Source of the DNA: a virus
Length of the DNA: 47,447 nucleotides
Virus record (IMG/VR): IMGVR_UViG_3300027608_000053
Span: 1-47,447 of that record
Strand: one strand, 5' to 3'
Shown: in pieces, positions 1-47,447 of the stretch
How the letters are laid out: each line of letters begins with the position of its first letter
Position numbering within the stretch: position 1 is the first letter of the stretch
The notes under the pieces: model-generated
Databases searched by the model: none
What the model saw: only the letters and a program-made list of their open reading frames with translations
Told to the model about the DNA's origin: nothing
Made by a program: the position numbers and the translations under genes

Positions 1-7
1 ATTTAAT

Positions 8-547
8 ATGAGCAATTGCAACACTACTACACAAATCGACGAAAATTTATGTATTGGGGATAGTTTATCTATCATCAATACAAACTTCTCAAATTTGGAT
101 TCTGTGACATGCAGTTTAAGTAGTTCTCAAAATTCTTTAATATCTGACTTGAGAATATATAGCACGATTTTTAATAATAGCACTGTCAACATGTTAAATT
201 TAATGCATAATGCTTCAGCTATATCAGTTGTGACAGTATCTCCACCAACAGTTGCATTAACTATTTTGACAGGTGGTGGTAATCGTTCTGGTAGTGGGGT
301 TGTAACTAATAGTGTTCCTAATACAGCTAAATTTATACTGTTTAGGGGTGATATACCTGTGCAAAATTGGGGCGATTTAAACTATTTTAAAATTGATGGT
401 GTTAGTATATACACAAAACCTATAGCAGTGTCAGGATTAACTTATTTATATACTGCTATTCCATATAAATCATCTTATGGATACACTTGGAGCAATAATA
501 GTTCTTCTCAATCTACATATAACCTTAGAATTGTTGGGTATTACTAA
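8..547 (+). CDS. Fibre-like structural protein, paralogue of two genes near 16 kb
   Basis: A 179-residue protein whose first 40 residues follow the pattern CNxTxQI-x(5)-CIGDSL-x(2)-INxNFSxLD. The same N-terminus opens the proteins at 15376-16149 and 16153-16665, so the three form a paralogous family with a shared N-terminal module and unrelated C-terminal parts. The rest is rich in Ser, Thr, Asn and Gly, without a membrane segment or catalytic motif, as in phage fibre or decoration proteins. The Cys pair (about residues 4 and 16) is conserved in all three copies. I infer that the N-terminus docks different C-terminal domains onto the virion, but no known family is recognised. The start lies only 7 bases from the window edge, so upstream signals cannot be judged. 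It is followed after 38 bases by an acidic protein gene on the same strand. Confidence 0.75.
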   Translation: MSNCNTTTQIDENLCIGDSLSIINTNFSNLDSVTCSLSSSQNSLISDLRIYSTIFNNSTVNMLNLMHNASAISVVTVSPPTVALTILTGGGNRSGSGVVTNSVPNTAKFILFRGDIPVQNWGDLNYFKIDGVSIYTKPIAVSGLTYLYTAIPYKSSYGYTWSNNSSSQSTYNLRIVGYY

Positions 548-566
548 GAAAAATTTAACATTTTGA

Positions 567-574
567 GATAAATA
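567..574 (+). promoter_or_regulatory. Late-promoter-like box GATAAATA
   Basis: GATAAATA ends 11 bases before the ATG at 586. It matches the recurring NNTAAATA signal of this genome, which resembles the T4 late promoter TATAAATA. No Shine-Dalgarno sequence lies between it and the start. Confidence 0.55.
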
Positions 575-585
575 ATAATATAACC

Positions 586-1446
586 ATGAAAAACCAAAAC
601 GAATTATCAGACATTTATTCTAGCAGAGTTTTAGTAACTGAAGCTAAGGGTAAAGCAAAATCCAATAAAGTAGTAGACCAAACAGGAGAATTGGAAGGTG
701 CTAAAAAAGCTAAACCAACACCAACACAGGGCGGAACTGAGAAGGTTGAGAAATACGTTAAAAAACCAGAGGATAAAAAACAATTTTCTGGAGTTAAAGG
801 AAAACCGTCCAAAGTTAAAGAGTCTACATTACCTAACGCTTTTGATAGAATCTTTAAAAGCGTATTGAACGAAGAATTTGAAGTATCTCCTGAAGTATCT
901 GATGAAATGTCACAAGACGAAGAAAACGAGTTAGATACCGAGTTTGGTGATAGTTCAGAAGGTGATAGTTCAGAAGGTGATAATTCAGAAGGTGAAGGCG
1001 AAACTGAAGGTGATTTGACCGTCCAATTACAGGATTTGGTTAATAAACTTCAGGATATCATATCAAATCTTTCTTCTGAAGAGGAAGGTTCTGAAGAGGA
1101 AGAATTAGAAGGTTCGGAAGAATCTCCAGAAGGTTCGATTGAAACAACAGAGGAAACAGAGGAAACAGAGGAAACAGAGGATGAAAACCCTTATGAAGAG
1201 TCTTTAGATTTGAAAGGACAGCTTACACAATTAAGCGATAAATTAGGAGAATTTTTAACCAAAAAAACGAGCAAAGTTGTTAAAGGTGCTTTGGGCAAAG
1301 CTAAAGGCGGAAAAGCATCTGAAGGCAAGATTCCAGAACAAGACGGAAAACCTAAAGCGTTCAATCCAAGTTTGAAAGCTCTCCAAAACCCAAAAGGTTC
1401 AAATGCAGTGTCTAATATTAAAAAAGGCGATAATCTTTTCAAGTAA
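586..1446 (+). CDS. Acidic low-complexity protein, possible head-internal protein
   Basis: A 286-residue soluble protein with three zones. Residues 1-85 are Lys-rich and basic. Residues 95-200 are extremely acidic, with repeated SEGD, EEEGSEEEE and TEE runs around a short helix-like stretch (TVQLQDLVNKLQDII). Residues 205-286 are again Lys/Gly-rich and end near DNLFK. No catalytic motif or membrane segment is visible and I do not recognise the family. Charge-segregated, low-complexity proteins like this are common among T4-type head core and internal proteins, and the next gene is a gp14-like neck protein, so a virion or assembly role is a guess. A GATAAATA late-type box precedes the ATG, and a strong terminator follows 24 bases after the stop. 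Confidence 0.75.
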   Translation: MKNQNELSDIYSSRVLVTEAKGKAKSNKVVDQTGELEGAKKAKPTPTQGGTEKVEKYVKKPEDKKQFSGVKGKPSKVKESTLPNAFDRIFKSVLNEEFEVSPEVSDEMSQDEENELDTEFGDSSEGDSSEGDNSEGEGETEGDLTVQLQDLVNKLQDIISNLSSEEEGSEEEELEGSEESPEGSIETTEETEETEETEDENPYEESLDLKGQLTQLSDKLGEFLTKKTSKVVKGALGKAKGGKASEGKIPEQDGKPKAFNPSLKALQNPKGSNAVSNIKKGDNLFK

Positions 1447-1470
1447 GAGACTAAATAAAGTTTAAATAGA

Positions 1471-1505
1471 AAACCTCTCGTGAAACATCGAGAGGTTTTT
1501 TGTTT
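1471..1505 (+). terminator. Rho-independent terminator
   Basis: The arms AAACCTCTCG and CGAGAGGTTT form a 10-bp stem around the loop TGAAACAT, and the right arm runs into a T-rich tract (TTTTTTGTTTT). It closes the gene ending at 1446 and sits just before the late-type box of the next gene. Confidence 0.9.
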
Positions 1506-1509
1506 TATT

Positions 1510-1517
1510 GATAAATA
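1510..1517 (+). promoter_or_regulatory. Late-promoter-like box GATAAATA
   Basis: GATAAATA ends 7 bases before the ATG at 1525, directly downstream of a terminator. The position supports independent transcription of the gp14-like gene. Confidence 0.6.
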
Positions 1518-1524
1518 ATATTAA

Positions 1525-2208
1525 ATGAACTCTGTTAGATATTTAAATAAAAGTATAACCGATAACGAGAGGAATAATTATAGTCTTTGGTGGAAAGAGC
1601 AAATCGAACACTATGGAGTTAAAGTCAATTATTACACTCATGGATATACTTTAACTTCTCATGATTATCTTTACGGAGAAGACCCAACAGCAGCATTTGA
1701 AAATTCTGGTGAAGTTATTATGGTCACTAGCATAACAAACGATTCTATACTATTATCTAAATTTGGTGTTATGGCTGATTGTGATATGACAGCAATGATA
1801 CATATTTCTAGTTTTTATGAGACTTTTGGTAATGGTAAAGAGCCGAAATCTGGCGATCTCATAGAAATGCAAGAATATGGAGGATTTGGCGATAGACCAA
1901 ATGGAAGAGGAGCAGCAATTTTCGAAATCACTGAAAGAGACGATGAATATCTACCTTCAACCAATGCTCTTATGGGACATTATGTTTGGTATATCAAGTG
2001 TAAGAGATTCGAATACAGTATGGAAGCAGGAATACACGCAGAACCTTTAAATACACAGATAAACGATACTACACAATTCGGAAGATTGAGTGGTGGTGCA
2101 AATCCAGCAGAACTTTTCGTATCCACTGAAGATAATGCTGATACTGAGGGTGCTAAACTGTTTGATTACACCCAAAACACTCTTTCAAACCCTTATGGGA
2201 ACTATTAA
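1525..2208 (+). CDS. gp14: gp14-like neck / head-completion protein
   Basis: A 227-residue protein that looks like T4 gp14, which with gp13 builds the neck closing the filled head before the tail attaches. The supporting stretches are YLYGEDPTAAF near residue 50 (compare the FGED segment of gp14), NGKEPKSGDLIEM near residue 110 and AIFEITERDDEY near residue 130, all in the same order and spacing as in T4 gp14 (NGKEPKEGDLI, then FEI). It is somewhat shorter than T4 gp14 (256 residues), mainly at the C-terminus. It has its own late-type box after a terminator. Its stop overlaps the end of the opposing gene at 2205 by four bases. The partner gp13-like gene is in the head block at 24545-25402 rather than next door as in T4. 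Confidence 0.8.
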   Translation: MNSVRYLNKSITDNERNNYSLWWKEQIEHYGVKVNYYTHGYTLTSHDYLYGEDPTAAFENSGEVIMVTSITNDSILLSKFGVMADCDMTAMIHISSFYETFGNGKEPKSGDLIEMQEYGGFGDRPNGRGAAIFEITERDDEYLPSTNALMGHYVWYIKCKRFEYSMEAGIHAEPLNTQINDTTQFGRLSGGANPAELFVSTEDNADTEGAKLFDYTQNTLSNPYGNY

Positions 2209-2471
2209 AGCCCCCAAGAATTATTAGATTTCTTAGCAGCACTTAAATCAGTAATATCAAAATATACAGTTTGGGATTTACCGTTAGCTTCTATTAGAAA
2301 TGCTCTAATTTTTTGCATTTCTCTTGTTGCAGGGTCTATCCTATCCATTGTAGTTTCATTTGAGATGAAATATTCACCTTTAAATTCTCTTGATATAGCA
2401 GTTCTTAAAAACATTGAAACGTCCTCACTGCCAACTTGTTCTGCACGCACTTTAAATACTTTTGGTTCCAT
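2205..2471 (-). CDS. Conserved-looking small protein of unknown function
   Basis: An 88-residue, mixed alpha/beta-looking soluble protein starting MEPKVFKVRAEQVG and containing a stretch of alternating hydrophobics (KIRAFLIEANGKSQTVYFDITD). No motif is recognised. It converges on the gp14-like gene with a four-base overlap of stops and is divergent from the exonuclease gene. The start is preceded by TTAAATTATTATATT, a weaker version of the late-type box, so it may be transcribed late. No signal peptide or membrane segment. Confidence 0.65.
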   Translation of the reverse strand: MEPKVFKVRAEQVGSEDVSMFLRTAISREFKGEYFISNETTMDRIDPATREMQKIRAFLIEANGKSQTVYFDITDLSAAKKSNNSWGL

Positions 2472-2515
2472 AATATAATAATTTAACCAAACTGTAAGCT
2501 AAAATCAAATAATGT

Positions 2516-2543
2516 TTGATTTATTTTAGGCTTGGTGTATCAT
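2516..2543 (+). promoter_or_regulatory. Sigma70-like promoter of the exonuclease gene
   Basis: TTGATT (2516-2521) and TATCAT (2538-2543) are separated by 16 bases. The -10 box ends 6 bases before the ATG at 2550, so transcription would start at or next to the start codon. The same geometry occurs before 5351 and 41992. Confidence 0.6.
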
Positions 2544-2549
2544 CATAAC

Positions 2550-3461
2550 ATGAATAGAAGATTAATAATAGATGGATCAAATATGCTGTTTAGATCATAT
2601 TGGATATCACAGAACGGGAAATCAGATTTTGACGATAAATATGATGTTGGCACCATTTATATATTTTTAAAATCGTTAAAATCCGTTGTGGAAATATTTC
2701 AACCAGATGAAACTTGGGTCACTTGGGATAAGAGACTCACTAAAAACTCCACAAATTTTAGAAAACTATTGGCAGAAAACACGTATAAACAACAACGAGA
2801 TGCCACAATTTCCACTAAAGTTCATGAATACCATGACCGCTTAGAAAAATGGATTAGCCTATTAGGAGTTTATCAAATGTATCCTAATGTTTTAGAAGCA
2901 GATGATGTAATGAGTTGGTTAGTTAAAAATAATCAAGACGGAGAGAATATAATAGTCACAGTGGATAAAGACTTATTACAATTAGTAAACAGCCAAACTT
3001 CTTGTTACAACCCAATAAAGAAAATTACAATAACACCTATCAATTTTGAATCGGAGGTTGGTGTTCCAATGAAAGATTTTTTATCATATAAAGCTCTATT
3101 AGGCGATATATCCGATAATGTAGAAGGCATTGAGGGATATGGCAAGGTTAAGAGTAAAAAGCTCGCCATTCAAGGATTACAAGGGATTAAAGAGAAATTA
3201 ACGGAAGAGTATTGGAACCAATTTAATAAAAACTTGCAAATAATGGATTTGAGTGATTCGTTTGATAAGGAATTGGGAGAAGTAGACTGTTATGTGAAAC
3301 AGATTGGGGAACAGCTACAAAATGTAAAACCTAACATTAAAGAGTTTGAAGAACTTTGCGAAAAAAACGGTATTTATTATTTCACCAGAAATATAAATGA
3401 TTGGAAGAGAGCGTTTGTGACAGAGCAAACTTTAATGTCCTTGTTGTCCACTTTGAAGTAG
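2550..3461 (+). CDS. 5'-3' exonuclease of the FEN / T4 RNase H family
   Basis: A 303-residue nuclease expected to trim RNA primers or flap 5' ends during replication. Acidic metal ligands are visible at the usual places: D8 in RLIIDGSNMLF, D60 in WVTWD, the E116/D118/D119 group in LEADDV, D139 and D141 in VTVDKD, and D186/D189 in LLGDISDN. EGYGKVKSKKL (about 195-205) is the helix-hairpin-helix DNA-binding segment. Length fits single-domain phage enzymes (T4 RNase H is 305 residues). I chose ATG 2550 because a sigma70-like promoter ends 6 bases upstream; a TTG-initiated version from 2532 would begin inside that promoter. The last 30 bases overlap the end of the opposing small gene at 3432. Confidence 0.9.
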   Translation: MNRRLIIDGSNMLFRSYWISQNGKSDFDDKYDVGTIYIFLKSLKSVVEIFQPDETWVTWDKRLTKNSTNFRKLLAENTYKQQRDATISTKVHEYHDRLEKWISLLGVYQMYPNVLEADDVMSWLVKNNQDGENIIVTVDKDLLQLVNSQTSCYNPIKKITITPINFESEVGVPMKDFLSYKALLGDISDNVEGIEGYGKVKSKKLAIQGLQGIKEKLTEEYWNQFNKNLQIMDLSDSFDKELGEVDCYVKQIGEQLQNVKPNIKEFEELCEKNGIYYFTRNINDWKRAFVTEQTLMSLLSTLK

Positions 3462-3620
3462 GTTTATAGCATCATAAACGAATCTCTGAACATCCTTTTC
3501 GGTTATTTCTTTCTTGTTGTAATATTTTTTAACTACGTTTTCAAAGTCTTTATCATATGATACAGATAAAGAACAAGTTACATCGTCTTTGTTTGTTATA
3601 TTTAAAATCTCGAATTTCAT
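3432..3620 (-). CDS. Small protein of unknown function
   Basis: A 62-residue soluble protein starting MKFEILNITNKDDV. It has a beta-like N-terminal half and a helical C-terminal half (EKDVQRFVYDAINLLQ). Its ATG overlaps the stop of the metallopeptidase gene by four bases (ATGA arrangement), which suggests translational coupling in a two-gene unit. Its 3' end overlaps the exonuclease gene on the other strand by 30 bases. No family recognised. Confidence 0.6.
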   Translation of the reverse strand: MKFEILNITNKDDVTCSLSVSYDKDFENVVKKYYNKKEITEKDVQRFVYDAINLLQSGQQGH

Positions 3621-3979
3621 TTTACAGTGTTTTTATTTTTCATTTTGGGTAATGCTATTTCTAGCAATTTTTTGTATTGTCTTATAGACAATCTGTTGAT
3701 TACAGAACGTTCCACTGTTAATACCTCTACTTCATCCATTTCGGGGTGAAGACAATGTGTTAATTCATGTATAAGAACTGGTAAAATTTCATCTCTAGGG
3801 TCTAATTCTATATAATTAAATTTTTTGTTTACTTCTACGAAATAACCACTGTTCTTTTTAAGTTTTCTAAAGATTATATATTCTATATTTGCTTCTAATT
3901 CTTTACAAATATTTTTGAAGAACTTGTTAACTTCTTCTCTGGACATTTTGATCGGTTTTATTTCTTTAGACCTTCTCAT
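3617..3979 (-). CDS. Putative zinc metallopeptidase (HELTH motif)
   Basis: A 120-residue protein with a clear zincin signature, HELTHCLHPE at residues 71-80. H71 and H75 would bind zinc and E72 would be the catalytic base; the third ligand could be H78 or an acidic residue in the following helix (D82 to E90). The helix carrying the motif is preceded by beta-like IELDPRDEILPVLI. The size is that of a minimal SprT- or IrrE-like metallopeptidase domain, but the subfamily cannot be assigned. The substrate is unknown; a phage zincin could act on a host regulator or a phage structural protein. It is the first gene of a coupled pair with the 62-residue gene and has a CATAAATA late-type box 5 bases before its ATG. 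Confidence 0.7.
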   Translation of the reverse strand: MRRSKEIKPIKMSREEVNKFFKNICKELEANIEYIIFRKLKKNSGYFVEVNKKFNYIELDPRDEILPVLIHELTHCLHPEMDEVEVLTVERSVINRLSIRQYKKLLEIALPKMKNKNTVK

Positions 3980-3984
3980 GCTAT

Positions 3985-3992
3985 TATTTATG
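3985..3992 (-). promoter_or_regulatory. Late-promoter-like box CATAAATA
   Basis: CATAAATA on the minus strand ends 5 bases before the ATG at 3979 of the metallopeptidase gene. Confidence 0.5.
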
Positions 3993-4023
3993 TGTGTTTA
4001 CGCCACATTTCCATCTAATATAT

Positions 4024-4031
4024 GTTAAATA
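4024..4031 (+). promoter_or_regulatory. Late-promoter-like box GTTAAATA
   Basis: GTTAAATA ends 5 bases before ATG 4037. It lies inside the longer reading frame that begins at 4022, and argues that the true start is 4037. Confidence 0.45.
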
Positions 4032-4036
4032 ATCAT

Positions 4037-4309
4037 ATGGAAGCACCAGCTATTAAAATGTTAGAAGATTTAACAGATAAAAGTCCTAAAAAGGCACCAT
4101 ATCCATTAGATTCATTGGGGGAAGATTTATCAGAGTTTGCATTTCAATTAATGGGTATCCAAGAAAAGATGAATTTAGCCATTAGAAATGCTGTTATAAC
4201 AAAAAACGAGAAAAAGAAGGCTATTGCAGATAAAATGATCTTTAAATTGAAAACAATTGTTAATATAACAAATGCTTTTATTAAAGATTATGATCGTCTG
4301 AAGTTTTAG
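4037..4309 (+). CDS. Small helical protein of unknown function
   Basis: A 90-residue protein starting MEAPAIKMLEDLTDKSP. From about residue 30 it is predicted mostly helical (EFAFQLMGIQEKMNLAIRN), with a basic KNEKKK patch. No family recognised. An upstream ATG at 4022 would add five residues; I prefer 4037 because the GTTAAATA box is spaced from it as in other genes. The 3' end overlaps the opposing membrane-protein gene by 29 bases. It is divergent from the metallopeptidase gene. Confidence 0.6.
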   Translation: MEAPAIKMLEDLTDKSPKKAPYPLDSLGEDLSEFAFQLMGIQEKMNLAIRNAVITKNEKKKAIADKMIFKLKTIVNITNAFIKDYDRLKF

Positions 4310-4742
4310 TAGTTACTTCGATCATTCTATCAATGGGGTTTGATTCAATCGGTGTGGTCAATTGAGTGGTGAAGAATTGCATTTTGATTCCATTCACCTG
4401 ATTACAACTAGTGCATGGAAATCTATTTTCTTTGTTTAAAGTTATTGGGACGTTATTGGACTGTTTACAATAAGCGCATTGAACACCTATTGTAAATTTG
4501 GAAAGACCGTCTAATGCCATTATTTGCAATTCCTCCAACCTGTTAACGTCCTTTTTCTGCATTATTGTGTTATAAATAATGAAAAACAATAATTGCAATC
4601 CTAAAGATATTAAAAATGGCGACCAAAAGGCGTTACTATATAGATATATACCAAAAGATATGATAATAGATATTAAAATGGTTATACCTAAAGATAAGGA
4701 TAACACTATAATTTCAGGTTTAGATATGAATTTTTTAATCAT
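4281..4742 (-). CDS. Membrane protein with a cytoplasmic zinc ribbon
   Basis: A 153-residue protein. Residues 11-35 and 41-61 are two hydrophobic segments (IIVLSLSLGITILISIIISF, then PFLISLGLQLLFFIIYN) forming a hairpin in the inner membrane. The C-terminal part carries two Cys pairs, CAYC (89-92) and CTSC (110-113), a four-Cys zinc ribbon that should face the cytoplasm. No enzymatic motif. Such an arrangement could tether a nucleic-acid or protein-binding ribbon to the membrane, but the function is unknown. It has a sigma70-like promoter just upstream, so it is probably an early gene. Its end overlaps the convergent small gene. Confidence 0.7.
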   Translation of the reverse strand: MIKKFISKPEIIVLSLSLGITILISIIISFGIYLYSNAFWSPFLISLGLQLLFFIIYNTIMQKKDVNRLEELQIMALDGLSKFTIGVQCAYCKQSNNVPITLNKENRFPCTSCNQVNGIKMQFFTTQLTTPIESNPIDRMIEVTTKTSDDHNL

Positions 4743-4748
4743 GTATAT

Positions 4749-4778
4749 ATTATATAACCTTTTTCACGTATATTTCAA
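4749..4778 (-). promoter_or_regulatory. Sigma70-like promoter of the membrane-protein gene
   Basis: On the minus strand TTGAAA (4773-4778) is followed by TATAAT (4749-4754) after 18 bases, with 6 bases left before the ATG at 4742. An overlapping TATATA would give the 16-base spacing seen at the other promoters of this class. Confidence 0.55.
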
Positions 4779-5065
4779 CTTAATATATCCTCTAATTCGA
4801 GACTATAATCAGGTTCATATATATCAACCTTAGTGTTTGGGAAGTTTTTTTGGTATATGACATCAGCAGTGTTGTCAATATACTTTAATATCTCCAATGG
4901 TTTAAGCTCTACGTTTTCGAAGTTTGAATTCTTTTCCTCGCATTTATCCCCTATTAATTCCATTGCTTCTTGCAGGGCTAACCATCTGCACAATGAATAA
5001 TCGGATATTTTCTTCATGTCTATATTTGTTGTTTTGTTTTCATTTTCTGCTGTAGTATTTCTCAT
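4775..5065 (-). CDS. Small soluble protein of unknown function
   Basis: A 96-residue acidic protein. After an Asn/Thr-rich start it is mostly helical (CRWLALQEAMELIGDKCEEK) and ends with an acidic tail (EPDYSLELEDILS). Met17 is an alternative start. No domain recognised. TTGACG occurs about 38 bases before the ATG, but no good -10 box at the usual spacing, so its promoter is uncertain. It lies between two other small minus-strand genes with short gaps. Confidence 0.55.
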   Translation of the reverse strand: MRNTTAENENKTTNIDMKKISDYSLCRWLALQEAMELIGDKCEEKNSNFENVELKPLEILKYIDNTADVIYQKNFPNTKVDIYEPDYSLELEDILS

Positions 5066-5099
5066 AAGGTAAACAGTGTGACAGGTTATTGATATAACG

Positions 5100-5351
5100 T
5101 CAAGACTTTTTTAGTATGTTTGCCACACTAACTTCGTATACTTCAATCGGTAAAGCTTCTACAAATCCTAGTATTTCTTCTTTTATGGCTTTTATAAAAT
5201 CCTTTTTGGTTAAAGCGTATTCGTATCTGTCAGGTAATTGCATGAAATTGTATTTTAATTCATCTTCATCTAAAAAAAGTAAGAACTCTCCTAATTTTAT
5301 TTTGTGAAATGCGTAAACACCTCTTTCTGCTGGTTTATTATCCTGTGACAT
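5100..5351 (-). CDS. Small protein of unknown function
   Basis: An 83-residue protein starting MSQDNKPAERGVYAFHKIKLG, followed by an acidic segment (FLLFLDEDEL) and a helix (KKDFIKAIKEEILGFVEAL). No family is recognised and no membrane segment is convincing. It is preceded by one of the cleanest sigma70-like promoters in the window, placed so that the transcript would begin at the ATG, which suggests early expression. Confidence 0.6.
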   Translation of the reverse strand: MSQDNKPAERGVYAFHKIKLGEFLLFLDEDELKYNFMQLPDRYEYALTKKDFIKAIKEEILGFVEALPIEVYEVSVANILKKS

Positions 5352-5357
5352 TTTTAC

Positions 5358-5385
5358 ATGTTACCACATTTCAACGATAAATCAA
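5358..5385 (-). promoter_or_regulatory. Sigma70-like promoter before the gene at 5351
   Basis: On the minus strand TTGATT (5380-5385), a 16-base spacer, TAACAT (5358-5363), then 6 bases to the ATG at 5351. The geometry is identical to that of the exonuclease promoter at 2516-2543. Confidence 0.6.
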
Positions 5386-5392
5386 TATTTTA

Positions 5393-8300
5393 TTAGTAAC
5401 CACCTATAAAAGTCGTCAACAACCAGCTAGAACCATCGTATTTCAGCCCCATTATATACATTCTCGAAGCAGATAAAGATTTCGGAAATGTTATAGCGGA
5501 ATCTGAAGGTCTTTTAATAGTTGCAGGTAAATCTATCGTGTATGTTGAACTTGGAGTTAACCAAAATTCTATTTTACCGCTTTCAACAGGGGCTGAAGGG
5601 GGATTTACTGTAAGATTTGCTGTCACAGTCATTTTTTGTATACCGCCAGATAGATAGCTTGGAGTTATAGTTCCACTAGCGTTTCCGTAAACGAATGGTG
5701 GCGTTTCATATCTTTTTGCAGATATTACATCTTGAGAGCTTAAATTATTTACGAACGTGTAACATGCTGCACCAGCACATATATTCGAACCTATAATGAA
5801 AGAATCACTGTGGCTGCAAGTGCAATTGCAATGTCCTCCTAAAATTGCGGAACGATATCCACTTGCAGAGTTACGACAACCTCCACCGATAAATGTGCGA
5901 CTACCTGCAAGATTATAACCACCACCACCAACGGTAGAGCTATATCCACTTGCGGTATTACAATATCCTCCACTAACTGTTGAATTACAGCCAGAAGCAT
6001 AATTACAGTAACCACCACCAATAGTATTACCAATTCCTCCCTCAATGTGATGACATTGACCACCGCCAATAGTAGAACACGTTCCTGTTGCACAATTATA
6101 CCGACCTCCACTTATAGTGCTATAAGCACCACTGACACTATTGCAAAAACCACCACCAATAGTTGTATAAGAATTACTCGCTGTATTGCAAACACCCCCA
6201 CTAATTGTTGTATTACAGGAATTAGAACAATTACGCCAACCACCACCAATTGTAGCATTACACCCACTTATTAAATTGTAATACCCACCACTAATTGTAG
6301 AACATATACCACCATTACAGTTACAGCAACCACCCCCTATCGTAGCAGCATTATTAGCAACACAATTATACAAACCGCCACCAATAGTTCCATAACATCC
6401 TGATGATGAGTTGAAAATCCCTCCACCAATTGAACTTGATCCCAAAGCAATATAGTTACAACGTCCACCACTTATTATAGAATCGGCTGAGTCTGAGGAT
6501 ATGCAATTGTAACAACCTCCACTAACTGTAGAACCTCCACCACTTACTATATTACAATAACCACCACCAACAGTTGAATTATTACAACAAGCAATATTAC
6601 ATCCTCCACCACTAACAGTTGAGTTATTACAACATGCAACATTGTAACAACCACCACCGATAGTTGCAGTATTACCATTTACCCTATGGCAAGCACCTCC
6701 ACCTATAGTTCCACAAGTTCCACCAGTGCATACACAATTACAATAACCACCACTTATAGTTGCAGAAAAAGCATTTGAGTTATTACATAGACCACCACCT
6801 ACAGTAGCACCACAAACAAGAGCACAATTACAACAACCACCTCCAATAGTGGTAAAGTTATTTAATGCACTATTACAGCAACCTCCACCAACAGTTGAGG
6901 CGTTGCTTTCTGCTATATTTCTGTAACCACCACCAATTGTAGAATCTTGACCGGATGATATATTATTTCGACCTCCACCAACAGTGGAAAAATCACAACA
7001 TGCTATGTTTCCGCAACCTCCACCAACAGTCGAACTATTACACCATACTTGATTGCAAATCCCTCCACCGATAGAACCGTAACAACTACTTGCAGTATTT
7101 CCGAACCCTCCACCAACTGTAGAGCATTTAGAAGAAGCCAAATTCTGTTTTCCTCCTCCAACTGTTGCACCACACTCACTAGCACAATTACAGCAACCAC
7201 CACTTACAGTTGCACCACACTCACTAGCACAATTACAGCAACCACCACTTACAGTTGCACCACACTCACTAGCATAATTACAATGACCACCACCAACAGT
7301 TGCGTGACACTTAGTTGCTGAGTTGTTACATCCTCCACCAACAGTTGTTGCACACCCTGAAGCTATATTGAATACTCCTCCACCAACAGTTGCACCTCTA
7401 CTTGTTGCCGAATTACAACTACCTCCACCAACAGTTGAATATAAACCTGTAGCCGTGCTACTCAACCCACCACCTATAGTAGCATAGCAATCATCTATGT
7501 AGTTGCAACCACCACCACCTATAGTAGAATGACAATCCGTTATACAATTTCCTTCGCCGCCTCCGATACTGGAACCTTTACATGAAATATAGTTTTTATG
7601 TCCTCCGCTAATAGTTGAATTACATCCATCAGCGTAACTACTTAAACCACCACCTATAGTTGAATAACATCCAACTGCTCTATTACACACACCACCACCA
7701 ACAGTAGAGCCATAACTGCTAGAAGTATTACAAGAACCCCCACTAACTGTTGCACATTTGCCTGAAGCATTATTGCAATAACCTCCACTTACTGTTGAAC
7801 CGCTAAGATTCGTAGAATTAGTATGTCCACCACCAATAGTTGAATAACATCCATCAGCATTATTGCAATATCCTCCGCTTATAGTAGAACCACAACTTCC
7901 AGCCAAGTTGAAATATCCTCCTCCAACTGTTGCACCACATCTACAAGCAGTATTGCAATGCCCTCCACCTACAGTTGTTGCACATCTGCTGGCTGTATTA
8001 TGATAACCTCCGCTGACTGTAGAATCCCCACAACTTGCAACGTTAGAATTACCTCCACCAACAGTAGAGTATTCCCCACTTGCTGTGCTACTTAATCCAC
8101 CACCAATAGTAGAATATATATTAGAAACTATATTACATGCTCCACCTCCAATATTAGAATAATTGCAAGATACTGTATTATTGCACCCTCCTAACACTGT
8201 TGAATGGTTTCCATCTACAGTGTTATTTTGTCCTGCTAATACTGTAGAATATTCTGATGGTGTTATGGAACTGTTAACCCCACCATAAAAATATGGGGAT

Positions 8301-8605
8301 TTAGCCCAATGCACGAAAGTTCCTGTGTCAGCACTTAATGCACTGGTTACATTAACAACAGTGTCTAAGAAAGTGAGATCGCCTAACGTGCTTAAATTTC
8401 CAGTGACTAATAAATTATCAAAGGTTCCGTTCAGTCCTATTATGGATTTATTTGAACTTAAACTGCCATTTAATATGAAATCTCCTTGAAATGGAGAAGC
8501 AGGGGATGCAATCGGATCAAGAGCACTATCAGGATATCTAGGATCGCTGGAAGGCGTAGTATGATGATTGTGGCGATGAAATTTGTTATGAAATCTACTG
8601 CTCAT
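5393..8605 (-). CDS. Giant Cys-rich YadA-head-like repeat fibre protein
   Basis: A 1070-residue structural protein. Residues 1-45 are His/Pro/Ser-rich. Residues 45-115 contain fibre-type segments (LNGSLSSNKSIIGLNG, VTGNLSTLGDL). From about residue 115 to 930 it consists of some fifty 15-residue repeats of the form S-T-[VI]-[GS]-G-G-x-C-N-x-A-S-x-C-x. This is the spacing of the YadA head repeat, a trimeric left-handed beta-roll. Many repeats carry two or three cysteines at fixed positions. The last 100 residues (from about GTITPSYLSGG) form a separate beta-rich tip with PSTYTIDLPATIKRP and end in TFIGGY. I infer a tail fibre or head fibre that contacts the host surface. It shares this repeat type with the 1724-residue protein at 33287-38461. 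A GTTAAATA box lies 8 bases before the ATG. Confidence 0.8.
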   Translation of the reverse strand: MSSRFHNKFHRHNHHTTPSSDPRYPDSALDPIASPASPFQGDFILNGSLSSNKSIIGLNGTFDNLLVTGNLSTLGDLTFLDTVVNVTSALSADTGTFVHWAKSPYFYGGVNSSITPSEYSTVLAGQNNTVDGNHSTVLGGCNNTVSCNYSNIGGGACNIVSNIYSTIGGGLSSTASGEYSTVGGGNSNVASCGDSTVSGGYHNTASRCATTVGGGHCNTACRCGATVGGGYFNLAGSCGSTISGGYCNNADGCYSTIGGGHTNSTNLSGSTVSGGYCNNASGKCATVSGGSCNTSSSYGSTVGGGVCNRAVGCYSTIGGGLSSYADGCNSTISGGHKNYISCKGSSIGGGEGNCITDCHSTIGGGGCNYIDDCYATIGGGLSSTATGLYSTVGGGSCNSATSRGATVGGGVFNIASGCATTVGGGCNNSATKCHATVGGGHCNYASECGATVSGGCCNCASECGATVSGGCCNCASECGATVGGGKQNLASSKCSTVGGGFGNTASSCYGSIGGGICNQVWCNSSTVGGGCGNIACCDFSTVGGGRNNISSGQDSTIGGGYRNIAESNASTVGGGCCNSALNNFTTIGGGCCNCALVCGATVGGGLCNNSNAFSATISGGYCNCVCTGGTCGTIGGGACHRVNGNTATIGGGCYNVACCNNSTVSGGGCNIACCNNSTVGGGYCNIVSGGGSTVSGGCYNCISSDSADSIISGGRCNYIALGSSSIGGGIFNSSSGCYGTIGGGLYNCVANNAATIGGGCCNCNGGICSTISGGYYNLISGCNATIGGGWRNCSNSCNTTISGGVCNTASNSYTTIGGGFCNSVSGAYSTISGGRYNCATGTCSTIGGGQCHHIEGGIGNTIGGGYCNYASGCNSTVSGGYCNTASGYSSTVGGGGYNLAGSRTFIGGGCRNSASGYRSAILGGHCNCTCSHSDSFIIGSNICAGAACYTFVNNLSSQDVISAKRYETPPFVYGNASGTITPSYLSGGIQKMTVTANLTVNPPSAPVESGKIEFWLTPSSTYTIDLPATIKRPSDSAITFPKSLSASRMYIMGLKYDGSSWLLTTFIGGY
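5810..8255 (-). repeat. Array of about fifty 45-bp coding repeats
   Basis: The DNA under the fibre repeat is a degenerate tandem array of 45-bp units. Approximate bounds only. Most units have diverged; the block near 7164-7298 is almost identical and shows recent expansion. Confidence 0.7.
7164..7298 (-). repeat. Near-identical 45-bp tandem repeat
   Basis: Copies begin at 7164, 7209 and 7254 (period 45). The first two are identical over the full unit and the third is diverging in its second half. The unit encodes ECGATVSGGCCNCAS, which has four cysteines. This is a likely site of copy-number change by slippage or recombination. Confidence 0.8.
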
Positions 8606-8613
8606 GTTTAAAT

Positions 8614-8621
8614 TATTTAAC
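8614..8621 (-). promoter_or_regulatory. Late-promoter-like box GTTAAATA
   Basis: GTTAAATA on the minus strand ends 8 bases before the ATG of the fibre gene at 8605. Confidence 0.5.
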
Positions 8622-8651
8622 CAAAATATTGTTTTTTAGGTGGTTTTATGG

Positions 8652-8667
8652 CATAAATAGATAAATA
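8652..8667 (+). promoter_or_regulatory. Two tandem late-type boxes
   Basis: CATAAATA (8652-8659) is followed directly by GATAAATA (8660-8667); the second ends 9 bases before the ATG at 8677. The short divergent region therefore carries late-type signals in both directions. Confidence 0.5.
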
Positions 8668-8676
8668 GTTAATACG

Positions 8677-9237
8677 ATGAAAAATTTCGATTTATATTAT
8701 AACACTTATATGGAAACCTTATTGGGAGAGAACAATAGTAGTGTTATTCCATCAGCGAATGATTATAACGATAACACATCACAAGACGTTTCTGATAAAC
8801 TGAAAGAAGAACTAGAAGAACATTTCAAGGGACAAATAAAAGAAATAGATATCCCTTCTACTATATCTAATAAAATTAAAGCGTTTTTATGGACTGTGGA
8901 TAAATTGGGAATATCAATTCAAATAAGTATCACTAAAAGTAGAATAGATAAAGATTATAAAATAACGTTAAGAGATTTGAATAAGGAAGATGATTCAGTG
9001 ATTGATATACCTGACGATCATTTAGAAACTCAAATTAAAGACGTTGTGGAAAAATTGAACACTATTAAAAATAGTGCTAAGGGGCCAGAAGAAACAAGCG
9101 AAGAGAACAATACTGCATTACCAAACTTTAACTCGACAGATAACAATCCTGCCAATCCAATAAATCCCCAAACTTCTATACCAACTGGAAAAGCTGATGA
9201 ATTGACGCAAAATTTCCAAACAGGGTTACAAACTTAA
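8677..9237 (+). CDS. Protein of unknown function
   Basis: A 186-residue soluble protein beginning MKNFDLYYNTYMETLLG. Residues 35-65 are helical and acidic (DKLKEELEEHFKGQIKEI), residues 65-115 look alpha/beta, and residues 130-186 are disordered and rich in Asn, Pro and Thr. No motif recognised. The N-terminus (a short amphipathic stretch followed by a polar linker) resembles that of the acidic protein at 586-1446, but the similarity is weak. Tandem late-type boxes precede it, so a virion or assembly protein is possible. Its stop codon shares bases with the stop of the small opposing gene at 9234. Confidence 0.65.
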   Translation: MKNFDLYYNTYMETLLGENNSSVIPSANDYNDNTSQDVSDKLKEELEEHFKGQIKEIDIPSTISNKIKAFLWTVDKLGISIQISITKSRIDKDYKITLRDLNKEDDSVIDIPDDHLETQIKDVVEKLNTIKNSAKGPEETSEENNTALPNFNSTDNNPANPINPQTSIPTGKADELTQNFQTGLQT

Positions 9238-9392
9238 AAATCCTCTAATTCCAAATCGGAAATTTTAGATTTTAAATATTCTAAAGCATATTCTAAATCG
9301 ACTTCCGATGAAAAATGTGTTTGGAATTCATCTATAATGTTATCAATAATAGTTTCTACTATTGATTCGTTTTCGTTATTTCTAAGGCTCAT
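9234..9392 (-). CDS. 52-residue acidic small protein
   Basis: A complete frame starting ATG AGC CTT at 9392 and ending TAA at 9234. The product begins MSLRNNENESIVETIIDNII, then EFQTHFSSEVDLEYALEYLK, and ends with an acidic tail. It is helical and acidic, with no recognised family. I accept it as a gene because it fills the gap between two plus-strand genes exactly, its stop overlaps the stop of the upstream gene, its composition is ordinary, and a CATAAATA late-type box lies 7 bases before its ATG. Confidence 0.6.
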   Translation of the reverse strand: MSLRNNENESIVETIIDNIIDEFQTHFSSEVDLEYALEYLKSKISDLELEDF

Positions 9393-9399
9393 ATTAGTT

Positions 9400-9407
9400 T
9401 ATTTATG
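9400..9407 (-). promoter_or_regulatory. Late-promoter-like box CATAAATA
   Basis: CATAAATA on the minus strand ends 7 bases before the ATG at 9392 and supports the 52-residue gene. Confidence 0.5.
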
Positions 9408-9446
9408 GTGTGATGTGTATTTTTTGTTGTTAAGTTATAAATTATT

Positions 9447-9454
9447 GATAAATA
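9447..9454 (+). promoter_or_regulatory. Late-promoter-like box GATAAATA
   Basis: GATAAATA ends 7 bases before the ATG of the PhoH gene at 9462. Confidence 0.55.
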
Positions 9455-9461
9455 ATAACGT

Positions 9462-10364
9462 ATGGCAAAAAAACTCGTCCGCAAGGACAAAGTATCGGAA
9501 ACGCTATCAAACGATGGTGTAGTTAACCAGAAACAGTCTCCATATGTATATCAAAGAGATAAAATAGATTTCTCTTTAAATATCAGAGAATTACCTTGGA
9601 CTGAAAAACAAAAAGAAATAATAAAACTATTCTTAGATAAGAATACTAAAATGCTTATTTTGAAGGGGCCAGCAGGAACTTCTAAAACATTATTGGGAAT
9701 ATATTTAGGGTTACATCTCTTAAACGATAAAAAAGTGTCTGATATGATATTAGTCCGTTCTGCTGTTGAAAGTTCTGATGCTAAATTAGGATATTTGCCC
9801 GGTTCAGTCGATGAAAAAATGTCATGTTATGTAACACCATTCAAAGATAAACTCACTGAACTCTTGAAGAAGAATGAAGTAGATAAATTAGAGAAGGATG
9901 ATAGGATTGTAACATGCCCTATAAATTATTTGAGGGGATTACATTTCGCTGTTAAATTTATATGTGCTGACGAGCTTCAAAATAGCACACGTAAAGAAAT
10001 CCAAACACTACTTAGCAGAATGGGAGAGTTCTCGAAAGTCATGTTGTGTGGTGATACAGAACAGATCGATTTACCATACGGCAAATCAGGGTTCCAAGAT
10101 GTTTATGATATGTTCAACGATGAAGAATCTGCGAACATGGGAATATATTGTATAGAGTTAGGAGAAGAAGATATTGTTCGCTCAGAATTTTGTAAATATG
10201 TTACGAACAAATTCAAGAAATTGAATTATAAAATAGAAGCTTCTAAAAACTTAGGAGGCCATACCAACGGTAATGGTAATGGTCATCAACATGATAATAG
10301 GAAAAACAATACTTCAGTCGAGTGGAAACCTACTCCATCAAGTTCTATGTTTCCTAGTGGATAA
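9462..10364 (+). CDS. phoH: PhoH-family P-loop ATPase
   Basis: A 300-residue PhoH-like ATPase. Walker A is GPAGTSKT (69-76) after LILKG; Walker B is FICADE with D170-E171; GDTEQID (197-203) is the conserved segment that follows in PhoH proteins, related to superfamily 1 helicase motif III. The region RSAVESSDAKLGYLPG (100-114) is also typical. The first 40 residues and the Gly/Asn/His-rich last 40 residues are phage-specific extensions. PhoH genes are frequent in marine and environmental myoviruses; their role in infection is not settled, with RNA binding and stress-linked functions proposed. Late-type box upstream, no Shine-Dalgarno sequence. Confidence 0.92.
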   Translation: MAKKLVRKDKVSETLSNDGVVNQKQSPYVYQRDKIDFSLNIRELPWTEKQKEIIKLFLDKNTKMLILKGPAGTSKTLLGIYLGLHLLNDKKVSDMILVRSAVESSDAKLGYLPGSVDEKMSCYVTPFKDKLTELLKKNEVDKLEKDDRIVTCPINYLRGLHFAVKFICADELQNSTRKEIQTLLSRMGEFSKVMLCGDTEQIDLPYGKSGFQDVYDMFNDEESANMGIYCIELGEEDIVRSEFCKYVTNKFKKLNYKIEASKNLGGHTNGNGNGHQHDNRKNNTSVEWKPTPSSSMFPSG

Positions 10365-10377
10365 TTCACATATCAGC

Positions 10378-10385
10378 ATTAAATA
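10378..10385 (+). promoter_or_regulatory. Late-promoter-like box ATTAAATA
   Basis: ATTAAATA ends 5 bases before ATG 10391. Confidence 0.45.
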
Positions 10386-10390
10386 ATTTG

Positions 10391-10807
10391 ATGAATTCTT
10401 TAAGTGCTATAGAGATAAAAATATCTGAACTAGAAGAGAAAAATATACATCCTTGGGACAAAACAATAGAGCAGTTCTTTGGGAAAGATTATGTTTTCCC
10501 TTCTATCGATTCAATTAGTATACCACCAGATTTCGATGTTAATACTATTATACCAAAGTTGAAAGCATCTAAAGGTAAGCTTCAAAATAATGTGTTTAAC
10601 GGAATATCAAACGATGTAACAGTTTCACATATTAATAAATTACCGTTTCTAGATGACAATGGTGAATATGATAAATCCAAACAGAAAGATTATATAAACC
10701 TTCTTCAGATGATTAAAAATATTCCAAAGGATGAATTACAAGACGAGGAAAAAACTGGAGAACATAGTAAAAAAATACTGTATGAATTCTTGAGGATTTT
10801 TAATTAA
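10391..10807 (+). CDS. Protein of unknown function
   Basis: A 138-residue soluble protein starting MNSLSAIEIKISELEEKNIH. The N-terminal 15 residues could form a short helix, then comes a Pro/Ile/Asp-containing central part (PSIDSISIPPDFDVNTIIP) and a C-terminal helix (SKKILYEFLRIF). No motif recognised. A TTG lies directly before the ATG, but the ATG is the natural choice with the ATTAAATA box 5 bases upstream. It is downstream of phoH on the same strand and its stop overlaps the stop of the opposing spike gene by four bases. Confidence 0.65.
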   Translation: MNSLSAIEIKISELEEKNIHPWDKTIEQFFGKDYVFPSIDSISIPPDFDVNTIIPKLKASKGKLQNNVFNGISNDVTVSHINKLPFLDDNGEYDKSKQKDYINLLQMIKNIPKDELQDEEKTGEHSKKILYEFLRIFN

Positions 10808-12138
10808 CTCATCATGCTTTTAGCGAAGTTTGAAGTAACTGCTTGTCCACCATTTACAGTTGGGACAGGTTGAGGTTTTTGACAATCTGCCGCTTGATCT
10901 CTGACTTGAGTATCATCGTCTAACAATTTTATATTTGGCATATCAACAGTGTGCTGATGGGCATTATCAGGCATTGTATGGTTGTGAGGGAAATTATAAA
11001 CTTGTAGCATATGTGTATCTCCACTTGAATCTACGCCAATAGCCCAACCTGTTTGCGATGTTTCCATTGGAATGTTTGTGTATGCAATGTGTTCCATTCT
11101 TTCCGTGAATGCATTTACACCTCTAGGTGTTTGTAAAAAACCGCCGGGATCATTAGTAAATGTTTGTATATTGTTCTGTAAATCTTGCATAGACGCTTTC
11201 TGTGCATCTCCTGTTGTTGAACCCCATTGAGCCTTTCCAGTTGTCTTGAATGGCAATGCTCCTAAACTTGTTGGTTTAGGGTCTAGTTTAGTAGTAGTAG
11301 CAGAAACGAAATGTAATTCACCGTCAATATGTGCTCCTCCACTAACAACCATGTTTCCATCTACTCCTAAAGTCGCATTAACTTGAACTTGTCCAGTAGA
11401 ACTTCCGTTAGCTGGTGTTAATTCTATTGTCTTTCCAGTTAATTTTAAATGGTTTCCTTCTATTGTTGTAGTTCCTATGCTAGAACCTATGTTCATTTCA
11501 GCACCAGTTATTTTTGTGATGCCTCCGACGATATTTAAATTTCCTAAAGTGTTTAATTCTATTCCTTGAGCACCAGCTAACAATGTAAATTTATTGCTAC
11601 ATTTTATATAATATTGTCCGCCGGGTGTAGACAAAGGATTAGTCCCATTTATTTGATTTGTTGTAGCAGTTCCTCCAGTTGTTCCACGTTTTCCAATATT
11701 CGTTTTCGCTTTTACTGGTTTTCCGCCTTCAACTACTGAATATGATTTAAGTTTGTTGAATCCTACACCTATTTCAACAACTTGATTTCCTAAAACTGAT
11801 ACATGCCTAGAATTTGTATATCCTCCAGTGTCTAATTTAGCTTCTGCTGCTAAAATTGCATCACTATTTTTTTCAGCCACCTTGACAGCATTTTTCTGTT
11901 GCTTGCTAGTGTCTGATGTATCGGTGAATGTGCCTTTACCTCCACAATCAGGACAACTACCTTCATAAATAGATTTTCTGCTGATGGTTTCTGCCTTAGT
12001 AGGTGTAGAAACCAGAGATTTTAACATTAATACGGCAGATTCTACTACTCCTTTCCCCATCTCTAAGAAAGATTTTTCTTTTTTGTTTGCTAGTATATCA
12101 CCACTGCAACTTGGACATTTTATAGTTTTTTCGCTCAT
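10804..12138 (-). CDS. Baseplate spike (needle) beta-helix protein with zinc motif
   Basis: A 444-residue protein immediately downstream of the gp5-like gene. The N-terminus has two Cys pairs, CPSC (residues 8-11) and CPDCGG (about 62-67), a likely zinc-binding module. Residues 180-280 consist of short strands with repeated G-N and I-G-S patterns (LNTLGNLNIVGG, TIEGNHLKLTGK, NGSSTGQVQV), as in the triple-stranded beta-helix of gp5 C-terminal needles. Near the C-terminus NFPHNHTMPDNAHQHTVD offers HNH and HQH triplets, reminiscent of the metal-binding spike tips of other contractile phages. I infer that spike functions are split between this protein and the 635-residue neighbour. No catalytic motif is visible. 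The ATG lies one base after the upstream stop. Confidence 0.65.
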   Translation of the reverse strand: MSEKTIKCPSCSGDILANKKEKSFLEMGKGVVESAVLMLKSLVSTPTKAETISRKSIYEGSCPDCGGKGTFTDTSDTSKQQKNAVKVAEKNSDAILAAEAKLDTGGYTNSRHVSVLGNQVVEIGVGFNKLKSYSVVEGGKPVKAKTNIGKRGTTGGTATTNQINGTNPLSTPGGQYYIKCSNKFTLLAGAQGIELNTLGNLNIVGGITKITGAEMNIGSSIGTTTIEGNHLKLTGKTIELTPANGSSTGQVQVNATLGVDGNMVVSGGAHIDGELHFVSATTTKLDPKPTSLGALPFKTTGKAQWGSTTGDAQKASMQDLQNNIQTFTNDPGGFLQTPRGVNAFTERMEHIAYTNIPMETSQTGWAIGVDSSGDTHMLQVYNFPHNHTMPDNAHQHTVDMPNIKLLDDDTQVRDQAADCQKPQPVPTVNGGQAVTSNFAKSMMS

Positions 12139-12139
12139 A

Positions 12140-14047
12140 TTATTTTTTCAACATTTCGTCGTTTATTTCTCCGATAAGTTTTTCTATTTCGTCAATTGTT
12201 TTGTGAACGTTTGAATCGGTTACATTTCCTACCTTTATATAACAATCTCCGTCTATTACAGTATTAGATATGCCTTTTGTGTGTGTCTCTCTATTAGATA
12301 ATCCAACATCGAAAATATTTCCATCAGCATGAGAGTGATATTCATCGGCAGAATATAACATGGTGTGATTCTCGTTGAATTTTATATGACTTCCAGCATA
12401 TGACACTAAAGATACTTCATGAACTCCAGCACCTTCGACAGCTATCAACCCTCCACCCTTATTAGGTAGCATAGTTGTTTTATTTACTGCACTTTCTCCC
12501 ATTAATTCTGGATCGTTTCCAAATCCGGGACTTGCAGACTTATGTATACTACTCCACTCAGAACTTCTATATGCTGCTGCAAAATAAACAGGGAATAATG
12601 GATTACCCTCTCTAAAGAAACACCATAATAATGCTCCTTCGGAAGGGACTGAGAACACTCCTTTAGCTACATTAGTTGTATCATAGGTTGATGGAACGTT
12701 GTTTGTTGTTGTTATCGCTTGTCCTGCTGGTGCTGACATTGATCCATCACTAAATCTCCATCTTGCTGAAACAGATACAGGAGGAGTTAAACCTAATGCA
12801 GCACAAGCTCCCGGATTTAAATCTATTCCAGCACCGTTTTTTATATTCGCCTTGCTAGGCATCGTATCTTGTAATTGACAAATAACAGTTTTCCCACGAG
12901 CTTGAACCTCTATTAGAGTTCCAGCAGGGCTTCCTAAATGGCTCCAATCTTCACGAGGAAGAGCGCACATAGGAACGTTTGATGCGGTAACAACCCCCCA
13001 TTTTCCAAGTCCATTATCTCCTGTGGCGAAACTTTTATTCTTTTGGTAATCTGCAATATCAGCAGCATCAGCAAAACTAGTGGCCTTTACATTATTCCAA
13101 GGAGCTTCTGATGTAGTGTTTGAATTGTTATCCCCTTCTGGATTTGGTGTTTCAGGAGAGGGAGTTGCATCAGGAGCAGCAGCAGCAACATTATTACTTT
13201 CTACTGGTGATGTTGAACTTACTTTAGCACCAGCACCCATCGGAGCACTTGGAATCTCCCAATGCCAATACTCACTATTCCCATAAGGTATATATTCTCG
13301 TCCAGCAAGCCATTTAGGAATTTGACTGAACCCATAAGATTTAGCCAAACTTGTAAATTTTACATAATCATCATAAGAATTCCATTTAAGGTCTAACGCT
13401 TTACCTACTCCATGATTTGAACGTCCGGGAGTTGCAGCTATTTCTCCTTTTTGCTCTTTTAATCTTACTTGAGTAGCATATGTTCTATACGAAGATTCAA
13501 CAGTAATAGAAGAAATTCCAGCATTGTTGCAAGCAGCTTTTAATTGATTCCATTTTTCAGCAACAAAAGGATTTAAATAATGTCCTCCACCAATAGGAAC
13601 TAGTTGAGATGGATCATTTGTGTCCATTCTTCCGTTTAATGGGTGTGATGATGATACACCATTTTTAGCGGGTTGTGCCACCACTCCAATATTTCCAGTT
13701 CCTACAGCATTTTTATCATAATCACCACCACCAAGAGCTTTTTGTATATAATTTCCTAGTCGATCTAAAATTCCCGGCGCAGAATTTCCTATAAGTGGCG
13801 AAGCAGGTTCAGAAAATGGTAATATCTTTTCTAAATACTCTCTAGCTTCTGGTGGTATTCCTCCTGCGAGATTTCCACCTACAGAATTAAAGGAAATTAC
13901 TTCTTCGCTTTTAACTCCGAACAAATTCAATAATGTTGCGTTTAGAACTGGCATTATATGAGGAATATATACTTTAACCCTGCCTCTAGCTTCAGGGTCT
14001 TGCTTGGATATAACTATTCCCAAATAATTTCCGTAATATTCTTTCAT
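12140..14047 (-). CDS. gp5: gp5-like baseplate hub with nested M15 peptidase and double-psi barrel
   Basis: A 635-residue baseplate hub/spike protein. Residues 1-30 (YYGNYLGIVISKQDPEARGR) are the first strands of the gp5 N-terminal OB-fold; the matching second half appears only at about 463-495 (GALLWCFFREGNPLFPVYFA). Two domains lie between. The first, about 135-270, is an M15/VanY-type D,D-carboxypeptidase: SSYRTYATQ, then SNHGVGKALD with H212 and D219 as zinc ligands, then WHWE with H262 and E264. The second, about 335-432, looks like an RlpA-type double-psi beta-barrel (GKWGVVTASNVPMCALP, QLQDTMP, GIDLNPGACAALG). A Pro/Asn/Thr linker (280-315) joins them. The C-terminus is gp5-like beta structure and a short helix. 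It should open the peptidoglycan during injection, taking the place of the lysozyme in T4 gp5. AAGGAG lies 8 bases before the ATG but also encodes the end of the upstream gene. Confidence 0.85.
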   Translation of the reverse strand: MKEYYGNYLGIVISKQDPEARGRVKVYIPHIMPVLNATLLNLFGVKSEEVISFNSVGGNLAGGIPPEAREYLEKILPFSEPASPLIGNSAPGILDRLGNYIQKALGGGDYDKNAVGTGNIGVVAQPAKNGVSSSHPLNGRMDTNDPSQLVPIGGGHYLNPFVAEKWNQLKAACNNAGISSITVESSYRTYATQVRLKEQKGEIAATPGRSNHGVGKALDLKWNSYDDYVKFTSLAKSYGFSQIPKWLAGREYIPYGNSEYWHWEIPSAPMGAGAKVSSTSPVESNNVAAAAPDATPSPETPNPEGDNNSNTTSEAPWNNVKATSFADAADIADYQKNKSFATGDNGLGKWGVVTASNVPMCALPREDWSHLGSPAGTLIEVQARGKTVICQLQDTMPSKANIKNGAGIDLNPGACAALGLTPPVSVSARWRFSDGSMSAPAGQAITTTNNVPSTYDTTNVAKGVFSVPSEGALLWCFFREGNPLFPVYFAAAYRSSEWSSIHKSASPGFGNDPELMGESAVNKTTMLPNKGGGLIAVEGAGVHEVSLVSYAGSHIKFNENHTMLYSADEYHSHADGNIFDVGLSNRETHTKGISNTVIDGDCYIKVGNVTDSNVHKTIDEIEKLIGEINDEMLKK

Positions 14048-14048
14048 T

Positions 14049-15347
14049 TTATTTCTCCTTTAATAATGGGGTTGGTTTATAATCAGGATATCTTTGTATT
14101 TCTGTTCCTAATGTGACACTTGTTGGGTAATTCGATCTGTTATACTTAATAAAGTATCTATTTGCCTGAGTAGATTCACTGGATTCATATAAAGACGTTA
14201 ACATTTTTAGTTGTTCTGGATGGTTTTTACATGCACTGTCATAAACTTTATTTTTTAAAGATGATGATATCAAAGAAAATAATCCCCCTCCATTATTTCC
14301 TCCTATTCCTATAGTAGATATGGTAGATACTGCATCTAAAACTTTTTGCACTTGTGGAGGGATTAAACTATTTAAAGCTTCGGAAGCATCAAACGTTCTA
14401 ATTTCATCTACAGTCAGTTTAACCTTTTCATTGTAGTATTTGGACAATGCTTCAGTAGGTTTGTTTAATATATCAGTAAATTGGTTGAGGGCTGAAGTAT
14501 ATTTAGATAAAACATCGGATACTCCTGCCAATTCTGATATATTAATAGCTTCTATGCCAAAAGTGTCGGATAAAGTGTTTGCTGCGTCAACGAAACTTGA
14601 GATACTATCTAATGGTATAATACTATCCAAGGCAGAGATTGCGGTTTGTTCCACTTGTGTTATAAGCATTACCTTTATCTCATTAACCTTTTGCATTGCT
14701 TCCAAAGCACCGTTATAAACGTCATTAACGAGCGTTCCTGCCGCTTTTACTGTGTTTACTAGGGTTTCTGCACATCCGAGGACAGAAGTGGCTATTTTGC
14801 CAACTTCGTCCAATTTTAAAGCTGTATATGCACCATTCAATATTTGATGTGCCTTTTCATCCGTTTTATTTAAAAATGTTGCTATTGTATTTGGAATACC
14901 TGAACTGATTCCATTCATTACACCTGTTAAATTTCCTAAAGTAGACCCCACAAATGCTGAAACAGGTTTAATATAGTCTTGTAGATTGGTTGTCTTATGT
15001 GTTTGTTTGGAAATGCTAGCAGTATTCGATTTAGAATTTAAATCGTTGTTTGTAAGTTCTATCTGTTTAGTATCAGGTGCATGGTTTTGAGCAGCTATTT
15101 GTGTAAAAGCAGCGTATTTCTCCTTTATTATTGCATGTTCCTTTGGTGTTATCGAATTACTAGCATCTGTTTTTTTATTAGAAGATAAATCACTTGCTCT
15201 TTTTGTATCTGTTGATAACGGAACTGTTGATGTCTCAAAAATATATTTCGACACTATTTCAGCGTCTTTGCCGCAACGTGTTTCTACCAAACTTCTTAAA
15301 ACGTTTATGTCGTTCGAAGCATTGTTTAATGGATAAGAGCCATACAT
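14049..15347 (-). CDS. Unknown protein in the baseplate gene cluster
   Basis: A 432-residue soluble protein directly upstream of the gp5-like gene, with stop and start one base apart. Residues 50-115 are polar and disordered (Ser/Thr/Lys/Asn); residues 130-340 are long, Ala/Thr/Val-rich amphipathic helices (for example SALDSIIPLDSISSFVDAA); the C-terminus has YFIKYNRSNYPTS, then TLGTEIQRYPDYKPTPL. No family recognised. Because it is in one transcription unit with both spike genes, a baseplate or tail role is likely. The long helices and a glycine-rich IGIGGNNGGGLF stretch could fit a tail-associated or membrane-active injected protein, which is speculation. A GATTAAATA box lies about 15 bases before the ATG. 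Confidence 0.65.
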   Translation of the reverse strand: MYGSYPLNNASNDINVLRSLVETRCGKDAEIVSKYIFETSTVPLSTDTKRASDLSSNKKTDASNSITPKEHAIIKEKYAAFTQIAAQNHAPDTKQIELTNNDLNSKSNTASISKQTHKTTNLQDYIKPVSAFVGSTLGNLTGVMNGISSGIPNTIATFLNKTDEKAHQILNGAYTALKLDEVGKIATSVLGCAETLVNTVKAAGTLVNDVYNGALEAMQKVNEIKVMLITQVEQTAISALDSIIPLDSISSFVDAANTLSDTFGIEAINISELAGVSDVLSKYTSALNQFTDILNKPTEALSKYYNEKVKLTVDEIRTFDASEALNSLIPPQVQKVLDAVSTISTIGIGGNNGGGLFSLISSSLKNKVYDSACKNHPEQLKMLTSLYESSESTQANRYFIKYNRSNYPTSVTLGTEIQRYPDYKPTPLLKEK

Positions 15348-15375
15348 AATAGATTGTATATATTTAATCTATGGT

Positions 15376-16149
15376 TTAATCTAGGCAATATATATTAATC
15401 CATGAAGTTACATTGCTTGCTATGTTGTAATTTGTCAGCCAACTAGGAACTCCACCAGAACCATTAGTGAATCCTAACGCCCCCACCTGTGTTGTATATG
15501 GGGCAGATATAACGTTGAATAATATAATCCCTGTAGCTTCTGTGAATGTGAATCTTCCTTCTACAAAAGATGTTGAAGGCCCACCACTAACACCACTTGT
15601 AATACTATTATCACTATATGCCAAAGACCCTTCAGCAATTGAAGTGTAATTGCCACTCAGAGGGTTAAATTTTAATAGATTTAAACAGTGAGAGTTGGAA
15701 TATTGTAAAGAACTAGCAGCTTGTATGTGATAAGTCCCTGAAGATAATAAAACATATCTGGTATTTTCCTGAGCATCAACAGAAGACACTGTAACAGAAC
15801 TTAAAGATGCGAAAGAATAAGAGTGCTGGACATTATTTAAATTTCTCCAGATATTAGTTGCTGAAATATCACTTAAAACAGTTCCATTAGCTGTTACATT
15901 GTATGTATTATCATAAAGCTCAGTTAACTTCAAATCTGTGTTAGTATATGCAGTAGGATATATTTCTGTAGCTCTAAAAAATTTGTTTTTAAAGGTCGTT
16001 GAAGGGATAGTAGACGTTAAATTTATGAAATTGGTGTTTAAAGTGCATAAACTTTCATCCAAATTAGTGAAATTTGAATTTATTTTGGTTAATGAATCTC
16101 CAATACATTCTGACCCTGATATTTGCGTTGTGTAATTACATGTGCTCAT
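15376..16149 (-). CDS. Fibre-like structural protein, paralogue
   Basis: A 257-residue protein whose N-terminus (STCNYTTQI, ECIGDSL, INSNFTNLD) matches those of the neighbour at 16153-16665 and the gene at 8-547. After residue 60 the sequence is beta-rich and Ser/Thr/Asn-rich (YVLLSSGTYHIQAASSLQYS, RFTFTEATGIILFNV), like a C1q/TNF-type or jelly-roll receptor-binding domain, although I cannot assign it. It ends with WINIYCLD. It is probably a short fibre or decoration protein at the tail or head. Transcribed with the baseplate unit. Confidence 0.7.
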   Translation of the reverse strand: MSTCNYTTQISGSECIGDSLTKINSNFTNLDESLCTLNTNFINLTSTIPSTTFKNKFFRATEIYPTAYTNTDLKLTELYDNTYNVTANGTVLSDISATNIWRNLNNVQHSYSFASLSSVTVSSVDAQENTRYVLLSSGTYHIQAASSLQYSNSHCLNLLKFNPLSGNYTSIAEGSLAYSDNSITSGVSGGPSTSFVEGRFTFTEATGIILFNVISAPYTTQVGALGFTNGSGGVPSWLTNYNIASNVTSWINIYCLD

Positions 16150-16152
16150 ATA

Positions 16153-16665
16153 TTAATTTCCAAATATTGCTAAAGATATTACATCTGCATCTGCTAATCC
16201 ACCTGTAGAAATTTTACTGTTATATACAACATAAAAATCGAAAGTTGATTGCGTTTTAGCCAAAGAAGTGTTCGTATATATCACCCAAGTTTCAGCATTT
16301 ACTTGAGTTGTATTCGTATCACTAGGATTACCAACTAAGACGTAATTAGAATCTGTTAAATTGTTTGTGAACGTAACTCTATATCCTCCAGCACTCTTTC
16401 CGGGAATTCTTATAACAGAGGCAATGTTATATTGAGCATTAACCGTTAAAGTTTTGCCGTTGAAATTGATCCATGCCTTTGCTACAGATTTAGGAGATGC
16501 CATTGCAGCACTCAAAGAATTTATTTGGTTTTGTAAGGATGTAATTGTTGTCTGTTGGTTGCAAACAGTTGTATCAAGAGAAGAGAAATTATTATTTATA
16601 ACAACTCTCGAATCTCCAATACAATCAGTATCTAAAATTTGTGCAGTGTAATTACAGGTAGACAT
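16153..16665 (-). CDS. Fibre-like structural protein, paralogue
   Basis: A 170-residue protein, start MSTCNYTAQI, sharing the N-terminal CIGDS/INxNFSxLD module with the genes at 8 and 15376. Residues 30-50 look like a short coiled coil (CNQQTTITSLQNQINSLSAA). The C-terminal 110 residues form a beta-rich domain (KAWINFNGKTLTVNAQYNIA, YRVTFTNNLTDSNYVLVGN, FDFYVVYNSKI) of the kind found at the ends of phage tail fibres. A TTG two codons upstream would lengthen it, but the GATAAATA box 7 bases before ATG 16665 supports this start. The pair probably arose by duplication. Confidence 0.72.
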   Translation of the reverse strand: MSTCNYTAQILDTDCIGDSRVVINNNFSSLDTTVCNQQTTITSLQNQINSLSAAMASPKSVAKAWINFNGKTLTVNAQYNIASVIRIPGKSAGGYRVTFTNNLTDSNYVLVGNPSDTNTTQVNAETWVIYTNTSLAKTQSTFDFYVVYNSKISTGGLADADVISLAIFGN

Positions 16666-16672
16666 TTCCAAT

Positions 16673-16680
16673 TATTTATC
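16673..16680 (-). promoter_or_regulatory. Late-promoter-like box GATAAATA
   Basis: GATAAATA on the minus strand ends 7 bases before the ATG at 16665. Confidence 0.5.
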
Positions 16681-16701
16681 ACAATAAAACGAAAAATAAA
16701 G

Positions 16702-16729
16702 AAAAAACCTACAACTTTGACATTATAGG
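16702..16729 (-). terminator. Probable terminator after the 142-residue gene
   Basis: On the minus strand CCTATAA and TTGTAGG pair over 7 bp (one G-T pair) around an 8-base loop and are followed by six T. It sits between the genes at 16759 and 16665. Confidence 0.5.
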
Positions 16730-16758
16730 CTCTTCTGAATTTTATGTTTGATATTATC

Positions 16759-17187
16759 TTAGCAATATCCTAGATTCCTCAACCTCATGTTCTCCGTTCC
16801 CCAACCTTCTCTTCCGTTTGCAGTTAATGTTAATGTCGATGTTGAACCAATAGTCGTTAAGAAACCTGTTCTGTCAGTAACTCTAAGATTTATAGTGCTT
16901 CCAATATAACTTCTATCGATAATGAGTGATCCTGCTCCAGAAGAAACACCTCTTCCAGCAGTATTTAAGAATGTATAGGTAGATAATGCTCTAAATGCCG
17001 TGCTGGATAATGGATTGCTTCGTAAAAATTGAACAACACTTAAAGCGTTAGTCGTTAAGTTATATTCAGCAGCTACAACATTTGAAGTTGCAGATACCAA
17101 TGCAACTCCATTTCCGTAGTTTGCAGTTAAACTAGCAACAGTTGCAGTGCTAGATAAAGATGAGTATTTATTGATTGTGTTTGCCAT
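16759..17187 (-). CDS. Small beta-rich structural protein
   Basis: A 142-residue protein starting MANTINKYSSLSSTATVASL. It is rich in Ser, Thr, Asn and Ala, with alternating patterns (GSTINLRVTDRTGFLTTIGS), then GREGWGTENMRLRNLGYC. No membrane or catalytic motif; composition fits a minor capsid, decoration or fibre-associated protein. It has a GATAAATA box 10 bases upstream and a probable terminator downstream, so it seems to be its own unit. It is divergent from the gene at 17231. Family not recognised. Confidence 0.65.
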   Translation of the reverse strand: MANTINKYSSLSSTATVASLTANYGNGVALVSATSNVVAAEYNLTTNALSVVQFLRSNPLSSTAFRALSTYTFLNTAGRGVSSGAGSLIIDRSYIGSTINLRVTDRTGFLTTIGSTSTLTLTANGREGWGTENMRLRNLGYC

Positions 17188-17197
17188 AATATATAAT

Positions 17198-17205
17198 TAT
17201 TTATC
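17198..17205 (-). promoter_or_regulatory. Late-promoter-like box GATAAATA (minus)
   Basis: GATAAATA on the minus strand ends 10 bases before the ATG at 17187. With the box at 17213-17220 it forms a divergent pair only 7 bases apart. Confidence 0.55.
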
Positions 17206-17212
17206 TATTTTT

Positions 17213-17220
17213 GATAAATA
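17213..17220 (+). promoter_or_regulatory. Late-promoter-like box GATAAATA (plus)
   Basis: GATAAATA ends 10 bases before the ATG at 17231. It is the plus-strand half of the divergent pair. Confidence 0.55.
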
Positions 17221-17230
17221 TTGTTGACAT

Positions 17231-17521
17231 ATGACCAGATTCGATGAAAAAATAAATCAGATATTACTCGAAACTCCTTGGTATGACATAAAATTAGAGA
17301 TTCCAATAGATTTAAAATTCGAAAAATGTAAAACGAAAGAGGATATCATCGAAAGAATTAAATTCATAGTGAACGACGAGAACAATAGATTATATATAAA
17401 AGACAATCTCATCATGTTCATACGAGCGGTAATGAAAGATAATATATTCTTGGGGTTTGTTAAGAAATATGACTGTATGGCAGAGGTTAAATCAATGTTT
17501 AGGACATTTTTAAGGGGTTGA
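17231..17521 (+). CDS. Small protein of unknown function
   Basis: A 96-residue charged protein starting MTRFDEKINQILLETPWYDI, with further helices (KTKEDIIERIKFIVNDENN, VKSMFRTFLRG). The opening resembles the amphipathic N-termini of many T4-type small late proteins, but no family is recognised. Its 3' end overlaps the -35 box (TTGACA) of the endonuclease promoter, so the endonuclease cassette abuts this gene with no spacer. Confidence 0.6.
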   Translation: MTRFDEKINQILLETPWYDIKLEIPIDLKFEKCKTKEDIIERIKFIVNDENNRLYIKDNLIMFIRAVMKDNIFLGFVKKYDCMAEVKSMFRTFLRG

Positions 17522-17545
17522 CATAATACGATTGAGATGTATAAT
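17518..17545 (+). promoter_or_regulatory. Consensus sigma70 promoter of the split endonuclease
   Basis: TTGACA (17518-17523), 16-base spacer, TATAAT (17540-17545), both boxes perfect. The -10 box ends 7 bases before ATG 17553, so the predicted transcript starts at or one base before the start codon. Confidence 0.75.
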
Positions 17546-17552
17546 TATCCAC

Positions 17553-19127
17553 ATGGAATACAGCTTCAATCAAATAGTAAACTCTAAAAACCCTAAGTGT
17601 AAATTACATTCAATCTATAAAAAAATCGTAGAAACGACAAATTTTTTGAATGAATACACATCATTTAAGATTAGATGGTGGTATTTCTCGAAAAATCTTA
17701 CGGAATCTGTTAAATGCTTGTGTGGATGTGGTTTACCCCTAAAAAATCCGATAAAAACTAAGTATTTGCAAGGACATTCTAATAGATCAGACGAAGTTAA
17801 AGCGAATAAAGAGAAATCTGTGATGAAAAATTATGGAGTTGCTAATATATCACAAATAGAAGATGTTAAAGCCAAGAAAAAAGAAACCATGCTTAAAAAT
17901 CATGGGTGCGAAACTCCATTCGACAGAGATTTTATAGTCCCTATTTGGATTGAGAAATATGGTGTAGATAATCCATCAAAATTGCAAAACGTGAAAGATA
18001 AAATAAGTGAACATGCAATAAAATACCAGAAAGAAAATTTGGAACAACGAACTCAATCATTTTTAAACAATTTCTTCGACGGTAAAATAATGTCAGATAG
18101 ATTATCAAACGTTAAACCTTTATTCACTAAAGAACAATATAAAGGAGTTAATGTTGTATATCCGTTTGAATGTTTGACTTGTGGTAATACGATTCATAGC
18201 AACTTAGACGATGGGAAAGATGTTAGATGCTTTAATTGTAATCCTAATCCTTCCAAATAAATTTTGGAATCGGAACTTTTAACATTCTGTAAGAAGTTTT
18301 ATCCAAATCTAGTCGAAAATGATAGACAGATTATACAGCCTTTAGAATTAGATGTTTATATTCCAGATATTAAAACTGCTATTGAAGTTAATGGAATATA
18401 TTGGCACACTGAACAATACGGCAAAAATAAAACATATCACCTCAATAAAACAGAAAAATGCTTAGACAAAGATGTTAGGATCATCCACATTTTTGAGGAT
18501 GAATTGGTGGAGAAGCCTGAAATATGTAAGGCTAGATTGAAACACATCTTCGGAAAAATAAATAGAAATGTATATGCCCGAAAATGTGAGATTAAACTCA
18601 TATCTCCCAAGTTAAAGGGTAAATTCATGGACAAATATCACATACAAGGAAATGATAAATGTAAAATAAGTTTAGGTTTATATTATAAAAACCGTTTAGT
18701 CTCTGTTATGACATTCTCATCTCTTAGAAGTTCGTTGGGGTATAAAGAAACCAAAGAAAATGTGTGGGAGTTGAGTAGATATTGTAGCATTTTCCATTTC
18801 AACGTTGTAGGTGGAGCAGGTAAATTATTGAAACATTTCGAAAACACTTATAATCCAAAAACTGTAATTTCTTATGCTGATAGAAGATGGTCAAACGGAA
18901 ATCTTTATAGTAAAATCGGTTTCATATTCGATAAATTCACTGAACCCAACTATTGGTATGTTAAAAATGATAGGAGATACCACAGATTCAATTTCCAAAA
19001 GCATTTATTATCAGAAAAATTATCGATTTTTGATTCGAATCTTTCAGAGAAGGACAATATGAACAATAATGGATATCACAGAATTTGGGATTGTGGACAT
19101 TGTAAGTTTATAAAGAACTATTATTAA
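17553..19127 (+). pseudogene. Homing-type endonuclease interrupted by one in-frame stop
   Basis: Two reading frames, 17553-18260 and 18261-19127, lie in the same frame and are separated only by TAA at 18258-18260. Together they span about 525 codons and align along their length with the intact 551-residue endonuclease at 19108-20763. The first part holds Cys clusters (CLCGCG, CLTCG, CFNC) and repeats of the KYGVDNPSKLQ type, probable DNA-binding modules. The second holds a VSR/EDxHD-like nuclease core (LDVYIPD, IEVNGIYWHTE, then YH) and a GNAT-like C-terminal domain (KYHIQGNDKCKISLGLYY, WELSRYC, SYADRRW, HRFNFQKH). The second part has no ATG before its catalytic residues; only a TTG at 18264 could start it. 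It is therefore either a recent nonsense pseudogene, a readthrough gene or a two-subunit enzyme. A consensus promoter precedes it. Confidence 0.8.
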
Positions 19128-20763
19128 TTTTCTTAACGAATTTATAGTTTCCACAGTCCCATATCCTGAAGAATCCGTTGTTAATCATATTCTGCTTCTC
19201 CGTTAATGATTCATCAAACGTTTCTAGCTTATCTTTCAATAAATGCTTCTGGAAATTGAATCTATGTAACCTGTTGATGTAGTCTTTAGTGTAATAATAG
19301 TTAGGTTTTGTTATTTTAACTAGTTCGAAACCTATTTTGTCGTAAACTGTATCTCCTTCCAATTTAGCCCATCTACGATCAGCATACGATATGATTTCTT
19401 TTGGTTTATAATTGGTTTCAAAGTGCTTTAAAAGCTTACTTGCAATTCCAGTTATGTTGAAGTTGAAAACCGTGCAGAATCTACTGAGTTCCCAAGTGTC
19501 TTCAATAGATTTATTGTATCCTAGTGCCTTTCTCAATTTGCAAAACGTCATAACGGCAACCAATCTATTGTTATAATATGCTCCTAACTTGATTTGAGCC
19601 TTGTCACTTCCTTGTATATGATATTTATTAAGAAATTTGGAGGACGTGTTTTTTGTTATTTCCCTTATCTCGCATTTACGAGCATATATACGCCTTTTTA
19701 CAAGCTTTAGTATGTGCTTTATACGAGATATCACCAATTTCTTTTTGTGATATATCTCATCAGCGAATATTTGTATTAATCTGATGTTCTTTTTAGCACA
19801 TTCTTCTGTTTTTTTGATGTGGTATTTTTCATCTCGATGGTTTTTCTCGCTATGGAAATATAAACCGTTAATTTCTATCCCTATGTTATGCTTAGGTAAA
19901 AGGAAATCTATCTCGTGATAATCATCTAACGTTTTTCTGTCTCTGGCTTTAAATTCTATTTCATTTTTTTCTAATAGTTCTGCTATTGGACGTTCAATAT
20001 CTGAAAATTGCATGTCGCACTTAAAACATTTTGGCCAATGTGTTAATTGTCTGTTATAATAGTTGTAGTAATGGTTGTTACATCTCTTACACAACCATTT
20101 ATAATGTTTACTAGGCCCACCACCATTGAAATCGTCGAAAGTAAATGCTGGAACAGTCAAATCCTCAAATCTTTTATATGAATCAAATGCTGATTGCAGT
20201 TTGTTCTTTCTTGCTAATTCTCTGTTAGAATTTTGAATTATGTTTCCGCTCTTTAAACGTTCTTTATATTCTTCGGTTTGGTTGTAATGTTTCTTACCAT
20301 AACGAGACATATGTGTTTCTTCCATTTTCTGTTTAATTTTTTCAGATTGGAATACGTTTTCCGTTCCATATTTTTCGATGCATGTGGATTTTCTTTTGTT
20401 TGTTGCTTTTTCGTTCTTTTTAGGACATTTACAAGAACAAAAAGTATTGAAACTACATCTAGGTTTATTATATGTTAATGTTGCACCACATTCACACTTA
20501 GGATATTCTGTTAAATCGTTTTTGAATATGTATATTGCTTCTCCTCCACACATTTTCGAGAAATTGAAATTTCTTTGTGCTAGAAAGTATTTCACATGAT
20601 CCATATAATTTCTATTCCTTAGAAATGAAGAACCTCCTATTTCGTCTATTTTATTTTTTAGATATGTAGAATCAAAAGTAATGTTAAAGACTGAAGACAT
20701 GTTTTCGGCCATATCATAACTATAGTGTCCTCTTTTTCTAGTGTTTGTGGTAGAGCAATTCAT
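19108..20763 (-). CDS. Intact homing-type endonuclease (VSR/EDxHD-like)
   Basis: A 551-residue protein. Residues 85-115 contain a Cys-rich module (CECGATLTY, CSCKC). Residues 125-165 hold two KYGTENVFQ/RYGKKHYNQ repeats like those of phage homing enzymes, and residues 225-250 another zinc-like cluster (CKRC, CFKC). The nuclease core is at about 255-320: IERPIAELLE, HEIDFLLP with D286, IGIEINGLYFHSE with E297 and H304, then YH at 314-315. This is the pattern of the VSR-like EDxHD family. Residues 350-540 form a GNAT-like domain shared with the neighbour (NKYHIQGSDKAQIKLGAYY, WELSRFC, SYADRRW, HRFNFQKH). It probably cuts DNA to spread its own gene; genomic target unknown. It lies next to the major capsid gene and converges on the split paralogue with a 20-base overlap. 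Confidence 0.85.
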   Translation of the reverse strand: MNCSTTNTRKRGHYSYDMAENMSSVFNITFDSTYLKNKIDEIGGSSFLRNRNYMDHVKYFLAQRNFNFSKMCGGEAIYIFKNDLTEYPKCECGATLTYNKPRCSFNTFCSCKCPKKNEKATNKRKSTCIEKYGTENVFQSEKIKQKMEETHMSRYGKKHYNQTEEYKERLKSGNIIQNSNRELARKNKLQSAFDSYKRFEDLTVPAFTFDDFNGGGPSKHYKWLCKRCNNHYYNYYNRQLTHWPKCFKCDMQFSDIERPIAELLEKNEIEFKARDRKTLDDYHEIDFLLPKHNIGIEINGLYFHSEKNHRDEKYHIKKTEECAKKNIRLIQIFADEIYHKKKLVISRIKHILKLVKRRIYARKCEIREITKNTSSKFLNKYHIQGSDKAQIKLGAYYNNRLVAVMTFCKLRKALGYNKSIEDTWELSRFCTVFNFNITGIASKLLKHFETNYKPKEIISYADRRWAKLEGDTVYDKIGFELVKITKPNYYYTKDYINRLHRFNFQKHLLKDKLETFDESLTEKQNMINNGFFRIWDCGNYKFVKKINNSSL

Positions 20764-20777
20764 TGGTGTTTACTATA

Positions 20778-20803
20778 ATTATACATATTTCATGAACTGT
20801 CAA
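20778..20803 (-). promoter_or_regulatory. Possible promoter of the intact endonuclease
   Basis: On the minus strand TTGACA (20798-20803) and TATAAT (20778-20783) are both consensus but separated by only 14 bases. An alternative TATAGT (20772-20777) would give 20. The spacing is poor either way. Confidence 0.4.
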
Positions 20804-20812
20804 TATGAAAAC

Positions 20813-20845
20813 AAAAAGGAAAGGACACCTTTCGATGTCCTTTCC
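20813..20845 (-). terminator. Terminator after the major capsid gene
   Basis: On the minus strand GGAAAGGACA and TGTCCTTTCC form a perfect 10-bp stem with an 8-base loop, followed by TTTTT. It closes the head gene block 45 bases after the capsid stop. Confidence 0.9.
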
Positions 20846-20890
20846 AGTGCAATAATTTGTTTGTAAGCGTTTAGCTTGACTTGATAGACC

Positions 20891-22345
20891 TTAGAGGTAT
20901 ATCGCCTGAGCACCCGGTGTGAACGCTGTTCCTAACCCTTGGCATATAACCAAGTGATAATAAAGATTCGCACCAAATATGTGATCAACAACGCCATAAC
21001 GGGTCATGAGTCCCACGCGAGGTGAGAAATCATTAGGCCCGATAGTGCGCTGCACCATCACAGGGATGTAAGGACAATAAACCAATCCAGTGTCGTAATA
21101 CTCTGGGCCTTTATAGCCCAATAAAGCATAATCAATAGCACTGCGAGTATAACCTGCGCGAGCACCTTGTCCAGCAGCACCGTAAGGTGCTCCTGAACCA
21201 TTAATTTGAGCTTCAGTTCTTGTATCACGATAAATCTGGAATCTTCCGCCAACTGAACCCACTTTAGCAATTCCTACTGGCGTTGTGTTAACGCTGCCAG
21301 TGATTGGTTGCCATGTGAAGTTCTGAAGGGTTTCGAGTATAGCGCAGATACGAGGTGTAGCAATAATGAAATTAGCTGCACCACGGCGGTTACGAATCGC
21401 AACACGGTTTGCCTCTACAACAATTCTGTTGTAGAAGTCCCTTGCGCGTTCTCCGCTCCAACGTCCGTCAGCAGATGCGGCATTCCAGATAGAATAGCCA
21501 ACATTTGATCCAGCGTTCAAACAGACTTGAATCATTCTCATGATCATTTCTCTGTCGATTTCCGCTTGGATTTCGTAGGACATTGCGTTTGTCAATTCGC
21601 TATCGATATCGATACCATTCATGTTTTTCAAGTCCTGTTCTAGCTCAACAGACCAGCGAGCAGCTAATCTACGAGTTCCTGCTTCAACAGCAGTTTTCTC
21701 GAAAGATATTGTCATTTGCGGAATGTTTGAAGTTAATTCAAAGTTCTGCAATAGACGAGCTACACCACTATCTTCAACAAGATTGTCGAATCCGGCACCA
21801 CCTGACAACTTCGCACTGGATGTTCCAGTGAACGCTGTGTTCAAGTAATTATAACCTAATTCTGTATTTCCGCTGATTGTTTGTTCTCCTCCAATTGATG
21901 AGTTAGTCAAACTTCCGTCAACCGAGCCATTGTTATAGCCAAGTGCCGAAGATTCATACTTGTAACGCAATGCAAATGCCAACCCAACAGGGCCAGTCAT
22001 CGGCTGAACTCCCACGATCTCATTTGTGATGAGTTCAGGGAATGTGCGTCTGATCATTGGAATAAGAACTTTAGGCAATCTCGCGTCACCTTGAGCATAA
22101 GTATCACCAGAGAACTGAGTAGCACCTGATCCGACATTACTGCCGAATACAGAACCACTACCGCCTCCAGAATTACTTGCCTCAAAGCACCATCTCTCTT
22201 GGTTTTCAAGCAAGATAGCGGTGTTTAATCTCGTATGATCGTCTGTAATAGAGCGAACTTTGTCTGAAGTGTAATCCAATACTGGACTCCACTTTTCGAC
22301 TAATTGTTCAGCCTTTACTTTGTCAATGTGTAATAGATTTTCCAT
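20891..22345 (-). CDS. gp23: Major capsid protein, gp23-like
   Basis: A 484-residue HK97-fold capsid protein of the T4 gp23 type. Recognisable segments in order: LLENQERWCFE near residue 45 (compare FENQEKDF in gp23), VLIPMIRRTFPELITNEIVG then VQPMTGPVGLAFALR near 90-130, ARWSVELEQDLKNMNGIDID near 235, EIDREMI, ANFIIATPRI near 325, and LGYKGPEYYDTGLVYCPYIP then FSPRVGLMTRYGV near 410-455. It is slightly shorter than T4 gp23 (521 residues). The Gly/Ser-rich stretch at 55-80 replaces part of the T4 propeptide region, so where gp21 would cleave is unclear. The region before the ATG has AAGGAG 24 bases upstream, too far for normal Shine-Dalgarno use, and lacks the usual late-type box. Last gene of the head unit, followed by a strong terminator. 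Confidence 0.95.
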   Translation of the reverse strand: MENLLHIDKVKAEQLVEKWSPVLDYTSDKVRSITDDHTRLNTAILLENQERWCFEASNSGGGSGSVFGSNVGSGATQFSGDTYAQGDARLPKVLIPMIRRTFPELITNEIVGVQPMTGPVGLAFALRYKYESSALGYNNGSVDGSLTNSSIGGEQTISGNTELGYNYLNTAFTGTSSAKLSGGAGFDNLVEDSGVARLLQNFELTSNIPQMTISFEKTAVEAGTRRLAARWSVELEQDLKNMNGIDIDSELTNAMSYEIQAEIDREMIMRMIQVCLNAGSNVGYSIWNAASADGRWSGERARDFYNRIVVEANRVAIRNRRGAANFIIATPRICAILETLQNFTWQPITGSVNTTPVGIAKVGSVGGRFQIYRDTRTEAQINGSGAPYGAAGQGARAGYTRSAIDYALLGYKGPEYYDTGLVYCPYIPVMVQRTIGPNDFSPRVGLMTRYGVVDHIFGANLYYHLVICQGLGTAFTPGAQAIYL

Positions 22346-22410
22346 AGTTTTATTTTAATTTGTGTCTCCTTTTTTTTAATTTAGAGTTTTCGACCTTGTG
22401 AGAGCGGCGA

Positions 22411-23550
22411 TTAGCGAGTAAGTCTGAGCTTACTACTATCCTTTCGCTGCATCTCGTTCAGATATCCGCCTACAGGTGACAATGATTGTCTTGTAGGATT
22501 GGATACAATAGCTGGAGCCTCGTCTGCGATTTCGGGGCGATCAATGGATTCTACAATCCTTCGATTTAGCACACTTTCTTTCACATCCTCGTCTTTATCA
22601 GCGATATCCTTTTCGAACATCTCAACTACGTATTGAAAATTCTCCTGAATAAACTCAGGTGATTTGTTCTTTAGCAGTTTGTTAACATGTGCTTTTGTGG
22701 CACTTGCTAACTTTTGTGTTTTTTGCTCAAGCAAGTAAGCAGATTCGGTCTGGTTCAATTTTTTGTTGAGTTCGACTTTTGCTTGCATTGCTTCATTTAA
22801 TTCCTTTTTAAGGGAATCAATTGTTTTCTTACCGTCTAATAAAGCTTCTTTAACTTCATTATCGATATACTCTTCACTAATAGAAACTAAATCACGAATT
22901 TGATCTAGTGTTCTCTTAGATTTGATATTATCTACGGCTTCAGAAATTTGTGTGGTAGGTATATGTTTTTCGAGATAGACATCCAAATAATCGGAAATGT
23001 CATTAATCATACCTTCTTTATGTGCTGTTGCCTCTTCATTTAAGAGGGTTTCATATTTTTCAATCACTGTCTCTAACATTGCAGTGTGTTTTTCGTCAAT
23101 TGCTTCAATAGCCTGTTGGAATTTTCCGCTGTGATCTTGATCGATTGCTTCAACCACTTTTTGTAATGCGATTGTGTGCTGTTCATCAATGTGTTCGACA
23201 ACAGTTTTCATTTTATTTGCATGATCTTCATCGATAGATTGAATTGCTTCTTCTAACATTGAAGCATGTTTCTCGTCAAGTTTTGCTAATGAAGCTTCGA
23301 ACTTGAATGCATGGTCTTGATCAATTGCTTCAACTAATTTTTCCAATTTTTCAGTATGATCAGCATCTACCTGATTTTTAAATTCTTCAATCTTTACATT
23401 AAGTTCTTCGTCTTTCTTGATGTTGTTCGATTCGGCAATAAGTTTAGCTCTGTCTTCAACAGCAGTTTCAAATGCTTTATGAACGGTTTCTAATGACTCT
23501 TCACTCAAGTCTTTAAATTGTTCCTTTAAAAGTTCTTTAAAAGTATTCAT
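22411..23550 (-). CDS. gp22: Prohead scaffold protein, gp22-like
   Basis: A 379-residue, highly charged, almost fully helical protein located between the prohead protease and the major capsid gene, as T4 gp22 is. Residues 60-165 are built from near-repeats of about 18-19 residues with the pattern AIDxDHxxKFxxxxxxIDExHxxML, which gives a long coiled coil with regularly spaced Asp-His pairs. Residues 230-280 form a second coiled coil. The C-terminus (NPTRQSLSPVGGYLNEMQRK) is less ordered and may bind the capsid protein. It forms the inner core on which the head is assembled and should be degraded by gp21. The GCTAAATA box 12 bases before the ATG includes the stop codon of the preceding small gene. 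Confidence 0.85.
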   Translation of the reverse strand: MNTFKELLKEQFKDLSEESLETVHKAFETAVEDRAKLIAESNNIKKDEELNVKIEEFKNQVDADHTEKLEKLVEAIDQDHAFKFEASLAKLDEKHASMLEEAIQSIDEDHANKMKTVVEHIDEQHTIALQKVVEAIDQDHSGKFQQAIEAIDEKHTAMLETVIEKYETLLNEEATAHKEGMINDISDYLDVYLEKHIPTTQISEAVDNIKSKRTLDQIRDLVSISEEYIDNEVKEALLDGKKTIDSLKKELNEAMQAKVELNKKLNQTESAYLLEQKTQKLASATKAHVNKLLKNKSPEFIQENFQYVVEMFEKDIADKDEDVKESVLNRRIVESIDRPEIADEAPAIVSNPTRQSLSPVGGYLNEMQRKDSSKLRLTR

Positions 23551-23561
23551 GTGTTATATAT

Positions 23562-23732
23562 TTATTTAGCGCAATCTTGCAAATTTTGTTGACTTGGAGG
23601 AGTTATTTCTTTACGAATTTTATTTTTTAACTTCTCTTCGACAGCATTATGTAGATTCTTATCAGCGTTGGCATAATCTTTATCCAACATGTTAACGATA
23701 AAATTTTTTATGGTTTCTTTTTCCTTGTTCAT
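23562..23732 (-). CDS. 56-residue small protein in the head unit
   Basis: A complete frame from ATG 23732 to TAA 23562, starting MNKEKETIKNFIVNMLDKDY and ending QNLQDCAK. It is charged and helical and contains the segment NAVEEKLKNKIRKE. It lies one base after the gp21 stop and 11 bases before the gp22 start, so the tight packing supports it as a gene. T4 has small core proteins (gp67, gp68) next to gp21; this could be a functional counterpart, but sequence similarity is not evident and the position differs. Confidence 0.7.
   Translation of the reverse strand: MNKEKETIKNFIVNMLDKDYANADKNLHNAVEEKLKNKIRKEITPPSQQNLQDCAK
23563..23570 (-). promoter_or_regulatory. Late-promoter-like box GCTAAATA
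   Basis: GCTAAATA on the minus strand ends 12 bases before the scaffold ATG at 23550. It overlaps the end of the 56-residue gene. Confidence 0.45.
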
Positions 23733-23733
23733 A

Positions 23734-24414
23734 TTAATTAATTCCTTTTTTGATAGCGTTGATAAAACTTAAAAGCTGTTCTTTTAAATATTCGTCTCTA
23801 TTTTTGTTTGGAAGTGTTTTTAAATTTTTTTCCAATGTCTTGTAAGCGTCAATGGTGCATTCAACAATAGTTCCATCGTCTTTAATTGCCCATTCTCTGC
23901 TTTCCATTACAGATTCTAACATTGCATTTTGCACAGAAGGCTGATGAACAACGTCTAAGCATATTAAACGGAAATTGGAAACGTTTTTAACACCGCTAGT
24001 TTCATTGATTGTTCCTAATCCTCTTGTAGAGATTCCCATTTTGATGTTATCCTGAATGAAATTTTCTAATAATTTACCCATTGGTGTGCTCAGAACTTGA
24101 GATTTACCAATGAAGTAATTTCCGTTGCGTTTTAATTCGACAACTAGGTGACATGCATTAATAGGATTTATTTCGGTGCTTTGAGGATGATTCATTTCAC
24201 CGATAGCACGACGAGTATGAATCATTTCTTTTTCGTATCTAGCAACTTCACCAATCATTTCATCAATGTTATATGACCTTCCGTTACCATTTGGATCACC
24301 AGCCATCATAAATGGGCCAGTGATGAAAGTTTTGCGTTCTCCTGTTTTATTTTTTTCTTCTACAAGGAAATCAATATCTTGATGGATATCTTCAACAATG
24401 AATTTTAATGACAT
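23734..24414 (-). CDS. gp21: Prohead core protease, gp21-like
   Basis: A 226-residue serine protease of the T4 gp21 (herpesvirus assemblin-like) family. The catalytic triad can be read as H76 in GEMNHPQS, S129 in MGISTRGLG and D154 in ICLDVVHQPS. The N-terminal TFITGPFMMAG then NGNGRSYN (29-48) is also characteristic. Length is close to T4 gp21 (212 residues). It would cleave the scaffold and head proteins during prohead maturation. It sits directly upstream of the small protein and the scaffold, in T4-like order. A CATAAATA box lies 9 bases before the ATG, so it may be transcribed separately as well as from upstream. Confidence 0.93.
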   Translation of the reverse strand: MSLKFIVEDIHQDIDFLVEEKNKTGERKTFITGPFMMAGDPNGNGRSYNIDEMIGEVARYEKEMIHTRRAIGEMNHPQSTEINPINACHLVVELKRNGNYFIGKSQVLSTPMGKLLENFIQDNIKMGISTRGLGTINETSGVKNVSNFRLICLDVVHQPSVQNAMLESVMESREWAIKDDGTIVECTIDAYKTLEKNLKTLPNKNRDEYLKEQLLSFINAIKKGIN

Positions 24415-24423
24415 ATGTATAAT

Positions 24424-24431
24424 TATTTATG
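24424..24431 (-). promoter_or_regulatory. Late-promoter-like box CATAAATA
   Basis: CATAAATA on the minus strand ends 9 bases before the protease ATG at 24414. Confidence 0.55.
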
Positions 24432-24505
24432 CTATTCTGCATAATTTGTTTTTATTTAACCTATTAAACTTAAAAAAATATTATGTTTTTAGAAAATTTG
24501 TATGA

Positions 24506-24539
24506 AATTAAATGTTTACTTGACGAGAAACATTTAATT
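24506..24539 (-). other. 12-bp perfect inverted repeat between gp13-like and gp21 genes
   Basis: AATTAAATGTTT (24506-24517) and AAACATTTAATT (24528-24539) form a perfect 12-bp AT-rich hairpin with a 10-base loop, 6 bases after the gp13-like stop. There is no strong T-run, so it may be a weak terminator, a processing site or a stabilising 3' hairpin. The rest of this 130-base gap holds no gene. Confidence 0.55.
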
Positions 24540-24544
24540 AAAAA

Positions 24545-25402
24545 TTACCCAAGGAAAAACATAGGAGGGCAAGAATCCTGATATGAGTTCATCAATTCTT
24601 TTTCTAAAGTATCTTTTTCGGTTCTGCCTTCGTCTAATATTGAAGTATCTACGCTACCTCCTCCAAATAAGGATGTTCCAGAATATTTCTTTCTCACGTA
24701 TCCAACTCCAATTTTTGTCAACGCCAAAGAATATCTCATCACCCACAATTCTTGCACTAAATCTTTAATAGGTCTTTCCATATAACAACCTACCAATCCT
24801 AAATAACTTTCTTCTTTAATAGGTTCAGGTATAATTCTTAATGTTTGTGTTCTATTATCGAATCTGAAGTATGGAACTTGAGCCAACACTCTTTTTCTGG
24901 TTTCTGTCCACCCTTTTAATATTTCCCAACTCACTAAATCAAATCCGAAACTTCCAATCATGTAAGAAGAATATATTTGTTGTGCCATTGCTTGTTCTAA
25001 AGTGAACAATGTATTAAGTCCAGTAGATTCCCCTTGTTCAAATGCGAAAACATCGACTACTTTTCTATAACTGTTGATATCATAGTCATATGCAGCAGAA
25101 AGACCTGATACTGCACTGCTATACATTTCAGGAGTTTGGTTTATTAATGTTGCAATATTTATTCCAACCCCTTTAACATACTTTTTAGAATCGAATATTA
25201 AATACTCTTCTGTATATCCTGCCCATTTGGTAAAAAATTGGATAGCGTTTGTTATGTAAGTATATAATTGTTGATCACTCACTTCAACATTTATTAAAGG
25301 GTGTCCCAATTGCTGTTTTATGTTTAGTGCTAACGTTTCATAACTAGAAATAATTGGAGTTAATGACGTTCCCCCTGAATAACCTGTTGGAATAATTGGC
25401 AT
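24545..25402 (-). CDS. gp13: gp13-like neck protein
   Basis: A 285-residue protein resembling the T4 gp13 neck family. The strongest signal is residues 25-65, IKQQLGHPLINVEVSDQQLY then AIQFFTKWAGYTEE. This is the N-terminal pattern LGxPxIxVxVxxxQLxxxIxxAxxxF seen in gp13-like proteins of T4 and cyanomyoviruses. Further on, YFRFDNRTQTLRIIPEP and a helix pair with ELWVMRYSLALTKIG fit the same fold. It would form, with gp14, the connector ring under the portal. In T4, genes 13 and 14 are adjacent; here this gene sits between portal and protease while the gp14-like gene is about 22 kb away. A GTTAAATA box is 6 bases before the ATG. Confidence 0.7.
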   Translation of the reverse strand: MPIIPTGYSGGTSLTPIISSYETLALNIKQQLGHPLINVEVSDQQLYTYITNAIQFFTKWAGYTEEYLIFDSKKYVKGVGINIATLINQTPEMYSSAVSGLSAAYDYDINSYRKVVDVFAFEQGESTGLNTLFTLEQAMAQQIYSSYMIGSFGFDLVSWEILKGWTETRKRVLAQVPYFRFDNRTQTLRIIPEPIKEESYLGLVGCYMERPIKDLVQELWVMRYSLALTKIGVGYVRKKYSGTSLFGGGSVDTSILDEGRTEKDTLEKELMNSYQDSCPPMFFLG

Positions 25403-25408
25403 ATATAT

Positions 25409-25416
25409 TATTTAAC
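25409..25416 (-). promoter_or_regulatory. Late-promoter-like box GTTAAATA
   Basis: GTTAAATA on the minus strand ends 6 bases before the ATG at 25402. Confidence 0.5.
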
Positions 25417-25419
25417 GGT

Positions 25420-27315
25420 TTATGTTGCAGGAGTTGCAGCAGGAGTTGCAGGAGCATTAGGTGTTGGTGCTGGTGCTCCTCCTATTGGTGCTTCTGCTGG
25501 TGGTGCATCTGTAGCTCCTCCAGCTTCAGGAGGCATTTCTCCGAAGTCTGGTGGTGTATCTGATCCTCCACCTCCTCCTAAATCACCCATTCCGCCTCCT
25601 AAATCACCTCCACCTCCTTCTGGTGCTTCTCCGCTAGCTTGTTGAGAAGCTATTACATCTCGGAAGTTTGGCCCCATTTCTTTGATTTGTGTTAATTCCC
25701 ACTCAAATGCAGAATCTTTCCTCAACCATTCTCTATTTTCGTCCATTTGTTCAGCATTTAAGCCCAAATAATATTTTTGAGCGTATGATTTGGATATAGA
25801 TTCGTTCTGAGTAGCAGATTGGAAGTTCTCGAATTTCAATTTCATCAATTCTTGCTCTCTCATCGCCATAAAGGATGAAGGAACATTGAATTCTACCTGA
25901 ATTGCACGTTCTCTGAGTTTGTTTTCTTTCCAAAATTTCTTCAATTTTAGATGAACTATGAAAGAGTCACGAATACTAGTTGCAAATTGTCTTTGAATTC
26001 TAATAATATATTTTGCAAATCGCAATTCCTCTCTGGATATTTCCATTCCATCACTAAATTTCGGAGAACCCCCACCAGAACCATCCGTTATGAATCTGGA
26101 AGGTGGAACTTTCATGCTTTTGTATAGTTTCTTTAGGAAATAATTTAAATCGTCTAATTGTCCTAAATTTTGACCAGCTTGTAGTGTAGAAACTTCAGTT
26201 CCATTACCTTGAGCATCTTTAGTGAACCAATAGCTATCCAACATTGATTGAGGATCATATACATTAGTCACTCTTCCACCGTTTTGAGTGTCATAATTTT
26301 TCTTTGACCAATATTGTTGCATTAATCTCTTCAAATATGCTTCTGCTTTTGGTGCTGGCATATTACCTGTATAAACTTTGAACTGCAAACGTTCTGGTGC
26401 TCTTACAAGTCTATAAATAACTATGGAATCCTCAATAAGCGATAATTGTCTATACGCTCTTTTGGCATTTTCTATATATGGTAAGCGAAGTGTCTTAAAT
26501 TCGTTCCATATACCTGAGTGTATATATGTAACCTGAGATTTTTGTAAAAATAGCAATTCTTCTTGGTCTTTTTTGTTTATACTTGCAGCAGGTTGTTGAA
26601 TTGGTTTTCTCAACAAGAAACCTTTCACCACTTCATTTTGAACGTTTTGATAAACAGGATTTACAAGTTCAGTTGGGATCATTACTAATCCTACAACTCC
26701 TAAATCCATTCTTTTTTCGTCTATGATGTTTTCAAAATATAATTCACCGTCAACTAAAAACTGTCTGAAGTATTCCCATCCAGTATCTTCTAAATCGAAT
26801 ATTGAAATGAACTTTCTGAACTCTTCTTCTATTTTTCCTTTGATATCTTGGCTATAATCTCCTCTTAATTGGAAATTTACTATAATATCATTTTCATCTT
26901 TGACTATACATTCGTCACAAATTTCATCTATGCAGTCTGCTAATTCTGCATATGCTGCCATTCTTCGATAATCCATTAATCTACTGGTTTTATCTTTATC
27001 TACACTGGCATATACGAAAGCTTGATAATCTTTATTGATTAATATATTACCAGAAGGGTTATTAGCTAAACTTGGATCAGGAGGCGATGAAAAGAATACT
27101 GATTCGTCACTTATAATATCATCTACTCTTGGAGTGACATCACGAAATGCATCATATTTCGGATTCTTTCTAATCATGGTGTCTATGATTTGATAAGCGT
27201 ATGGAAGTTTAGAAATGAATGCACCTAAAATAGAAGATTGAGGGAATCCAACTTGGGAACTTGGATATTGCCCATTTTGAGGGACTGCTGCTGGTGAGTG
27301 AGGTTTATAAATCAT
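25420..27315 (-). CDS. gp20: Portal vertex protein, gp20-like
   Basis: A 631-residue portal protein that forms the dodecameric ring at the head vertex through which DNA enters and leaves. T4-type gp20 signatures: AELADCIDEICDECIV near residue 125, GELYFENIID near 190, LPYIENAKRAYRQLSLIEDS then IVIYRLVRAPERLQFKVYTGNMP near 280-315, KAEAYLKRLMQQYWSKKNYD, and LGQLDDLNYFLKKLYKSMKVPPSR near 385-410. The body is comparable to T4 gp20 (524 residues). It carries an extra C-terminal tail of about 80 residues made of Gly, Pro, Ala, Asp and Glu (GGGMGDLGGGGG, APAPTPNAPATPAATPAT), probably disordered and on the inner or outer surface of the ring. A TTAAATA box lies about 24 bases upstream, further than usual. 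Confidence 0.95.
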   Translation of the reverse strand: MIYKPHSPAAVPQNGQYPSSQVGFPQSSILGAFISKLPYAYQIIDTMIRKNPKYDAFRDVTPRVDDIISDESVFFSSPPDPSLANNPSGNILINKDYQAFVYASVDKDKTSRLMDYRRMAAYAELADCIDEICDECIVKDENDIIVNFQLRGDYSQDIKGKIEEEFRKFISIFDLEDTGWEYFRQFLVDGELYFENIIDEKRMDLGVVGLVMIPTELVNPVYQNVQNEVVKGFLLRKPIQQPAASINKKDQEELLFLQKSQVTYIHSGIWNEFKTLRLPYIENAKRAYRQLSLIEDSIVIYRLVRAPERLQFKVYTGNMPAPKAEAYLKRLMQQYWSKKNYDTQNGGRVTNVYDPQSMLDSYWFTKDAQGNGTEVSTLQAGQNLGQLDDLNYFLKKLYKSMKVPPSRFITDGSGGGSPKFSDGMEISREELRFAKYIIRIQRQFATSIRDSFIVHLKLKKFWKENKLRERAIQVEFNVPSSFMAMREQELMKLKFENFQSATQNESISKSYAQKYYLGLNAEQMDENREWLRKDSAFEWELTQIKEMGPNFRDVIASQQASGEAPEGGGGDLGGGMGDLGGGGGSDTPPDFGEMPPEAGGATDAPPAEAPIGGAPAPTPNAPATPAATPAT

Positions 27316-27370
27316 CTGAAATTAATGTTGAGAACTATTTAAGCATTTTTTTAAGAATTTCAAATGCTGT

Positions 27371-27841
27371 TTATAGTTGATTATCAGCGAAAACTGGTAT
27401 TCCTACAGCATAGTCTGGTTTATAAGCACTGAAATGTCTGCAAAATGTTGTGAGTTTTCCATATCCAGCAAGATTTTCCACTATTATATCAAATCTTCCT
27501 GTTGCTGATGGTGCAGGGAGTTCTATTAATATCATATGATCAGACATTAAATTGATTGATGTGAGGGGAACCTTATATGCGAATATAGATGGATACGTTG
27601 CTGACATACTAATCACACTTAGAAATGGAGAATATGTGTTTGACGCTGAAGTGTAAGGTGTTCCAGATAGATATATGTTACTAACTCTGAAAAAGTTCTT
27701 TCCTGTTATATAAACGTTTTTTGAAATGCCAACAGTTGCGAAAGTAGGAGATACATCAACAGGATTCGGCAAAGAAGTAATTGTAAAACCTTCTAGGAAC
27801 GTGCCATAATCGGTAGGGTTGTAAGATGAAAAGAAGAACAC
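27371..27841 (-). CDS. Small protein with an IPT/TIG-like (Ig-like) domain
   Basis: A 156-residue beta-rich protein. FATVGISKNVYITGKNFFRV then SNIYLSG near residues 35-60, followed by ILIELPAPSATGRFDIIVEN then LAGYGK near 105-130, is the layout of an IPT/TIG Ig-like domain. In phages such domains decorate capsids and tails, so a virion surface role upstream of the portal gene is likely but inferred. The reading frame starts with GTG at 27841; the overlapping ATG at 27843 is in another frame and soon stops. ATTAAATA precedes the GTG by a few bases. It is divergent from the glycosyltransferase gene. Confidence 0.6.
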   Translation of the reverse strand: MFFFSSYNPTDYGTFLEGFTITSLPNPVDVSPTFATVGISKNVYITGKNFFRVSNIYLSGTPYTSASNTYSPFLSVISMSATYPSIFAYKVPLTSINLMSDHMILIELPAPSATGRFDIIVENLAGYGKLTTFCRHFSAYKPDYAVGIPVFADNQL

Positions 27842-27902
27842 ATATTTATTTAATCTTTTCGTTTGATTTTGTTGTGATATCAGATTAAGTTTGAGATTAA
27901 AT

Positions 27903-28835
27903 ATGGAACAATATGTAATCTTTCACGTAGATGGTGGTATCGGAAAAAATATCGCTGCGACTTCAGTATGCAAATCAATATCAGAAGAATATCCTGACAG
28001 GAAGTTAGTTGTAGTCACTGCTTGGCCTGAAGTTTATCTTCACAACCCAAAAGTTTTCAGGGTTTACAGATTTGGGAATCTTCCTTATTTCTATGATGAT
28101 TATATTAAAGATAAGGATACTAAAGTTTTCAGATTAGAACCATATCACGCAGAAGACATGTTATATAGGAGGAAACATTTAGTGGAAGTTTGGTGCGACC
28201 TGTTTAAAATTCCATGTAGAGGTATAAAACCAGAAATATATTTGACGGAAAGAGAATTGTTATTTGCTGAACGTGCAATTAATAAAGATGGCCCTATTTT
28301 ATTGATACAACCTTTCGGTGGTGCTGAAAATCAAACACATCCTTATTCATGGTCTAGAGATTTACCACCCGCATTTGCACAAGAAATAGTAGATTCTGTA
28401 AAAGGTAATTTCAGCAAAATTCTTCACATCAGAAGAGATAATCAACCACAGTTAAACAATGTAATAAATGTTTCAGATAGCTTGAGAAATTTGTTTTGTT
28501 ATATTTATTTATCAGATAAAATATTGGCTATAGATTCTATGGTTCAACATGCTGCCGCTGCATTTAAAAAACCTGCTACTGTAGGATGGATAACAAATTC
28601 ACCTGTTGTGTTTGGATATTCTATACATGATAATATTTTACCAACAGAACAGAAAAGTTTCAGACATTTCATTGATAGCTACTTGGAGGAATCTGATTGG
28701 GTGGGAGGAAGATTCCATGAATGTCCATATAACAATTTAAACGAAATATTTAACAAGGATAGGTTTGTTCAATCTATTTTAGGTTCTTCTAATGAGTTAT
28801 TATTCGACATTAAAATCCCATCTTCCATTATATAA
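27903..28835 (+). CDS. GT9-like (heptosyltransferase-type) glycosyltransferase
   Basis: A 310-residue GT-B type protein resembling glycosyltransferase family 9. The N-terminal half begins YVIFHVDGGIGKNIAATSVC (residues 4-23), the acceptor-side Rossmann entry typical of ADP-heptose transferases, followed by KLVVVTAWPEVYLHNPKVFR. The C-terminal half has ILLIQPFGGAENQ near 140 and LSDKILAIDSMVQHAAAAFKKPATV near 205-230, the region that in GT9 binds the nucleotide sugar. Donor and acceptor are unknown: it could modify host surface glycans or a phage structural protein. ATG 27903 was preferred over a TTG 12 bases upstream. The sulfotransferase follows after 3 bases, so the two genes form one unit on the strand opposite to the head and tail genes around them. 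Confidence 0.75.
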   Translation: MEQYVIFHVDGGIGKNIAATSVCKSISEEYPDRKLVVVTAWPEVYLHNPKVFRVYRFGNLPYFYDDYIKDKDTKVFRLEPYHAEDMLYRRKHLVEVWCDLFKIPCRGIKPEIYLTERELLFAERAINKDGPILLIQPFGGAENQTHPYSWSRDLPPAFAQEIVDSVKGNFSKILHIRRDNQPQLNNVINVSDSLRNLFCYIYLSDKILAIDSMVQHAAAAFKKPATVGWITNSPVVFGYSIHDNILPTEQKSFRHFIDSYLEESDWVGGRFHECPYNNLNEIFNKDRFVQSILGSSNELLFDIKIPSSII

Positions 28836-28838
28836 TCG

Positions 28839-29663
28839 ATGAAAAACATATTCTTCAATTCTTCAATGCCTAGAAGCATGTCAACACTGTTTCAATGTAT
28901 TTTAAATCAAAATCCTACTATAACAGCAACACCAACCGATCCTGTTTTGGAGTATCTATATGGAGCAAGAATAAACTATACAAATACACCAGAAGTTAAA
29001 GCGATAGACCCCGATTTAGCTTTGAAAACTTGGAGAGGTTTTTGTCTAGGTGGTTTAAATGGTTATGCAGAAGCTTATAGTGATAGACCTAATGTATGCA
29101 TTAAAACTCGTGGAGGGACAATACATTATAGGTGGTTCGAATCTTTCATGCCTTATAAACCTAAAATGATTTGCATGGTTAGAAACTTGAAGAGTATAAT
29201 ATCTTCAATGGAAAAAATACATAGAAAAAATCCAGAAAAACATCAACCGATTCAAAATCATGCTAATATGACAGGAACAACAACACCGAAAAGAGTTGAT
29301 TCTTGGATTTCGTCTCCACCAGTTGGTTTAGCTTTGGAAAGATTGCAACAAAGCTTTTTAGAGGGTATTAACAAAGAGGTTTTATATGTTAGAGCAGAAG
29401 ATTTAACATCTAATCCTAATAAAGAAATGGAAAAGGTATATAACTATTTAAATTTGCCAGTGTTTAGACACGATTTTGAAAATGTAGAACAAACTATAAA
29501 GGAAGATGATTCGGTGTATGGATTAACACCTGACCTACATACAATTAAAAATGTTGTATCTCCTGTTACTCCTGATTATAACGATATATTAGGAAAAGAT
29601 GTATGCAAATGGATAGATTCTACTTTTGCATGGTATCAAAAACCTTTTGGTTATATTTCTTAA
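28839..29663 (+). CDS. Sulfotransferase-family protein
   Basis: A 274-residue P-loop sulfotransferase-like protein. Residues 5-20 (FFNSSMPRSMSTLFQCIL) are the 5'-phosphosulfate-binding loop that recognises PAPS, and ICMVRNLKSIISSM (111-124) is the 3'-phosphate-binding region with R115 and the following Ser residues. VLYVRAEDLTSNPNKEMEKV then YNYLNLP near 190-215 is the usual C-terminal element. The enzyme would transfer sulfate from PAPS to a hydroxyl or amine. With the adjoining glycosyltransferase it suggests making or capping a sulfated glycan, whether on the virion or on the host surface. No PAPS-synthesis gene is visible here. Its stop overlaps the stop of the opposing beta-helix gene by four bases. 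Confidence 0.8.
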   Translation: MKNIFFNSSMPRSMSTLFQCILNQNPTITATPTDPVLEYLYGARINYTNTPEVKAIDPDLALKTWRGFCLGGLNGYAEAYSDRPNVCIKTRGGTIHYRWFESFMPYKPKMICMVRNLKSIISSMEKIHRKNPEKHQPIQNHANMTGTTTPKRVDSWISSPPVGLALERLQQSFLEGINKEVLYVRAEDLTSNPNKEMEKVYNYLNLPVFRHDFENVEQTIKEDDSVYGLTPDLHTIKNVVSPVTPDYNDILGKDVCKWIDSTFAWYQKPFGYIS

Positions 29664-32221
29664 CTGAAACCGAAATTTCCCCCCGCATTATATTCTGCAC
29701 CACTATAAACTTGTCCATTAGACCAAAATTTATTACCTCTCGGATCATTATTAGTTGTTGTAGACCAATCATCTACATTTACCCATCCCAAAGTTCCGTT
29801 ACAGTTTATTAAAAATTCCAACACACCATCACCAGTTACAGCTTGGGTTGTTCCTACAAATTGTTCCCATGTTCCGGAAAGGTTGGGAGTCATTGTATAA
29901 AGCGTTGTATCGTTCACTATTCCAATGGAAGGATTTGATCTTAGTAATAATACAGGAAGACTTCCATTATAATTATCTGAATCACCAAAAGAAGTAGAAG
30001 AAGTTCTTACATAAACTTTAATTGTTACACTATTCCCACTAGTTACTGCTACAAACTTTGAAGCTGAATTTAATGGCCAAGTTGCAGAGTTTGGAGTAAT
30101 TCTTTGAGAAGGGGACTGCGATTTAAAAATAGTGGTGTCTGTTCGTATAATTCCATAACGAGTATACAGTCTATTATCACCTTGCACTTGTTGGTGATTC
30201 ATAGAAGCAAGCCCCCACTGGTTATTTACATTTTCTAATTGATTCACATAATTAGAAATAGGTGTCCCTGCACTAGAAAATTTGCAGTTATGTAACGTAG
30301 CTCTAATAAGATTGCTTGAAGCAATTCGAATGTCTCCAGTATGAGCTTGTGTAAACCCAAATGAACTATCTTGTATAACAGCATAATCTATATTTCCATT
30401 GAAAAAGAGTCCATATGGTTCAGTTAATGTAGTTCCTGCGTTTGTAGTTGCAGATTTTATAGTTAATAAACCGTAAAAGGCGGAAGCACCACAATAAATT
30501 CCAGCAGTATTATTTCCGAAAGTGTTTACTCCTGACAATGTTGTTCCTATTGGGTTTACTCTACTTGTGGTCAACACTACACCTACCCCGTTGTTTCTCC
30601 ATGAAGTTATGTTTGATATAGTTCCTCCAAGAAGGGCACTACCATATTGCTGACCATGAAGATTACCAGAATATGTAACATTACCTGAAACGACACCAGT
30701 GATAGTAGCTGCTTCATTGTACTCTATATTTGTTTCAACACTACTAGCTACTATATTATCAGTTAATATACCACCAACATCAGCGATATTCATACCAATA
30801 CCACCTGAACCAACAACTAGATTTTGAGAAATAGTATATGTTCCTGTTGTAGCATTAGCAACTACAATTCCTGCACCTAAAACTGAATACACTATATTTT
30901 TAAATAGAGTGATATTATTTGATGTGGCACCGGATATGTAAAACCCTTGTGCTGATGTGATATTAGAATTAGCAAGAGAACAATATTGAATGTTTGTAAT
31001 ACCAGCCGCTGCAGTTTGTATGTCCACTGCTCTTTTATTTGCTGTGTTTGACCCCAAAAAAGACATTTCTACATAATCCATGTCAACTGTTGCACCATTT
31101 CTTATTAGAATATACCCTGTAACAGATGTCGAAACCCCAACGATTTTAACATTTCGTGTTAAGTTTCCTATATCTGCTTGAACTCCAGTTGATGCGTTTC
31201 CACCATGAGCATTTGTAAGCGCAACTGTTGAAAGGCTTGTTCCTATAGCATCAGCTGTTAATGCTTTAGTTTCTCTTTGCGTTGCCGTTCTTGTAGTTGA
31301 AGGGAAAACTATAACATTACCTGATTTCCAACCCGTTGATACAGAAGTTGTGCATGTTGTAGCAGAAGCAGCAGCATCAGCAGCTAGTTTAGCTGTTACA
31401 TAACTTAATGGTGATCCGTGAGCATTGAAAGTGGCCCCGTTTTGTAATTCAAGTCCATAATCCACAGCAGCTACACATTTACATGATAGTGTAAATGAAC
31501 TAGTAGATGGAAGTGGAATGTTTGTTGTTCCAAAATTTAATGTTCCACCTCCATATACTCTCATAATACCAGCAATATTATAAGTGTAGGATGATAGTGC
31601 TGATGTCTGTAAACTTAGAGTCGATTTATTGTTTATTGTTGTAGTTCCGTATGTGAGAGCAGATGTGTTATCAAGTGTAACTGTGTAACTTGTGCTATTT
31701 CCTGCTGATGTCCACTCACCAGCCACAATGATAACATCTGAAGATGAAGGTGATTGAGTTGTTGTTGTTCTCAATGCTCTTGACCAGTTATTTGTTGCAG
31801 AGCTATAAAGGTTAACTTGAGTAGAACTGGAAGTTTTAGCTTGAACTGCGTAGGGTATACCAGCACTTAATGTTATTGGGGTTGGAAATTTAAATACTGT
31901 CCACCCAACTCCATTATTAGCTGCCGTATCTCCAGCTTGTAAATCGGAAACATTTATAGTTACCTCAGAACCTGCAACTGCACCTGCACCTGCGCCTGAA
32001 AGTTGCACACTCATAGTACCGGTTGTACCAACTCGTAAAGCAACTTTTACAGCTAAAGCGTCGATAGTAATAGCACCCGGAATAAAAGTGGTTGCACCTA
32101 CATAACTGGTAGTCAAGGCTGCATTAGCCGCTTGCGAATCCAAGAATGAAGTTGCATCGACTAATCCCCATGTAGTATTTGATGTGAAGTTTCCACTTGC
32201 TTTGGATATAAGTGTTGCCAT
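29660..32221 (-). CDS. Large beta-helix surface protein with G8-like region
   Basis: An 853-residue protein. Residues 1-170 form a beta-sandwich-like N-terminal domain (TIDALAVKVALRVGTTGTMS, GVGWTVFKFPTPITLSAGIP). Residues 180-370 resemble a G8 domain: GGGTLNFG, WKSGNVIVFPSTT followed by an ETKAL segment, then a TNAHGG turn. Residues 370-640 are a right-handed parallel beta-helix with many N-I-x-x-N and G-I-x-V coils (NNITLFKNIVYSVLGAGIVV, TYTISQNLVVGSGGIGMNIA). The C-terminal 200 residues form a carbohydrate-binding-like beta-sandwich (KFVAVTSGNSVTIKVYVRTS, GTLGWVNVDDWS). I see no clear catalytic pair. It may be a tail spike or fibre that binds or degrades a glycan. Two tandem ATTAAATA boxes precede the ATG. 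Confidence 0.65.
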   Translation of the reverse strand: MATLISKASGNFTSNTTWGLVDATSFLDSQAANAALTTSYVGATTFIPGAITIDALAVKVALRVGTTGTMSVQLSGAGAGAVAGSEVTINVSDLQAGDTAANNGVGWTVFKFPTPITLSAGIPYAVQAKTSSSTQVNLYSSATNNWSRALRTTTTQSPSSSDVIIVAGEWTSAGNSTSYTVTLDNTSALTYGTTTINNKSTLSLQTSALSSYTYNIAGIMRVYGGGTLNFGTTNIPLPSTSSFTLSCKCVAAVDYGLELQNGATFNAHGSPLSYVTAKLAADAAASATTCTTSVSTGWKSGNVIVFPSTTRTATQRETKALTADAIGTSLSTVALTNAHGGNASTGVQADIGNLTRNVKIVGVSTSVTGYILIRNGATVDMDYVEMSFLGSNTANKRAVDIQTAAAGITNIQYCSLANSNITSAQGFYISGATSNNITLFKNIVYSVLGAGIVVANATTGTYTISQNLVVGSGGIGMNIADVGGILTDNIVASSVETNIEYNEAATITGVVSGNVTYSGNLHGQQYGSALLGGTISNITSWRNNGVGVVLTTSRVNPIGTTLSGVNTFGNNTAGIYCGASAFYGLLTIKSATTNAGTTLTEPYGLFFNGNIDYAVIQDSSFGFTQAHTGDIRIASSNLIRATLHNCKFSSAGTPISNYVNQLENVNNQWGLASMNHQQVQGDNRLYTRYGIIRTDTTIFKSQSPSQRITPNSATWPLNSASKFVAVTSGNSVTIKVYVRTSSTSFGDSDNYNGSLPVLLLRSNPSIGIVNDTTLYTMTPNLSGTWEQFVGTTQAVTGDGVLEFLINCNGTLGWVNVDDWSTTTNNDPRGNKFWSNGQVYSGAEYNAGGNFGFS

Positions 32222-32223
32222 AT

Positions 32224-32239
32224 TATTTAATTATTTAAT
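32224..32239 (-). promoter_or_regulatory. Two tandem ATTAAATA boxes
   Basis: ATTAAATA occurs twice head to tail on the minus strand (32232-32239 and 32224-32231), ending 10 and 2 bases before the ATG at 32221. The first has the usual spacing. Confidence 0.45.
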
Positions 32240-32412
32240 TCGTTTAATTCGTTTAATATTTGATTGGCAAAATCATTCATTTCTGATTCTTTACAATCTT
32301 GTAAAAAACATACTGAACGCCTTTCAATTATTTCTCCTGCATCATCCCATATAATCAAGTCACATTCTTTTTTTCCAAATTGAATTAGTTCGTTTGCGTA
32401 TTTATATACCAT
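32227..32412 (-). CDS. Small acidic protein of unknown function
   Basis: A 61-residue protein starting MVYKYANELIQFGKKECDLI, ending in repeated NELNELNN. It contains CFLQDC in the middle and a helical C-terminus. It lies between two large fibre genes with gaps of 5 bases each and could be a chaperone for one of them, which is only suggested by position. A GATAAATA box lies 13 bases before the ATG. No family recognised. Confidence 0.55.
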   Translation of the reverse strand: MVYKYANELIQFGKKECDLIIWDDAGEIIERRSVCFLQDCKESEMNDFANQILNELNELNN

Positions 32413-32417
32413 TGTTT

Positions 32418-33284
32418 TTATGTTTTATTTATCTGTAAAACGAATATTACTTGAGTAGGACTACCAGAAACTGCCGTTATTTGAAAAGTTAATAAATCGT
32501 TTGCGTTAATTGTTGTAGTTGTAAAATCTGATACGTTTGTGCTTCTAACTACGTTTCCAGTTGACAAAGAAACACCAGCAGTGCTTATTAAATCTGATAT
32601 AGTGGGATTTGTTGTCCCAGATGCTTTTTTCCATGTTTTTATTGTGCAAGTTCCAGTCCCTATTAATTGTATTGTGTAAGCTGCAATACTACCACTATAA
32701 ACACAAGGTATATATATTAAATCATTCGCTACAGGATTGTTAAATGTTCCCCCAACAGAATTTATCCTTACGTTAGTTAATGCACTTTCTGTAATCCAAC
32801 TAGCACTATTTGAGTTTAAAGTAGTAAATGCTGAATTGCCTCCAATCCAACTAGCACTATTCGAGTTTAAAGTAGTTTGTGTATTAACCCAACTAGCACT
32901 ATTTGCTGTTACGGTAGAATATGTACTATTCCAATTACCACTATTCGAGTTTAAAGTAGTTTGTGTATTAACCCAATTAGCACTATTTGCTGTTACAGTT
33001 GTATATACGTTTGACCAGTTTGCACTAGTTGCATTTACAGTTGTATATACGTTTGACCAGTTTGCACTAGTTGCATTTACAGTTGTATATGAACTGTTCC
33101 AGTTTGCACTTGTATTTTGAACTAACGTGTTTACGGCTTCATTATCACTTGCACCGCCACTACCTGTACCAAATAATGTTGATATATCAACTCCACCAGA
33201 CAGTATTCTAGATGTGACATATAAAGTATTTGCTGTCACATCATTTGTAAAATTTGAGAAATTTTGAAAGGTTTCTATTGGCAT
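32418..33284 (-). CDS. Short fibre protein with 14-residue Trp repeats
   Basis: A 288-residue protein. After an N-terminal segment (FSNFTNDVTANTLYVTSRIL) residues 55-165 are built from 14-residue repeats of the form S-x-x-W-x(3)-[YQ]-[TS]-T-[VL]-N/T-x-x. The same repeat makes the N-terminal part of the 1724-residue neighbour. The C-terminal 115 residues form a beta-rich tip (IPCVYSGSIAAYTIQLIGTG, TINANDLLTFQITAVSGSPT). I infer a trimeric fibre with a rod and a receptor-binding or capping end. It is two bases downstream of the long fibre gene, so the two are probably co-expressed, and the shared repeat suggests origin from one ancestral gene. Confidence 0.7.
   Translation of the reverse strand: MPIETFQNFSNFTNDVTANTLYVTSRILSGGVDISTLFGTGSGGASDNEAVNTLVQNTSANWNSSYTTVNATSANWSNVYTTVNATSANWSNVYTTVTANSANWVNTQTTLNSNSGNWNSTYSTVTANSASWVNTQTTLNSNSASWIGGNSAFTTLNSNSASWITESALTNVRINSVGGTFNNPVANDLIYIPCVYSGSIAAYTIQLIGTGTCTIKTWKKASGTTNPTISDLISTAGVSLSTGNVVRSTNVSDFTTTTINANDLLTFQITAVSGSPTQVIFVLQINKT
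32426..32433 (-). promoter_or_regulatory. Late-promoter-like box GATAAATA
   Basis: GATAAATA on the minus strand ends 13 bases before the ATG at 32412, the longest spacing in the set. Confidence 0.4.
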
Positions 33285-33286
33285 AA

Positions 33287-36200
33287 TTATATAATATCAA
33301 ACAATCTTAAATATTTAATGTTCCCACCTACGATAACTTGTATGAATGTATTTAATGCTGTAACTGTTGAAGTTGCTGTAGAAGTTATTCCTGTAAATCT
33401 AGTTCCACTAATATCTACATATTGAGTTGAACTGATTGTTCCATACACAGTTAGATTTCCATTTAATGTCCCTCCAGTTAATGATAGGAAGTTAGTAGGA
33501 GGATTTGACCATACAGAACTGTTCGAGTTTACTGTAGTATATGTGCTATTCCATTTAGTAGAATTTCCTGTTGCATCATATACCAAACCTTTACTGGATA
33601 TATTGTTTACATATGTAAAGTCAACTTGAGAAGCTGATAAGTTAGAACCTAATATGAAAGTGTTCGAAAACCCTTTAGTATCGTTCCAATATCCACCTAA
33701 AATGCCAGAATAAGTTCCACTTGCATTATTATTACTTCCTCCTCCAATAAATGATGCACCTCCACTAGCACGATTTGATATACCACCTGATATAATTGAT
33801 GCGCCGGAAGAAACAGTATTACAACATCCACCTCCAATAGTTCCACAATAGGCGGCACTTATAGTATTACACGATCCTCCACTGATTAATCCAACATCTG
33901 AAAAGCGAATAATATTTCGGATTCCCCCACCAATAGTTGAATTGCATGAGTAGTCTATACAATTATTACATCCACCTCCAATTGTAGAGAAACATGCGGT
34001 TATATTGTTTCCATATCCTCCACTAACAGTTGAACCGTAACCCCAACCACCACCGAGCCGATCTTCCCCTACATAATAATCACCTCCAGATATATTATTA
34101 CCACTTCCTCCACCAATAAAACTTGGAAATATACAATAACAATATCCATTACTGTAGCTACTTACACTATTAGAGTAACCTCCAGCTACAGTATCATATG
34201 ACATACATGCACTATTATTTTTTCCTCCACCAACTGTTGTATATTCCCCCCAAACACTGTTAAAACATCCCCCACCAATAGTTGAAGCATTAGCAGAATT
34301 TGAACAATTACATGCTCCTCCACCAATTGTCGCATTAATAACTGAAATCATTCTATTATTATAACCACCGCCAATTGTTGAATTGCAGCCAGTTCCATAC
34401 ATACAATTGCAGCATCCACCACTGATAGTTGACTGATTATTGGTAGAAAGAGTATTACATGAACCACCACCTAATGATCCACCATTTGATAAAGTTATAT
34501 TATTTGATAGACCACTTCCAATAAATGAATATGGGCTGGCAGATATGAAACTACTTACACCATTTACAATTGTTGAATTTATTGAAGTGGCAATGCAGTT
34601 TTGATTTCCTCCTATAGAAGAAAAGTCTGAGGCTGATCCCTGCGGCGAAATAATATTTCTACATCCTCCAAATATTGTGGCGCAACTAGCAGACAATGAA
34701 TTTGAAACCCCGCCTAAAATTGAAGAGGATATTGCACTTGCTGCTATGGTATTATTAGTGCCTCCTAAAATGGATGAACAACCACCTCTTATTATATTAC
34801 CACAACCACCTAATATAGTGTTTAAGTTGCACCCACATATACTGTTGGATATACCACCTAAAATGGAACTAGTGCATGCTGATAGTGATATTGTATTGGA
34901 ACTCCCTCCACCGATAAAATTACAATTTCCACATATTGTATTATTCCATCCACCAATAATAGAAGAGTAGTTGGAATAATTACTTCCATTGCCGAAAACG
35001 ATATTACAATAACCTCCACCTATAAAATCAGCACAGCCAGTAATAGTTGAACCATATCCACCGCCGATGAATCCATATGCGCTACAATTGGTGTTTCTGC
35101 ATCCTCCAAGAATGGATGCACAATTGGCAATAACACAATTTCCTATTCCTCCTCCTATTATGCTTGCTGTAACTATATCAATTCTGTTACAAAATCCTCC
35201 ACCTATGAAAGCACATGAACCACCATTACTGCTGCTTAATCCTCCTACTATAGATGAAATTGCGCCAGATGCACAATTGCAAGTTCCTCCACCTATAAAA
35301 GATGTGGAGCCACCTGTGCAAATACAGTTGCATTGTCCACCTACTATCGTTGCACAAGAACCAACATTACAGCTACTTAATCCACCAACTATGGAAGAAT
35401 AACTTGCACCTACTATGTTAGAATTTCCCCCTCCTATAAACCCACCAATAGTTCCTGAACCGATACAGTTACAAAGACCTCCACTTATAGTAGCACAATT
35501 TCCGCACATTGTATTACGAACACCACCACCTATAGTAGAACCTCCACCACCGTTGCAGTTTCTATATCCACCACTTATAGTAGAACATGCACCTGTCATA
35601 TTACTGCTCACCCCACCGCTTATAGTAGAATAAGTTCCAGTATTACAGTTGCATTGACCACCACCTATAGTAGCACTTCCACCACTGTTGCAGTTTCTAT
35701 ATCCACCACTTATAGTAGAACAGTTACCAGTATTCTTACTACTTAAACCACCACTTATAGTAGAATAACCTCCAGTATTACAGTTACATCCACCACCACT
35801 TATAGTTGCACATTGACCAGTATTACAGTTACAGCATCCACCACTTATAGTAGAGGAAGTTCCAGTATTGCAGTTTTTATATCCGCCGCTTATAGTAGAG
35901 GTATTTCCAGAATTGTAATTGCATGATCCTCCACTTATAGTAGAACACGTTCCAACACTACAATTGCAAACTCCACCACTTATAGTAGAACCTGCGGCAG
36001 CACTTGCAATGTTTCTATATCCTCCACTTATAGTTGCACATGAACCAGTGTTTAAATTGCAAGCACCACCACTTATAGTAGCACTTGTTCCACAATTTAT
36101 ATTACAATTTCCACCACTTATAGTAGAATAGGTTCCTAAGCAGCTTGTGTTTCTATATCCACCGCTTATAGTATTACATGCAGCACAGTTTTGGTGACAT

Positions 36201-38461
36201 TTTCCACCACCTACAGTAGAATGTGAAGTATTTACTAAATTACATTCTCCTCCTGATATATTGGAACTATATCCGCTTGCTGTATTGCATAAACCGCCTC
36301 CAATAGTTGAACAATTTCCGCTTGCAGTGTTACAACCTCCACCACTGATTACAGATGCCACACCACAGGCGACTTGAGTATTAGAGGTTCTTGTCTTCTG
36401 CCAATCTGTAGCGTAATTACCTCTATTATCTCCACCGACAGCAGTTCCATCAGCAATTTGAGCTACAGTTGCACCAGAACCACTAGACGCCAAAACAGCA
36501 CTTCTATTTGTAGAGCCATATGCACAAATTCCACTATATTCAGTTCCAGTTAATGTTCCTGTTAATGAAATGAATGTATTGCTTATTGTTAACGTCCCAT
36601 TTGCACTTGGATTCGGTGTTCTAAGCCAATTTGCACTATTTGAGTTTAAAGTAGTTTGTGTATTGACCCAACTAGCACTATTTGAGTTTAAAGTTGTGTA
36701 TGCTGAATTTCCTCCAATCCAACTAGCACTATTTGAGTTTAAAGTAGTTTGTGTATTGACCCAATTAGCACTGTTTGAGCTTACAGTTGTAAATGTGTTA
36801 ACCCAACGAGCACTATTCGAGTTTAAAGTTGTGTATGCTGAATTTCCTCCAATCCAACTAGCACTATTTGAGTTTAAAGTAGTTTGTGTATTGGCCCAAT
36901 CAGCACTGTTTGAATTTAAAGTTGTGTATGCTGAATTTCCTCCAATCCAACTAGCACTATTTGAATTAACAGTTGTAAAACTGCTAATTCCTTTATTTAT
37001 GTCTGGATAGAAAACGTTTATTAAATCTGTATCCGCACTTAAAATCTTTCCGGTTGTAAATATATCACCAGTAGAACTTATTTCTCCAACAACTGTCAAT
37101 GTTTTGTTAGGGGATGAAGTCTTTATACCTATTACACCATCATTAGATGGGTTTAGAACGTTTCCTATATGAAGTGCTTCGATACCATCTCCATCGTAAA
37201 ATGATGCAATATCTCCAGCACCAGCACCTTGATATACGTATAATGCTGGCCCAATACCATTATTTACTATTCTGACTGCTGTAGTAGTAGTAAAAGTAGT
37301 ATTAACAAAATATGCGCCACTTAATGCTGTTATAGAACCATGAATTGTTAAATCTCCATATAAATTTCCCCCTGTCAATTTTAAATATGTAGAATTTGCC
37401 GAATCTTGAGTAACCCAACTAGCACTATTTGAGTTTAAAGTAGTATATGCTGAATTTCCTCCAATCCAACTAGCACTATTCGAGTTTAAAGTAGTTTTGG
37501 TGTTGACCCAATCAGCACTATTTGAGTTTAAAGTAGTGTATGCTGAATTTCCTCCAATCCAATCAGCACTATTTGAGTTTACAGTCGTAAACGTATTTTG
37601 CCAATTTGAACTTAAAGCTTTTAAATCGGTTCCTTGATAATTCCAATCAGCACTATTTGAGTTAACAGTCGTAAATGTATTTTGCCAATTTGAACTTAAA
37701 GTTTTTAAATCGGTTCCTTGATAATTCCAATTAGCACTATTTGAGTTTACAGTCGTAAATGTATTTTGCCAATTTGAACTTAAAGCTTTTAAATCGGTTC
37801 CTTGGTAATTCCAATCAGCACTATTTGAGTTTACAGTCGTAAATGTATTTTGCCAATTTGAACTTAAAGCTTTTAAATCGGTTCCTTGGTAATTCCAATC
37901 AGCACTATTTGAGTTTACAGTCGTAAATGTATTTTGCCAATTAGAGCTTAAAGTTTTTAAATCGGTTCCTTGGTAATTCCAACTAGCACTATTTGAGTTT
38001 ACAGTTGTAAATGTATTTTGCCAATTTGAACTTAAAGCTTTTAAATCAGTTCCTTGATAATCACCTCCAATCCAACTAGCACTATTTGAGTTTACAGTCG
38101 TAAACGTATTTTGCCAATTTGAGCTTAAAGTTTTTAAATCGGTTCCTTGGTAATTCCAACTAGCACTATTTGAGTTTACAGTTGTAAATGTATTTTGCCA
38201 ATTTGAGCTTAGAGCTTTTAAATCGGTTCCTTGATAATCACCTCCAATCCAACTAGCACTATTTGAGTTTACAGTCGTAAATGTATTTTGCCAATTAGAT
38301 GAAACGCCAGAAACGAAACTTCTTATTACGACATCTTTTATGTTATCTATTAAACTTCCATCCCCTAGGATAAAGCCGTGAGCACTAACAGTTTGAGCGA
38401 TTAGGGTAGTCGCACTAATCGTTCCTGTTATTGTTATATCATCTAAAAACTCTAAAGCCAT
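33287..38461 (-). CDS. Giant 1724-residue tail-fibre-like protein
   Basis: The largest gene in the window. Residues 1-45 are an attachment segment (FLDDITITGTISATTLIAQT). Residues 50-350 contain tandem 28-residue repeats, two 14-residue Trp units each (SSNWQNTFTTVNSNSADWNY then QGTDLKAL). Residues 360-480 include GDLTIHGSITALSGAYF and NKTLTVVGEISSTGDI, typical of fibre shafts. A second Trp-repeat block follows (about 490-620). Residues 690-1590 are more than fifty 15-residue YadA-head-like repeats (STISGGxCNxNxGxC) with many cysteines. The C-terminus returns to the Trp-repeat style and ends with TALNTFIQVIVGGNIKYLRL. It is probably the long tail fibre shaft. A CATAAATA box lies 11 bases before the ATG. 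Confidence 0.75.
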   Translation of the reverse strand: MALEFLDDITITGTISATTLIAQTVSAHGFILGDGSLIDNIKDVVIRSFVSGVSSNWQNTFTTVNSNSASWIGGDYQGTDLKALSSNWQNTFTTVNSNSASWNYQGTDLKTLSSNWQNTFTTVNSNSASWIGGDYQGTDLKALSSNWQNTFTTVNSNSASWNYQGTDLKTLSSNWQNTFTTVNSNSADWNYQGTDLKALSSNWQNTFTTVNSNSADWNYQGTDLKALSSNWQNTFTTVNSNSANWNYQGTDLKTLSSNWQNTFTTVNSNSADWNYQGTDLKALSSNWQNTFTTVNSNSADWIGGNSAYTTLNSNSADWVNTKTTLNSNSASWIGGNSAYTTLNSNSASWVTQDSANSTYLKLTGGNLYGDLTIHGSITALSGAYFVNTTFTTTTAVRIVNNGIGPALYVYQGAGAGDIASFYDGDGIEALHIGNVLNPSNDGVIGIKTSSPNKTLTVVGEISSTGDIFTTGKILSADTDLINVFYPDINKGISSFTTVNSNSASWIGGNSAYTTLNSNSADWANTQTTLNSNSASWIGGNSAYTTLNSNSARWVNTFTTVSSNSANWVNTQTTLNSNSASWIGGNSAYTTLNSNSASWVNTQTTLNSNSANWLRTPNPSANGTLTISNTFISLTGTLTGTEYSGICAYGSTNRSAVLASSGSGATVAQIADGTAVGGDNRGNYATDWQKTRTSNTQVACGVASVISGGGCNTASGNCSTIGGGLCNTASGYSSNISGGECNLVNTSHSTVGGGKCHQNCAACNTISGGYRNTSCLGTYSTISGGNCNINCGTSATISGGACNLNTGSCATISGGYRNIASAAAGSTISGGVCNCSVGTCSTISGGSCNYNSGNTSTISGGYKNCNTGTSSTISGGCCNCNTGQCATISGGGCNCNTGGYSTISGGLSSKNTGNCSTISGGYRNCNSGGSATIGGGQCNCNTGTYSTISGGVSSNMTGACSTISGGYRNCNGGGGSTIGGGVRNTMCGNCATISGGLCNCIGSGTIGGFIGGGNSNIVGASYSSIVGGLSSCNVGSCATIVGGQCNCICTGGSTSFIGGGTCNCASGAISSIVGGLSSSNGGSCAFIGGGFCNRIDIVTASIIGGGIGNCVIANCASILGGCRNTNCSAYGFIGGGYGSTITGCADFIGGGYCNIVFGNGSNYSNYSSIIGGWNNTICGNCNFIGGGSSNTISLSACTSSILGGISNSICGCNLNTILGGCGNIIRGGCSSILGGTNNTIAASAISSSILGGVSNSLSASCATIFGGCRNIISPQGSASDFSSIGGNQNCIATSINSTIVNGVSSFISASPYSFIGSGLSNNITLSNGGSLGGGSCNTLSTNNQSTISGGCCNCMYGTGCNSTIGGGYNNRMISVINATIGGGACNCSNSANASTIGGGCFNSVWGEYTTVGGGKNNSACMSYDTVAGGYSNSVSSYSNGYCYCIFPSFIGGGSGNNISGGDYYVGEDRLGGGWGYGSTVSGGYGNNITACFSTIGGGCNNCIDYSCNSTIGGGIRNIIRFSDVGLISGGSCNTISAAYCGTIGGGCCNTVSSGASIISGGISNRASGGASFIGGGSNNNASGTYSGILGGYWNDTKGFSNTFILGSNLSASQVDFTYVNNISSKGLVYDATGNSTKWNSTYTTVNSNSSVWSNPPTNFLSLTGGTLNGNLTVYGTISSTQYVDISGTRFTGITSTATSTVTALNTFIQVIVGGNIKYLRLFDII
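33650..36350 (-). repeat. 45-bp coding repeat array of the giant fibre
   Basis: Degenerate 45-bp units encoding the GGG-type repeats; approximate bounds. The most uniform stretch is about 35560-36130, where units share a CCACCACTTATAGTAG-like core. Confidence 0.65.
37581..38290 (-). repeat. 84-bp tandem repeats in the giant fibre gene
   Basis: Near-identical units with period 84 (for example the same word starts at 37581 and 37665); a few copies have an insertion coding IGGD. Each unit encodes 28 residues, that is two 14-residue Trp repeats. Sequence conservation is high enough for recombination. Confidence 0.85.
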
Positions 38462-38472
38462 TGTATGTTAAT

Positions 38473-38480
38473 TATTTATG
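38473..38480 (-). promoter_or_regulatory. Late-promoter-like box CATAAATA
   Basis: CATAAATA on the minus strand ends 11 bases before the ATG at 38461 of the giant fibre gene. Confidence 0.5.
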
Positions 38481-39621
38481 TTATTATAATGACTTTATAC
38501 GAACTTAATGTTGGTGGTGTGTTGAAATGTATCAATGTATTATTAGCGTCTATTGTTTGAATTGAAGGATATACTAATGAGCCAGTAACATAGTTATATA
38601 CCTGTGATAGTGTATTTAACGATGAAAAACCGTGAGTTATAGTGTAATCAGTGTTTATGTTATCTCCTATTACAGTTACATTCTTTCTAACATTTGCTGT
38701 TATATTAGTTAATCCGCTTCCATCTCCATAAAAATTTGTTGCACTTATGCTATATGATGACAAACCATAGAAAACGCCTAAATCTGCGTATAACGTATGG
38801 TCTATATAAACATTGTTGAAAAAATGTGCGGTTGTTGCACTTAAAGAAATAGCTGAAAGGTTATATACAGTTAAAGCGGGGACATATTGTGTTATTGGAG
38901 TAGCGGTTAAACTTCTAGACTCCCAATATGTTATATCTTTGGGTATATTTGGGTCATATCCTGTAATAGCAGACAGTGCATAAAAGTTTGCGTTGATAGT
39001 GAATATTAAATGTTCTCCATTCCCTGCATTTGCATCTGGCAAGGCTTTATATAACCATCCTTTGATAGTAAAGGAAGTATCACCAGCAACTCTAGCAACT
39101 GTTCCTGATGCAATATCTTGAGGATAATTCAATGTTATGTTATTAGACCATTCCACTTGACTTCTAATCTCGAAATCGTCCATATCTGGAACTCTCCAAG
39201 ATAATACGATATAAGGATCAAAATACGGAGCAAAATTCGATATTATTTGATCCATATCCTTCTGATAACGTGTTAATATAGAAAAATTTACAGTTATGTT
39301 GATAGGAATAGGTTGAGGCATCTTTCCAGCAATTCGGGGGTTTGAAGTTTTATATGTCGATCCCTGTAACTTGTTAAAAACTCTGCTATTATCTCTTGAA
39401 ATGCCTCCTATAGAAATTGCGACAACTGGAAGTTGAATATTTTGAGCTTTATCTGTTAAATCTAATAGAACTCTTTCTTTTGGACTATAAACCATTCTAA
39501 CTTGGATTTTATCTTGGGCAACTCGGTCTTTATTATATCTTTTGACTGTAATATCGTCCATAGCAGCAATAAATTGTGCCATTAAGTTTTCAATCTCGAA
39601 CTGAAACGATTCGTTCTTCAT
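38476..39621 (-). CDS. gp15: gp15-like tail terminator fused to a fibre-like C-terminus
   Basis: A 381-residue protein. Residues 1-225 match the T4 gp15 tail-completion/sheath-stabiliser family: VRMVYSPKERVLLDL near 45, LPVVAISIGGISRDNSRVFN near 65, PINITVNFSILTRYQKDMDQ then IISNFAPYFDP near 105-135, and SFTIKGWLYK near 185 (T4 gp15 has LSIFTRYEDDMFQIVEQILP then YFQPHF). Residues 235-381 are an added domain of fibre type (LSATTAHFFNNVYIDHTLYA, FYGDGSGLTNITANV, then TDYTITHGFSSLNTL and an end in YKVIIIT). This extension is absent from the second copy at 39694-40392. The fusion would place a fibre-like element at the head-proximal end of the tail. A CTTAAATA box is 11 bases before the ATG. Confidence 0.75.
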   Translation of the reverse strand: MKNESFQFEIENLMAQFIAAMDDITVKRYNKDRVAQDKIQVRMVYSPKERVLLDLTDKAQNIQLPVVAISIGGISRDNSRVFNKLQGSTYKTSNPRIAGKMPQPIPINITVNFSILTRYQKDMDQIISNFAPYFDPYIVLSWRVPDMDDFEIRSQVEWSNNITLNYPQDIASGTVARVAGDTSFTIKGWLYKALPDANAGNGEHLIFTINANFYALSAITGYDPNIPKDITYWESRSLTATPITQYVPALTVYNLSAISLSATTAHFFNNVYIDHTLYADLGVFYGLSSYSISATNFYGDGSGLTNITANVRKNVTVIGDNINTDYTITHGFSSLNTLSQVYNYVTGSLVYPSIQTIDANNTLIHFNTPPTLSSYKVIIIT

Positions 39622-39632
39622 TATATACTATT

Positions 39633-39640
39633 TATTTAAG
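39633..39640 (-). promoter_or_regulatory. Late-promoter-like box CTTAAATA (copy 1)
   Basis: CTTAAATA ends 11 bases before the ATG at 39621. It corresponds to the box at 40400-40407 and was duplicated with the gene. Confidence 0.5.
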
Positions 39641-39647
39641 CCTGTGA

Positions 39648-39697
39648 AGATAGAATCTTAACTTTAACATCTTCAGTGGCTACATTAAAATGGTTAT
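39648..39697 (-). pseudogene. Duplicated remnant of the 3' end of the cca gene
   Basis: These 50 bases match 40414-40463, the last codons of the CCA-adding enzyme gene, with seven mismatches counted by eye. They lie between the two gp15-like copies and mark the junction of a tandem duplication of about 770 bp. The stop of the shorter gp15-like gene is created inside this segment. Confidence 0.85.
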
Positions 39698-40392
39698 AAA
39701 TTTTCCAAATATGTTCTATTTGGGTCATATCCTATTATAGAAGATAATGAATAAAAGTTTGCGTTGATAGTGAATATTAAATGTTCTCCATTCCCTGCAT
39801 TTGCATCTGGTATGGCTTTATATAACCATCCTTTAATTGTGAATGATGTGTCACCAGTAACTCTAGCAACTGTTCCTGATGCAATATCTTGAGGATAATT
39901 AAACGTTATGTTATTAGACCATTCCACTTGACTTCTAATCTCAAAATCATCCATATCTGGAACTCTCCAAGATAATACGATATAAGGATCAAAATATGGT
40001 GTAAAATTCGATATTATTTGATCCATATCCTTCTGATAACGTGTTAATATAGAAAAATTTACAGTTACATTGACAGGAATAGGTTGAGGCATCTTTCCAG
40101 CAATTTTGGGGTTTGATGAACGATATGTAGAACCTTGTAACTTGTTGAATACCCTACTATTGTCTCTTGAAATGCCTCCTATAGAAATTGCGACAACTGG
40201 AAGTTGAATATTTTGAGCTTTATCTGTTAAATCTAATAGAACTCTTTCTTTTGGACTATAAACCATTCTAACTTGGATTTTATCTTGGGCAACTCGGTCT
40301 TTATTATATCTTTTTACTATAATATCGTCCATAGCAGCAATAAATTGTGCCATTAAGTTTTCGACCTCGAACTGAAACGATTCGTTCTTCAT
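39694..40392 (-). CDS. gp15: gp15-like tail terminator, short copy
   Basis: A 232-residue protein nearly identical to residues 1-226 of the neighbour at 38476-39621; I count about 14 substitutions by eye, all conservative (I/V, K/R, A/S, A/T). It keeps all the gp15-type segments (SPKERVLLDL, FSILTRYQKDMDQ, SFTIKGWLYK). After GYDPN the sequence changes abruptly to RTYLENL and stops, because the frame runs into the duplicated cca remnant. It therefore lacks the fibre-like domain. It is close to the length of T4 gp15 (272 residues) and may be the functional hexameric tail terminator, while the longer copy is specialised, or the reverse. A CTTAAATA box lies 7 bases before the ATG. Confidence 0.8.
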   Translation of the reverse strand: MKNESFQFEVENLMAQFIAAMDDIIVKRYNKDRVAQDKIQVRMVYSPKERVLLDLTDKAQNIQLPVVAISIGGISRDNSRVFNKLQGSTYRSSNPKIAGKMPQPIPVNVTVNFSILTRYQKDMDQIISNFTPYFDPYIVLSWRVPDMDDFEIRSQVEWSNNITFNYPQDIASGTVARVTGDTSFTIKGWLYKAIPDANAGNGEHLIFTINANFYSLSSIIGYDPNRTYLENL

Positions 40393-40399
40393 TATATAT

Positions 40400-40407
40400 T
40401 ATTTAAG
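40400..40407 (-). promoter_or_regulatory. Late-promoter-like box CTTAAATA (copy 2)
   Basis: CTTAAATA on the minus strand ends 7 bases before the ATG at 40392, adjoining the stop of the cca gene. Confidence 0.5.
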
Positions 40408-41934
40408 TTATAAAGAGAGAATCTTGGTTTTAACATCTTCAGGGGTTACATTAAAATCGTTATCCACTATCCATTGACGAACAGCATCTTTAATTCTTCC
40501 TATATCTTTACCTTTAATTGTAGGAATGACCTTCATGATCAGTTTTCCATCTATTAATGTTGCCATTCTATCTTCAAATTCTTTAGTTGCTCCGAATTTA
40601 ACAAATATATCTTCTATATAATCCAATCTGGCTTGAAATTCATCTGGTTTGAATAAAGGACTACCACGAGAAGCATCATCAGCATACATTGTAGATTTTA
40701 AATACGGCCAATTTGGGTCTTGACGAATTGCAAGGACTTTATTTTTGTTCAAATCTTGGATTTTATGTCCTTTCATGTGATGTTCCATTGCAAATTTTAG
40801 GGCACTTCGATCTTTGTTAGTTATTTTCAATCTGTCACATATATTATCCACCAAATATAACTCGTTTTCATGACCGTGATATGAATGTTTATCATCTTCT
40901 ACTTTATGAGTAGTTGCTTTTCCTAAATCATGAAACAAAATAGCCAATAAATGAACAGGATCAGTCTCTTTAGAAGCACGAACAGCAGCTAAAGTATGAT
41001 CATAAGCATCTCCTTGGACAACAGTATGTTTTTCGGGGTCTTGATGTTCAGGATTTTCAATGTTGAATGGTTCCAACTCTTTTTTATTTTTAAAAATTTG
41101 ACCTTTCTTATGAACATATGCTCCCTCTGGATGATGAAGCTGGAAATGTAACTTGCCTTGGAGGTTTTTAACTTCTGGTAAGAATCTTTCTAATATTTCA
41201 TTATCGTCTAAATGTTCAATGAATTTAGCCAATGATTCTCCACTATGAGAAGCGGAATATAATTCATCCCTTATTCTTTCTGGTGAAACGTTTTCCAGCA
41301 AATCTTTAAGTTCTATTACTGCTTGTTTAGTGTTTTCTTCTATTTCAAATCCCAATCTAGCAGCAAAACGCATAACCCTAATAATTCTAAGAGCATCTTC
41401 TTTAAATCGTCTCCTTGCATCTCCTACAGTTTTTACTATTTTGGAGTTTAAATCTTCTATGCCATTTTGATAATCTATTATAACTCCTTCTTTAGTTAAT
41501 CCTAAAGCGTTAAAGGTTAAATCTCTTCTTGCACTATCTTCTTCAAAGGATTTTGTGATTGTCACAGAATTCGGTCTTCTATTATCATCAGACGTTTCAG
41601 AATCCACTCTATACTGCGCCACTTCAAAGTTATATTCTTTGAATCGTATTGTTAAAATCCCGAAATCTTTAGATGCTCCTATGTCATTTGTGTGGAAATT
41701 TTTTTCTAATAAATCCATTGGAACATTAGTTGCCAAATCTACATCCTTTGGTATCTTTCCTATTAATAAATCCCGAACTGCTCCACCAACAATCAGAGCT
41801 TCACCACCTAATTTTTCGATCTCATTTAATAAGTCTACAGCAATTTTTAAATATTCGTCTTTCTCTAGTAATCCATGCCAATTATCGACTTTTTGGGTTT
41901 TCAGTTTCTCTAATATAAATCTTTTCAAGTTCAT
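40408..41934 (-). CDS. cca: CCA-adding enzyme / poly(A) polymerase family with HD domain
   Basis: A 508-residue class II tRNA nucleotidyltransferase-like protein. The head domain has LIVGGAVRDLL (48-58) and DVDLATN (64-70) with the catalytic Asp pair D64/D66, then ARRDLTFNAL, DARRRFKEDALRIIRVMRFA then ARLGF (neck and nucleotide-recognition region). The C-terminal half carries an HD phosphohydrolase domain: HTLAAVRAS, ILFHDLGKATTH, YHGHE and MEHHMKGH. It would add or repair CCA ends of tRNAs, or polyadenylate RNA; HD versions may also have phosphatase activity. I start at ATG 41934, because a CATAAATA box precedes it by 7 bases and because the longer frame to 42030 would overlap the divergent gene. 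No tRNA gene is seen in the window. Its last codons were copied into the gp15 duplication. Confidence 0.9.
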   Translation of the reverse strand: MNLKRFILEKLKTQKVDNWHGLLEKDEYLKIAVDLLNEIEKLGGEALIVGGAVRDLLIGKIPKDVDLATNVPMDLLEKNFHTNDIGASKDFGILTIRFKEYNFEVAQYRVDSETSDDNRRPNSVTITKSFEEDSARRDLTFNALGLTKEGVIIDYQNGIEDLNSKIVKTVGDARRRFKEDALRIIRVMRFAARLGFEIEENTKQAVIELKDLLENVSPERIRDELYSASHSGESLAKFIEHLDDNEILERFLPEVKNLQGKLHFQLHHPEGAYVHKKGQIFKNKKELEPFNIENPEHQDPEKHTVVQGDAYDHTLAAVRASKETDPVHLLAILFHDLGKATTHKVEDDKHSYHGHENELYLVDNICDRLKITNKDRSALKFAMEHHMKGHKIQDLNKNKVLAIRQDPNWPYLKSTMYADDASRGSPLFKPDEFQARLDYIEDIFVKFGATKEFEDRMATLIDGKLIMKVIPTIKGKDIGRIKDAVRQWIVDNDFNVTPEDVKTKILSL

Positions 41935-41941
41935 TTTGTAA

Positions 41942-41949
41942 TATTTATG
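41942..41949 (-). promoter_or_regulatory. Late-promoter-like box CATAAATA
   Basis: CATAAATA on the minus strand ends 7 bases before ATG 41934 and decides the start of the cca gene. Confidence 0.5.
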
Positions 41950-41957
41950 GAATTTTC

Positions 41958-41985
41958 TTGATTTTTCTAGGGAATAGTTTAAAAT
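41958..41985 (+). promoter_or_regulatory. Sigma70-like promoter of the phosphoesterase gene
   Basis: TTGATT (41958-41963), 16-base spacer, TAAAAT (41980-41985), then 6 bases to ATG 41992. Same geometry as at 2516 and 5358. Confidence 0.6.
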
Positions 41986-41991
41986 GTGGCT

Positions 41992-42747
41992 ATGAATGAG
42001 AGAAAAACACTGATCGTCCCTGATATTCACAATAAAATTGATATTGTAGATGAGGCCATAGAAGCATTTAAAAATACTGTAGACGAGATAGTATTCTTGG
42101 GTGATATATTCGACGATTTCGGAGACACTTTACAAGATGCTAAGGATTCAGCTACATGGTTGAAAAAAAGATTGTATATGCCGAACTATGTTTTCCTTTT
42201 GGGCAACCACGATTTGCCATATATGTTCCCTAAAAACGATTATCTTAGATGTTCTGGTAATACAAGAGATAAGTCTGAAGTTATTAATAATATTTTGAAC
42301 AAGAATGATTGGAACCAGTTTAAGTTGGCATATGAAACTCAAGGATATTGGATTTCTCATGCTGGAATAACGAAACATCACTTTGAATGTCCTATTGAGG
42401 GCATTTCAAGCGACAGAATATATAAATTGTGTGATAAAGCCTTAAAAGATGCAGAATCTGGTGTATACAATTCTATTTTGGGTGCTGGTTATAGTCGTGG
42501 TGGGCCTGAAAGGATTGGTGGTATTACATGGTGTGATTGGAGAAGCGATTTTACACCTGTTCATGGATTGAAACAAATCGTTGGACACACAAAAGATAAA
42601 ACGTTTCGAACTGCATATGTGCCAAACAAGAAAAATAAAGAAGGTGAGGCTTATTGTATTGATTGCGATCTAAAATATTTCGGATTGATTGACAATGGAG
42701 AATTTAAAATAGTTGAAAAAACAGATAAGGGATTTAAAACATTATGA
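41992..42747 (+). CDS. Calcineurin-like metallophosphoesterase
   Basis: A 251-residue metal-dependent phosphatase or phosphodiesterase. All family motifs are present: PDIHNK with D11 and H13, FLGDIFDDFGD with D38, LGNHD with N72 and H73, SHAGIT near 123 and VGHTKDK near 200. This is the order of PPP/calcineurin-type and phage lambda-type protein phosphatases, but the substrate is not defined. A sigma70-like promoter ends 6 bases before the ATG; a GTG two codons upstream would start inside the predicted untranscribed region. Its last four bases overlap the start of the next gene (ATGA), indicating coupling. Divergent from cca. Confidence 0.88.
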   Translation: MNERKTLIVPDIHNKIDIVDEAIEAFKNTVDEIVFLGDIFDDFGDTLQDAKDSATWLKKRLYMPNYVFLLGNHDLPYMFPKNDYLRCSGNTRDKSEVINNILNKNDWNQFKLAYETQGYWISHAGITKHHFECPIEGISSDRIYKLCDKALKDAESGVYNSILGAGYSRGGPERIGGITWCDWRSDFTPVHGLKQIVGHTKDKTFRTAYVPNKKNKEGEAYCIDCDLKYFGLIDNGEFKIVEKTDKGFKTL

Positions 42748-43088
42748 AACATATAACAAAAAGCGCAGAACGAGAAGAATTTGATATCTATTCGGATTTT
42801 TCTGGTGAATATTTACATTATGGTGCTCCAGTTAGCATAAAATTCCAATTTGGTTATGGGAGTGATTTTGATATGGCTGATTTGGAGTTACATTTGAGCG
42901 ATGAAGAAGCTAAAGAGATTTTAGAGTTTGTCAAATCTAGATTACATGCAAAAACTCGAATGCTTATGAGAAAGAAGATAGATGAACAGACTAAAAGTTA
43001 TGATGATACTGTAGAAGCTAGAGATTGGCTAGGTTCAGATATCACCTTTAATGATATATCACTCTGTAATTTTCTTTTGGGTGATTAA
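42744..43088 (+). CDS. Small protein of unknown function
   Basis: A 114-residue acidic protein, translationally coupled to the phosphoesterase (ATGA overlap). The first half has beta-like strands (EYLHYGAPVSIKFQFGYGSD, MADLELHLSDEEAKEIL), followed by a basic helix (KSRLHAKTRMLMRKKIDEQT). It has no recognised motif. Coupling suggests that it works with or is dosed against the phosphoesterase. The 3' end overlaps the opposing HNH gene by 30 bases. Confidence 0.65.
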   Translation: MKHITKSAEREEFDIYSDFSGEYLHYGAPVSIKFQFGYGSDFDMADLELHLSDEEAKEILEFVKSRLHAKTRMLMRKKIDEQTKSYDDTVEARDWLGSDITFNDISLCNFLLGD

Positions 43089-43400
43089 ATGTGGTTTGGC
43101 ATCGTCTTTTGTTATTGATTCCTCGTCTTTTGAGTGCCATATTAGAACATACCCATTAGTAGTTAATAGTCTGTTTTCTACTATTATAATGCCATGATGT
43201 ATTTTATTGTGACAATTGCTGCAAACATAAGATAGATTACTAGGATGATTCGGTTTGTCTATTTTTCTTCCTCTTATATGATGTTCCACTAAAATGTTGA
43301 CCTCTTTACATATTTCACATTCTGAACATCCTCCTATATTCGATATTTTTTTATGTTTTCTTCTCACGTTTTTAATTATTGTTCTTGCATTTCTTTGCAA
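43059..43400 (-). CDS. HNH endonuclease
   Basis: A protein of about 113 residues with an HNH/zinc-finger nuclease core. CSECEIC (25-31) and CSNCHNKIHHG (60-70) form the zinc-binding Cys pairs, VEHHIRGRK (39-45) provides the catalytic His pair, and NHPSNL (51-56) the Asn that completes the HNH arrangement. It is a free-standing nuclease of the type often mobile in phage genomes, although it could serve in DNA processing. The start is uncertain: the frame opens with TTG at 43400, a GTG follows 11 codons later and no in-frame ATG precedes the CSEC motif. It converges on the unknown gene at 42744. Confidence 0.8.
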   Translation of the reverse strand: MQRNARTIIKNVRRKHKKISNIGGCSECEICKEVNILVEHHIRGRKIDKPNHPSNLSYVCSNCHNKIHHGIIIVENRLLTTNGYVLIWHSKDEESITKDDAKPHLITQKKITE

Positions 43401-43404
43401 ATGA

Positions 43405-43410
43405 TATAAT
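43405..43410 (+). promoter_or_regulatory. Consensus -10 box upstream of the exported protein gene
   Basis: TATAAT lies 14 bases before the ATG at 43425. TTGCAT (43385-43390) gives only a 14-base spacer, so the -35 is not convincing. Confidence 0.35.
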
Positions 43411-43424
43411 ATGGTTGCCTACAA

Positions 43425-44204
43425 ATGAAAAAGATAACAAATATATTAATCGCAGCGGCGATGTTAATCACATCGGCGTTTTCACTGAATGCAGCACCAA
43501 GTTCTTATGGAAGTTCTGAAGGCTCGAAAAGTTCTTTTGGAAGTTCTGGAAGTTCTGGAGGCTCGAAAAGTTCAAGTTGGGGTTCTAGCACATCTAAGCC
43601 TTCAGCACCAGCAGCTTCAAGTTGGGGGTCAAGTGCTTCTAAGCCTTCAGCACCAGCAGCACCTTCAAATTGGGGGTCAAGTGCTTCTAAGCCTTCAGCA
43701 CCAGCAGCACCATCTACCTCTAAATCTATCTTTTGGGGTTCAAGTAACTCGACTAAAACATCTACTGTAAACGATGTTAAAAAAGGATCATCTACCGATT
43801 CTGCATTAGCAGCTAAAACTTCTATGACACCAGAAACGGTTAAGAAACGCTCGGATGTTGTAGAATCATTCAAAAGAGACAACGCTCAAACATATAGTAA
43901 TAAATTTGCGAATGAACCTGCTAGCAGACCTACATATATCCCACAAAACTATAATGATGGGGGAACCACTAGAAATATTTATTACAACTATAATTCTGGA
44001 GGATATGGATATATGAATGCATTGGGAACTTTCATTTTATATGATGCTTTAACACATGCTGCTTATAGTCATGCTGATAGAGTTGTATATGTTGACAATA
44101 ACGAAACATCTTCTAATGTAGGGGCTGTATTATTGTGGACTCTTCTTATTATTGGATTGGTGATTGGAACGATTATCTTTATTTTCAGAAAGGAGATTTT
44201 CTAA
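43425..44204 (+). CDS. Exported Ser/Gly/Pro-rich protein with C-terminal membrane anchor
   Basis: A 259-residue protein. Residues 1-23 form a Sec signal peptide (MKKITNILIAAAMLITSAFS then LNA, with a cleavage-type A-x-A end). Residues 24-115 are low complexity with near-exact repeats (SWGSSASKPSAPAAPS). Residues 115-225 are polar with a Tyr/Asn-rich stretch (NIYYNYNSGGYGYMNA). Residues 229-253 are a membrane segment (LLWTLLIIGLVIGTIIFIF) ending in RKEIF. It should span the periplasm, anchored in the inner membrane. Possible roles are superinfection exclusion or lysis control; neither can be shown. It is unusual among its neighbours in being secreted. Confidence 0.75.
   Translation: MKKITNILIAAAMLITSAFSLNAAPSSYGSSEGSKSSFGSSGSSGGSKSSSWGSSTSKPSAPAASSWGSSASKPSAPAAPSNWGSSASKPSAPAAPSTSKSIFWGSSNSTKTSTVNDVKKGSSTDSALAAKTSMTPETVKKRSDVVESFKRDNAQTYSNKFANEPASRPTYIPQNYNDGGTTRNIYYNYNSGGYGYMNALGTFILYDALTHAAYSHADRVVYVDNNETSSNVGAVLLWTLLIIGLVIGTIIFIFRKEIF
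43577..43712 (+). repeat. 45/48-bp coding repeats in the exported protein gene
   Basis: Three copies start at about 43577, 43622 and 43670. The last two agree over 40 bases and encode GSSASKPSAPAAPS. Confidence 0.8.
44189..44195 (+). promoter_or_regulatory. Possible ribosome binding site AAAGGAG
   Basis: It lies 10 bases before ATG 44206. It is notable because most genes here lack such a sequence. Confidence 0.45.
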
Positions 44205-44205
44205 A

Positions 44206-44826
44206 ATGATTAATCTACCAGAAAAAATTAAAGTTGGTGACATAGTAAACCTTTCAGATGAAGACTCTTTGAAATTGTCAATGTCTGAAGGTAAAGGTGT
44301 CACACCAAAGGAATACATAATCCAAAAGATCACTAAAGTTAAAGATTCGAGAGGATTGGCATCTTGGGAGTTGTTGCATTTGAACGAAAATGATATCATA
44401 ATGATTAAAAAGGTGGATCACAACTTCGATGTCTATTTTCATACATATACAGGACTTCCAACTGGTAATAGGAAGCAACAAATAGATGCAGGATTCAATT
44501 GGTTATTCCAAGCACCTGAAAACGAAAATGATTATCATATTATAGATTTGAAATACTCTACTGATGTCATAGAAACTAAATCCACAGGAGAATCGGTGAA
44601 ATATGATATAAAACCTCAAGGGGAACTTAGTGGATTTGCAACAATCGATCCTGCTTTATCTGGTGTTGGAGAACTTGTTGGAACCATCGTAGAATATGCA
44701 AATGCAGATGGTAGGCAAGCACTTATCACAGAAATAGGAGAGTTGAACAATCTCGATGGTGGATTAATAACTTTATATTCAGGCAAACAAATTCCTGCTA
44801 AAGATGTTGACTTCATACAGAAATAA
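44206..44826 (+). CDS. Protein of unknown function
   Basis: A 206-residue soluble protein starting MINLPEKIKVGDIVNLSDED. The N-terminal half is beta-rich and repetitive in style (IIQKITKVKDSRGLASWELL, DHNFDVYFHTYTGLPTGNRK) and the C-terminal part ends GGLITLYSGKQIPAKDVDFI. No family recognised. ATG 44206 follows the upstream stop by one base and is preceded 10 bases upstream by AAAGGAG, one of the few plausible Shine-Dalgarno sequences in the window; a start at 44164 would overlap the exported gene. It is downstream of that gene on the same strand. Confidence 0.7.
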   Translation: MINLPEKIKVGDIVNLSDEDSLKLSMSEGKGVTPKEYIIQKITKVKDSRGLASWELLHLNENDIIMIKKVDHNFDVYFHTYTGLPTGNRKQQIDAGFNWLFQAPENENDYHIIDLKYSTDVIETKSTGESVKYDIKPQGELSGFATIDPALSGVGELVGTIVEYANADGRQALITEIGELNNLDGGLITLYSGKQIPAKDVDFIQK

Positions 44827-44834
44827 TATACAAT
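44807..44834 (+). promoter_or_regulatory. Sigma70-like promoter before the 75-residue gene
   Basis: TTGACT (44807-44812), 16-base spacer, TACAAT (44829-44834); ATG 44846 follows after 11 bases, so a leader of about 4-5 bases is predicted. The -35 box is inside the end of the preceding gene. Confidence 0.5.
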
Positions 44835-44845
44835 ACTTTAACAAT

Positions 44846-45073
44846 ATGGAAAAAACAATAAACACAACTACACTAGAAGACGAAACCGAAAAAGCATTCA
44901 AGGTTCTTAGATTGAACGAAGAACTTGAAGGTATGGCAACTAAAAAGAAAGCCATCACTAAAGCCTTTTCAGAAGAAATGAAAAGAATTAAGGGCGAAAT
45001 TAAAGCCATTATATCCAATGAACCAACTGATGATCAATTAGTTGAAAATATTGGAGACGTTCACGACATTTAA
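44846..45073 (+). CDS. Small coiled-coil protein of unknown function
   Basis: A 75-residue, highly charged protein starting MEKTINTTTLEDETEKAFKV. Residues 15-55 form a coiled-coil-like helix (LNEELEGMATKKKAITKAFS then EEMKRIKGEIKAII). No domain recognised. A frame from 44804 is possible, but it would begin in the previous gene and upstream of the predicted promoter. It lies directly before the PspA-like gene on the same strand. Confidence 0.65.
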   Translation: MEKTINTTTLEDETEKAFKVLRLNEELEGMATKKKAITKAFSEEMKRIKGEIKAIISNEPTDDQLVENIGDVHDI

Positions 45074-45089
45074 TCAATCAAACAAACAC

Positions 45090-45815
45090 ATGACAACAAC
45101 ATTAATCATATTAGCAATAATCGTGGCAATCTTTTTTCTTGGAAAATCTAGATTGTCTAAACTGGCAAAAAATCGTTTAACCGATTTAACAGAAAACATA
45201 GCGGACAGTCTTTCAAATCCTATCAAGGATGGGGAAGCTGATATTAAAGCCGCTCAATCGGAAGTCAGCCATCTTAATTCCACTATAGCAGAGTTGATAA
45301 CTTCTACTAAGCAATTGGAAAATAGAACGCAAAACTCAAAACAAGACGTTACAAAGTTTGATAATATTGCTGTGGCAGCAGGTAAAGCTGGCAACAGAGA
45401 AGATGTAATCACCGCAGTAACACAGAAAAATAATGCAGAAAAGCAAGTAGCAACTCTAACAAAAGAAATTGAAAGAAATCATGCGTTGGAACTACAATTG
45501 AAGGCACAAGTTAAGACTTTAAGCCAAAAGATTGTAGATGCCCAAAATGGAAAGGTTAGATTGGCAGCAGTTCTTGAAAGCTCTGCTCTCCGTGAGAAGA
45601 TTGCAAAGGCAGCAGCAGGTTCTACTTCAGAAGAAGGTCTTGCAGGGTTAGATAATCTTGCAAAGGCAGCAGATGAAGCAGAGGCAAGAGCAACAGCATG
45701 GGAAGATATTGCAAATACTTCCACTGAAGGAACAGCTACATCACTAGAAAAGAAATATAGTGGTGCAGAAGTGTCAGAAGACGAAATAAGCAAGTATATC
45801 AAAGCTACTGTTTAA
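45090..45815 (+). CDS. PspA/IM30-like (ESCRT-III-type) protein with N-terminal membrane anchor
   Basis: A 241-residue protein. Residues 3-18 are a short hydrophobic segment (TTLIILAIIVAIFFLG). Residues 20-190 are a long helical hairpin with the style of PspA/Vipp1 (IM30): RLTDLTENIADSLSNPIKDG, then AAQSEVSHLNSTIAEL, AAGKAGNREDVITAVTQKNN, EKQVATLTKEIERNHALELQ then LKAQVKTLSQKIVDAQNGK. The segment [AK]G-x-x-[ED]D-x-x-x-A between helices 2 and 3 is typical. Residues 200-241 resemble the later helices (EARATAWEDIANTS). PspA proteins polymerise on and protect the inner membrane. A phage copy might guard the membrane during infection or remodel it. A strong hairpin follows. Assigned by pattern, not by search. 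Confidence 0.72.
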   Translation: MTTTLIILAIIVAIFFLGKSRLSKLAKNRLTDLTENIADSLSNPIKDGEADIKAAQSEVSHLNSTIAELITSTKQLENRTQNSKQDVTKFDNIAVAAGKAGNREDVITAVTQKNNAEKQVATLTKEIERNHALELQLKAQVKTLSQKIVDAQNGKVRLAAVLESSALREKIAKAAAGSTSEEGLAGLDNLAKAADEAEARATAWEDIANTSTEGTATSLEKKYSGAEVSEDEISKYIKATV

Positions 45816-45821
45816 GCTAAT

Positions 45822-45859
45822 AAACCTGCCAGCAGAAATCAAAATCTGCTGGCAGGTTT
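45822..45859 (+). terminator. Strong hairpin, probable terminator
   Basis: AAACCTGCCAGCAGA and TCTGCTGGCAGGTTT form a perfect 15-bp stem with an 8-base loop just after the PspA-like gene. The downstream T-run is short (TTTCACTT), and the arm's own A/T ends could serve both strands. Confidence 0.8.
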
Positions 45860-45872
45860 CACTTATAAAAAT

Positions 45873-46367
45873 ATGTTACAAATTTTAGTCCTCATTTTTA
45901 CGATAATATTCTTGATCAAGGAAGAGACTTTCAAAGAGGATTTGTCTTTAGCAGCCATCATTGTTTTTCTAGGCCAGTTCATGACATATGCTGTAGTTGC
46001 TATGTTTCATATATTTTTTGGGTATGTTGAATGTGGGAGAATAAATACAGAAACACCTATAGCGTCTTTAAAGAATGTGTCTGCAATAAATGGCGATTTT
46101 TTTCTTGGTTGTGGAAACATAAAAGGTATAGAACATTATTCATATTATCGTAAGACTGATAGTGGTGGATATATCAAAGAATATATACCTGCCAATGAAT
46201 GTGTGATTTTCGAAGATTCCAATGAAAATCCTCACATTTCACATAAACTTATATTAGAGAGATTTAATAAATGGTTTATAATTTTTCAACTTCCTGTTCA
46301 ACGTGAAATTCAAAGAGAATTACATGTCCCTAAGAATACAATATTAAAAGAATTTAGTTTAGATTAA
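45873..46367 (+). CDS. Membrane protein of unknown function
   Basis: A 164-residue protein with two N-terminal hydrophobic segments, about residues 2-16 (LQILVLIFTIIFLI) and 26-50 (LAAIIVFLGQFMTYAVVAMF). The polar remainder includes Cys54 and Cys80 and several Tyr-rich stretches (GIEHYSYYRKTDSGGYIKEY). No family recognised. It follows the PspA hairpin and precedes the GMP-reductase-like gene by five bases. TATAAA lies a few bases before the ATG. Confidence 0.6.
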   Translation: MLQILVLIFTIIFLIKEETFKEDLSLAAIIVFLGQFMTYAVVAMFHIFFGYVECGRINTETPIASLKNVSAINGDFFLGCGNIKGIEHYSYYRKTDSGGYIKEYIPANECVIFEDSNENPHISHKLILERFNKWFIIFQLPVQREIQRELHVPKNTILKEFSLD

Positions 46368-46372
46368 ATTAT

Positions 46373-47311
46373 ATGATTACTGCACTTACATACGATAACA
46401 TATTACTGTTACCACAATATTCAGAGTTAGAATCTAGATCATTAGCTGATACTAAAGTTGATTTTTTAGGTAGAGTTTTCAATCTCCCTATAATGCCAGC
46501 AAATATGGTGGATGTTATAGACGATAGGTTGGCTAAATTCTTCAGTGAATCCGATCATTTTTATGTTATGCATAGAGGTGAAGGTTCAAACGTTGTAGAA
46601 TTTGTCAGAACTGCCAACAGTGAAGCATGGAAAACAATCAGCATAAGTGTAGGTGTGAATGAAGACAGTTATCAACAACTAACTCAAATCAATAAAGAAC
46701 ATTTGATAATAGATTTTATAACTATTGATGTTGCCCACGGAGATCATATTAAAGTGAGAAGAATGATTGAATGGTTGCGAGAAACATTCACAGACGTAAA
46801 AATAATTGCTGGTAATGTAGCTACGGTAGAATCGGCATTACACCTTGAAGAGTGGGGTGCGTCTGCAATTAAGGCAGGAATTGGAGGAGGTAGAATCTGT
46901 AGCACTCGATATCAAACTGGATTCCATGTTCCAATGTATACTTGTGTTAAAAATATATGTGAATCAGGTCTTAAATTACCAGTTATTGCTGATGGAGGAA
47001 TAAAACACTTGGGAGATATATCTAAAGCCGTCCATGCTGGAGCCACAATGGTCATGGCAGGAGGTTTGTTTGCTGAATGCGTTGATTCCCCTGCACAAAT
47101 AATAAATGGCAAGAAACAGTATAATGGTTCAACATCATTTGCAGTTAAAAAGGAAAATAAACACGTTGAAGGCATATCTTTGACTATGGATGCAGGAGTT
47201 ACAGTCGAAGAAAGACTTAAAGAGATTAAAATGGCACTTCAATCTAGTATTTCTTATGCTGGCGGAACAACCATAAATTCTTTGTTGCATTGTGAACACA
47301 TTTTAGTATGA
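46373..47311 (+). CDS. guaC: GMP reductase / IMP dehydrogenase family enzyme
   Basis: A 312-residue TIM-barrel oxidoreductase. Family motifs: YDNILLLPQYSELESR at residues 7-22 (compare FDDVLLxP), PIMPANM near 39-45, FITIDVAHGDH near 115, IIAGNVATVESA near 144, the catalytic-loop AGIGGGRICSTR (168-179) with Cys176, IADGGIKHLGDISKAVHAGA and MVMAGGLF near 206-240. It has no CBS domain and its length matches GMP reductase, so I prefer GuaC (GMP to IMP with NADPH), although IMP dehydrogenase lacking CBS cannot be excluded. In a phage it would redirect purine nucleotides for DNA synthesis. Its stop overlaps the next ATG (ATGA). Confidence 0.85.
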   Translation: MITALTYDNILLLPQYSELESRSLADTKVDFLGRVFNLPIMPANMVDVIDDRLAKFFSESDHFYVMHRGEGSNVVEFVRTANSEAWKTISISVGVNEDSYQQLTQINKEHLIIDFITIDVAHGDHIKVRRMIEWLRETFTDVKIIAGNVATVESALHLEEWGASAIKAGIGGGRICSTRYQTGFHVPMYTCVKNICESGLKLPVIADGGIKHLGDISKAVHAGATMVMAGGLFAECVDSPAQIINGKKQYNGSTSFAVKKENKHVEGISLTMDAGVTVEERLKEIKMALQSSISYAGGTTINSLLHCEHILV

Positions 47312-47447
47312 TAAACCTTAAAAAACACGAAGTAGAGGAATTCCTTAAAGAATCTTTAAGAGTTAAAAGATTACAATTGGAAAATCTCAAAGATTTTAAA
47401 AACTCTTTAGAATCCTCAGAGATTCTATCGTTGAACGTTCATGGATT
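47308..47447 (+). CDS. Partial gene, unknown
   Basis: An open frame starting at ATG 47308, overlapping the stop of the GMP-reductase-like gene, and running off the window. The visible 46 residues begin MINLKKHEVEEFLKESLRVK and are helical and highly charged. The overlap suggests translational coupling. No function can be inferred from this fragment. Confidence 0.6.
   Translation, partial: MINLKKHEVEEFLKESLRVKRLQLENLKDFKNSLESSEILSLNVHG

Follow-up and report, generated by a model that had tools for sequence, protein, structure and literature searches.

Cysteine-covered beta-roll fibers in a fragment of a T4-like phage and in other uncultured phages

Extracellular surfaces normally avoid unpaired cysteines. 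We observed that, in many uncultured phages and in at least two repeat folds, cysteine occupies roughly one in ten of the free surface positions of the fiber shaft, and that the bacterial relatives nearly exclude it. In the stretch of DNA analyzed here (47,447 nt; IMG/VR record IMGVR_UViG_3300027608_000053; hereafter the window), this proportion reaches 23%. The UspA1-type fold is already known; what is new here is that beta-solenoid fibers are covered with cysteines in many uncultured phages, which was not found in the literature that we searched. We tentatively interpret these cysteines as a dense set of separate thiols on the fiber surface rather than fixed pairs arranged in a ladder, with a GT9-like glycosyltransferase and a sulfotransferase as the candidate capping pair.

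Judging from its gene content, the window is a fragment of a T4-like myovirus. It encodes the T4-type major head protein gp23 (phrog_138; 3.8e-86), portal protein gp20 (phrog_213; 8.5e-108) and head maturation protease, and matches to PF16724 (3.9e-23) and PF11649 (4.9e-7) indicate the T4-type gp15 sheath stabilizer and neck protein. Genes for PhoH and a homing endonuclease are also present. A BLAST search of 50,697 public phage records, in which low-complexity masking limits the search with repeats, yielded no cultured relatives of the first fiber (W1) or of its ends. Two contigs carry relatives of W1, one of them 76% identical and with the same neighboring genes (L001), the other 40% identical (L002). 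W1 and its parts are located as follows.

5393..8605, minus strand: W1, phage fiber of 1070 aa with ~54 UspA1-type repeats and 88 cysteines (open reading frame and repeat count)
8243..8605, minus strand: N-terminal domain of W1, residues 1-121, no cysteine, MSSRFHNKFHRHNHHT..., common to fibers with different shafts
5759..8242, minus strand: repeat array of W1, residues 122-949, UspA1-type left-handed beta-roll with all 88 cysteines (fold modeled for 6848-7297)
5393..5758, minus strand: C-terminal domain of W1, residues 950-1070, no cysteine, an end common to an unrelated fiber in contig L005

When the repeats of W1 are anchored on [VI]xGG, 47 of the ~54 tandem repeats are spaced by exactly 15 residues and all 47 present glycine at positions 3 and 4. 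The cysteines represent 8.2% of the protein and 10.6% of the repeat region, relative to a mean of 1.16% for the other proteins of the window (binomial tail for the repeat region ~10^-53). Each repeat contains from zero to four cysteines (1.6 on average): among the exact repeats, five have none, 21 have one, 13 have two, four have three and four have four. By register they fall in columns, as the earlier note had described, at position 6 (49% of the exact repeats), 12 (40%), 5 (21%), 8 (17%), 11 (15%) and 10 and 13 (9% each); the eight conserved positions (1-4, 7, 9, 14 and 15) never carry one. Seven register positions therefore permit cysteine, with no fixed set of columns. The description of about fifty YadA-head-like repeats of 15 residues is correct as to the repeats, but not as to two to four fixed cysteine positions in each of them.

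The N-terminus of W1 is histidine-rich and conserved (MS[SN]RFHNKFHRHNHHT) and also starts the fibers of two contigs with quite different shafts (L003 and L004), which suggests that this domain is probably the virion-attachment end. The C-terminal domain is probably the fiber tip.

The window encodes a second cysteine-rich fiber, W2, which is absent from the earlier note and was recovered by searching the window with W1.

33287..38461, minus strand: W2, second fiber of 1724 aa, coiled 'SSNWQNTFTTVNSNSASW' repeats followed by UspA1-type repeats
33659..36355, minus strand: cysteine-rich repeat array of W2, residues 703-1601 (repeat and cysteine count)

Nearly all cysteines of W2 (77 of 79) are located inside its UspA1-type repeats, which are of the same kind as those of W1. 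We read W1 and W2 as long fibers of the T4-like phage.

The shafts of W1 and W2 are UspA1-type left-handed parallel beta-rolls. The YadA-head-type fold proposed in the earlier note was thus recovered, specifically in its 15-residue UspA1 form. W1 matches the UspA1 structure 3PR7 using phmmer (E = 3.8e-21) and the repeat profile, searched against the PDB, matched UspA1 at 2.3e-39. An AlphaFold model built from a 33-row alignment including bacterial repeats (pLDDT 98.2; pTM 0.90) superposes on the 3PR7 crystal structure with an rmsd of 0.7 Å over 150 residues (Z 23.1; TM 0.92), followed in the structure matches by YadA, BpaC, CbpF and BoaA. A first model, from a 16-row alignment (pLDDT 84), was dropped: it lay ~3 Å from right-handed and ~8 Å from left-handed solenoids, in conflict with the homology to UspA1, and was probably wrong-handed. 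Against the Pfam family UspA1_rep (PF18792), W1 scores 16.4 bits, below the curated cut-off of 27. A Foldseek search of BFVD indicates that proteins of uncultured phages and giant viruses share the fold, the closest of them without a named function.

The shaft of W1 resembles the UspA1 head of Moraxella catarrhalis (3PR7, 3NTN) and other YadA-type heads (YadA, BpaC, AtaA, EibD, CbpF) in its fold, its 15-residue layers with an extra glycine, its conserved core and its asparagine and glycine positions. In contrast to these heads, W1 is a phage virion protein of ~54 layers without a membrane anchor, and its variable positions carry the cysteines that bacterial arrays essentially lack. We found no C-terminal YadA membrane anchor among the Pfam matches of W1, whose C-terminus is a phage-fiber-type domain, which sets it apart from trimeric autotransporter adhesins. 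The ice-binding beta-roll of Lolium (3ULT) is likewise left-handed with a similar layer length (Z 16.9 to the W1 model), but it is a plant antifreeze protein and W1 presents no evidence of ice binding.

In the register published for YadA-type heads, the glycine at position 8 is fully conserved, UspA1 has an extra glycine, and residues 5 and 7 belong to the core; charged residues at position 2 face outside, and residue 10 of the neighboring chain is near residues 2 and 3 (PMC9543794). The layers recur every 4.8 Å in parallel register (PMC9543794). When the repeats of W1 are mapped onto UspA1 and BpaC (PMC9543794), every cysteine-bearing position appears to be solvent-facing and every cysteine-free position appears to be a glycine, a core residue or chain-interior. 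Faster substitution at the cysteine-bearing positions agrees with this exposure: between the well-aligned parts of W1 and its 76% identical relative, dN/dS is 0.31 at these positions and 0.04 at the others. From the family and its published structures we infer that the fiber is a homotrimer, the model being that of a single chain.

The earlier note had suggested that the cysteines could form disulfide or metal ladders. In the disulfide version, cysteines that are stacked or located on neighboring chains would oxidize after release from the cell, which would staple and stiffen the trimer. Indeed, the two positions that carry cysteine most often, 6 and 12, correspond to positions 10 and 2 of BpaC, which are close between neighboring chains (PMC9543794), and 59 of the 76 cysteines of the exact W1 repeats have at least one candidate neighbor by register. 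There is also a precedent in Agrobacterium phage Milano, whose virion contains a proven disulfide network: its sheath, tube, baseplate and fiber bases have 1.4-2.1% cysteine in conserved, defined pairs (PMC10811340). W1 is similarly a cysteine-enriched virion protein of a contractile-tail phage, but the 10.6% of cysteine in its repeat region is unpaired by sequence.

We analyzed the co-occurrence of cysteines relative to shuffles that keep the column content within each array. Across 91 phage arrays, cysteine pairs were slightly rarer within one repeat than the shuffles predict (z = -2.4) and neither enriched nor depleted between neighboring repeats (z = +0.65). Pairs that could bridge neighboring chains at the groove (position 6 with 12 or 13, in the same or the adjacent layer) gave no signal (z = -0.3). 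Stacking in the same column was not higher for cysteine (z = +1.8) than for tyrosine (z = +2.7) or serine (z = +2.9), and local duplication of repeats therefore explains the stacking of cysteines. Comparing all position pairs at layer offsets of 0-3 (~170 tests) yielded only a few weak outliers with small counts (11 to 10 at +1, 10 to 10 at +1 and 13 to 10 at +3). Conservation was ordinary as well: 66% of cysteines are kept between W1 and L001, relative to 67% of serines, 69% of glycines and 62% of tyrosines, and cysteine exchanges with Tyr, Ser, Asn, Leu, Gly, Arg and Phe. Co-conserved cysteine pairs such as those of the disulfide-stapled proteins of Milano were not found. Moreover, disulfides are not known to be common between parallel-register layers 4.8 Å apart, which is the geometry of this shaft. 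These sequence comparisons show cysteines placed independently of one another. Since signals of pairing and conservation are both absent, the idea that a fixed ladder of disulfides or metal sites explains the pattern finds no support, and we consider the disulfide ladder unlikely. This independence and the exchange of cysteine with Tyr, Ser, Asn, Arg and Gly lead us to read the cysteines as separate thiols.

To see how widespread the feature is, we scanned viral contigs, and a single genome for each bacterial or archaeal species, with an unbiased DNA pattern that imposes no residue at any of the seven positions. Among the matches listed, at least 89 phage arrays (at least 1329 repeats) contain 0.60 cysteine per repeat and at least 56 of them have 0.5 or more, whereas at least 110 bacterial arrays (at least 1073 repeats) contain 0.025 and none reaches 0.5. 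The difference between the arrays listed is significant among non-redundant arrays (P = 2e-26; Mann-Whitney test) and when limiting the comparison to GC < 0.42 (P = 1e-6; Mann-Whitney test). The arrays of the window are the richest among the phage matches listed (1.59 cysteines per repeat), and the T4-type gp23 gene was found on the same fragment in 10 of 36 contigs with cysteine-containing arrays. The rarity of cysteine in ordinary YadA-type repeats, asserted in the earlier note, is confirmed by the bacterial arrays. Its statement that no phage fiber with this feature had been described is not contradicted by the literature searched, in which we found no paper on cysteine-rich phage fibers or on S-glycosylation of phage fibers, but the feature itself is common in uncultured phages.

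We compared these frequencies to those expected from codon-position base frequencies. Cysteine occupies 27% of the five main positions of W1 relative to 11% expected (2.5x), and the excess is 3.1x in W2. In cysteine-rich phage arrays, 12.4% was observed and 6.6% expected (1.9x); in bacterial arrays, 0.2% was observed and 5.5% expected (~0.03x). Phages thus exceed their base composition in cysteine and bacteria purge it. Bacterial adhesins pass through an oxidizing periplasm, which is plausibly the cause of the purge. Base composition alone accounts for part of the cysteines but not for all of them. Targeted hypermutation of the DGR type was also rejected, as the share of NNY codons at the variable positions is similar in cysteine-rich and cysteine-poor phage arrays.

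These ratios would be compatible with a non-adaptive scenario in which a fiber that folds in the reducing cytoplasm and is never exported escapes the purging of cysteine that bacterial adhesins undergo at free surface positions, while AT-rich, TGY-prone codons let cysteine drift upward. Phage arrays of high GC-content are indeed poor in cysteine, and cysteine swaps freely with one-step neighbors such as Tyr, Ser, Gly and Arg. However, simple tolerance does not predict an excess of two- to three-fold over the codon expectation when other phage proteins contain only ~1.2% cysteine. The same pattern was observed in an unrelated phage repeat of 17 residues (NTTGxxNxFIGxxAGxx), with cysteine essentially only at variable positions, and there the cysteine content is two-peaked: 19 of the 69 loci have 0-1.1% and the other 50 have 1.8-9.7%. 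In addition, cysteine-rich and cysteine-free paralogues coexist in one phage, with 0.79 and 0.00 cysteine per repeat in two neighboring beta-roll fibers of L120 and 1.0, 0.56 and 0.0 in three fibers of L397. Cysteine content is therefore specific to the gene and not a trait of the genome, which a genome-wide tolerance leaves unexplained, and we regard this scenario as improbable. The cysteine-free paralogue of L120, coming from the same phage, constitutes a natural control.

Less likely still is a thiol surface that binds Cu, Zn, Fe or the thiols of hosts or particles and aids host capture: it shares with the iron-binding fibers of T4 (gp37, HxH) and alterophage R22Y, with their histidine columns, the idea of metal bound by side chains of a fiber trimer, as known or proposed for T4 and marine phages (PMC11705849), and the N-terminus of W1 is rich in histidine, but the cysteines are not clustered into repeated sites, no recurring metal-site motif was seen, and the positions carry cysteine with no histidine enrichment at the variable positions in the comparison of W1 and L001, so that Zn/Fe sites with histidine were rejected.

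Under the reading of separate surface thiols, the cysteines, which are confined to the seven variable, presumably solvent-facing positions of a presumably trimeric beta-roll shaft, would each act singly, as a reactive group or a point of attachment on the surface of the fiber. Links through disulfides or metals would arise only incidentally, at places dense enough to bring two thiols close. In oxic water, a virion displaying over 250 free thiols on each fiber trimer would probably become cross-linked, both with itself and with other virions, which makes capping attractive, and the cysteines are possibly glycosylated or otherwise capped. If so, this would represent a system of fiber glycosylation and sulfation not seen in the literature searched; if the thiols are free or cross-linked, the virion surface would present an unusual redox or adhesive character. 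The best candidates for capping would be a GT9-like glycosyltransferase and a sulfotransferase, which are often encoded beside such fibers. In the window, however, this cassette lies apart from both fibers, at a distance of ~19 kb for W1 and 3.6 kb for W2.

27891..28835, plus strand: GT9-like glycosyltransferase, with homologues 39-53 bp from cysteine-rich fiber genes in other phages
28839..29663, plus strand: P-loop sulfotransferase, paired with the GT9-like gene, with a profile nearest to protein-tyrosine sulfotransferases

The tentative assignment to GT9 relies on homologues: 14 of the 27 GT9-like homologues match PF01075 (best E = 4.6e-5), with no direct match by the protein of the window, and the match to 1psw had E = 0.33. 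Known heptosyltransferases of the GT9 superfamily hyperglycosylate repeat adhesins (TibC/TibA and AAH/AIDA-I), TibC modifying serine and possessing a four-cysteine iron finger (PMC4358343). The phage cassette is similar in that the GT9-like gene is in many cases the immediate neighbor of a gene for a beta-solenoid repeat adhesin. However, the 27 homologues have a single nearly invariant cysteine in place of the iron finger of TibC and AAH, and the phage pair adds a sulfotransferase. In a more specific and rather doubtful version, the fibers would carry S-linked sulfated sugars, with cysteine as the acceptor of the GT9-like transferase and the sulfotransferase finishing the glycan, as a phage counterpart of AIDA-I/TibA glycosylation.

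The distribution of the cassette is suggestive of a link with cysteine, although one confounded with phage lineage. The GT9-like gene was found in 39 of the 65 LPBR contigs with 0.2 or more cysteine per repeat and in none of the 13 below (P = 7e-5). For the 17-residue fold, the cassette is present in 20 of 50 cysteine-rich loci and 0 of 19 cysteine-poor loci (P = 4e-4), and this difference was also observed at GC below 0.4 (20 of 45 and 0 of 14, respectively; P = 1e-3). In a first sample, however, residue composition with and without the GT9-like gene barely differed (cysteine, 9.3% and 8.7%). A strict requirement in either direction, of the cassette for cysteine or of cysteine for the cassette, is ruled out: 9 of the 74 arrays at loci picked by the cassette have less than 0.2 cysteine per repeat, some of them none, and in the marine virus AG-345-L05 the GT9-like gene adjoins fibers of ordinary cysteine content. 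Two cysteine-poor fibers (L026 and L046) have a distant sulfotransferase next to them, unaccompanied by a GT9-like gene. Finally, the single array from a bacterial genome with a notable cysteine content among the matches listed (L241; 0.44 cysteine per repeat) has a GT9-like gene 39 bp away.

The beta-solenoid fibre genes of uncultured phages are frequently neighboured by a pair of genes encoding a GT9-like glycosyltransferase and a sulfotransferase, and relatives of the first of these genes are encoded in at least 578 viral contig stretches. At two other loci, fibre genes with Cys-poor UspA1-type arrays lie 15-42 bp from a distant sulfotransferase gene, and the GT9-like gene is absent near these fibre genes.

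Sulfotransferase loci
Window 27891-29663 (+): GT9-like glycosyltransferase and sulfotransferase pair; also at loci L084, L052, L019, L069, L071, L099, L030, L122 and L056
L026:4949-5761 and L046:2894-3694: distant sulfotransferase (31-35% identity)

A Cys-containing UspA1-type array followed by a GT9-like gene was also observed on a contig from a bacterial genome record (L241:3536-7998). This stretch, which is adjoined by a glutamine synthetase-like gene, is perhaps of phage origin.

Layers of the form GGLSSxxxG, with a substitution at the conserved Asn, recur in both fibres of the window: at residues 167-181, 317-331 and 377-391 of the 1070-aa fibre and in several repeats of the 1724-aa fibre. 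A second phage fibre repeat, the 17-residue NTTGxxNxFIGxxAGxx (L321, a 1461-aa ORF, and L414-L533), is likewise Cys-rich in many phages, and its Cys content across phages follows a two-peaked distribution.

Elsewhere in the window, a T4 gp15-like tail sheath stabiliser is duplicated in tandem (38476-39621 and 39694-40392); the two copies have almost identical N-termini and contain no Cys. Small proteins with conserved Cys and the common N-terminus MSxCNxTTQI...CIGDSLxxINxNFxxL (8-547, 15376-16149 and 16153-16671), also encoded on the contig carrying a 76%-identical relative of the 1070-aa fibre (L001), are probably short fibre or adaptor proteins. Finally, the T4-type major head gene is adjoined by a homing endonuclease gene (19108-20763; phrog_3339, 8.5e-107).
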